DNA of 35,967 nt, taken from Halomicronema sp. CCY15110 (lineage in GTDB: Bacteria; Cyanobacteriota; Cyanobacteriia; Phormidesmidales; Phormidesmidaceae). The notes under the pieces were generated by a model, which did not search any database, had not been told where the DNA came from, and worked only from the letters and a program-made list of their open reading frames with translations. The stretch is from positions 1-35,967 of the forward strand of contig NZ_JACSWC010000136.1 of assembly GCF_016888165.1 (NCBI RefSeq), written 5' to 3'. Shown here in pieces: positions 1 through 35,967 of this stretch (position 1 is its first letter; each line of letters opens with the position of its first letter). The translations under genes were made by a program, and so were the position numbers.

Positions 1-70
1 TCAACCTACCAGTATCGAGAGTTGAGCGGAGTCGAAACTCGGCTCATGGGGATCTTTTTTGCGCGCAAGT
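1..70. repeat. Terminal inverted repeat, left copy (REP/MITE-like)
   Basis: Bases 1-70 are identical to the reverse complement of 35891-35960. Beyond that the flanks diverge. The core, from about 19 to 42, includes GTTGAGCGGAGTCGAAAC. A diverged third copy starts at 26740. In the right-hand copy, which runs 7 bases further out, the repeat folds into a 12-bp imperfect hairpin; the left copy is cut by the window edge. A dispersed non-coding repeat that broke an assembly is the simplest explanation. Confidence 0.8.
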
Positions 71-224
71 CCCTTAGCGATCGCTCTCTCCTAGAGATGT
101 CAACCCAACCACTTTGCTCCTTCCCTGGCCGATAGGTCAATTCTCAACAGCCCATTCCCCTATCGAAGCGTTTTTGCTATTCTCGCTATGCTATTAGCAC
201 ATACATTCGCCCTCACATCTGCCC

Positions 225-2138
225 GTGTATTCTGAAGAGCGTCTAACCCTGGTCAAAGATTCCGAACGGCTGGAAACTCTGCTCAAGGAGTTGCCCACCG
301 AGCCCGGCGTCTACTTTATGAAAGACGCGCGGGATCAGATCTTATATATCGGCAAATCCAAAAAGCTGCGAAATCGGGTGCGATCGTACTTTCGCGACAC
401 CCATCGCCACATGCCGCGCACCGCCATCATGGTGATGCAAATTGCCGATATCGAGTTCATCATCACCGATACCGAAGCCGAAGCCTTGGCGCTCGAAGCG
501 AACCTGATCAAGCAGCACCAACCCCACTTCAATGTGCTGCTGAAGGATGACAAAAAGTATCCGTACCTCTGCATCACCTGGTCGGAAAACTATCCGCGCA
601 TCTTCGTCACCCGCAAGCGACGCAAAAATCTGAAAGATCGCTACTACGGCCCCTATGTCGATGCCGGGCTCTTGCGGCGCACCCTCAGCATTGCCAAGCG
701 TACCTTTCCCCTACGCCAGCGTCCCCAGCCGCTGTTCAAAGATCGTCCCTGCCTAAATTACGACATTGGCCGCTGTCCCGGTGTCTGCCAAGAGCTGATC
801 TCCTCAGAGGATTACCACAAGACGGTGCAGCGGGTGGCGATGGTATTCCAAGGGCGCACCAACGAATTAGAGAATATCCTGACCCGGCAAATGGAAAAGG
901 CCGCTGAGGAGCTACGGTTTGAGCAGGCCGCGCAGATTCGCGATCAGTTGCAAGGATTAGAACGGTTAACGGCCCATCAAAAAGTAGCGCTGCCAGATGA
1001 TACGGTGTCGCGAGATGCGATCGCGCTCTCCAGCGACGATCAGTTTGCCTGCATTCAACTGTTCCAAATTCGCGCCGGTCGTTTGGTCGGACGGCTCGGA
1101 TTCAACGCCGATGCCCAAGCGGGAACACCGGGAGAAATTCTCCAGCGGGTGTTGGAAGAACACTATTCCATGGTGGAAGCGATCGAGATCCCGGCGGAAA
1201 TTTTGGTGCAGCATGAGTTGCCTGAAGCCGACATCTTGGCGGAATACCTGACTGAGCGCCGGAGCCGGAAGGTCGCGATCGAGGTGCCCCAGCGCCAGAC
1301 TAAAGCCGAATTGGTGGAAATGGTCGAGCGCAACGCCCAGTATGAACTGGTGCGCACCCAAAAAGTGGCCGATCGCAACGCCCAGGCTATGCAAGACTTA
1401 GCCGAAATCCTCGACTTGCCCGATCAACCCAAACGCATCGAAGGCTACGATATTTCCCATATCCAGGGCTCCGATGCAGTTGCCTCGCAAGTAGTTTTTG
1501 TGGACGGTATGCCCGCCAAGCAGCACTACCGCCACTACAAAATCAAGAATCCTGAGGTGCGCTCTGGCCGCTCCGACGACTTTGCCAGCATGGCCGAAGT
1601 GATTCAGCGGCGCTTTCGTCGTTACGCGACTGATCCCCAGAAGCCGCGAGTGGGAAATCCTGACTGGCCCGATTTAGTCATGATTGATGGGGGGAAAGGG
1701 CAACTCTCGGCAGTGGTTGAAGTGCTCCGGGAGATGAACCTTTTGCAAGATCTCAATGTGGTGAGCTTGGCCAAAAAGCGAGAGGAAATCTTTTTGCCGG
1801 GTGAGTCCTTGCCACTGAGTACGGAGGCTGAGCAACCCGGTGTACAACTATTACGCCGCCTGCGGGACGAAGCTCACCGATTTGCCGTCAGCTTTCATCG
1901 CAAAAAACGGACAGACCGGATGCGGCGATCGCGCCTATCCGACATCCCTGGGTTGGGGCAACACCGACAAAAAGAGCTGCTGGCAGCGTTCCGCTCCATT
2001 GACTACATTCGCGAAGCTTCCGCAGAGCAGCTAGAGCAAGTTCCTGGTATTGGCCCCCATATGGCCCAGCAGATTTATGAGTACTTTCATCCTGCCGCGA
2101 GTGATGATTCCCCAACAGCCGTCAACCAGACCGTTTAA
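225..2138 (+). CDS. uvrC: UvrABC excinuclease subunit C
   Basis: The 637-residue protein is the dual-incision nuclease of nucleotide excision repair; it is recruited by UvrB to damaged DNA and cuts on both sides of the lesion. Visible in order are an N-terminal GIY-YIG nuclease domain (about residues 22-105, with PGVYFMKD and [13 protein letters not shown]), a cysteine cluster near residues 183-195, a UVR UvrB-binding helix pair (about 215-250), the RNase H-like second nuclease domain (from about 400, [12 protein letters not shown]) and two helix-hairpin-helix motifs near the end ([10 protein letters not shown] and [10 protein letters not shown]). Length fits the family. The start is GTG at 225; there is no strong ribosome-binding site, so the first few residues are uncertain. 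The gene stands alone; the next gene is convergent. Confidence 0.97.
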
Positions 2139-2186
2139 GCCCAACGAGGTGAATTAGGACCCAGTTGATGAGTATTGCCATGCCGC

Positions 2187-2231
2187 AACAGGTTTTATTC
2201 GCTGGCCGTTGTGCAACCGATAAAACCTGTT
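2187..2231. terminator. Perfect 12-bp hairpin between convergent genes, possible bidirectional terminator
   Basis: AACAGGTTTTAT (2187-2198) pairs exactly with ATAAAACCTGTT (2220-2231) around a 21-nt loop. It sits between the convergent uvrC and Lon-domain genes. No T-run follows on either strand, so it is not a textbook intrinsic terminator; it may stop transcription less efficiently or protect 3' ends. Confidence 0.45.
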
Positions 2232-2257
2232 TGTTGGGGAGGTGAGGCATTAATCCG

Positions 2258-2896
2258 CTATTCCCAGACGTCTTTGAGGGCGGTACGCGCCGCTAGATGA
2301 TTGCGGGTCGTGGTCAGAATTTCCGCTTCTCGCTCTAAGCGGTTTTCAGTATCAAGCATTTCCAATAATGCCTGTTGTTCGTCCGCCGCATCGTATAAGT
2401 TGCTGGCAATCCAATAAGACAGTTCCTGGGGCATGGAAGGAATGTTGTTGGGCAACTCAACTTCCCGACTGGTCAACTTAGCAGACAGATGAACGACATC
2501 CCTTAAAAGCTGGTCAACTTCATCCACTAAAGTGGATAAATCTTGCTCGGTCGGTTGGTCATCAATCCACTCGACCAGACCCACGAGATAAGGCTTCTCA
2601 CGCACGTAGTCCAATACTCGAAATCTCTGTTTGCCGATGCTGAGCATTTTCATGCGGTCATCGGGTAACTTTTGAGAATGCAAGACTTCAGCTGCACACC
2701 CAATGCGGGCAGGCGATTTCGTTTCTGGGTCAAACATTAATACTCCAAAGCTTCGATCACCCTGGAGTATTGTGTTCATCATGATTCTGTAGCGAAACTC
2801 AAAAATGTGGAGGGGCAAATGAGCCCCTGGAAATAGTACGAGTTCAGGTAAAGGGAACAGTGGAATTTCTCTGACAGCCAATGAAGAAGCAGGCAT
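2258..2896 (-). CDS. Lon N-terminal (substrate-binding) domain protein
   Basis: This 212-residue protein matches the stand-alone LON substrate-binding domain family. It starts with the diagnostic IPLFPLPELVLFPGAHLPLHIFE stretch (about residues 11-33), then RYRIMM and the FGVLMF and GCAAEV beta segments. The C-terminal third, about 130-212, is helical and charged. There is no AAA+ ATPase and no Ser-Lys protease domain, so it cannot be a Lon protease. Such proteins are thought to bind substrates or act as adaptors; the cyanobacterial role is not established. It lies 158 bp downstream of rpsJ on the same strand and could be the distal gene of the str operon or have its own promoter in the gap. 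Confidence 0.85.
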   Translation of the reverse strand: MPASSLAVREIPLFPLPELVLFPGAHLPLHIFEFRYRIMMNTILQGDRSFGVLMFDPETKSPARIGCAAEVLHSQKLPDDRMKMLSIGKQRFRVLDYVREKPYLVGLVEWIDDQPTEQDLSTLVDEVDQLLRDVVHLSAKLTSREVELPNNIPSMPQELSYWIASNLYDAADEQQALLEMLDTENRLEREAEILTTTRNHLAARTALKDVWE

Positions 2897-3037
2897 TTAT
2901 CTTGTCTTGCCGTGATTGCGATAACAGTAGTGGCTAACGAATTTTCTTTAACCAACTAAACATTAGTATTCTATCGCATCATTTTTTAACATGTGGCTAA
3001 AACCGACTTCTTCCAACTGTGACCTTGACCCTTCTCG

Positions 3038-3054
3038 ATGAGTCAGTCACTCAT
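3038..3054 (-). other. Short stem-loop abutting the rpsJ stop codon
   Basis: ATGAGT and ACTCAT form a 6-bp stem with a 5-nt loop directly after the rpsJ stop on the minus strand. No T-run follows, so full termination is unlikely; it could be an mRNA 3'-end or processing element. Confidence 0.25.
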
Positions 3055-3372
3055 TTAGAGTTTTACCTCAATGTCAACCCCAGCCGGTAAATCCAGCTTC
3101 ATGAGGGCGTCGATAGTTTTGGAAGAGGGCTGATAGATATCAATAATGCGGCGATGAGTTCGAGTTTCGAAATGCTCTCTCGAGTCCTTATTGACGTGGG
3201 GAGATCGCAGTACACAGTAAATTTTACGCTTGGTCGGTAAGGGGATCGGCCCGATCGCAGTTGCGTTAGTGCGGTTAGCAGTATCCACAATCTTCTCGCA
3301 AGAAGTATCGAGCAAACGACGATCAAAAGCCTTTAAACGAATTCGAATTTTTTGCTGCTGAATAGTTGCCAT
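3055..3372 (-). CDS. rpsJ: 30S ribosomal protein S10
   Basis: The 105-residue protein is ribosomal protein S10 (uS10), a head protein of the 30S subunit. It begins [16 protein letters not shown] and contains the conserved [19 protein letters not shown] loop segment (about 42-60) and the [12 protein letters not shown] strand. Length is normal. It is the fifth gene of the str cluster, 125 bp after tufA, which is the usual cyanobacterial order; in E. coli S10 instead heads its own operon. A strong hairpin in the tufA-rpsJ gap may adjust its expression relative to EF-Tu. Confidence 0.98.
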
Positions 3373-3444
3373 GCAAGTTGTCTACGGTAAATTTTCAAGG
3401 TTCGCGTTGGCGTTGCAGAGCCAACGATAGTGAAAGAGACTACA

Positions 3445-3477
3445 AGAGGAGAGTTCTATTGATAAGAACTCTCCTCT
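3445..3477 (-). other. Intercistronic 13-bp perfect hairpin between tufA and rpsJ
   Basis: AGAGGAGAGTTCT (3445-3457) is exactly complementary to AGAACTCTCCTCT (3465-3477) with a 7-nt loop. In the transcript it lies about 20 nt after the tufA stop codon. The downstream sequence on the minus strand has no T-run. It could be an attenuator, an RNase site or a 3'-protective structure separating tufA and rpsJ mRNA levels. Confidence 0.6.
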
Positions 3478-3497
3478 CAAAGGGTCAACGAAAGTGC

Positions 3498-4730
3498 TTA
3501 CGCAACGATCTTAGACACAACGCCCGCTCCGACCGTACGGCCACCTTCACGAATGGCAAAGCGCATGCCTTGCTCAATCGCAATGGGGTTGATGAGCTTC
3601 ACAGTCATCTTGATACGGTCACCAGGCATGACCATTTCCACAGTGCTGCCATCATCAGCAGTGTATGCAGAAATTTCACCCGTTACGTCAGTTGTCCGAA
3701 TGTAGAACTGAGGCTTGTATCCAGCAAAGAAAGGTGTGTGACGACCGCCTTCTTCCTTCTTCAAGATGTATACTTCACCTTCAAATTCTGTGTGAGGCGT
3801 AATGGTTCCTGGCTTCACCAGCACCATGCCCCGCTCGATGTCATCTTTTTGGACACCGCGAAGCAGAACGCCCACGTTGTCACCCGCTTGGCCTTGATCC
3901 AGAGTCTTCTGGAACATCTCAACGCCAGTCACAGTAGTGCTACGAGTATCGCGAATACCAACGATTTCGATGGTTTCTCCGACCTTGACGACACCGCGCT
4001 CGATCCGGCCAGTGGCAACAGTACCCCGACCTGTAATCGAGAAGACGTCTTCAACGGCCATCAAGAAGGGCTTATCAACATCGCGCTCAGGGGTGGGGAT
4101 ATAGTCATCGACGGTATCCATCAGAGCGAGAATCTTGTCAACCCACTCATCATCGCCCTTGGCGATCGCGGCATTTGCGGTCAAAGCCTCAACTGCCTTG
4201 AGGGCCGACCCAGTGGTGATGGGGATGTCATCGCCCGGGAACTCATAGTCGCTCAGAAGTTCACGAACTTCCAACTCGACCAACTCCAGCAGTTCTTCGT
4301 CGTCAACTTGGTCTTGCTTATTCAAGAACACGACAAGCGCCGGTACGCCAACCTGACGAGCCAACAGAATGTGCTCCCGAGTCTGAGGCATGGGGCCATC
4401 AGCAGCGGAGCAGACCAAAATAGCGCCATCCATCTGAGCCGCACCCGTGATCATGTTTTTCACATAATCAGCGTGTCCCGGACAATCGACGTGAGCATAG
4501 TGCCGATTATCAGTCTCATACTCAACGTGAGCAGTATTGATAGTGATGCCGCGAGCCTTTTCTTCAGGCGCAGCGTCGATATCCTCGTATTTACGAGCTT
4601 TATTAACACCACCTGCTGCAGCAAGCGCCATAGTGATTGCTGCAGTCAACGTGGTTTTACCGTGGTCAACATGACCGATCGTGCCAATGTTGACGTGAGG
4701 TTTGTTTCTTTCAAACTTCTCTCGTGCCAT
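3498..4730 (-). CDS. tufA: Translation elongation factor Tu
   Basis: EF-Tu (410 residues) is the GTPase that brings aminoacyl-tRNA to the ribosomal A site. All G motifs are present near the N-terminus: GHVDHGKTT (about 18-26), [20 protein letters not shown] (about 81-100) and NKQD (about 136-139). The beta-barrel domains 2 and 3 follow, with [13 protein letters not shown] and the C-terminal [13 protein letters not shown]. Length and sequence are typical of cyanobacteria. It lies 26 bp downstream of fusA, clearly in the same operon. Codon constraint is so strong that long antisense open frames exist over it; they are shadows. Confidence 0.99.
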
Positions 4731-4756
4731 TTACGTTACGTGTCCCTAAACTAAAC

Positions 4757-6832
4757 CTACGCGTTCCCATTGTTTTTAGCGATGATGGCTTCTGCCACAG
4801 TCCGAGGTACCTCTTCATAGTGGCTAAACTCCATCGAAAAGATGCCACGACCTTGGGTCTTAGACCGAATATCGGTGGCATAACCAAACATCTCGGCCAA
4901 GGGAACTTTTGCAGTTACCTTGGTGATGCCTTCTTCAGATCCCATACCCTCAATGTGACCTCGACGAGCGTTAAGGTCACCAATAACGTCCCCTAAGAAA
5001 TCTTCAGGGACTTCTACCTCAACTTTCATCGTAGGCTCAAGGAGTACAGGAGAAGCTTTTAAGACGCCCTCACGCATAGCCATCGACCCTGCAATCTTGA
5101 AAGCTACCTCTGAGGAATCAACGTCGTGATAAGAGCCGTCTATTAGTGTAGCCTTTAAATCGATTACAGGATACCCGGCTAGAATACCAGATTCGCAAGC
5201 CTCTTTCATACCCTGCTCGGCGGGGGCGATAAACTCTTTCGGAATCGTTCCACCGACGATCTTAGAAACGAATTCAAAACCACTGCCCATTTCAGCTGGT
5301 TCGATCTCAATGACGACGTGGCCATATTGACCTTTGCCGCCACTTTGACGAATGAACTTACCTTCAACTTGGGTCGATTTCCGAATGGTTTCACGATATG
5401 CCACCTGAGGGTTGCCGATATTGGCCCCGACCTTAAATTCTCGGAGCATTCGATCAACCAGAATATCCAGGTGCAGCTCTCCCATCCCAGCAATCACTGT
5501 TTGGTTGGTTTCTGGGTCAGTGCTGACTTTAAATGTGGGATCTTCGTCTGATAGCGATTGCAATGCTTTCGAGAGCTTGTCCATATCCTGCTGGGTCTTG
5601 GGCTCAACCGCCACCGAAATAACCGGCTCTGGAATGTAGAGGGATTCCAAAATCACAGGCGCTTTAGGATCACAAACTGTGTCTCCGGTGAAGGTGTCTT
5701 TCAGCCCTAAGACAGCGCCGAGGTCTCCAGCGCGCAGCTCATCCACTTCAATGCGATCGTCCGCTTTCATGACAATCAAGCGAGAGACCCGCTCTTTCTT
5801 GTCTTTAGTCGCATTCAGAACGTAGCTACCCTTTTCTAAAACACCCGAGTAGACGCGGATAAATGTTAAACGACCATAGGGATCGGACATGATTTTGAAG
5901 GCAAGAGCGGCGAAGGGCTCATTGTCGTCGGCTGGCCGCGCCACTTCACCGCCATCAGGCAACATGCCCTGAATGGGAGGAACCTCTGTCGGTGCGGGTA
6001 AGTAATCCACCACGGCATCCAGCAGCAACTGGACGCCTTTATTCTTAAAGGCTGACCCACATAGCATCGGCACGATCGCCCCAGTCAACACTGAGTGGCG
6101 AATGCCGAGAGCAATTTCGGCATCGCTCAGTGCTTCCCCTTCCAGATACTTCTCCATCAGGGTGTCGTCGGTTTCGGCGATCGCTTCAAGCAGTTCAGTG
6201 CGATATTTTTCGGCCACTTCAAGCATTTCGGCTGGAATGTCAGTATCGACCATATCCACGCCCAGATCGTCGTTGTAAATGCGAGCCCGCATTTTTACTA
6301 AATCTACGACCCCGGTGAAACCATCTTCCGCACCAATGGGAATCTGAATCGGCACCGCATTGGCTTTGAGGCGATCGCGAATTTGCTGATGAACTCGGAA
6401 AAAGTTCGCCCCAGTGCGATCCATTTTGTTGACAAAGGCAATGCGCGGCACGTGATAACGGTTGGCTTGCCGCCAGACGGTTTCTGACTGAGGCTGCACT
6501 CCCCCCACGGAACAGAAAACCGCAATCACACCGTCCAAAACCCGCATGGAACGCTCCACCTCGATGGTGAAATCAACGTGTCCGGGGGTATCGATGATGT
6601 TGATCTGATGGTCGCGCCAATTAGTACTAATGGCTGCCGCCGTAATCGTGATGCCGCGCTCACGCTCCTGCGCCATCCAATCCGTGACCGCAGTGCCATC
6701 ATGAACTTCTCCGATTTTGTGTACCACACCGGAGTAGAACAGAATCCGCTCAGTTGTCGTCGTTTTGCCGGCATCAATGTGAGCGGCAATCCCGATATTT
6801 CTAACTTTTTCGAGGGGATGAGTGCGTGCCAC
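4757..6832 (-). CDS. fusA: Translation elongation factor G
   Basis: EF-G (691 residues) is the GTPase that drives ribosomal translocation and, with RRF, ribosome recycling. Visible motifs are P-loop [15 protein letters not shown] (about 17-31), switch I with the RGITI element, DTPGHVDF (about 81-88) and [10 protein letters not shown] (about 135-144). Domain II begins near residue 290, and the domain IV/V region includes [13 protein letters not shown] (about 500). Length matches canonical EF-G1. It is third in the str operon, 90 bp after rpsG. If another EF-G paralogue exists it is elsewhere; this operon copy should be the main one. Confidence 0.99.
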
Positions 6833-6922
6833 GACGTTCTCCTTAAGCCATTCAGACAGTCTGATGTTCAGGCGATCGCTTCAAACATCAAGCGTCCGAC
6901 GCGAACTACAAAGGTTCAGCCT

Positions 6923-7393
6923 TTAATAACGATAGTGAGCAAAGGCTTTGTTGGCTTCAGCCATGCGGTGGGTTTCTTCACGTTTGCGAACGGCGCTACC
7001 AGTCTCGTTTGCCGCATCCATCAGCTCGTTCGCTAATTTCATGGCCATTGTTTTACCACCACGAGCGCGCGAAAACTGGGTGATCCATCGCAAGGCGAGG
7101 GCCGTTCCCCGGTCTTGACGGACTTCCATCGGTACCTGATAGGTGGCACCACCGACCCGTCGAGCCTTGACTTCGACCAGGGGCGTCACGTTACGAACAG
7201 CCTCTTCAAATACCTCTAGAGGATCACTGCCAGTACGCTCTGAAATAATCGTGAAAGCATTGTAGACAATGCCATTCGCCACTGATTTCTTACCATCGAG
7301 CATGATGCGGCGAATCATCATGCTGACCAAGCGACTGTTATAGACTGAATCGGGTGGAACGACCCGTTTTTGTGCAGACGTACGACGAGACAT
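6923..7393 (-). CDS. rpsG: 30S ribosomal protein S7
   Basis: The 156-residue protein is S7 (uS7), the primary assembly protein of the 30S head and an mRNA-exit-channel protein. It starts with MSRR, contains [22 protein letters not shown] (residues about 16-37), [12 protein letters not shown] (about 78-90) and the C-terminal [15 protein letters not shown] tail. Length is normal. In other bacteria S7 or S12 autoregulates the str operon through a site in the S12-S7 gap; here that gap is 125 bp and may hold such a site, which I could not identify. Confidence 0.98.
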
Positions 7394-7521
7394 AACTTTC
7401 CTTAAGCTGAGATGGCAAATGGGCGGAAAACAGTTTGGATGGGGGGCTAGTTGACACGGACACTCCCCAGACCCGAAAGACTTTCAAACCGCTACGTCAA
7501 AAGCTGAGCGGTAACTCTTAC

Positions 7522-7896
7522 TTAACCTTTAGGTCTCTTAGCACCGTATTTGGAACGGCCCTGTCTACGATCTTTCACGCCAGCCGTATCCAAAGTGCCG
7601 CGAATAATGTGATAGCGAACACCGGGCAAATCTTTGACACGACCGCCACGAATCATCACGACGGAGTGCTCTTGGAGGTTGTGACCGATACCAGGAATGT
7701 AAGCAGTCACTTCGAAGCCAGAGGTCAAACGAACCCGCGCCACCTTGCGAAGCGCTGAGTTGGGCTTCTTAGGAGTGGTTGTGTAAACACGGGTACACAC
7801 ACCGCGCCGCTGCGGACAGCTCTTGAGCGCAGGGGATTTGGTCTTCTCTTGTAACTTGGCTCGTTCTAGGCGAACTAACTGCTGAATTGTTGGCAT
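7522..7896 (-). CDS. rpsL: 30S ribosomal protein S12
   Basis: The 124-residue protein is S12 (uS12), a decoding-centre protein. The sequence includes MPTIQQLVR at the start, [12 protein letters not shown] (about 40-51, where streptomycin-resistance changes occur in other bacteria; the lysine is wild type here), [18 protein letters not shown] and [13 protein letters not shown] at the end. It is the first gene of the str operon, with the predicted promoter about 55 bases upstream. Confidence 0.98.
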
Positions 7897-7951
7897 TGGG
7901 TCGTCAAATTAAGTTGAATGGTGTGATTTTCTAATGAGGTCACAAGCTCTA

Positions 7952-7981
7952 ATCATACTGAAGAAAAACTACGTGTGTCAA
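7952..7981 (-). promoter_or_regulatory. Sigma-70-type promoter of the str operon
   Basis: On the minus strand, TTGACA (7976-7981) and TATGAT (7952-7957) are separated by 18 bases. The -35 is a perfect match and the -10 differs from TATAAT at one base. Transcription would start near 7945, giving a leader of about 50 nt before rpsL. This is the best promoter match in the window and fits a highly expressed operon. Confidence 0.75.
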
Positions 7982-8246
7982 TGAAAACATCTTGAAGCGA
8001 TACAGGATCAGCCTTGTAGCTATCTGCGGCGGTTGGGAAATTCTGGCAAGGTGGCGGGCTGGGCAAGAGATTCCCACAAGATGGCGACGAAAATTCCCCT
8101 TGGACGATGTCAACTCAGAACTGACGGATTGGAGGAGGCGTCAGCGGCCCCCAGTCAATTCTTCGCAATTGTGGAGTTCCTTGGCAAATTGCGGCACGAG
8201 GCTGAAGTCTTGACCTGAGGAGCTTTGACGGAGGTGTGACAACCGT
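7982..8246. other. Non-coding gap between cruP/sirB1 unit and str promoter
   Basis: Apart from the str promoter next to it, I see no convincing gene or clear terminator here. Short open frames exist on the plus strand but lack recognisable protein features and ribosome-binding sites. Confidence 0.5.
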
Positions 8247-9077
8247 TTATTCACTCAACGCGATATTGATTTGGCTCAATACCTGCTGAATCTCAAAACT
8301 ATCGGACGCATCTGGATGATTCAACAGATAGTATTTGAGATCGGCTTTCGCTTCGGATAATTTACCTTCGCGATAGTAGATAAGGCCCCGATCGCGGCGT
8401 TCCATCAAAGCATTGGGTAATAACAGCAAGATGCGGTCGATCGCGGCTAACGCCTGAGTAATATCCTGCCGCTGTAAGTAGATCACTTTCAGGTTGGTGA
8501 GGATGCGCGCGAGGAACGGCTTTTTGCCAATCGGTTCGAGGTGATGGGGGAGCATCCGCGCTTCTGCTCCGTACATGGTTTTGATGCGATCGCGGCAATC
8601 CTCTTCGAACATGACTTCACCTTGATGAAAGGCGTCGACAAAAATCGCCATCTCCGCTAATGTCGGGCGAACTAAAAAGTGACCGGGCATACCGACTCCA
8701 GCCATGGGAAAGTCAATGCGGTTGGCGAGTTCCAAATAAACGAGTGACAGGGTGATGGGAATGCCCGTGCGGCGATCCAGCACGTGGTTGAGAAAGCTGT
8801 TTTGGGGATTGTAGTAATCCTGGGTATTGCCCACAAAGCCCTGGGCTGCGAATAGATAGTCATTGATGGCGCGGATGATTTTAAGGGGATAGGCTTCGGC
8901 GGGCAGGCGATCGCGCAATTCGTCGGCCATCTCGTCTAACCGCTGGAGATAGGCCCGGCAATCGAGTTCAGGATACTCTTCTTGGGCAATATAGAGGGCC
9001 GCCAGGGCTAGATTGATGGCTTCATCCGGGCGCTGCACTTCTGTTGTAAAGCGATCGCGGGCCAACGATGAGCTCAT
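8247..9077 (-). CDS. SirB1 family protein (transglutaminase-like plus helical repeat)
   Basis: The 276-residue protein belongs to the SirB1 family. The N-terminal half carries the transglutaminase-like core: NSFLNHVLDRRTGIPITLSLVYLELANR (about 92-119), then GMPGHFLVR (about 128-136). The usual catalytic cysteine of true transglutaminases is not apparent, as is common here. The C-terminal 100 residues form TPR-like helices ending near DSFEIQQVLSQINIAL. The exact function is unknown. Its ATG overlaps the cruP stop in an ATGA arrangement, so translation is probably coupled. Confidence 0.85.
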   Translation of the reverse strand: MSSSLARDRFTTEVQRPDEAINLALAALYIAQEEYPELDCRAYLQRLDEMADELRDRLPAEAYPLKIIRAINDYLFAAQGFVGNTQDYYNPQNSFLNHVLDRRTGIPITLSLVYLELANRIDFPMAGVGMPGHFLVRPTLAEMAIFVDAFHQGEVMFEEDCRDRIKTMYGAEARMLPHHLEPIGKKPFLARILTNLKVIYLQRQDITQALAAIDRILLLLPNALMERRDRGLIYYREGKLSEAKADLKYYLLNHPDASDSFEIQQVLSQINIALSE

Positions 9078-10651
9078 GGACTTCCCCTATAGTCGCTGCC
9101 GGTACCGTATTGCAAAGCATCTAACCAACGATGGTACTGGTATTGCTGCTTTTCAGAAAGCGTAGTGGTAAGCGGTTGCATCGTTTGAACCGCTGGGCGT
9201 AGCAGCGAATATCCGGCCAGGGCAAGGTAATGGGGCAACCAGCGAGCGATCGCCCCCACTCCCACCTGAGGCAAAATTTGAGCAACCAGCCCCGGATGCT
9301 TGACGGAGGTGCGTAAGAGCGTTTTAGCCAGGGCCGGAAACTGCACCACATCTTGCAAAAACGGTTTGAGGGTAGCGTCGCCCAGGGCGGCCATGTCACC
9401 AAAAATCGTGCCGAGAATGTGATTAATTTGGTCGGGCGGCAGCGATTGCTGCATGCCCACCCGCATCGATTCTTGAAACAGCCAGGTTACAGACAAGTTG
9501 GGCTGATAAGGCTGCAGCCAGCCTAAATCATCCGCACTTAAGCAATTTGTGCTCAACGCTTCGTCAATGCCGCTGGTGAGGCGTGGCAGGTGCCGAATCA
9601 TGGCCCCAAACCCGCCGAAACTCAAGGGTGACTGACTGCCACTACTATCCCCCACGGGTAGCACCCGCCCCCAGGGATACTGCAGTGGGCTGTCACGATA
9701 ACAGGGAAAAAAGCCAAACACCGCCCGCTTAATGTCGAGTTGACTGAGCTCAACTTGCTGGTAGTCCGGCAAGAGTTGCCAATAGTCGTCAAACAGATCG
9801 GTGAGACTGAGCCGGTCGGGATGGCTATCCACATAAGTGAACAAGTAAGTCGTACGACCATCCCGAGCTGGGAATGCTTCCCAAAAATATTGGCATTGAC
9901 GACGTACAGGCGTAAAAGAAACGATCAAGTCCCCCGTCTCATTCTCGGGGTAGCCATTGGCACAGGTGCCCACCACCAGGCAAATGCCGTCGGGTTGGCT
10001 GCCCTGCCGCGCCTGCTGTACCAAAGGCGAAAAATGGCCCATCGCATCAATCAACAAGCGGGTCTGAAATTTTTGCTCTCCGGCACTGATGATCACGCCA
10101 TTGGGATGCACCGAGGCATTCCGAAACGCAGTTTGCTCGATCAGAGTGCCACCCGCCGCTAAAAATTTCTGCTTCAGTGTCTCTAGCAGATAAACCGGAT
10201 CAACCCCGATGTTGAGCACGTCGCGCACCCAAACCGGGTCACTGTCGCCAAATTGGATACGGGCGGGGTTGTACTCGGTCGCGATCGCCCTTTCCAGTTC
10301 TGCCTCGGACAGCAAATCTAACTCCACTAACGTTTGGAGTTCGGGTCGCGAGATATTCCACTCCTGGTCACGCCCCCGCAGAGCACCTTTTTCTAATACG
10401 GCGACCCGCCAGCCCTGTTGCACCAGAGTCGCCCCCAGCAAAATACCTAAGGTGCCACCGCTGATGACCACATCCCACTCCACGGTGGGTAGCTGAGTCT
10501 CAGTCTGGTGAATGACGTCTGGCACCGCCAAATTACCTTGACGATATTTTTGCCAGCGGTCATCAACCACTTGCAAGCCAGTCAGCGTATTGGGCAAATG
10601 GGCCAACCAGTCGGGGGTCGTGCGGGAATCGGACGGAGTCATAGAGGGCAT
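9074..10651 (-). CDS. cruP: FAD-dependent oxidoreductase of the CruP (lycopene cyclase CruA paralogue) type
   Basis: This 525-residue flavoprotein has an N-terminal dinucleotide-binding fold (SGGTLGILLGATL, about residues 63-75), then GRDQEWNISRPEL, TEYNPARIQF, LNIGVDPVYLLETLK and LLIDAMGHFSPL. The region GDSSGSQSPLSFGGFGAMIRHL (about 340-361) is the flavin-binding end of the family. These strings fit my recollection of CruP of cyanobacteria and plants, linked to carotenoid metabolism under oxidative stress. CruP lacks strong cyclase activity, so lycopene cyclisation should not be assumed. Two nearby ATGs (10651 and 10642) are both possible. It is upstream of, and overlaps, the SirB1 gene. 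Confidence 0.82.
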   Translation of the reverse strand: MPSMTPSDSRTTPDWLAHLPNTLTGLQVVDDRWQKYRQGNLAVPDVIHQTETQLPTVEWDVVISGGTLGILLGATLVQQGWRVAVLEKGALRGRDQEWNISRPELQTLVELDLLSEAELERAIATEYNPARIQFGDSDPVWVRDVLNIGVDPVYLLETLKQKFLAAGGTLIEQTAFRNASVHPNGVIISAGEQKFQTRLLIDAMGHFSPLVQQARQGSQPDGICLVVGTCANGYPENETGDLIVSFTPVRRQCQYFWEAFPARDGRTTYLFTYVDSHPDRLSLTDLFDDYWQLLPDYQQVELSQLDIKRAVFGFFPCYRDSPLQYPWGRVLPVGDSSGSQSPLSFGGFGAMIRHLPRLTSGIDEALSTNCLSADDLGWLQPYQPNLSVTWLFQESMRVGMQQSLPPDQINHILGTIFGDMAALGDATLKPFLQDVVQFPALAKTLLRTSVKHPGLVAQILPQVGVGAIARWLPHYLALAGYSLLRPAVQTMQPLTTTLSEKQQYQYHRWLDALQYGTGSDYRGSP

Positions 10652-10655
10652 GGGT

Positions 10656-10689
10656 TGAAATTCAGCAGTTTATGAAATTCAGCAATTTA
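10656..10689. repeat. 17-bp tandem duplication upstream of cruP
   Basis: TGAAATTCAGCAGTTTA (10656-10672) is followed at once by TGAAATTCAGCAATTTA (10673-10689), differing at one base. It lies just upstream of the cruP start codon and could be a chance duplication or a regulator half-site pair. Confidence 0.6.
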
Positions 10690-10783
10690 TCGGAGATGCC
10701 GAAGAGCGATATCGGGAATTCTAAAAGTTAACTAGCAGCCGTCGGAGCTGCTTGTAGCGAGCCTACAGTCTGATCCAGAGACG

Positions 10784-10984
10784 ATGCCACAGCAACCGCC
10801 TTCTTCTGAACCGAGAGATAATCCATTCTGGACTTATCGTGACCCGCAATCAGGGCGCTGGGTGACCTTGATGACCGCTGAACAGTGCCAACAACTCGGC
10901 CAGCAGGTGTTCAAGCCGCGCAACTCAGCAACTCCTTTCTCGGCTACCGAGACATGGGAAGAATCACCAGACTCGGAAACTTAG
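10784..10984 (+). CDS. Small hypothetical protein
   Basis: This is a 66-residue protein without a recognisable family. It is soluble, proline- and glutamine-rich at both ends, with a central NPFWTYRDPQSGRWVTLMT stretch (about 13-31) that looks like a folded beta-hairpin followed by a helix (AEQCQQLGQQVF). No signal peptide or membrane segment is present. It is divergent from cruP and 57 bp upstream of the peroxiredoxin gene. Translation from the ATG at 10784 is plausible, but no strong ribosome-binding site precedes it. Confidence 0.55.
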   Translation: MPQQPPSSEPRDNPFWTYRDPQSGRWVTLMTAEQCQQLGQQVFKPRNSATPFSATETWEESPDSET

Positions 10985-11041
10985 CCTGCAAGAATCGCCC
11001 TTAGATCCTAAACTTTTGTTAAGTGTTTAGGGCAGTTTGAC

Positions 11042-11614
11042 ATGTTTATTTCGCGCCGTCGTTGGCTGGCAGGGGTCATCATACTGGTCGCTATGGCCAT
11101 GAGCTGGAGTGTGACAGCCCCGCCAGCCTGGGCGCTAGGTGGGCCACAGCCGATCATTGGCGAGCCAGCTCCTGCGTTTACGTTGCCGACTAACTCTGGG
11201 CAGGGGGAAATTGCTTTGGAGGATTATCGTGGTCGCTGGGTGGTGCTGTATTTCTATCCACAAGACGGGACGTCGGGTTGCACATTAGAGGCCCGGCGTT
11301 TTCAAGAAAGTCGAGCCGATTTTCGGGCGCTGAATGCGGAAATTGTGGGCGTGAGTGGCGATGATGTCAGTTCTCACGAAAGTTTTTGTGCCGCTGAAGG
11401 CATTGAGTTTCCGCTGCTATCGGATGTGCGTGGTGAGGTGAGCCAGGCGTATGGCTCTTGGCTGACCGGGCGATCGCTGCGTCACACTTACCTCATCGAC
11501 CCGGACGGCATTTTGCGGGAACGCTTTTTGGGCGTGCGACCGGCAATTCATAGTCAAGAAGTTTTGCTCACGTTAGAGTCGTTGCTCATGCCTGCGAGGG
11601 GCGTGGCTAGTTAA
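11042..11614 (+). CDS. Exported peroxiredoxin, PrxQ/BCP type
   Basis: The 190-residue protein reduces peroxides with thiol chemistry. Residues 1-32 are a signal peptide (RRR, hydrophobic core, PPAWA cleavage region), so it likely acts in the thylakoid lumen or periplasm. The mature part has the AhpC/TSA fold: GEPAPAFTLPT, YFYPQDGTSGCTLEARRF with peroxidatic Cys80, and GIEFPLLSDVRG. Classical PrxQ has a resolving Cys five residues after the first; here that position is Arg85. Another cysteine, Cys116 in SHESFC, might serve instead, or the enzyme may be 1-Cys. It stands between the small unknown gene and nfu. Confidence 0.9.
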   Translation: MFISRRRWLAGVIILVAMAMSWSVTAPPAWALGGPQPIIGEPAPAFTLPTNSGQGEIALEDYRGRWVVLYFYPQDGTSGCTLEARRFQESRADFRALNAEIVGVSGDDVSSHESFCAAEGIEFPLLSDVRGEVSQAYGSWLTGRSLRHTYLIDPDGILRERFLGVRPAIHSQEVLLTLESLLMPARGVAS

Positions 11615-11697
11615 GGCATTGAGGATTGTCAGGGGTGAGATCTCCGCAACCTGCCACCACCTCCTTAAAATAGAGTTTATTAGTTATTTAATTTGTG

Positions 11698-11703
11698 AAG
11701 GAG
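11698..11703 (+). promoter_or_regulatory. Ribosome-binding site of nfu
   Basis: AAGGAG lies four bases before the ATG at 11708 and fixes that start. Confidence 0.7.
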
Positions 11704-11707
11704 AACT

Positions 11708-11947
11708 ATGCAAACTTTGGCCTTGACTTCAGACAACGTGGAAACAGTATTAGATGAACTGCGTCCTTATCTGATGGCCGATGGGGGCAACGTTGAACTC
11801 GTTGAGATTGATGGCCCCACTGTGCGCTTGCGGTTACAAGGGGCTTGCGGCTCCTGCCCAAGTTCAACCATGACCCTACGCATGGGGATCGAGCGCCGCT
11901 TGCGCGAGTTCATTCCTGAAATTGCCGAAGTCGAGCAAGTCGTTTAG
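11708..11947 (+). CDS. nfu: Nfu-type iron-sulfur cluster scaffold (NifU C-terminal domain)
   Basis: This 79-residue protein is a single NifU C-terminal (Nfu) domain, as in cyanobacterial and plastid NFU proteins. It contains [16 protein letters not shown] (about 20-35) and the cluster-binding pair Cys47/Cys50 in [13 protein letters not shown]. As a dimer it should assemble and hand over [4Fe-4S] or [2Fe-2S] clusters, in cyanobacteria including those for photosystem I. It has its own spacing and a good ribosome-binding site, with an AT-rich upstream stretch at 11660-11695 that may hold its promoter. Confidence 0.95.
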
Positions 11948-12232
11948 TGCGATCGCATTCGGATTTCCCCTTTAGTCCTTGGCAGACGCAATTAGTGGCT
12001 GAGGGGGAACAGATTTACCATTCAGATTATTCTACGGTGTAGTCATTTGTTCACGGCTCGTAGCTACACACGCTTGATGCGATGACCGCAGTGCCCGTAA
12101 ACGGTTTAAGTACTTGACCGATAGAGCTTTGGGGCAGCTAATCTGTCGAGCGAGTGAGCACAGTTGATGCAGCGGCATCGCTGACGGTAGATCGTTTAGG
12201 TTGAATAGGCGCGATCTCGATTCGGATGATTT

Positions 12233-12643
12233 ATGTACGCAGTAATTTATGACGGAACCTGTAACTTGTGTGTGACGCTGGTGCGCTTGCTTGAGCAACT
12301 CGACCAGGGGCACCAGTTTCACTATGTGCCCATGCAAGATGAAGGCACGCTGAGCCAATGGCATATTACTGCCGAGGACTGCGAAGCGGGCATGATTTTA
12401 CTGAATCCTCAACAACCTGAAATCCGTTGGCAGGGGAGCGATGCCGCTGAAGAGATTGGTCGCTTGCTGCCGCTAGGAAACTTGTTTGTGCAGGCATATC
12501 GATCGCTCCCCGGTGCCAAGACCGCTGGCGATGGCTTTTATCGATTTATTCGCGATCATCGCTACACCCTCTTTGGTGGGCGCGATGACCTGTATGAGTC
12601 GGCTTACCAGATGTGTGAGAGCGATCGCTGCTCACAAGTTTGA
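12233..12643 (+). CDS. DCC family (DUF393) thiol-disulfide oxidoreductase-like protein
   Basis: The 136-residue protein belongs to DUF393. It shows the family signature YDGTCNLC at the N-terminus (Cys10 and Cys13, a thioredoxin-like CxxC) and the typical C-terminal element RFIRDHRYTLFGGRDD (about 104-119). Two further cysteines lie near the end (MCESDRC). A redox role is suggested by the family, but substrates are unknown. No operon partner is evident; the preceding 285 bp show no gene. Confidence 0.9.
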   Translation: MYAVIYDGTCNLCVTLVRLLEQLDQGHQFHYVPMQDEGTLSQWHITAEDCEAGMILLNPQQPEIRWQGSDAAEEIGRLLPLGNLFVQAYRSLPGAKTAGDGFYRFIRDHRYTLFGGRDDLYESAYQMCESDRCSQV

Positions 12644-12670
12644 TCCCGATCATGAGAGCAAAATGCGCAC

Positions 12671-12697
12671 AAAAAAGCGGAAACCGGAGTTTCCGCT
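12671..12697 (-). terminator. Intrinsic terminator of cp12
   Basis: AGCGGAAAC (12676-12684) pairs with GTTTCCGCT (12689-12697) around CGGA. On the minus strand the stem is followed by six T (12671-12676 in plus coordinates are A). It is correctly placed 77 bases after the CP12 stop codon. Confidence 0.8.
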
Positions 12698-12773
12698 AGC
12701 TCATTGTGTTGATTGAGGCCGGGTTGAACCGCTGAGATGGGTTGAGTCAGGACGTGTAGTCAGGACAGTTACA

Positions 12774-13049
12774 TCAGTCTTCGTAAATGCGACATTCTGG
12801 GGCATCCGGATGAGCGACACAATATTGCTCAAAATATGTCGGTGAGTTTTGCTGGTGGCGATACCAGGCGACTTGCAACTCTTCCACCGTTTCCCAAGCG
12901 ATCGCCACTTCAATATCCGCCGTGCCGCGCATCTCAGTAAGCCGACGGGCATGTTCTAACGCCGCTTGCAAACGGGTTGCTAAAGAAGGAACTGGGATCG
13001 CTTTTGGAGTTGTAGTCGTAATTGCAGGAGCTGTTTTTGTGTAAGTCAT
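12774..13049 (-). CDS. cp12: CP12 protein, variant lacking the N-terminal cysteine pair
   Basis: The C-terminal half matches CP12, the small disordered linker that ties up GAPDH and phosphoribulokinase in the dark and so switches the Calvin cycle off. The core EHARRLTEMRGT...AWETVEELQ and the end YCVAHPDAPECRIYED are diagnostic; Cys77 and Cys86 form the GAPDH-binding disulfide loop. The N-terminal redox pair of classical CP12 is replaced by Thr38 and Val48. The first 30 residues are Thr/Pro/Ala-rich. I take the start as the ATG at 13049 (91 aa); an in-frame ATG at 13112 would add 21 residues that look unlike CP12. The gene is monocistronic, with its own terminator. Confidence 0.85.
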   Translation of the reverse strand: MTYTKTAPAITTTTPKAIPVPSLATRLQAALEHARRLTEMRGTADIEVAIAWETVEELQVAWYRHQQNSPTYFEQYCVAHPDAPECRIYED

Positions 13050-13468
13050 AGCGATTGTGGGTTGATTTCTATCGGTCAAACTTATGTACAGCCTAGCGAT
13101 AAAGTCAGCCAATGTTCGAGGGTTTTGGATATAAGTTTTTTCTATGTTTCATGAGTTTTTCTTACTCCTTGTGAGGAACTATTTCCTCGCATGAAGTTAC
13201 ATGTGCTTGTCCGAAACGGGGGTGCTCTCCAGTCTGATAGCGTTAGGCGTTCAGTCGGTATGAACTTTTTGTGCGGCGCGGTAAAGCCCGGTAGCCGCTA
13301 ACGACAAATCGAGAGGCATTAGCCCGCCAAGTTTGTTGACCTGCCGGGGGAGAGCGTGGCGATCATCTGGGGATCAAATTGGGGTGGGCAACTAAATTCA
13401 GGTCAGCGTAAGCTAGCTAATCGCAGTAAACTGATAAGCATATATACATATAAGACTTATTGATACCC
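13050..13468. other. Divergent cp12/pedR-like intergenic region with possible structured RNA
   Basis: No protein gene is evident. Several complementary segments occur. GCTCTCC (13224-13230) pairs with GGAGAGC (13349-13355). CGTTAG (13241-13246) pairs with CTAACG (13298-13303). GTTCA (13249-13253) pairs with TGAAC (13261-13265). Nested together they suggest a branched RNA of about 130 nt, either a non-coding RNA or part of the pedR-like leader. I recognise no known riboswitch or RNA family. Both gene promoters should lie here, but none is clear. Confidence 0.35.
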
Positions 13469-13756
13469 ATGGCAGGCAGTGGCACTCCCGATCCCCAACT
13501 TCAAAGCACGCTTTCAGAACGCGAACTCCAGATTGTGGAACTCGTCGCCGCAGGACTCACCAACCAAGAAATTTCTGAGGAGTTGGAAATCAGCAAGCGC
13601 ACGGTCGATAATCACATCAGCAATATTTTGACCAAAACCGCCACCGGAAATCGCGTCGCCCTGGTGCGATGGGCACTTCAGTGGGGCAAGGTCTGTATCA
13701 ATGATGTGAATTGCTGTACGCTGCCCAATGTGGATCAGCAGAAATCGGTTTCTTGA
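13469..13756 (+). CDS. Small LuxR-type HTH regulator, PedR-like
   Basis: The 95-residue protein is almost entirely a LuxR/FixJ DNA-binding domain: LSERELQIVELVAAGLTNQEISEELEISKRTVDNHISNILTKT (about 15-57). It has no receiver domain. The tail RVALVRWALQWGKVCINDVNCC carries Cys76, Cys82 and Cys83. This matches what I recall of PedR (Synechocystis Ssl0564), a constitutively made regulator inactivated in high light via thioredoxin. I use ATG at 13469; a TTG nine bases upstream is possible. The next gene starts four bases after its stop. Confidence 0.8.
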   Translation: MAGSGTPDPQLQSTLSERELQIVELVAAGLTNQEISEELEISKRTVDNHISNILTKTATGNRVALVRWALQWGKVCINDVNCCTLPNVDQQKSVS

Positions 13757-13760
13757 GCGT

Positions 13761-14102
13761 ATGGCAGATTCGATAGAGCAAAACCGCACATCAGCCAAGA
13801 TGGTTCGCCCCACTCCACCGACTGAGGTTTCGGCACCGGAACAGGTGGAGTATCGTCTGCATAGTCCGCAGTTGCCACTAGCGGTATATCGTGAGGTGGC
13901 GGCGCATTTACGGCAAATTGAGGGCGTAAATACGGGTTTGTTGCCGCAGACCTCGAAAGAATTTGACTACTTGCAGAGTCAGGTTGGTGGGGTGTGGATT
14001 CGCTATGCCGCCGATGCCGCCGACCAGTGCCAGCCCCAGGTAGAAGCGGTTTTGACCTACTACGGCGATCGCTACGGCCAGTGGGAAACGTTGAGTAAGT
14101 AG
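13761..14102 (+). CDS. Conserved hypothetical protein
   Basis: This is a 113-residue soluble protein. After a disordered 30-residue start it has YRLHSPQLPLAVYREVAAHLRQIEGVNTGLLPQ (about 32-64) and GGVWIRY, ending in a helix and YYGDRYGQWETL. I believe similar proteins are common in cyanobacteria but know no function. The ATG at 13761 is four bases past the pedR-like stop, so the two are probably one transcript; a start at 13728 would overlap and is less likely. Confidence 0.75.
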   Translation: MADSIEQNRTSAKMVRPTPPTEVSAPEQVEYRLHSPQLPLAVYREVAAHLRQIEGVNTGLLPQTSKEFDYLQSQVGGVWIRYAADAADQCQPQVEAVLTYYGDRYGQWETLSK

Positions 14103-14151
14103 CTCAGAAATCTAGCATGTGCTAATGTCTCTTGCTGCCGACCCGATGGAT

Positions 14152-14200
14152 CTAAGCAGACGATACAGGAATTGCAATTCATCTGTGCAGGTCTACTTAG
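14152..14200 (+). other. Imperfect inverted repeat upstream of hisS
   Basis: CTAAGCAGAC (14152-14161) pairs with GTCTACTTAG (14191-14200) with one mismatch, and ACAG/CTGT can extend the stem inside. A second small hairpin, AGCAAA-TAT-TTTGCT, begins at 14199 and is followed by T-rich sequence. It may be a terminator of the preceding pair of genes or part of the hisS leader. Confidence 0.35.
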
Positions 14201-14256
14201 CAAATATTTTGCTTTTGCCCTAAATAAAGCCAGTTTGTGCGAGGGATAGAATTTTA

Positions 14257-15702
14257 ATGATTGTAAATAAGCTCAGAGACTGGATTCGCGCTGCTTTATC
14301 TACATTCAAAAGGGAGAATCGTCAGGAGAGAGAAACAGACAGGCTTCCTAATGAGTCGAAGTCAAAGAAGCTTGATCGAGAGAAGAGTGAGAAGGTTTCC
14401 GCACAAGTTAAATCTGGTAAACCTCACAAAGCACTACGGGGCACCCGTGACATTTTGCCAGATGAAACGCCCCTCTGGCAGTGGGTCGAAACGACGGCTC
14501 GCGAGCTATTGCAGCGGGCAGCCTATCGCGAAATTCGTCCGCCGATGTTTGAACAAACCCAGTTATTTGAACGGGGCATTGGCGAGGCGACCGACGTCGT
14601 CGGTAAGGAAATGTACACCTTTGCTGATCGGGGGGGGCGCTCCCTGACTTTGCGCCCAGAAATTACAGCGGGCTTAGTGCGGGCAGTCAACGAGCACAAG
14701 CTCACCGCCCAGGGTAGCGTCTTGCGCCTCTGGCATGTGGGCCCAGCGTTTCGCTACGAGCGGCCGCAGGCGGGGCGACAGCGGCAATTTCATCAGCTCG
14801 ATGTGGAATTGTTGGGCAGTCGTGATCCCCGCGCGGATGTGGAAGTGATTGCGATCGCGACCACCCTGTTGCAAACCTTGGGACTCAAATCCCTCACGAT
14901 GGATCTCAACTCGGTGGGCAATGGTGACGATCGCCAGCGCTATCGAGATGCCCTCGTCGATTTTTTGACGCCGCACAAAGCGGACTTGGATGACGATTCA
15001 CAAAAGCGCTTGGCGACTAATCCCTTGCGCATTCTCGATAGTAAAGACGCGAAAACTCAGGAAATTGTCCAGACGGCTCCTAGTCTGCTGGATTTTTTGA
15101 GTCCGGACTCGCAACAGCACTTTGACCAAGTGCAGCAATATCTCACGGATCTGGGGATTGTCTACACTCTCAATCCGCGCCTGGTGCGGGGATTGGATTA
15201 CTACACCCACACCGCGTTTGAAATTCAATCCGCTGATTTAGGGGCGCAGGCAACGGTGTGCGGCGGCGGTCGCTACGACGGGCTCATCTCGCAACTGGGA
15301 GGCGCGGATACGCCAGCGATCGGTTGGGCGATCGGGCTCGAACGGCTCACGCTACTGCTCAAACAATTAGCGGTAGAACCCAGCACCGCCATGGATGTGT
15401 ATGTCGTTTCGCGGGGCGCAGCGACAGCAGGCAAAGCGCTACAGGTAGCGCAAGCCCTCCGCCAGGTAGGATTGGCTGTGGAGATGGATTTGAGCGGTTC
15501 GGCCTTTGGCAAACAATTCAAGCGGGCTGATCGCAGCGGTGCGGTGCTCTGCGTCATTTTGGGCGAAGCCGAAGCGGAACAGGGCACGGTGCAGCTCAAG
15601 TGGCTGACGTCAGGAGAGCAATCAGAAATCAGTCAAGCAGCTTTGACGCAAGCCGCCGATGAACTCGTGCAAAAAGTGCGCCAAGCCCAACAAGCGACCT
15701 AA
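14257..15702 (+). CDS. hisS: Histidyl-tRNA synthetase with N-terminal extension
   Basis: HisRS (481 residues) charges tRNA-His. The class II core is complete: ALRGTRDILPDE (about 58-69), LTLRPEITAGLVRAV, motif 2 FRYERPQAGRQRQFHQLD, histidine-binding LVRGLDYYTHTAFEI and GGGRYDGL, and motif 3 AIGWAIGLERLTLLL. The anticodon-binding domain starts near 385 (MDVYVVSRG). A usual HisRS begins just before ALRGTRDI, but here about 57 extra residues precede it: an amphipathic helix (MIVNKLRDWIRAALSTFKRE), then a Lys/Glu/Arg-rich linker. No ATG, GTG or TTG in frame lies between 14257 and the core. The extension uses AGA/AGG arginine codons, rare in the core. Confidence 0.95.
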   Translation: MIVNKLRDWIRAALSTFKRENRQERETDRLPNESKSKKLDREKSEKVSAQVKSGKPHKALRGTRDILPDETPLWQWVETTARELLQRAAYREIRPPMFEQTQLFERGIGEATDVVGKEMYTFADRGGRSLTLRPEITAGLVRAVNEHKLTAQGSVLRLWHVGPAFRYERPQAGRQRQFHQLDVELLGSRDPRADVEVIAIATTLLQTLGLKSLTMDLNSVGNGDDRQRYRDALVDFLTPHKADLDDDSQKRLATNPLRILDSKDAKTQEIVQTAPSLLDFLSPDSQQHFDQVQQYLTDLGIVYTLNPRLVRGLDYYTHTAFEIQSADLGAQATVCGGGRYDGLISQLGGADTPAIGWAIGLERLTLLLKQLAVEPSTAMDVYVVSRGAATAGKALQVAQALRQVGLAVEMDLSGSAFGKQFKRADRSGAVLCVILGEAEAEQGTVQLKWLTSGEQSEISQAALTQAADELVQKVRQAQQAT

Positions 15703-15791
15703 TTTCACAAACCATTTGCCGGATTCGATATAAGTCGATAGGATGACCGCTATACTGCGTAAACTTCGCACTTGCTAGCGCAGGACGGGCT

Positions 15792-17885
15792 ATGGCGTAC
15801 TGGGAGTTTTTGCTACAAAAAGAGGGCGATCGCGACTGGCTCCCGTTGGAGACGGCCCACGTTGAAATTTCCGAAGGGCGATATCGCATCATTGCTCACA
15901 GCAGTTATTGCCAGGCCAACGCCAACATTTGCCTGAGTCGTTTGCTCACGGCGCAGATGCCCCCCCAGCGCAAGACGCTCAAGCGCACAGGCACGACTAA
16001 CGAAGATGGTTTGATGGTGGTGATTCCATTTACCCATCTGACCCCGGGACACTGGACAGTCACCTGTACCGCCGCTTCAGAGTCGGCTGATGCCCCGTGG
16101 GAATTTGGCGTGCAGCTAGAGGTCCTCGCGATCGAATCGGGGGTGGAATATTGGGAAACGGAACTCGATGAAGCATCCCTAGCCGAGCAACTCGCCAATC
16201 CCCCGGTGACGACGGCAGGCTCGCACCCCACTGATCAACCTACCTTGCCTACCGCTGCCACCACCTGGATGAGGAGTGACTCGACTCCCACCGATCCCTT
16301 CACGATTCAGACGCCACTCGAAGATCTTCCTCTGCGCTTGCAGTTGCAACATCAGGCTCTGGTGGCTCACACGGCTGAGCCCCTGGTCTTGCAGGGGCAG
16401 GTCATGACCTTTTCCCAAGTCGAAGGCTTGGCTGGGGAAGGAACCCTGTGGATACAGCTCCGCAATCCAGAAACGGGAGCCGTGGTTCATCAGTCTGCCC
16501 AGGCGCTTTCGATCGCGGCGTTACCCAGCCGCTTTGAGGTCACGGTACCGCTGCCCAGCGTTAGCAACACGCGGCTGCTGGTAGGAGAGCTCAGTCTGTG
16601 GACGGCCTCTGATCCGCCGCAGGTGCTGGCGATTCAGGGGTTTACCGTAACCCTCAACCTGGATGCCCTGCTAGAGGTAGTGGCTAACCAAGCTGAAAGT
16701 ACGACAACCAATCGTTTCGAAGATGTCACGGCAGCGGGCGACACGGTTGGGCCTACTCCCTCAGAGCCCAATCCACAGCGCATCATCAATCCTTTATCGC
16801 CGCGTTCGGTACCGTTTCGGCAGATTTATCTGCCGTCGAATGGACTGACGCTGCCCCCGGTCATTTATCGGCCCATTGATAAAAAAACGGTGGGCGCACC
16901 AACTTTACCGCGCTTGTCTAACCAAGCCGAGCGCGATCGCCCAACGCCCAGCGCCTCTGACCACTCAGCCGCAACGACCGCCGAGGTTGGCCCCAAGCCG
17001 CTCACCTTACCTCCCATCGGTTCGGCCTCCAAAGCCGCAGCCTCACCGACAGCGCCGATCCCTGACATGAGTGAACCGGCTGAGGCCTCACCGCAGTTGC
17101 CCACGATGGGCAATTCCTCGCAGTCATCGTTTACTTCAGACGCTACGGATGCTGGGGCAGCGGCAATTCCTCAAGCGGCTGATACTAACATTACGGCCAA
17201 GCCTTCTCAAGCCACCTTTGAGCCAGATCTGCAAGGGCGTTTTTGGCATCGGTTGAGTGCTTTGGCGGAAGAGGCCCAAAAAGCAGCAGCGGAACGAAAA
17301 GCGCAACTCGATGCGGCTGGCGTCACAGATACGACCCAGTTGGAAATCAGTTCACCCTCGGTTAATGACGCGATCGCTGCTCCCTCTGACGAACCGATCA
17401 ACTACGAAGTCGTCGTTTATGACTCCGACGATGAACTGACTACAGAAGACCTTGATGTCGTCGCAACTGACAGCGAGCCCCTCATAGAGGTGTTACAGCC
17501 CGGCGAACCCAATCGCCAAGAACTAGGCGATGTGCCCGTCCCCGAATGGATCTTTCCCCAAGGTGAACTCGTCGCTGGTGCACCTTTACCGATTACTGTC
17601 CGACTGCCTCGCTATCCCCGTCGGCTCGCGGTCAAAGTTTGGGTAACGGATATTCAAAGTCGCACTCTAGTTGATCGCCCCCGTTGGTTGATGAACTGGT
17701 CTCCCACTCCGGAAGGCGACCAAACTGCTTTTTTGCAGCTCCAAGTCCCCCTTGGCAGTCTGGAAGCCCAATTTGAAGCGATCGCGATCGATCTCGCGAC
17801 CCAGCAAGAAAGCTATAAAACCAGCCTCGTCCGTGAAATTTTGCCCGTCAATCCCAACGAGTCAGACAGTAGTCTCTCTCTTTGA
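15792..17885 (+). CDS. Large hypothetical protein with disordered central region
   Basis: The 697-residue protein has no family I can name. The N-terminal 125 residues start MAYWEFLLQKEGDRDWLPLE and look like a beta-rich domain, with GHWTVTC as one strand. A second beta-like segment spans about 185-290 (LQLQHQALVAHTAEPLVLQG). Residues about 300-480 are rich in Pro, Ser, Thr and Ala and should be disordered; 485-507 form an Ala/Glu/Lys helix. The last 110 residues (VPEWIFPQGELVAGAPLPITVRL onward) look like another beta sandwich. There is no signal peptide or membrane segment. It follows hisS by 89 bp and precedes psaI. Confidence 0.8.
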   Translation: MAYWEFLLQKEGDRDWLPLETAHVEISEGRYRIIAHSSYCQANANICLSRLLTAQMPPQRKTLKRTGTTNEDGLMVVIPFTHLTPGHWTVTCTAASESADAPWEFGVQLEVLAIESGVEYWETELDEASLAEQLANPPVTTAGSHPTDQPTLPTAATTWMRSDSTPTDPFTIQTPLEDLPLRLQLQHQALVAHTAEPLVLQGQVMTFSQVEGLAGEGTLWIQLRNPETGAVVHQSAQALSIAALPSRFEVTVPLPSVSNTRLLVGELSLWTASDPPQVLAIQGFTVTLNLDALLEVVANQAESTTTNRFEDVTAAGDTVGPTPSEPNPQRIINPLSPRSVPFRQIYLPSNGLTLPPVIYRPIDKKTVGAPTLPRLSNQAERDRPTPSASDHSAATTAEVGPKPLTLPPIGSASKAAASPTAPIPDMSEPAEASPQLPTMGNSSQSSFTSDATDAGAAAIPQAADTNITAKPSQATFEPDLQGRFWHRLSALAEEAQKAAAERKAQLDAAGVTDTTQLEISSPSVNDAIAAPSDEPINYEVVVYDSDDELTTEDLDVVATDSEPLIEVLQPGEPNRQELGDVPVPEWIFPQGELVAGAPLPITVRLPRYPRRLAVKVWVTDIQSRTLVDRPRWLMNWSPTPEGDQTAFLQLQVPLGSLEAQFEAIAIDLATQQESYKTSLVREILPVNPNESDSSLSL

Positions 17886-17951
17886 GGATCGATGCGTTGA
17901 CGATATCAAAAGACGACTGTTTGGCAAGGAATGCCGCGATCGTAATCGTTA

Positions 17952-17997
17952 AGAAATGCAGCAATGATTGGTCAGAAATGCTGCATTTCTGACCAAT
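17952..17997 (+). promoter_or_regulatory. Two mutually exclusive hairpins upstream of psaI
   Basis: AGAAATGCAGCA (17952-17963) is exactly complementary to TGCTGCATTTCT (17979-17990). The same 3' segment also belongs to a second perfect hairpin, ATTGGTCAGAAATG (17967-17980) with CATTTCTGACCAAT (17984-17997). Both cannot form together. This resembles a switch or attenuator, though no T-run follows. It may instead terminate the preceding 697-residue gene. Confidence 0.5.
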
Positions 17998-18085
17998 TCA
18001 CAGTAGGCTAATTTGTGAGTTTGTTAGCGCAACATCGCCCTGGCAAGCTTTTGACGCTGTATTGAGTGATAGGAATATATAATTT

Positions 18086-18202
18086 ATGGCAGCTTCTTTT
18101 TTACCCACAATCTTGGTGCCTCTGGTTGGCATCGTCTTTCCTGCGGCAGCAATGGCCTTCTTGTTCCTGTACATCGAGCGCGACGAAGCTACTGACGCCT
18201 AA
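18086..18202 (+). CDS. psaI: Photosystem I subunit VIII (PsaI)
   Basis: This 38-residue single-span membrane protein matches PsaI. The start [14 protein letters not shown], the FP turn in the middle of the helix, and the FLFLYIE end followed by a short acidic tail are characteristic. PsaI sits at the edge of photosystem I beside PsaL and PsaM and helps trimer contacts. The ATG at 18086 is preceded by AGGA at about 12 bases. Many cyanobacteria have psaI next to psaL; here it stands alone between unrelated genes, followed by a strong terminator. Confidence 0.88.
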
Positions 18203-18241
18203 CTCCGTCAGTTCAGCTCTAAATATCTCTAAATCACTGTG

Positions 18242-18278
18242 GCCTTTATCTTCCGTAAATGGAAGATAAAGGCTTTTT
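18242..18278 (+). terminator. Intrinsic terminator of psaI
   Basis: GCCTTTATCTTCC (18242-18254) pairs exactly with GGAAGATAAAGGC (18261-18273) around GTAAAT, followed by TTTTT. It lies 39 bases after the psaI stop. Confidence 0.92.
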
Positions 18279-18423
18279 AGTCAATCCTGCTCTGATACCC
18301 TAGCCCACAGCCAGAGCGCTGATAGACCAGGACGCTGGACTCCTTCTTCTACAGCAGGCACCTGTACAGGCTGTTATCTGCGATCACGGGAACTCAACAA
18401 AGATTAGAAAGCAGCCAAGCCAG

Positions 18424-18465
18424 AAAAAATCCTCATCTAAGTGGCAATTACCACCTAAATGAGGA
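18424..18465 (-). terminator. Intrinsic terminator of the amino-acid binding protein gene
   Basis: The arms 18430-18444 and 18451-18465 pair at 13 of 15 positions with a 6-nt loop, and the minus strand continues with six T (A-run 18424-18429). It is 72 bases downstream of the stop codon of the minus-strand gene. Confidence 0.75.
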
Positions 18466-18537
18466 CTTAAGAGAACTGAAACATGACGCCGTTTAGATGC
18501 TGGTTATCCAGCCAACATCATCACACAGCGACTCGAT

Positions 18538-19623
18538 CTAGCGGAAAGGAGGCGCGTACAGTAAGCCACCCTCTGTCCATAGCGCATTTTGACCGCGCTC
18601 TAGATTGAACTGTGAATCAGCCCCTAGATTACGCTCAAAAACTTCGCCATAGTTACCAACATGGGTAATAGCGCGAGCCATGAAGTCATTAGGAATCCCC
18701 ATGTCTTCACCTAGAGTGCCTTCCTCACCCAGGAAGCGAGCGATATTGGGATCCTCGCTCCCGGTAAACTCACCGATGTTTTCAGAGGTGATACCAAATT
18801 CTTCCGCCTGGATGAGGCCAAAAGTCACCCACTTCACCACGTCAAACCAAGCAGAGTCATTGTTCACAGTCAAAGGCCCCAGAGGCTCCTTCGACATGGT
18901 GACCTCTAGCAGCACGTGCTCATCGGGGGTAGGCAGGGTACTACGACGGGCAACCAACTGAGATTTATCAGAAGTCATCCCTTCGCACCGACCCTCGTCA
19001 TAAGCAGCGTATGCAGCATCTGCGTCTTGGAAGACAACGGGCTCAAAATCAACGCCTAACTTACGCATCTGGTCAGTCAGGTTCAACTCAGTTGTCGTTC
19101 CTGTTTCAACGCAAACCGCTCTGCCAGCAAAATCTTCCAAGGAGGTAATTCCACTAGCTTCGCGCACCATCATGCCTTGGCCATCGTAAAAGGTGGTTGG
19201 GCCAAATTCCATGCCGACTTGCGTATCTCGACTCAGGGTCCAGGTGGTGTTACGGGACAGCATATCGACCTCACCACCAGATAGCGCCGTAAAGCGCTCA
19301 GTCGAGTCAAGACGGCGATACTCTACGGCATCGGGATCATCGAACAAGGCTGCAGCCACAGCGCGGCACACATCCACGTCTAGGCCAGAGTAGGTACCGC
19401 TTTCATCAACAAAGCTGAAGCCAGGGATACCGCCATCAACACCACAAACGAGCTGACCTCGCTCTAGGACAGCTGCTAGACGGCTATCACCAGCCGTCGT
19501 TGTGGTCTCTTCACCATCAGCGGTAGCATCACCACCGCTGGCAGCATCATCAGTCGTCGGAGTAGCACAGGCCGTTGTTAAGGAAAGGGCCAGTGCTAGG
19601 CCGAGAAAACCCCACTTTTTCAT
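18538..19623 (-). CDS. Amino-acid ABC transporter substrate-binding lipoprotein (AapJ/BztA/NatF type)
   Basis: The 361-residue protein is the periplasmic binding component of a general L-amino-acid ABC importer. It has a lipoprotein signal: MKKWGFLG, hydrophobic run, LTTAC with lipidated Cys19. A Thr/Asp/Gly-rich linker follows, then the SBP_bac_3 fold: VCGVDGGIPGFSFVDESGTYSGLDVDVCRAVAA, LSGGEVDMLSRNTTWTLSRD and VCVETGTTTELNL. I prefer ATG at 19623 to an upstream GTG at 19638, because the signal peptide then starts cleanly and GAGG precedes it. No permease or ATPase gene is nearby, so partners are elsewhere. Confidence 0.92.
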   Translation of the reverse strand: MKKWGFLGLALALSLTTACATPTTDDAASGGDATADGEETTTTAGDSRLAAVLERGQLVCGVDGGIPGFSFVDESGTYSGLDVDVCRAVAAALFDDPDAVEYRRLDSTERFTALSGGEVDMLSRNTTWTLSRDTQVGMEFGPTTFYDGQGMMVREASGITSLEDFAGRAVCVETGTTTELNLTDQMRKLGVDFEPVVFQDADAAYAAYDEGRCEGMTSDKSQLVARRSTLPTPDEHVLLEVTMSKEPLGPLTVNNDSAWFDVVKWVTFGLIQAEEFGITSENIGEFTGSEDPNIARFLGEEGTLGEDMGIPNDFMARAITHVGNYGEVFERNLGADSQFNLERGQNALWTEGGLLYAPPFR

Positions 19624-20316
19624 TGGGTCACACCTCACTAACTTATCGTAATCACGTATTCATCTAGACCACTTGGGAATAAGCAGTCTATCTTTGCGTT
19701 GGAAGATCAGTTCAACATGGCATAACATTCCAACGCATGAAGAAATATTTTTGTATCTTAGGTCACTTTGTGAGGAGTGAGGGCATCGGCGACTGGAAAA
19801 AACCCGACTATAGTGAGAGCCCATGATGAGATTGCCAAGCATTTAGACAGGTCAAAATCGCGGCTGCTTTCGGAGCGGTATGGTGTCCGAGTTCGGGCTG
19901 GGAGGCTGGTTATGCAATGAGTGTAGGCTTCGTTCCTTACCATTGCCCCCGAGTCAAAGCAGTTCACAAGAGTCTGCATAGCGATCGCAATCGCTTTAAA
20001 GTCGATTTTCAGGCTCTCCAACTTATTGCCAATCGCGGTAGTGTCTACCCTGAGAAGAACCGATTGCCGCGTCAATAAAGCCCTGGTCATGTCAGCAGTA
20101 TCGGCATCAGACAATTTTGCAGGTTGACTATCAGGTTGACTATTATGTTGTGCCCTTAACATTGGTCAGCAGGTCTTAATAATCAGTTTTGATAGGAATG
20201 CCGTGACGCTAATTTTCGTAATGGTGACGGGGCCGCCTCGCCTTTAAATATCAGGAAATATCAGGGCGTTACTTCAGAAGGTCGGCCAGTGGGCATGGGC
20301 ATGACAGCTTTAACAC
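19624..20316. other. Intergenic region with a 10-bp inverted repeat; one doubtful ORF
   Basis: TGCGTTGGAA (19695-19704) and TTCCAACGCA (19728-19737) form a perfect inverted repeat upstream of the binding-protein gene; it could be an operator or mRNA leader hairpin. A 134-codon open frame on the minus strand (19758-20162) has no recognisable features and a low-complexity tail, so I do not call it a gene. A 10-bp perfect tandem repeat (AAATATCAGG twice) is at 20246-20265. Confidence 0.45.
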
Positions 20317-20523
20317 TTAGCTCTGGGCGATGTCGCGAATCAGGGGAATGCGGCTACGGATGTAGCAGTTAAGGGTGTCGGCCTCCATAGAGTCTAGCGA
20401 TCGCTCGCCAGAGACTTGGTCAATGAGCCAGTGAACTAAGCTGTTGTCGTCGAGGCTCAAGATGCGATGCCCTTGCGACTGCTCAACCAAAGTCCAAAAC
20501 TGGCGCAATAGATGAGGATTCAT
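20317..20523 (-). CDS. Small conserved hypothetical protein
   Basis: This is a 68-residue, helical, soluble protein: MNPHLLRQFWTLVEQSQ, LSLDDNSLVHWLIDQV and NCYIRSRIPLIRDIAQS. The pattern of paired helices ending in an SR(I/L)PLIRD(I/L)A element looks like a conserved cyanobacterial small protein, but I know no function. No transmembrane segment. It has no close partner on the same strand. Confidence 0.7.
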   Translation of the reverse strand: MNPHLLRQFWTLVEQSQGHRILSLDDNSLVHWLIDQVSGERSLDSMEADTLNCYIRSRIPLIRDIAQS

Positions 20524-20763
20524 AGAATAAATCTCTTAATGTTTGCTTTAGATTTCGAACCTGAATTCAGGTTACTGCATAGGTGAAATCACTTGCAGCG
20601 TTTGCAGTGTTTGTTCATCTTTATCGCGAAAGCGTAATGTTTGCCGCGAAAACATGTCATATTGCATCGAGTTGCAACAAATAAATCACAATGGCGCAAT
20701 TAATCCTGGTTGTGCAGGAGGTTTGCTAACGCTGGCGTAACGTTTCCTTTGGGCATGAGCGCC
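20524..20763. other. Non-coding stretch between the small gene and the IF-3 terminator
   Basis: I see no gene. GCGAAA-type repeats (TCGCGAAAGC and CCGCGAAAAC) occur near 20627-20657 but do not form a clear structure. Confidence 0.4.
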
Positions 20764-20795
20764 AAAAAACGGAGCCGCAAATTATTGCCGCCCCG
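20764..20795 (-). terminator. Intrinsic terminator of infC
   Basis: On the minus strand a GC-rich stem (20785-20795 with 20770-20780, one mismatch and one wobble) with a 4-nt loop is followed by six T. It is 25 bases after the IF-3 stop. Confidence 0.75.
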
Positions 20796-20820
20796 TCAAC
20801 ACATTTCACAATGCTCAGCC

Positions 20821-21342
20821 TTAGGATTCGGGCACTAGCTGAACAATTAATGCGCGGGTGTCAAGACTCTGCACCTTAGCAACGTCCTTGAGATCTTGAA
20901 CAATGCGTTCTAGCAGCTCACGGGCGCGATCGCGGTGCTGGTGCTCTCGACCTCGCAAACGAATTTGAAACTTGACGTGATTGCCCTTATCAAGCCAGCC
21001 AATAGCTCGCTCGATCCGGATACCGTAGTCAGAATCGTCAACATTAGGGCGCAGCTTAACCTCTTTCATCGTCGGTTTAGAGCTCTGCTTTTGCCGTTTC
21101 TTCTGCTGATATTGGTGCTTGCCGTAATCGAGAATTTTAGCGACAGGTGTTTCCTTACCTTCTGATACCACGACTAGGTCAAGCCCCACTTCTTCAGCGA
21201 TGCTGACTGCGTCACGAGTATCCATAACCCCACGATTTTCATTCTCGTGATCAATTAGCCGCACCTGTAGCGCTTTAATGTTGTGATTGATATTGGGCTG
21301 TTCGGGACGTACACGGCGATTGCTAAATCTTCTTTTAACGAT
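20821..21342 (-). CDS. infC: Translation initiation factor IF-3, probable AUC start
   Basis: IF-3 binds the 30S subunit and checks initiator tRNA and start-codon choice. Both domains are present: N-terminal PNINHNIKALQVRLIDHE and AEEVGLDLVVVSEG, then PVAKILDYGKHQYQQKKRQ, and the C-terminal TMKEVKLRPNVDDSDYGIR, VKFQIRLRGREHQHRDRARE. The only ordinary in-frame start is TTG at 21357, but that codon overlaps the strong GGAGG (21351-21355). An AUC at 21342 lies eight bases past it, a normal distance, giving 173 residues. Rare start codons (AUU) in infC are known from E. coli and mediate autocontrol. The sequence differs from the common cyanobacterial IF-3 I remember (for example PVCRIMDYGK and an APK-type C-terminus). 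Confidence 0.85.
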   Translation of the reverse strand: MVKRRFSNRRVRPEQPNINHNIKALQVRLIDHENENRGVMDTRDAVSIAEEVGLDLVVVSEGKETPVAKILDYGKHQYQQKKRQKQSSKPTMKEVKLRPNVDDSDYGIRIERAIGWLDKGNHVKFQIRLRGREHQHRDRARELLERIVQDLKDVAKVQSLDTRALIVQLVPES

Positions 21343-21350
21343 AGCGATTT

Positions 21351-21355
21351 CCTCC
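21351..21355 (-). promoter_or_regulatory. Shine-Dalgarno GGAGG deciding the infC start
   Basis: GGAGG on the minus strand is 8 bases from the AUC at 21342 and overlaps the TTG at 21357, so TTG initiation would waste it. Confidence 0.6.
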
Positions 21356-21458
21356 AAAAACTCAGTATGGTGAAGTGTGCTTTAAAGATACCCTAAGCTT
21401 GTCCACCTTGCCATCTATCAACCTGTAGAGGTTCATGGAAAGCAAGGAAACACAATGA

Positions 21459-21841
21459 AAAGCGACAGACGGCTGGACGCTGGCCGGTTGTGAAAAATTG
21501 CGATCACAGGGGTATCTCATTGTGGCGACGAATCCTCACCTCAACGCTGTGCTGCCCGAAGCCATTTCTTAGGATCAAAAACTAGCTGCTATCTTTGGCA
21601 GCGAGCGGGATGGGGTCCACAGCGGGCGATTATCAGCTCAAAATCCCCATGGTGGGCTTTGCCGAAAGCTTGAATGCTCTGTGGGTGCCGCCGTTTGCCT
21701 GTACACCATGATGCAGCGGCTCAAGTCTTTAGGGATTGCCTGGGTCTACTCAGCGATCGCGAAGAACACCCCCTGCGGCTGGACTGGATTTGCCAGTCGG
21801 TACAAAATAGTGCTGCGCTCGAACGTCGCTATCGGCAATAA
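21459..21841 (+). pseudogene. trmH: Decayed TrmH/SpoU-family tRNA 2'-O-methyltransferase
   Basis: Translating in pieces gives a recognisable SpoU methyltransferase. Frame from 21459: WTLAGCEKLRSQGYLIVATN, then PHLNAVLPEAIS, an in-frame TAG at 21570-21572, and DQKLAAIFGSERDGV, the FGxExxG motif II. After a frameshift near 21622: DYQLKIPMVGFAESLN, the motif III. After another: SVGAAVCLYTMMQRLKS, then a C-terminal helix ending ALERRYRQ and TAA at 21839. The N-terminal half is missing. At least one stop and two or more frameshifts mean it is dead. TrmH methylates G18 of tRNA; a second functional copy may exist elsewhere. Confidence 0.85.
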
Positions 21842-21980
21842 ACAGCAACAGCCTTACATCCTGCTTCTATGGGCCAAACTTAATACCCGTCATCAATCCG
21901 ACCAATCGAGCCAGGTTTGCAGCGACTGGGGACTCCCCATGGCACAATAGGGTCGCCTTGCAGTTCATGAGTCAGCAACT

Positions 21981-22175
21981 ATGCGCGGCAATTCCAATAA
22001 CCTTGCCATCATGATTGTGCTGAATATCGTCGGCGTCATGCTGGTCTTAGGGGCAATTCTAGTCGTGCTGCGTGGCTTAGGCTGGATACAGCAGATCCCC
22101 GAATACGTTACCTGGGCAATGTTGCTCCTGTCTCTAGGGATCGGTATCTTAGGCGGCATTCGCTCTGCTCGGTAA
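21981..22175 (+). CDS. Small two-span membrane protein
   Basis: The 64-residue protein has two hydrophobic segments (about 8-30 and 42-60) joined by GLGWIQQIPEYV and ends in RSAR. No family recognised. A second very small membrane protein starts 13 bases after its stop, so the two are likely one transcript. There is no clear ribosome-binding site; ATG at 21981 is the natural start after the trmH remnant. Confidence 0.65.
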   Translation: MRGNSNNLAIMIVLNIVGVMLVLGAILVVLRGLGWIQQIPEYVTWAMLLLSLGIGILGGIRSAR

Positions 22176-22188
22176 TCAAACTGGTAAT

Positions 22189-22365
22189 ATGCGACGTCTT
22201 TCCTTGCCCAGTCGAATTTTTCTGTCTTTCTTAGGAGCGACCCTACTGGTGTGGGTGTTGCGAGGCTTCACGATCCTATCGTTCATTCCGGGCATTGTCC
22301 TCTGGCTGCTATTACTGCTCACCATCGGTGCCGGGGTGATTACGAGTCTGCAGCGGATGCGATAG
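22189..22365 (+). CDS. Very small two-span membrane protein
   Basis: The frame from ATG 22189 to TAG 22363 encodes 58 residues: a basic start MRRLSLPSR, a hydrophobic run (IFLSFLGATLLVWVL), RGFTILSFIPG, another run (IVLWLLLLLTIGAGVI) and QRMR. The positive-inside pattern and tight spacing behind the preceding membrane gene support it as real. It could partner with that protein; function unknown. Confidence 0.6.
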   Translation: MRRLSLPSRIFLSFLGATLLVWVLRGFTILSFIPGIVLWLLLLLTIGAGVITSLQRMR

Positions 22366-22414
22366 GCGGCTGGTTGAAATCGTGATAGCCCCGCTGTAAA
22401 TTTCCTACCGATTT

Positions 22415-22612
22415 CTAGTGGGCGGGCTTGGGCGCAAGTGCCGCAGGTGCTTCAAACATGACAGTCAGCTGGGTGTTCGGTGTTTGTCGACGCATTAGCT
22501 GCAACAAGGCATCAGCATCCTGATACCGCCGAAATCGTTCCACGACTGCGATTTTGGCTTCGGGTAACTGACGCACGATACACCAGGGCCGTAGCTGGGT
22601 TTGATAAGTCAT
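22415..22612 (-). CDS. Small hypothetical protein
   Basis: The 65-residue protein, MTYQTQLRPWCIVRQLPEAK start, has a beta-strand/helix pattern: IAVVERFRRYQDADALLQLMRRQTPNTQLTVMFE. The phrase 'VERFRRYQDADALLQLMRR' resembles a short conserved cyanobacterial protein, but I cannot name it. A proline/alanine tail ends it. It converges with the small membrane genes. Confidence 0.6.
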   Translation of the reverse strand: MTYQTQLRPWCIVRQLPEAKIAVVERFRRYQDADALLQLMRRQTPNTQLTVMFEAPAALAPKPAH

Positions 22613-23075
22613 GGATTTACCATTAATTAGGACAACGAACTGGCAACGAAGCGATCATCTTGGCGTTGGCCGCAAACCCGTTGGTTCGCTTGTATGAGCT
22701 TCAACTCCAAGGCGAATGACTCACAAAATAATCAGCCGCGGTGAGTTGAACAAGTGCCCCACAACGTCACCGTGCACCTGAAGAAATTGCGACCAAACAT
22801 CGCCAGATCAGAGAGGATTATTACTCTGTCTTGGGATGGCGCTGATTGCCAATCAGAAAAACTCGGTCAATCACTACTGTCAACACTGAACCATTTTGGG
22901 CTGGAGCAGTAGCTGCGTAAAGACTAGCACTAAGACACTAAATAGATATGTGCTTTTGTATTTGTACACAAAATGTAGCGTTCACTCGCTGGATATGGCT
23001 CAACTCCCCATTGCAAAGTGGACAAGATTTTTTATGATTGCCACAAGCGATCTCAACTTGACTGGCTAAATCATC
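22613..23075. other. Non-coding stretch between two small genes
   Basis: I find no protein gene, tRNA or strong hairpin. One short palindrome (CTGATT-GCC-AATCAG) is near 22847. The promoters of the flanking divergent genes must lie here. Confidence 0.4.
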
Positions 23076-23450
23076 GTGGACGACGAACAAGACCAAGCGC
23101 TTCCAAACAATGCAGAAAACTCTGATCAGTCTGAGAAGCCCAAACGCCGCTCGCGCGCTAAGCGTGGCAAAAAAACCTCCTCGGCTATGCCCGCACTGCC
23201 CCCAGCGGCGGGCTCCATCGCGGGGGGCATTTATAAGGTCCAAATCTTCTACCTCGCCGCCCGCAACACTAACCCTAAAGCGCCCGTAAAAGACGCCTTA
23301 TGGTTTGCGACTTACCCCATCATCCCACGAGTCGGAGATTGTTTATTTCACGATGGGGTTTATTACCAGGTTGAGCGCGTCTTTTTGTACGAAAATATGG
23401 GGCCAGGCTGGTACGCCGATGTCGAAGTCTCGTTTTATGGGCGACGGTAG
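23076..23450 (+). CDS. Conserved hypothetical protein with basic disordered N-terminus
   Basis: The 124-residue protein starts at GTG 23076. Residues 1-45 are acidic then strongly basic (KPKRRSRAKRGKK), so disordered and possibly nucleic-acid-binding. The rest is a small beta domain: YKVQIFYLAARN, WFATYPIIPRVGDCLFHDGVYYQVERVFLYENMGPGWYADVEVSFY. No named family recognised. An SH3-like barrel is a guess. It is 43 bp upstream of the DMT permease and could share its transcript. Confidence 0.7.
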   Translation: MDDEQDQALPNNAENSDQSEKPKRRSRAKRGKKTSSAMPALPPAAGSIAGGIYKVQIFYLAARNTNPKAPVKDALWFATYPIIPRVGDCLFHDGVYYQVERVFLYENMGPGWYADVEVSFYGRR

Positions 23451-23493
23451 AAATATGTGACCATAGCGGCAGAGTAAATGGGATGCTAGCCGT

Positions 23494-24381
23494 ATGTTGA
23501 GGGGTGAAGTCGCAGGGTTGACTGCGGCGTTTTTGTGGGCACTATCGACGGTGATTTTTGGCCAATTGGGCAAGTCTCTCAGTCCACTGGTGTTGAATTT
23601 GGCGAAAGGGGGGATTGCGATCGCCCTGATTATCTTGACGCTCATCGTTCAGCAAAATTTGCAGCCCCAGTTGCCGCCTGTCGCGATTTTTTGGCTGATG
23701 CTGAGTGGCGTCGTCGGCATTGGCTTAGGCGATACGGCCTATTTCAAATCGATTAATCATTTTGGGGCCCGGCGAGCCCTGCTGATGGAAACGCTTGCGC
23801 CACCGCTCACGGCCTTAATGGCGCTGATTTTTTTGCAAGAGAGGTTGGGCGCGATCGCGTGGGGTGGCATTTTGTTAACCGTCGGCGGCATTGCCTGGGT
23901 CATTTCGGAACGGGTGCCCACGGCGGAGCAGCATTCTCTTAATCTCAAGGCGGGGCTGATCTGGAGTGTTTTGGCACAACTCGGGCAAGCCAGCGGAGCG
24001 GTGATGTCTCGCGGGGCCTTGGCCAACACCACGGTTGATCCCCTGTGGAGTGGTTTGTTGCGGATTACAGCAGGCGCGATCGTGCTGGTGATTTTGGTCA
24101 GCAGTCGGGGCGCGATTCGTCAGCAACTACGGCCCTTGCGATCGCGACAACTCTTGCCTCTGCTCGGAGTAGCCGCTTTTTTGGGCACCTATCTAGCCAT
24201 TTGGTTACAACAAATTGCCTTCAAATTTACCCCTGCTGGCATTGCCCAGGCCCTGTTGGCGACCAGTCCACTGTTTGTGCTGCCCATTGCCGCCAGTTTG
24301 GGCGATCGCGTGACTGGCCGCGCAGTGGGTGGAGTGGTGATTGCGATCGCGGGAATTTGGCTGCTCATCGGTGCATCGTAA
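23494..24381 (+). CDS. DMT superfamily permease with two EamA domains
   Basis: The 295-residue membrane protein has ten hydrophobic segments arranged as two EamA repeats (about 1-140 and 150-295). The first repeat starts LRGEVAGLTAAFLWALSTVIFGQL and contains GLGDTAYFKSINHFGARRALLMETLAPP, typical of the family. The second contains GTYLAIWLQQIAFKFTPAGIAQALLATSPLFVLP. It is probably an exporter or permease of small metabolites in the plasma membrane; substrate unknown. Confidence 0.9.
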   Translation: MLRGEVAGLTAAFLWALSTVIFGQLGKSLSPLVLNLAKGGIAIALIILTLIVQQNLQPQLPPVAIFWLMLSGVVGIGLGDTAYFKSINHFGARRALLMETLAPPLTALMALIFLQERLGAIAWGGILLTVGGIAWVISERVPTAEQHSLNLKAGLIWSVLAQLGQASGAVMSRGALANTTVDPLWSGLLRITAGAIVLVILVSSRGAIRQQLRPLRSRQLLPLLGVAAFLGTYLAIWLQQIAFKFTPAGIAQALLATSPLFVLPIAASLGDRVTGRAVGGVVIAIAGIWLLIGAS

Positions 24382-24536
24382 TTTCAAAAGGGTAGTGATC
24401 ACCCGAATATTCAGGAGGCCACCCACCGCAGAGATTCCCAATCGGTTACGTTACGATGAAAGTGTAATGGCTGCGCAGTAGCCACACCGGCTACCAGTCT
24501 AACCGTTGATATATCTGGGGATTAACGCATATCGCC

Positions 24537-24935
24537 ATGGTTCAAAAAGTCCAAAAATCTAAGCAAGAGTGGAAATCGCAACTCACACCTGAGCAGTATA
24601 AAGTCACCCGCGAAAAGGGCACCGAACGAGCCTTTACTGGGGTTTATCACGACAACAAAGAACCCGGTACTTACAAGTGCATTTGCTGTGGCACTGAGCT
24701 ATTTCGTTCTGACGAGAAGTTCGACTCCGGCACTGGCTGGCCGAGCTTTTGGGAGGTGGCCAATACCGAGAACGTCGAAACTGAGACGGATCGCACCTTT
24801 TTTATGGTGCGGACGGAAGTCCACTGCGCTAACTGCGAAGCCCACCTGGGCCACGTCTTTAACGATGGCCCCGCCCCGACGGGTAAGCGTTACTGCATTA
24901 ACTCGGCCTCATTAGATTTTGAGAAAAAGTCGTAG
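24537..24935 (+). CDS. msrB: Peptide methionine-(R)-S-oxide reductase
   Basis: MsrB (132 residues) reduces methionine-R-sulfoxide in proteins. It contains [18 protein letters not shown], the zinc-binding pairs Cys48/Cys51 and Cys97/Cys100, [10 protein letters not shown], the substrate-site histidine region [21 protein letters not shown] and the catalytic Cys120 in RYCINSASL. The recycling cysteine sometimes found in the SG-C-GWPS position is Thr here, so regeneration may use another cysteine or a non-thioredoxin donor. Length and start are normal. Monocistronic, with a downstream terminator-like hairpin. Confidence 0.95.
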
Positions 24936-24984
24936 TGATATTGCTTTGCCCGGCCAGTCGTTGTGGGGGCGATCTCCCCCGCAG

Positions 24985-25043
24985 AAAACCTCTCCAGTAT
25001 CATGAGTGCTAATCGCAGCCATTGCGGTGCCGGAGAGGTTTTT
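24985..25043 (+). terminator. Terminator-like hairpin downstream of msrB
   Basis: AAAACCTCTCC (24985-24995) pairs exactly with GGAGAGGTTTT (25032-25042), followed by another T. The loop is long (36 nt). A smaller G5/C5 hairpin precedes it near 24965-24980. Confidence 0.6.
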
Positions 25044-25150
25044 AAGCTGTGCGAACTGACTCTAAACGCCTGGCATTTAAGTTGATGCTGCTTGTAACAG
25101 TGACGCTGTGAAAGCTTTGACTGTGACCCTCTTCATTGAAAACGATCGCG

Positions 25151-25954
25151 ATGCAACTCAACGCTGATGTGAGAGGGCACGGATATCCGCTGCTGTGTCT
25201 ACACGGTCATCCGGGGAATGCCGCTTGTATGCGGGTGTTCACCGAAAAACTGTCCCAGCGCTACACGACGATCTCGCCAGACTTGCGGGGCTACGGCCAT
25301 AGCCGCATGGCGACACCGTTCACGATGACCGATCATTTAGCGGACTTGAACGACCTGCTCGATCGCTTTGATATTCAGCAATGTTTAGTTTTAGGATGGT
25401 CTCTGGGCGGCATTTTGGCGATGGAACTGGCGCTCCAGCAACCTCAGCGAGTCGCCGGACTCATGCTGTTGGGCACTGCCGCGCGCCCTCGGGGCAATCA
25501 TCCCCCCATCAGTTGGCAAGATAACGCGCTAACGGCGATCGCCTCGCTAATTAACAAAGCCGTTCCCGGTTGGCAGTGGAACATTGACACCTTTGGTCAG
25601 CGATCGCTCTACCGCTATCTAATTCAGCAACATACCCCCCAGGCTTATCAACGACTGGCCGATGAAGCGTTTCCAGCTTTTTTGCAAACTTCTCGGCATG
25701 CCCAGCAAGCGCTGAATCAAGCCTTACGAGCGGGCTATGACCGTCTTCCCGAGTTGGAAAAGATTGCGGTGCCGTCTTTAGTATTGTGTGGCGAGTGCGA
25801 TCGCCATATTACCGCTCGCGCTAGCCAAGAAACTGCTCAACACCTGCCCCACAGCAGCTTCAAGCAATATCCCCAAACCGCGCACCTCTTTCCCTGGGAA
25901 ATTCCCAAGGTCGTGCTGGCAGATCTAGAGCATTGGTTACAAACCCACTTTTGA
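25151..25954 (+). CDS. Alpha/beta hydrolase
   Basis: The 267-residue protein is a cytosolic alpha/beta-hydrolase. The oxyanion segment LLCLHGHPGN, the nucleophile elbow LGWSLGG (Ser in GWSLG), an acid in CGECDRHI and the catalytic His in QTAHLFPWE are all visible, with a helical lid around residues 120-195. Such proteins hydrolyse esters, epoxides or dienelactones; the substrate cannot be predicted. I use ATG at 25151; a TTG at 25136 would add five residues. Confidence 0.9.
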   Translation: MQLNADVRGHGYPLLCLHGHPGNAACMRVFTEKLSQRYTTISPDLRGYGHSRMATPFTMTDHLADLNDLLDRFDIQQCLVLGWSLGGILAMELALQQPQRVAGLMLLGTAARPRGNHPPISWQDNALTAIASLINKAVPGWQWNIDTFGQRSLYRYLIQQHTPQAYQRLADEAFPAFLQTSRHAQQALNQALRAGYDRLPELEKIAVPSLVLCGECDRHITARASQETAQHLPHSSFKQYPQTAHLFPWEIPKVVLADLEHWLQTHF

Positions 25955-26084
25955 CCTGATCTGTGCGGGCTCACTCCTAATCTTCGGCGAGCCTCTGACA
26001 AGACTTACATCTAAAGCGATTACGCCTTTTCGCGAGCCCGTATACTAAAGGCACAAGCTGGCAGCACAACGCTGGGAGTAAGCG

Positions 26085-26711
26085 ATGGAATGGCATGTGA
26101 GTGACGCCCAAAGTTTAAGAGTGATCGATCGCGAAATCGGTGATCACATGTTCACTCCGTCAGAATATGAGCTCGTACGTCGTGTGATCTATGCCACCGC
26201 CGACTTTGAATTTGCCTCGCTGATTCACTTCTCAGAACATGCTCTGACCTCAGGTGCAGCGGCCTTGGCTGCCCGAACGACGATCGTGGTCGACGTCCCC
26301 ATGGTGCAGGTCGGCATTGCTCCCCCGATTCAAGAAACGTTTGTGAATCCGGTCTATTGCAGCATGGATGCCCTCACCCGTCCGCAAAAGGGTAAAAGCA
26401 AAACGGCTTGGGGCATCGAGACTCTAGCCCAGCGCTATCCCGAAGGGATTTTTATTGTGGGCGAATCCCAAACCGCCCTGGAATCTCTGGTCGATTTGGT
26501 TGAAAACAATCTAGTTCGACCGGCATTAATTATTGCGACTCCAGCAGGCTTCCTCGATGTCGATGTGTTGAAAGACCGCCTCCAAGACACTATGGTGCCT
26601 CACATCAGCATTAATGGCCAAAAGGGCAATCCTGTATTGGCTGTGGCAATCATGACGGGGTTAATTGATTTGGCCTGGCAGGCTTACGGCAAAGCCCCCA
26701 AAGCTATGTAA
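26085..26711 (+). CDS. cbiC: Precorrin-8X methylmutase
   Basis: This 208-residue protein is the cobH/cbiC enzyme of corrin synthesis, moving a methyl group from C-11 to C-12 of precorrin-8x to give hydrogenobyrinate (or cobyrinate). The family region ALTSGAAALAARTTIVVDVPMVQVGI, GIETLAQRYPEGIFIVGESQTAL and IIATPAGFLDVDVLKDRL are clear. At the place of the catalytic His43 of Pseudomonas CobH (RMVHACG) this protein reads RRVIYATAD, with Tyr. GGAG precedes the ATG by seven bases. A TATACT at 26041 is a possible -10. No other corrin genes are close. Confidence 0.92.
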   Translation: MEWHVSDAQSLRVIDREIGDHMFTPSEYELVRRVIYATADFEFASLIHFSEHALTSGAAALAARTTIVVDVPMVQVGIAPPIQETFVNPVYCSMDALTRPQKGKSKTAWGIETLAQRYPEGIFIVGESQTALESLVDLVENNLVRPALIIATPAGFLDVDVLKDRLQDTMVPHISINGQKGNPVLAVAIMTGLIDLAWQAYGKAPKAM

Positions 26712-26739
26712 GGGATCTGCAGCTCAACGATGACTCTCA

Positions 26740-26809
26740 TCAACCTTTTAGCTTAGGGAGTTGAGCGGAGTCGAAACTCGGTCTGTAGGTATTTTATTGG
26801 CAAGCGAGA
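26740..26809. repeat. Diverged third copy of the terminal repeat
   Basis: Bases 26758-26781 match positions 19-42 of the window exactly (24 bases). The flanks align at equal length but are diverged (TCAACCT at 26740 matches the repeat start). It lies in the intergenic gap between cbiC and ndhD, directly beside a nested palindrome. Confidence 0.7.
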
Positions 26810-26841
26810 TCTCCTCTCTCTACACTGGGCAGGAGAAACGC

Positions 26842-26933
26842 TGTCAGCCTGATGCAGCGAAATGTGATGCCATCGTTTTGCGACGCCTGATGGCAGCGCA
26901 GGCTGGAGCGATCGCTTTCCCATCAGGCTGACA
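26842..26933. repeat. Nested inverted repeat, possible MITE relic or structured RNA
   Basis: TGTCAGCCTGATG (26842-26854) is exactly complementary to CATCAGGCTGACA (26921-26933). Inside, TGCCATC (26868-26874) pairs with GATGGCA (26889-26895). The word GCCTGATG occurs twice (26847, 26885), so alternative pairings exist. No coding frame spans it convincingly. Confidence 0.6.
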
Positions 26934-26935
26934 AC

Positions 26936-26963
26936 AAAAAGCGGCGTAGCATTGCCACGCCGC
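26936..26963 (-). terminator. Intrinsic terminator of ndhD
   Basis: GCGGCGT (26941-26947) pairs with ACGCCGC (26957-26963), and the minus strand ends in five T (26936-26940 are A). It is 44 bases downstream of the ndhD stop. Confidence 0.75.
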
Positions 26964-27006
26964 ATCTGCATTAGATTTAGTGAATTAGCCATTAGCCGTA
27001 TCGAAG

Positions 27007-28611
27007 TTATTCGATAATTGTCGGTGCCACCAAAGAGGCAGTGCGCTCAGGCGATGCGATCGCACTAAACATGGGCTGACTAGGCTGATCCGCAATCAAT
27101 ACCATGGTGTCTTGCACCCGGTCTAGCACAGCGACCGTCTTCGCATCGTAAGTCTGAGTTGCCACCTTGGGATATAAGCCAATCCCAATGACGGGTACCA
27201 GTAAACAAGCCGCGATGAAAGACTCACGGGGACGAATGTCCAGCATAAGTGGGGTTTTCTCGATGACCTCACCCGTGTTGCCGTAGAAGATACGACGCAA
27301 CATCGTGAGCAGGTAAATCGGCGAGAGCACCACACCAATCGCCGCGAGCACAATAATGCCGACCTTGAAGGTCAAAGTATAAGCATCGCTAGTGGCCATA
27401 CCAAGGAACACCGCAATCTCGCTCACAAAACCACTCATGCCAGGCAATGCCAGGGAAGCCATCGCTGCTGCCGTAAAGAAAGCAAACGCGGCAGGCATCT
27501 TCCGGGCCATTCCGCCTAACTCGTTCATGTCAAGCGTGTGCGTACGCTCGTAAGTCACACCAGAGAGGAAGAACATCACCGCCGCAATCAGACCGTGAGA
27601 AATCATCTGTAAAACTGCGCCGCTGATGCCCACTGTGGTGAAGGCGGCAAACCCGATGAGTACGAAACCCATGTGAGCGATAGAGGAATAGGCCATGCGA
27701 CGCTTCAAATTATCTTGACCGAACGCATTCAGCGAAGCATAGACAATATTCACGACGCCCAGAATCGCTAAGAAGGGAGCGGCGAAAACATGCGCATCAG
27801 GCAACATATCAATGTTCATACGCAAGATGCCATATCCAGCCATCTTCAGCAGGACGCCTGCGAGAATCATGGAAACCGCTGCGGGTGCCTCACTGTGAGC
27901 ATCGGGCAACCAAGTATGGAAAGGAAAAATCGGCAACTTGACACCGAAGGCCACAATCAAACCCGCATAAGCAAATAATTGGAAGGGCAGAGAGTAGTCT
28001 TTGAGGGCGAGATCAGTGAAGTTAAAGCTGACCGTATCCCCATAGAAGGCCATGGCCAGCGCCGAAACCAAAATAAAGATGGAGCCGATCGCCGTATAGA
28101 GGATAAACTTCGTTGCTGCGTAACGACGCTTTTCGCCACCCCAGATGGAGATGAGCAAGTAAACGGGCACTAACTCGATCTCCCACATGAGGAAGAACAG
28201 CAAGATATCTTGGCAGAGAAAAACCCCAACCTGCGCGCTGTACATCAACAACAGCAAGAAATAATAGAGGCGGGGTCTAGTCGAAATATTCCACGAGGCA
28301 AGGATGGCTAGGGTGGTGACGAGACCGCTCAAAATTACGAGGGGCATCGAAAGGCCATCGGCGGCAACCGTCCAGTTCAAACCGATTTGCGGTACCCACT
28401 GGTAAGTCTCAACCAATTGCAGGCCAGCATCTTGTAGAGAGTAGTAACTGCCAAATGTAAAGAGGATGAGGGCGAACTCGGCCAGCCCTGCGGCTAAGGC
28501 GTAGCTTCTGACGACTTTATTGTCATTACCGGGGAGGAAGGGAATTGGCAAACTTGCCAGAAACGGAAAAAGGACAATCGTGGTTAACCACGGAAACTGC
28601 TCGCTAATCAT
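27007..28611 (-). CDS. ndhD: NAD(P)H-quinone oxidoreductase (NDH-1) subunit NdhD
   Basis: NdhD (534 residues from ATG 28611) is a proton-pumping antiporter-like subunit of the thylakoid NDH-1 complex. It resembles NdhD1/D2 and chloroplast NdhD more than the CO2-uptake NdhD3/D4 types, an impression from memory. It begins [20 protein letters not shown] and has multiple membrane segments, with [53 protein letters not shown] and [16 protein letters not shown] prefer ATG 28611 over 28644, since the family starts near FPWLTT. The gene stands alone, with a long upstream region and a terminator. Confidence 0.96.
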
Positions 28612-28854
28612 GACATTCACGTGAGTTCTACTGAACAAGTGCACATAGAACGCCGGTCTAGGAGTTGTCTAGCTCAAGGCTGATGGATACATCTGAGCAA
28701 TGCATCGTCTCATTTTCGCAGCGGCCTTACCTAAGCAGTAAAGGTCGGAGGAGAGTCAGCAGAGGATTCTCAAGACTGTTGAAAATCGCGATGACTAGGC
28801 GAACCAACCGGGGAATTCAAGGTGAGCATTTCTACTCATCCAATGCATGGCCTT

Positions 28855-28884
28855 AGTATAAGCAACTTCATTAACTTTTGCGAA
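28855..28884 (-). promoter_or_regulatory. Possible ndhD promoter
   Basis: On the minus strand, TTCGCA (28879-28884) and TATACT (28855-28860) are 18 bases apart. The -10 is good and the -35 matches TTGACA at four of six. It would give a leader of about 235 nt. Confidence 0.35.
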
Positions 28885-29536
28885 GGGAATCTTACGGAAA
28901 TTGCCAGAAAAACATCCACATCACAATCTCTGCTAAGGATGCTCAGCGTAGTGCCCCGCATTGATGACAAAAAGCAATGTGACTGACCACTTGAGATTAT
29001 GTAAACAAATATCAAGTGCGTCCATTGGAATAACGTGGAAATGACGCCAATTATTCGTTAGCCAAAGTTTTTTGTTGTGCGGCCATGGTGGGCTAAGCGT
29101 TTGCCGCTAAGTCTGGAAAGTGCCTGTCCGTATGGGTCTGTGGCTCGGGATGCCTCGGACGCGTATGGGAATCAAGATCGTCAGCGATCGCAAGGTTTGG
29201 CATGAGTTTATTTTGCGAGTAGAGCAATTTTCGAATGGAACGAATTCTGGTGAGTGGCTGCTTGCGTGAATGTTGATTTACACAATCGATTTATAAGTTT
29301 CAGTCGGAGCGTGGTGACGGTGAAGTTTATTTCTCCCGGGGAAATGATCTCGTTCGGTGGCGCGATCGCGGGTGTAAAAATCGAGACTCATGAGTCCCTC
29401 TCCCAATCTGCCACCCTCTGATCTCAGCCCAGTCGGTAAGCCGGACGAAGCTGCCTAGTTCTTGAGCCGCGATCTGATCACAGTTGGTGCTGAGGCCAAC
29501 TTGATGCACAATTGGCTCAACTTATGGTGCGGTCAA

Positions 29537-29541
29537 AGGAG
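29537..29541 (+). promoter_or_regulatory. Ribosome-binding site of alr
   Basis: AAAGGAG ends at 29541, seven bases before the ATG at 29549, and supports that start over a TTG at 29462. Confidence 0.65.
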
Positions 29542-29548
29542 TGATGTC

Positions 29549-30763
29549 ATGTTGAGTTGGGACAAAACGCCTGCCCTGGCGACCATTCGGCAATGTCGAG
29601 CCTGGGTAGAGATTGATTTGCAGGCACTTCAACATAACGTGCAGCAATTGACTCAGCACATTGGGCCAAGCACGACGTTGATGGCGGTGGTCAAAGCCGA
29701 CGCTTATGGACATGGGGCGATCGCGATCGCCGATGCCGCGTTGGCGGCAGGGGCCGGCTGGCTCGGTGTGGCGACAGTGCCCGAAGGGGTGGAACTGCGA
29801 GAAGCAGGCATCACTGCGCCCATCATGATTATGGGGGCGATCAACAGTCCTGAAGAGGTGGCCGCGATCGCGCGTTGGCGATTGCAACCCACCCTCGTGT
29901 CACCCAAGCAAGCCCTCGTTTTTTCAGCAGCCCTGGCAACAGGCAGTTCTGAAGTCTTGCCAGTCCATCTCAAAATTGATACAGGCATGTCACGGTTGGG
30001 ATTTCCCTGGCAGCAGGCGGCGGAGTTTGTGCAATTTGTGCAGCGACTACCGCGATTACAAATCCACAGTGTTTATTCGCACCTGGCCACGGCTGACGAT
30101 CCCAACCCGACCGTGATGCGTCAGCAGCATCAGCGTTATGAAGCTGTTTTAGCGCAAGTGGCGGCGCAAAATGTCACCTTGCCAAAACGGCATCTCGCCA
30201 ACTCTGCTGCGACCATGACTGATCCAACTCTGCACTATGACATGGTGCGGGTTGGCCTGGCCCTTTATGGGTTGTATCCAGCTGAGCATCTGCGATCGCA
30301 GTTGGCTCTGCGTCCGGTGATGCAAGTTAAGGCCCGGATCACCCACCTCAAAGAAATTCAGCCCGGCACCGGGGTCAGCTATGGTCATACCTTTGTGGCA
30401 GAGCGCCCCATGCAGATCGCCGTGGTGGGCATTGGCTATGCCGATGGCGTGCCCCGCGCCTTGTCGAATCGGATTGAGGTGTTGGTGCAGGGGCAACGCG
30501 CGCGTCAAATCGGCAGCATCACGATGGATCAGTTGATGATTGATGTCACCCATATTCCGCATCTGCAAGAGGGGAGTGTGGTGACTTTATTGGGGCAAGA
30601 CGGGGAGCAGGAAATTGGGGCCGACCACTGGGCCACGCTCACCCACACGATTTCCTGGGAGATTTTGTGTGGTTTTAAACATCGGTTGCCTCGGATCACC
30701 ACGGCGCTCTCGATACCGCCATTGTCGCCCTCGGAGTCGAGTGAGTGGCGCGATCGCCCTTAG
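29549..30763 (+). CDS. alr: Alanine racemase
   Basis: Alr (404 residues) makes D-alanine for peptidoglycan using PLP. The PLP lysine is Lys49 in MAVVKADAYGHGA. Other family elements are VHLKIDTGMSRLGF (about 165-178), VYSHLATADD, NSAATM, VRVGLALYGLYP, and GVSYGHTFVA with the catalytic Tyr, then VGIGYADGVPR and the C-terminal beta domain with GSITMDQLMIDVT. I chose ATG 29549 because AAAGGAG sits seven bases upstream and the protein then has normal length. Apparently monocistronic. Confidence 0.96.
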   Translation: MLSWDKTPALATIRQCRAWVEIDLQALQHNVQQLTQHIGPSTTLMAVVKADAYGHGAIAIADAALAAGAGWLGVATVPEGVELREAGITAPIMIMGAINSPEEVAAIARWRLQPTLVSPKQALVFSAALATGSSEVLPVHLKIDTGMSRLGFPWQQAAEFVQFVQRLPRLQIHSVYSHLATADDPNPTVMRQQHQRYEAVLAQVAAQNVTLPKRHLANSAATMTDPTLHYDMVRVGLALYGLYPAEHLRSQLALRPVMQVKARITHLKEIQPGTGVSYGHTFVAERPMQIAVVGIGYADGVPRALSNRIEVLVQGQRARQIGSITMDQLMIDVTHIPHLQEGSVVTLLGQDGEQEIGADHWATLTHTISWEILCGFKHRLPRITTALSIPPLSPSESSEWRDRP

Positions 30764-30836
30764 AAGGTGGCAGAAGAGATCGGCGGGAAAAGTCCGATCC
30801 CGGCAATGATGGGTAGGTAAATAGGGGAGTCGGTAG

Positions 30837-31067
30837 GATCAATTCAAGCGAGGATCCGGTACTTTTGAGGGATGGGTAAAGGCTGCTCCCGATGTCTGGC
30901 GTCAACCGGCTGGGGGCACGGTAAATGCGGGGCGTCAGGTCGAGTTCGATCAGCGAGTATGGCCCGATACTGTGGCAAACTTAGCGACAGGGATCGCTTG
31001 GCTTTCCCGTCTCAGCGCCACGACTGTTCATCTGTTAACTCTCACCGTTCCTAATGCCGCCAGTTAG
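30837..31067 (+). pseudogene. Possible gene remnant, start-less open frame
   Basis: From 30837 to TAG 31065 the frame stays open for 76 codons and looks protein-like (for example GTFEGWVKAAPDVWRQPAGG, QRVWPDTVANLATGIAWLSR). No ATG, GTG or TTG start lies in frame behind the preceding stop, and its end overlaps the methyltransferase start. I recognise no family. It may be the C-terminal end of a deleted gene or chance. Confidence 0.3.
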
Positions 31068-31815
31068 TCCACCCCAAATTCTGCACGAGCTGGTTGCCCG
31101 CTCTGGACAAAGTCATCAATCGCTGCAATTCGCGACTTACATTAGCGCCTATCAATATCTCAAGCTGTATGAGCTGATGGCGCAGTATGCCCCGCCGGGG
31201 GCATACGTGCTGGACTGGGGCACTGGTTCCGGGCATTTTTCTTATTATTTAGTGCGATCGGGCTATGCCGCTAATGGTTTCGGCTTTAGTGACGGGCCGC
31301 TGTTTTGTCAGGCGTTCAGTCAGTCGGAGTATCGTTATCAGACTGGGAGTCCGGAGCAACCGATCGCTCTCCCGTTTGCGGACGCCACTTTCGATGTCGT
31401 TGTTTCCGTCGGTGTTTTAGAGCATGTGCGGGAAACGGGGGGCGATGAGTTGGCGAGCCTGAAGGAAATTCACCGCATTTTGAAGCCCGGCGGGCATTTC
31501 ATTTGTTACCACTTTCCCAACCGCCATAGCTGGATCGAATTTTTAGCGCGACGGACCGAGCGGTTTTCCCATCCTTATTTGTTTGATACCCAAGACATCC
31601 ATGCTCTGGTGGGAGCAACGCCGTTGCAACTGCAACGCTGGGGGCGCTATGCTCTGCTGCCCCGTAATATCTGGCAAACCGGGCTGGCTCGTCACCCGCG
31701 CTGGGGGCCGATCGCGGGCACTCTATACAACCAACTAGATCAGCTCCTGGGGCGGTTGCTGCCGTTCATTTGCCAAAACTATTACTTCGTGGCGCGTAAA
31801 CCTGACGGTGGGTGA
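31054..31815 (+). CDS. Class I SAM-dependent methyltransferase
   Basis: The 253-residue protein has a Rossmann methyltransferase domain: SAM-binding motif VLDWGTGSGHFSYYL (about 50-64), acid loop after FGFSDG, and PFADATFDVVVSVGVLEHVRE (about 107-127), then the LKEIHRILKPGGHFICYHFPN strand (about 136-156). The helical C-terminus around 170-250 (HALVGATPLQLQRWGRYALLPRN) could bind the substrate, which is unknown. Similar stand-alone enzymes modify sugars, lipids or small metabolites. Confidence 0.88.
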   Translation: MPPVSPPQILHELVARSGQSHQSLQFATYISAYQYLKLYELMAQYAPPGAYVLDWGTGSGHFSYYLVRSGYAANGFGFSDGPLFCQAFSQSEYRYQTGSPEQPIALPFADATFDVVVSVGVLEHVRETGGDELASLKEIHRILKPGGHFICYHFPNRHSWIEFLARRTERFSHPYLFDTQDIHALVGATPLQLQRWGRYALLPRNIWQTGLARHPRWGPIAGTLYNQLDQLLGRLLPFICQNYYFVARKPDGG

Positions 31816-31951
31816 GCGGGTAGGTGCAGCTAGAAAGGCCCCCGACGATTGTGTCAGACTGAACTGTAGGTGACTGAACGTCTTGCCAAATGGCCAACCA
31901 AAGGGCAAAGCGATCGCCCCTGCCACTTGTAGTTTTTTCCCGCAGAGTCTG

Positions 31952-32791
31952 ATGACGGTTTACGACATTTTGCAAGCGACGACCCGCGAGCGCGTGAGTG
32001 ACGGCACCCATACCCCAGTGCTGTCGGATGACGGCTGGGCGAAACGTACCCTCGTGCTGATTTGGCCTCAACTGGGCGATTTTGACAGCCTGGAATATGC
32101 CTGGTGGCTAAGGCGCGACTGGGAACGGTTGCAGGCCGAAAAGATTGCCGTCCGCGCTGTGGGTATTGGCGATCGCACCTCGGGGCAAAAATTTGCCGAG
32201 TTCACCCAGTTTCCGGCGGACTGTCTGTGGGTCGATCCGACGGCGACTTTGCATCGCGACCTCCAACTCTATTCAGGTCTGACCATTGACTGGCCGATCT
32301 TGCGTCCTCATCAAGCCGCCTGGGTGAATTTGATGTTGATGTGTGCGGGCATTGCGAGTCCGGGCACCTTGCGCGAAGTGTTGCGGGGCTACACGGGCGA
32401 TCGCACCGCCCCCCAACTCATTGGCGATGAGGAAACAGTTGACGACACGCCCTTACCCACGATGAAAGGTTCGTTTTTTCGTTGGGCGGGAGGCAGCGGC
32501 TTCCAACGTCCATTTGAGTTGGCCACGTTACGGCTGCGCAACATGACGGAAGTGTTGAACCACTGGTCTACCTATGTGCCCGATGCCCAGTACATGACTC
32601 AGCGCGGCGGTACCTTCTTGTTTAATCAAGCGGGCGACCTGTTATACGAATATCGCGATCGCGGCATTCTGGGCTTTGCTGAAAATATGAGCGATCCCCT
32701 TAGCTTTTTGTGGGGCAATGCTCCCCCGCCGCCCCACTTGCCGACTGATGAGACTCACCACAGCAGCGATCGGCCCTCCTCCATCGTCTAA
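31952..32791 (+). CDS. Peroxiredoxin-like (AhpC/TSA, PRXL2-type) family protein
   Basis: The 279-residue protein belongs to a thioredoxin-fold family annotated as AhpC/TSA or peroxiredoxin-like. Recognised parts are VLIWPQLGDFDSLEYAWWL (about 35-53), AVGIGDRTSGQKFAEFT, LWVDPTATLHRDLQLYSGL and NLMLMCAGIASPGTLREVLRGYTGDRTAPQ (about 128-157). The peroxidatic cysteine position near PQLGDFDSLE has no Cys, so peroxidase activity is doubtful. The ATG at 31952 gives the normal start; an ATG at 31883 would add 23 atypical residues. The last 25 residues are low complexity. Confidence 0.82.
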   Translation: MTVYDILQATTRERVSDGTHTPVLSDDGWAKRTLVLIWPQLGDFDSLEYAWWLRRDWERLQAEKIAVRAVGIGDRTSGQKFAEFTQFPADCLWVDPTATLHRDLQLYSGLTIDWPILRPHQAAWVNLMLMCAGIASPGTLREVLRGYTGDRTAPQLIGDEETVDDTPLPTMKGSFFRWAGGSGFQRPFELATLRLRNMTEVLNHWSTYVPDAQYMTQRGGTFLFNQAGDLLYEYRDRGILGFAENMSDPLSFLWGNAPPPPHLPTDETHHSSDRPSSIV

Positions 32792-33050
32792 GGGAGGTGC
32801 CGCCAATAAAAGTCCCATCCATCCACTCATCCACTACCCTCAACCGGGGTGGTATTTTCCCGCTAATTCCTAAACTGCCGGCTCGATGCAGACGCCGCTT
32901 TTCGCATCACCCGTTGTCTGCCGGATCGCTTAATTCAAGCGGTTAATCGGTATGGATGCGGTTTTCCTCACGGGCTGAATGCGATAAAGCACAGTAGAGT
33001 AGAATCGAAGAATTTGAAACTGCACTCAGTCAAAGGAGAGAAGACTCAAT

Positions 33051-33401
33051 ATGGCTCAAGGACAAGGATTTGGCATTCCAGGCATTGGCAAAATGAAGGA
33101 GTTGGCTGACGCAGTCAAAAAAGCGCAGCAGATTCAAGAAGGCGCGAAACAACTGCAAGAAGACCTCGAACAGATGGAAATCGAGGGGCAAGCGGGTGAT
33201 GGTTTAGTGAAAGTCTTTGTCAGCGGCAACCAAGAGCCCCGCCGGGTCGAAATTGCCCCCGACGCCTTGAATGAGGGCGCGGAGGTCTTGGCCGATTTGG
33301 TCAGTGCGGCGATGACAGATGCTTATCAAAAGTCGACTGACACCATGCGGGAACGGATGGAATCATTGACTGGTGGCCTGAATCTGCCTAACTTGGGCTA
33401 A
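33051..33401 (+). CDS. YbaB/EbfC family nucleoid-associated protein
   Basis: The 116-residue protein is a YbaB/EbfC DNA-binding dimer. The first 15 residues are Gly-rich; a long helix ([32 protein letters not shown], about 15-46) leads to the beta sheet ([23 protein letters not shown]) and a final helix ([24 protein letters not shown]). It is thought to bind DNA as tweezers and influence transcription. AAAGGAG lies about 12 bases before the ATG. In other bacteria this family sits beside dnaX and recR; not here. Confidence 0.92.
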
Positions 33402-33536
33402 CTCCACGATAGATACAACGGCCCTCTAATCCGCTCAATGCCTAAGGACCTCATCTGGTGCGCGTTGGAGGGCGTGGCATCGTTTGGCTGATCTGATTCC
33501 GCCCAGCCATGGCAATTTCGATTCGCGAGAAGAGTT

Positions 33537-34025
33537 ATGACCACCCGCCTGCTGTTTGTCTGCTTGGGGAATATTTGTCGATCGCCCTCCGCAGAAAACA
33601 TCATGAACCATTTGCTCCAGTCTCGTAGCCTCACCCACCGCGTGAGCTGCGATTCTGCGGGTACCTCTAGCTATCACATTGGCAGTCCCCCTGATCGACG
33701 GATGGCCCAAGCTGCCCGACAACAAGGCATTGAGTTAGTGGGGCAGGCTCGGCAGTTGCAAGTGGCTGACTTTACAACGTTTGACTGGATTTTGGCGATG
33801 GATGATGACAACTATCGCGACATCCTCCGGCTAGATGCCCAAGGCCAATACGCCCATAAAGTGAAAAAGATTTGCGATTTTTGCCAGCACCATACCGATA
33901 CCGAAGTGCCTGACCCCTATTACGGCGGCGCGGAGGGCTTTCGCTATGTGATTGATTTGCTGATGGATGCTTGTGAAGGATTTTTAGACGAATTACTTCA
34001 GGAAACAGTTCCGAGAGACGTGTAA
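33537..34025 (+). CDS. Low-molecular-weight protein-tyrosine phosphatase
   Basis: The 162-residue cytosolic phosphatase shows the P-loop VCLGNICRSPSAE with nucleophile Cys9 and Arg15, the SAGTSSYHIGSPPDRRM segment, and the general-acid region VPDPYYGG (about 126-133). Length matches the family. It may control exopolysaccharide synthesis or other tyrosine-phosphorylated proteins, but no kinase is near. Its stop is close to the DUF1400 hydrolase, so they may be co-transcribed. Confidence 0.94.
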   Translation: MTTRLLFVCLGNICRSPSAENIMNHLLQSRSLTHRVSCDSAGTSSYHIGSPPDRRMAQAARQQGIELVGQARQLQVADFTTFDWILAMDDDNYRDILRLDAQGQYAHKVKKICDFCQHHTDTEVPDPYYGGAEGFRYVIDLLMDACEGFLDELLQETVPRDV

Positions 34026-34114
34026 AGGTGAAAAGAGTGCCTGGGTGCCTGGGCAAACTGGCGAAGCATGGCACCGCTGAGGGGGCAGACTTAAACCGTC
34101 GATCTGGCACAGCT

Positions 34115-35887
34115 ATGGTGGATGTAGGCGATTGGTGGAGAAAACTTGGCGTGGGGGTGGGCACACGAGTTAGCCGTGCGATCGCCCTTGCCGGACTGGG
34201 GGTATGGGCCACAGCGTTACCGGCTCACAGCGCGGAAACCATTATCGTCAGCTACGGTGCCCTCGAACGCCGCATTCCGATCGCCGATTTAGAAGCGTTT
34301 GCCCAGGGTCAAGACTTGAGTCCGCAACTGGTCACCTATGCTCGCTATGCAGAATTAACTGAGTCCGATCTGGTCGCCTTGCGAGATATTTTGACTAAGC
34401 GAGCCGAATTGAGCCACGTCGATTTGTCGCAGTTTCTCTACACCGCTCAGGGCAAGACCTTACTCGAACTCCTGGGGGGCATCATCCAGACTCCGGCGCG
34501 TCAATCAGGCTTTTCCGCGATTCGGGCGGGGGTGATCCTCGCGGCAGCCGATGACACAGCAGGATTATCGATCCTCAATTTTCTGAAAAAGTATCCGACC
34601 CCTGGCATTCGAATTGACTTGGCCCAAGGCCTATCCGTCGCTGAATCGGTGTTCGTAACTTTGGATCATGCCGAGCGGGCGTTTACCCTAGTCCATGCCC
34701 TGGCGGCGGAATCGGCCCAGCAAGCTTCGCCAGAGAGCATCCTTGCGACTCAGCAACTGCTGTTCGAGTTGCCCCGTTTTGATGTCACCCAAGAACTGAT
34801 TCGGCTGCCCGCCCGACAAGTCGAAGCCACACTATTTTTGCCGCAGCCGCGCCTATCGGGGCAACCCTGGCCGGAGGAAATTCCCGTGGTGGTCATCTCC
34901 CACGGCTTGGGCGATGGACGTACCAGTTATGACTATTTGGCGAACTTTTTGGCCGAGCGTGGGTTTGCGGTCGCGTCTTTAGACCATCCCGGCAGCAACA
35001 GTCAACAGATTGCCCAGCTATTGGCCGGTCTCTCCCCAGAGCTGATCGACGATCGCGAGTTTGCCAACCGGCCGATCGACGTGTCTGAACTGCTCGATGA
35101 GTTGACTCAGTTCGCGACGACCCGGCCTGACTTCCGCGATCGCCTCAATACCGACAATGTAGGGGTCATTGGTCACTCCTTTGGGGGTTACACCGCTTTG
35201 GCCCTGGGTGGGGCGACCTACAGTCCCGATTCGTTGTCGCAGGCGTGCGAGCCGCAGCCCGACTATCTGAACCCGTCGTTATTACTCCAGTGCCAAGCGT
35301 TTGGAGTAATGGACGAGTTTCAAAGGTTTAGGGACGATCGCGTGCGGGCGGTGCTGGCCGTGAATCCGGTGGGTCGGGACATTTTTGGACCGTCTGGATT
35401 TAGCAACATCAGCGTGCCGACGATGATATTCAGCGCCACCGATGACACCGTCGCGCCGGCCCTGCCAGAACAAATTGAACCCTTTACCTGGCTGCAAACC
35501 CCCTCGCGTTACTTGGTATTGGCTAGCGACACCACGCATTTTTCGGTGATTGACTGGGATCCGACGAATGAACCGCTGATTGCAGTGCCAGAGGGACTGT
35601 TGGGCACCAGTCCAGAATTAGCGAAAGACTATTTGCAAACCCTGTCTCTGGTCTTTATGTTGCGCCACCTGCGGCAAGATAGTCGTTATGACTCGGCGCT
35701 GACCGCCCAGTTTATTGAAAGTTCGGTGGTGCGATCGCCCTTAATGCCCCTCAGCCTGATTAACAATTTGCGGGCCGAAGCCCTCGATCAAGCGATTAAT
35801 GGCGACGACTTGTTGACCGATCTCCGGCCAGCGCGATCGTCCAAGCAGAAGCGCATTTGGGCCGATTCCGCTAATTCGCCTCGGTAA
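34115..35887 (+). CDS. Exported DUF1400 alpha/beta hydrolase
   Basis: The 590-residue protein combines an N-terminal DUF1400 region (about 25-165: ETIIVSYGALERRIPIADLEAFAQG, then a helical repeat-like part) with a C-terminal alpha/beta hydrolase of the PAF-acetylhydrolase or dienelactone type (from about 245). Catalytic elements are the ISHGLGDGRTSYDYLANFLAERG segment, Ser in GHSFGG, an acid in SATDDTVAPAL and His in DTTHFSVID. With ATG 34115 the protein starts with a signal peptide (RVSRAIALAGLGVWATALPAHSA), so it is exported; a GTG at 34028 would bury it, so I reject it. DUF1400 proteins are typical of cyanobacteria. Substrate unknown. Confidence 0.88.
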   Translation: MVDVGDWWRKLGVGVGTRVSRAIALAGLGVWATALPAHSAETIIVSYGALERRIPIADLEAFAQGQDLSPQLVTYARYAELTESDLVALRDILTKRAELSHVDLSQFLYTAQGKTLLELLGGIIQTPARQSGFSAIRAGVILAAADDTAGLSILNFLKKYPTPGIRIDLAQGLSVAESVFVTLDHAERAFTLVHALAAESAQQASPESILATQQLLFELPRFDVTQELIRLPARQVEATLFLPQPRLSGQPWPEEIPVVVISHGLGDGRTSYDYLANFLAERGFAVASLDHPGSNSQQIAQLLAGLSPELIDDREFANRPIDVSELLDELTQFATTRPDFRDRLNTDNVGVIGHSFGGYTALALGGATYSPDSLSQACEPQPDYLNPSLLLQCQAFGVMDEFQRFRDDRVRAVLAVNPVGRDIFGPSGFSNISVPTMIFSATDDTVAPALPEQIEPFTWLQTPSRYLVLASDTTHFSVIDWDPTNEPLIAVPEGLLGTSPELAKDYLQTLSLVFMLRHLRQDSRYDSALTAQFIESSVVRSPLMPLSLINNLRAEALDQAINGDDLLTDLRPARSSKQKRIWADSANSPR

Positions 35888-35890
35888 GGA

Positions 35891-35960
35891 ACTTGCGCGC
35901 AAAAAAGATCCCCATGAGCCGAGTTTCGACTCCGCTCAACTCTCGATACTGGTAGGTTGA
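35891..35960. repeat. Terminal inverted repeat, right copy (REP/MITE-like)
   Basis: It is the exact reverse complement of bases 1-70. With the last seven bases it contains a 12-bp imperfect hairpin: ACTCCGCTCAAC (35929-35940) and GTTGAGCGAAGT (35956-35967), 15-nt loop, one mismatch. This is the hallmark of a REP-type palindrome. Confidence 0.8.
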
Positions 35961-35967
35961 GCGAAGT

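Follow-up and report, generated by a model that had tools for sequence, protein, structure and literature searches.

A species-specific N-terminal extension with a predicted amphipathic helix on the histidyl-tRNA synthetase of Halomicronema sp. CCY15110

Results

The hisS locus

The window (the whole 35,967-nucleotide stretch of DNA that was analysed) carries hisS, encoding histidyl-tRNA synthetase (HisRS), between two neighbours that recur beside hisS in related genomes. The relevant features are as follows, where G001 to G005 denote five same-genus genomes, G001 being the nearest.

13728..14102, + strand: conserved upstream neighbour, 124 residues, function unknown; directly 5' of hisS in 6/6 relatives, at 63-85% identity
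14103..14430, + strand: AT-rich block that spans the interval from the upstream gene to the hisS core and has no counterpart in relatives (low-GC segment; gap in the G001 alignment)
14257..15702, + strand: hisS, histidyl-tRNA synthetase, 481 amino acids including the extension
14257..14430, + strand: 58-residue species-specific N-terminal extension; convincing relatives are lacking, as is any start in the 12 codons next to the core
14260..14313, + strand: predicted amphipathic helix, residues 2-19 (hydrophobic moment, muH, 0.67; net charge +4)
14314..14430, + strand: Lys/Arg/Glu-rich linker, probably disordered
14431..15699, + strand: conserved HisRS core, defined by identity to the nearest same-genus genome, dN/dS and PDB alignments; first core codon at 14431
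15792..17885, + strand: downstream neighbour, 697 amino acids, no family match; follows hisS in 4/6 relatives (G001, G005, G003 and G004)

At E 0.001, neither Pfam nor NCBIfam matches either neighbour. For the relative G012, 376 bases past hisS were retrieved and the downstream neighbour was not found in them; it lies beyond reach in G002, whose contig ends inside hisS. Further upstream in the window are genes for a CP12-domain protein (12774-13112, - strand) and a DCC1-like thiol-disulfide oxidoreductase (12233-12643, + strand).

The core is that of an ordinary HisRS. The TIGR00442 (hisS) model matches from residue 59 over model positions 2-405 of 406, with 504.9 bits against a cut-off of 286.75; the match to PF13393 begins at residue 62, and the alignments to the eight best PDB relatives, all of them bacterial enzymes, begin at query residue 55-59. 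Over 423 residues the core is 96% identical to that of G001, and its dN/dS of 0.022 against the same genome indicates that the gene is in use. A genome search returned a single clear HisRS; the one other match, 29% identical over residues 59-412, is a paralogue that we infer to be HisZ-like. In a 35-row alignment, the window HisRS and its nine most similar rows read PEITAG, GPAFRYERPQ and QLDVE; in most of the remaining rows the corresponding stretches are PEGTAG (PENTAG in some), GPMFRYERPQ and Q-x-G-(V/L)-E. This change, at 14659-14667 (residues 135-137) and 14719-14808, is common to the lineage and lies beside motif 2, presumably near the histidine site; HisRS of Panacagrimonas likewise has QLDVE.

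The only in-frame ATG, GTG or TTG upstream of the core is the ATG at 14257, from which 58 residues (Met counted) are encoded before the conserved motif ALRGTRDI. A previous reading of the DNA, made from the sequence only, had claimed that no alternative start lies between 14257 and the core, and this is correct. Above the ATG, the frame holds 11 further open codons and reaches a stop 12 codons up. Near-cognate start codons in the last 24 codons 5' of the core are limited to AAG. The first internal TTG, at 14455, lies past G62 and D65, both invariant in 35/35 aligned HisRS sequences, so that a start there would yield an enzyme lacking these two residues. Because there is no other ATG, GTG or TTG and only one clear HisRS gene, this frame must supply the essential HisRS, and its only good start gives the long form. 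In the DNA, the canonical start is gone and a 58-residue N-terminus takes its place; we infer that it is translated.

Comparison of hisS N-termini

A local tblastn search was run on 161 sequences (the window plus loci, often with one genome represented twice), of which 160 had a readable N-terminus. These collapsed to 136 distinct contexts, including 30 that are non-cyanobacterial. A start codon (ATG, GTG or TTG) lies within 12 codons of the core in all 135 other contexts and is absent from the window alone; in 108 of the 135, an ATG is found 3-8 codons before the core. Each of the five same-genus genomes has an ATG five codons before the alanine of the core, which is the usual hisS start among the relatives, so the net gain in the window HisRS is 53 residues. 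The sequence-only reading had described a 57-residue extension: the additional N-terminus is real, and the figure depends on how residues are counted. The tail is absent from all five same-genus genomes, the closest core included. As to the comparison of starts that the same reading had proposed, relatives do begin just before ALRGTRDI, and internal initiation in the window would have no good codon to use.

In a search of the class, 325 of 388 genomes matched HisRS at E 1e-100 or better, and N-termini were read for part of these (the loci returned plus 40 fetched stretches). Among the matches listed, 28, own genome included, were judged by eye to have a stop-to-stop frame of at least 465 residues, the room that a tail of this size requires; the N-terminus was read for 27 of these 28, leaving out G381, which lies at a contig edge. 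Among the 63 class genomes without a match at that level, it was read for G002 alone. Among the publications listed, the titles and abstract openings mention no HisRS of a bacterium that carries an N-terminal addition of this kind.

Origin of the extension

A maximum-likelihood change-point fit within 13001-15699 placed a low-GC segment at 14087-14431 (GC 0.417 versus 0.545 outside; log-likelihood ratio 9.8), which makes the extension and the adjoining intergenic DNA one block. The nucleotide alignment with G001 stops at 14103 and restarts at 14429. From the stop codon of the upstream gene to the first core codon there are 328 bases in the window versus 117-241 in the six relatives (G001, 148; G005, 138; G002, 117; G003, 117; G004, 241; G012, 119). 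The extension is AT-richer than the core, as the sequence-only reading had noted, with a GC content of 0.42 versus 0.58, and its use of AGA/AGG, also pointed out there, holds for 4/7 arginine codons versus 0/32 in the core and 34/415 in the other mechanical open reading frames (ORFs) of at least 220 amino acids in the window. In the hisS frame, a codon score gave -0.22 for the extension, -0.32 for the intergenic stretch and +0.19 to +0.51 for three equal pieces of the core, with a resolution that is not sharp, given that the conserved upstream gene scores -0.01 over its first 174 bases. The codon statistics of the extension are non-coding-like.

Searches for a donor were negative. The best foreign match of the extension protein was at E 0.09 among 59 relatives (own genome included) and at E 0.066 among the 388 class genomes; 63 genomes of the order gave no match at E 0.05, and searches of phages, plasmids and viral contigs found none. 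On NCBIfam, the single match (MPN313, E 0.16) fell far below its cut-off. A weak match of residues 12-51 to PHROGs phrog_14868 (function unknown; E 0.0055) was treated as compositional. At the DNA level, the extension is present as one full copy in its own genome, has merely six matches of 19-36 bases (E 0.03-0.07) in 63 family genomes, and matches no phage or plasmid. A mobile element was rejected, direct repeats and a second genomic copy both being absent; the inverted repeats consist of two short pairs (15 nucleotides at 80% and 10 at 90%). An RNA leader was likewise rejected: no Rfam family reached its gathering score, and the folding z for 14104-14300 was 0.13. A simple sigma-70 pattern found no promoter-like site.

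The tail is most likely a species-specific product of formerly non-coding or captured AT-rich DNA. The synonymous divergence of hisS from G001, the nearest genome, is 0.94, a distance at which neutral DNA is hard to align anyway, insertion is indistinguishable from drift with length gain, and "recent" is not demonstrable. The earlier description of the segment as recently acquired therefore survives as to its novelty (absent from the same-genus genomes and from every other context) and fails as to a foreign coding origin, given the non-coding-like codons and the lack of a donor.

Sequence features of the extension

Residues 2-19 have a muH of 0.67, a net charge of +4 and a mean hydrophobicity of 0.37. 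This moment was attained by 0.15% of shuffles of the same residues (p = 0.0015), by 0 of 6,528 18-mers from 15 other long ORFs of the window (mechanical, overlapping ones included), by 0 of 406 core 18-mers and by 0.015% of random ORFs of matched base composition. A score combining moment and charge was less special, being attained by 0.8% of window 18-mers and 9% of random ORFs. The whole extension has 17 Lys and Arg versus 9 Asp and Glu, and the resulting net charge of +8 was reached by 29% of random ORFs with equal base composition, so basicity alone is unremarkable. All of these amphipathicity and charge tests were post hoc. Of the label "amphipathic, basic" given by the sequence-only reading, the former word suits the first 20 or so residues well, and the latter describes an ordinary property.

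AlphaFold2, run on 35 sequences, drew a helix at residues 2-26, with a pLDDT of about 60 over residues 1-20 and under 50 over residues 20-57, where a further helix was drawn at 34-52 at that low confidence. The core was mostly confident (whole-model mean 80.4, pTM 0.73), residues 106-118 also falling under 50. The alignment contains no homologue of the tail, and the model of the tail is therefore in effect a single-sequence prediction. Residues 1-19 are predicted to form a positively charged amphipathic helix, carried on a predicted flexible linker of about 38 residues and leaving the core intact.

The extension contains no transmembrane-like stretch, as judged by hydrophobicity, its most hydrophobic part being the amphipathic residues 2-19. 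No Pfam family, PF14159 (CAAD) included, matches residues 1-58 at E up to 10; CAAD identity was rejected, in agreement with the previous reading. Elsewhere in the genome, CAAD is present in ValRS (locus L196 on contig C439, scanned as a 714-residue fragment) between the anticodon-binding domain and the C-terminal arm, and a second CAAD match lies in a 140-residue open frame on contig C70. From the domain on ValRS it follows only that the organism has a synthetase with CAAD.

Discussion

We propose, with a probability of roughly 0.4, that the canonical hisS start codon disappeared in this lineage, that the in-frame ATG at 14257 within the AT-rich intergenic block took over initiation, and that HisRS, which would now be made with a new 58-residue N-terminus, acquired a peripheral tether to a membrane or a partner. 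The helix would bind a partner protein or the surface of a membrane, holding the synthetase there and presumably leaving catalysis untouched. In the membrane version, the action would be like that of CAAD on ValRS, exerted through an interfacial helix instead of two transmembrane helices. The high moment of residues 2-19 is consistent with this proposal, as are the arrangement drawn by AlphaFold2 (N-terminal helix, low-confidence linker, largely ordered core), the strong purifying selection on the core, the colinearity of the flanks with relatives, and the CAAD-bearing ValRS of the same genome together with the CAAD precedent in Anabaena. Against it stand the single sequence that carries the extension, its non-coding-like codon statistics, the post hoc nature of the tests and the frequency with which random ORFs attain the combined score, and a modest helix confidence that comes in effect from one sequence. 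It is further weakened by the report (PMC4893482) that HisRS of Anabaena is soluble and forms no stable complexes.

A tether is our preferred, putative function for the tail, and a tolerated accident comes close to it in likelihood: drift or a small rearrangement would have removed or shifted the start, an in-frame ATG further upstream would be used instead, and the tail would do no more than permit initiation. The resemblance of the extension to the adjoining intergenic stretch in codon statistics, the failure of the donor searches to find a homologue and the commonness of a net charge of +8 all fit this explanation, and AGA/AGG use of this kind would be expected of AT-rich non-coding DNA. 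Moreover, any lineage that survives the loss of its start needs an open in-frame leader. What an accident does not readily provide is an amphipathic moment so rarely attained by random ORFs of the same composition. Quite unlikely, in our view, is that the basic tail serves as a non-specific tRNA- or RNA-binding appendage that stays disordered until RNA is met, in the manner of the N-terminal domains of eukaryotic LysRS. Its Lys and Arg content and the low pLDDT of residues 20-57, with a helix drawn at low confidence within them, would suit such a role, and the appended domain of human LysRS is described in PMC6213541 as disordered and as becoming helical upon RNA binding. However, the strongest signal in the tail is the hydrophobic face of residues 2-19, which RNA binding would presumably not need, the net charge is unexceptional, and no Pfam match supports the likeness.

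The least probable account is that the extended protein does not exist, either through an assembly or sequencing artefact or through non-canonical initiation beside the core. The data are one draft assembly of 443 contigs, with one assembly per species, and every other context has its start near the core. However, completeness is 99.93% and contamination 0.17%, the flanks are colinear with those of relatives, the block is single-copy, and the G001 leader was not found elsewhere in the genome. A single-base error masking an old start was rejected, several differences separating the window from the start region of the relatives, and initiation beside the core would have AAG as its only near-cognate codon.

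If the tether were real, localisation of synthetases would have arisen more than once in cyanobacteria. The stronger statement, that non-coding DNA gave an essential bacterial synthetase an amphipathic helix targeting it to a membrane or partner, and that one species-level lineage thus displays a second, CAAD-independent route of synthetase localisation in cyanobacteria near its origin, is rather improbable. At this locus the neighbours are conserved, the ancestral start is gone and the new segment is defined, all within a single lineage, which makes it possible to ask directly whether new protein termini are functional from the outset or begin as tolerated accidents.

Appended segments are familiar in eukaryotic synthetases. 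Like the Lys-rich RNA-interaction domains at the N-terminus of eukaryotic LysRS, going by their description, the tail is N-terminal, basic and probably disordered, and is appended to a class II synthetase; unlike them, it is dominated in its first 19 residues by a hydrophobic face. Among bacteria, the documented membrane case is CAAD on cyanobacterial synthetases, which, according to PMC4893482, anchors ValRS to thylakoids in Anabaena and can be removed with little effect on ValRS catalysis. The tail resembles CAAD, found on cyanobacterial ValRS, GluRS, IleRS and LeuRS, in being an appended non-catalytic segment for which surface-holding is proposed here. It differs in being N-terminal, in having 58 residues versus 85 model positions with no PF14159 match, and in its host enzyme, which is HisRS, whereas CAAD in this genome occurs on ValRS and in a separate open frame. 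With ordinary cyanobacterial HisRS the enzyme shares its entire core and differs in its start, which lies 58 codons before the core alanine instead of the usual five.
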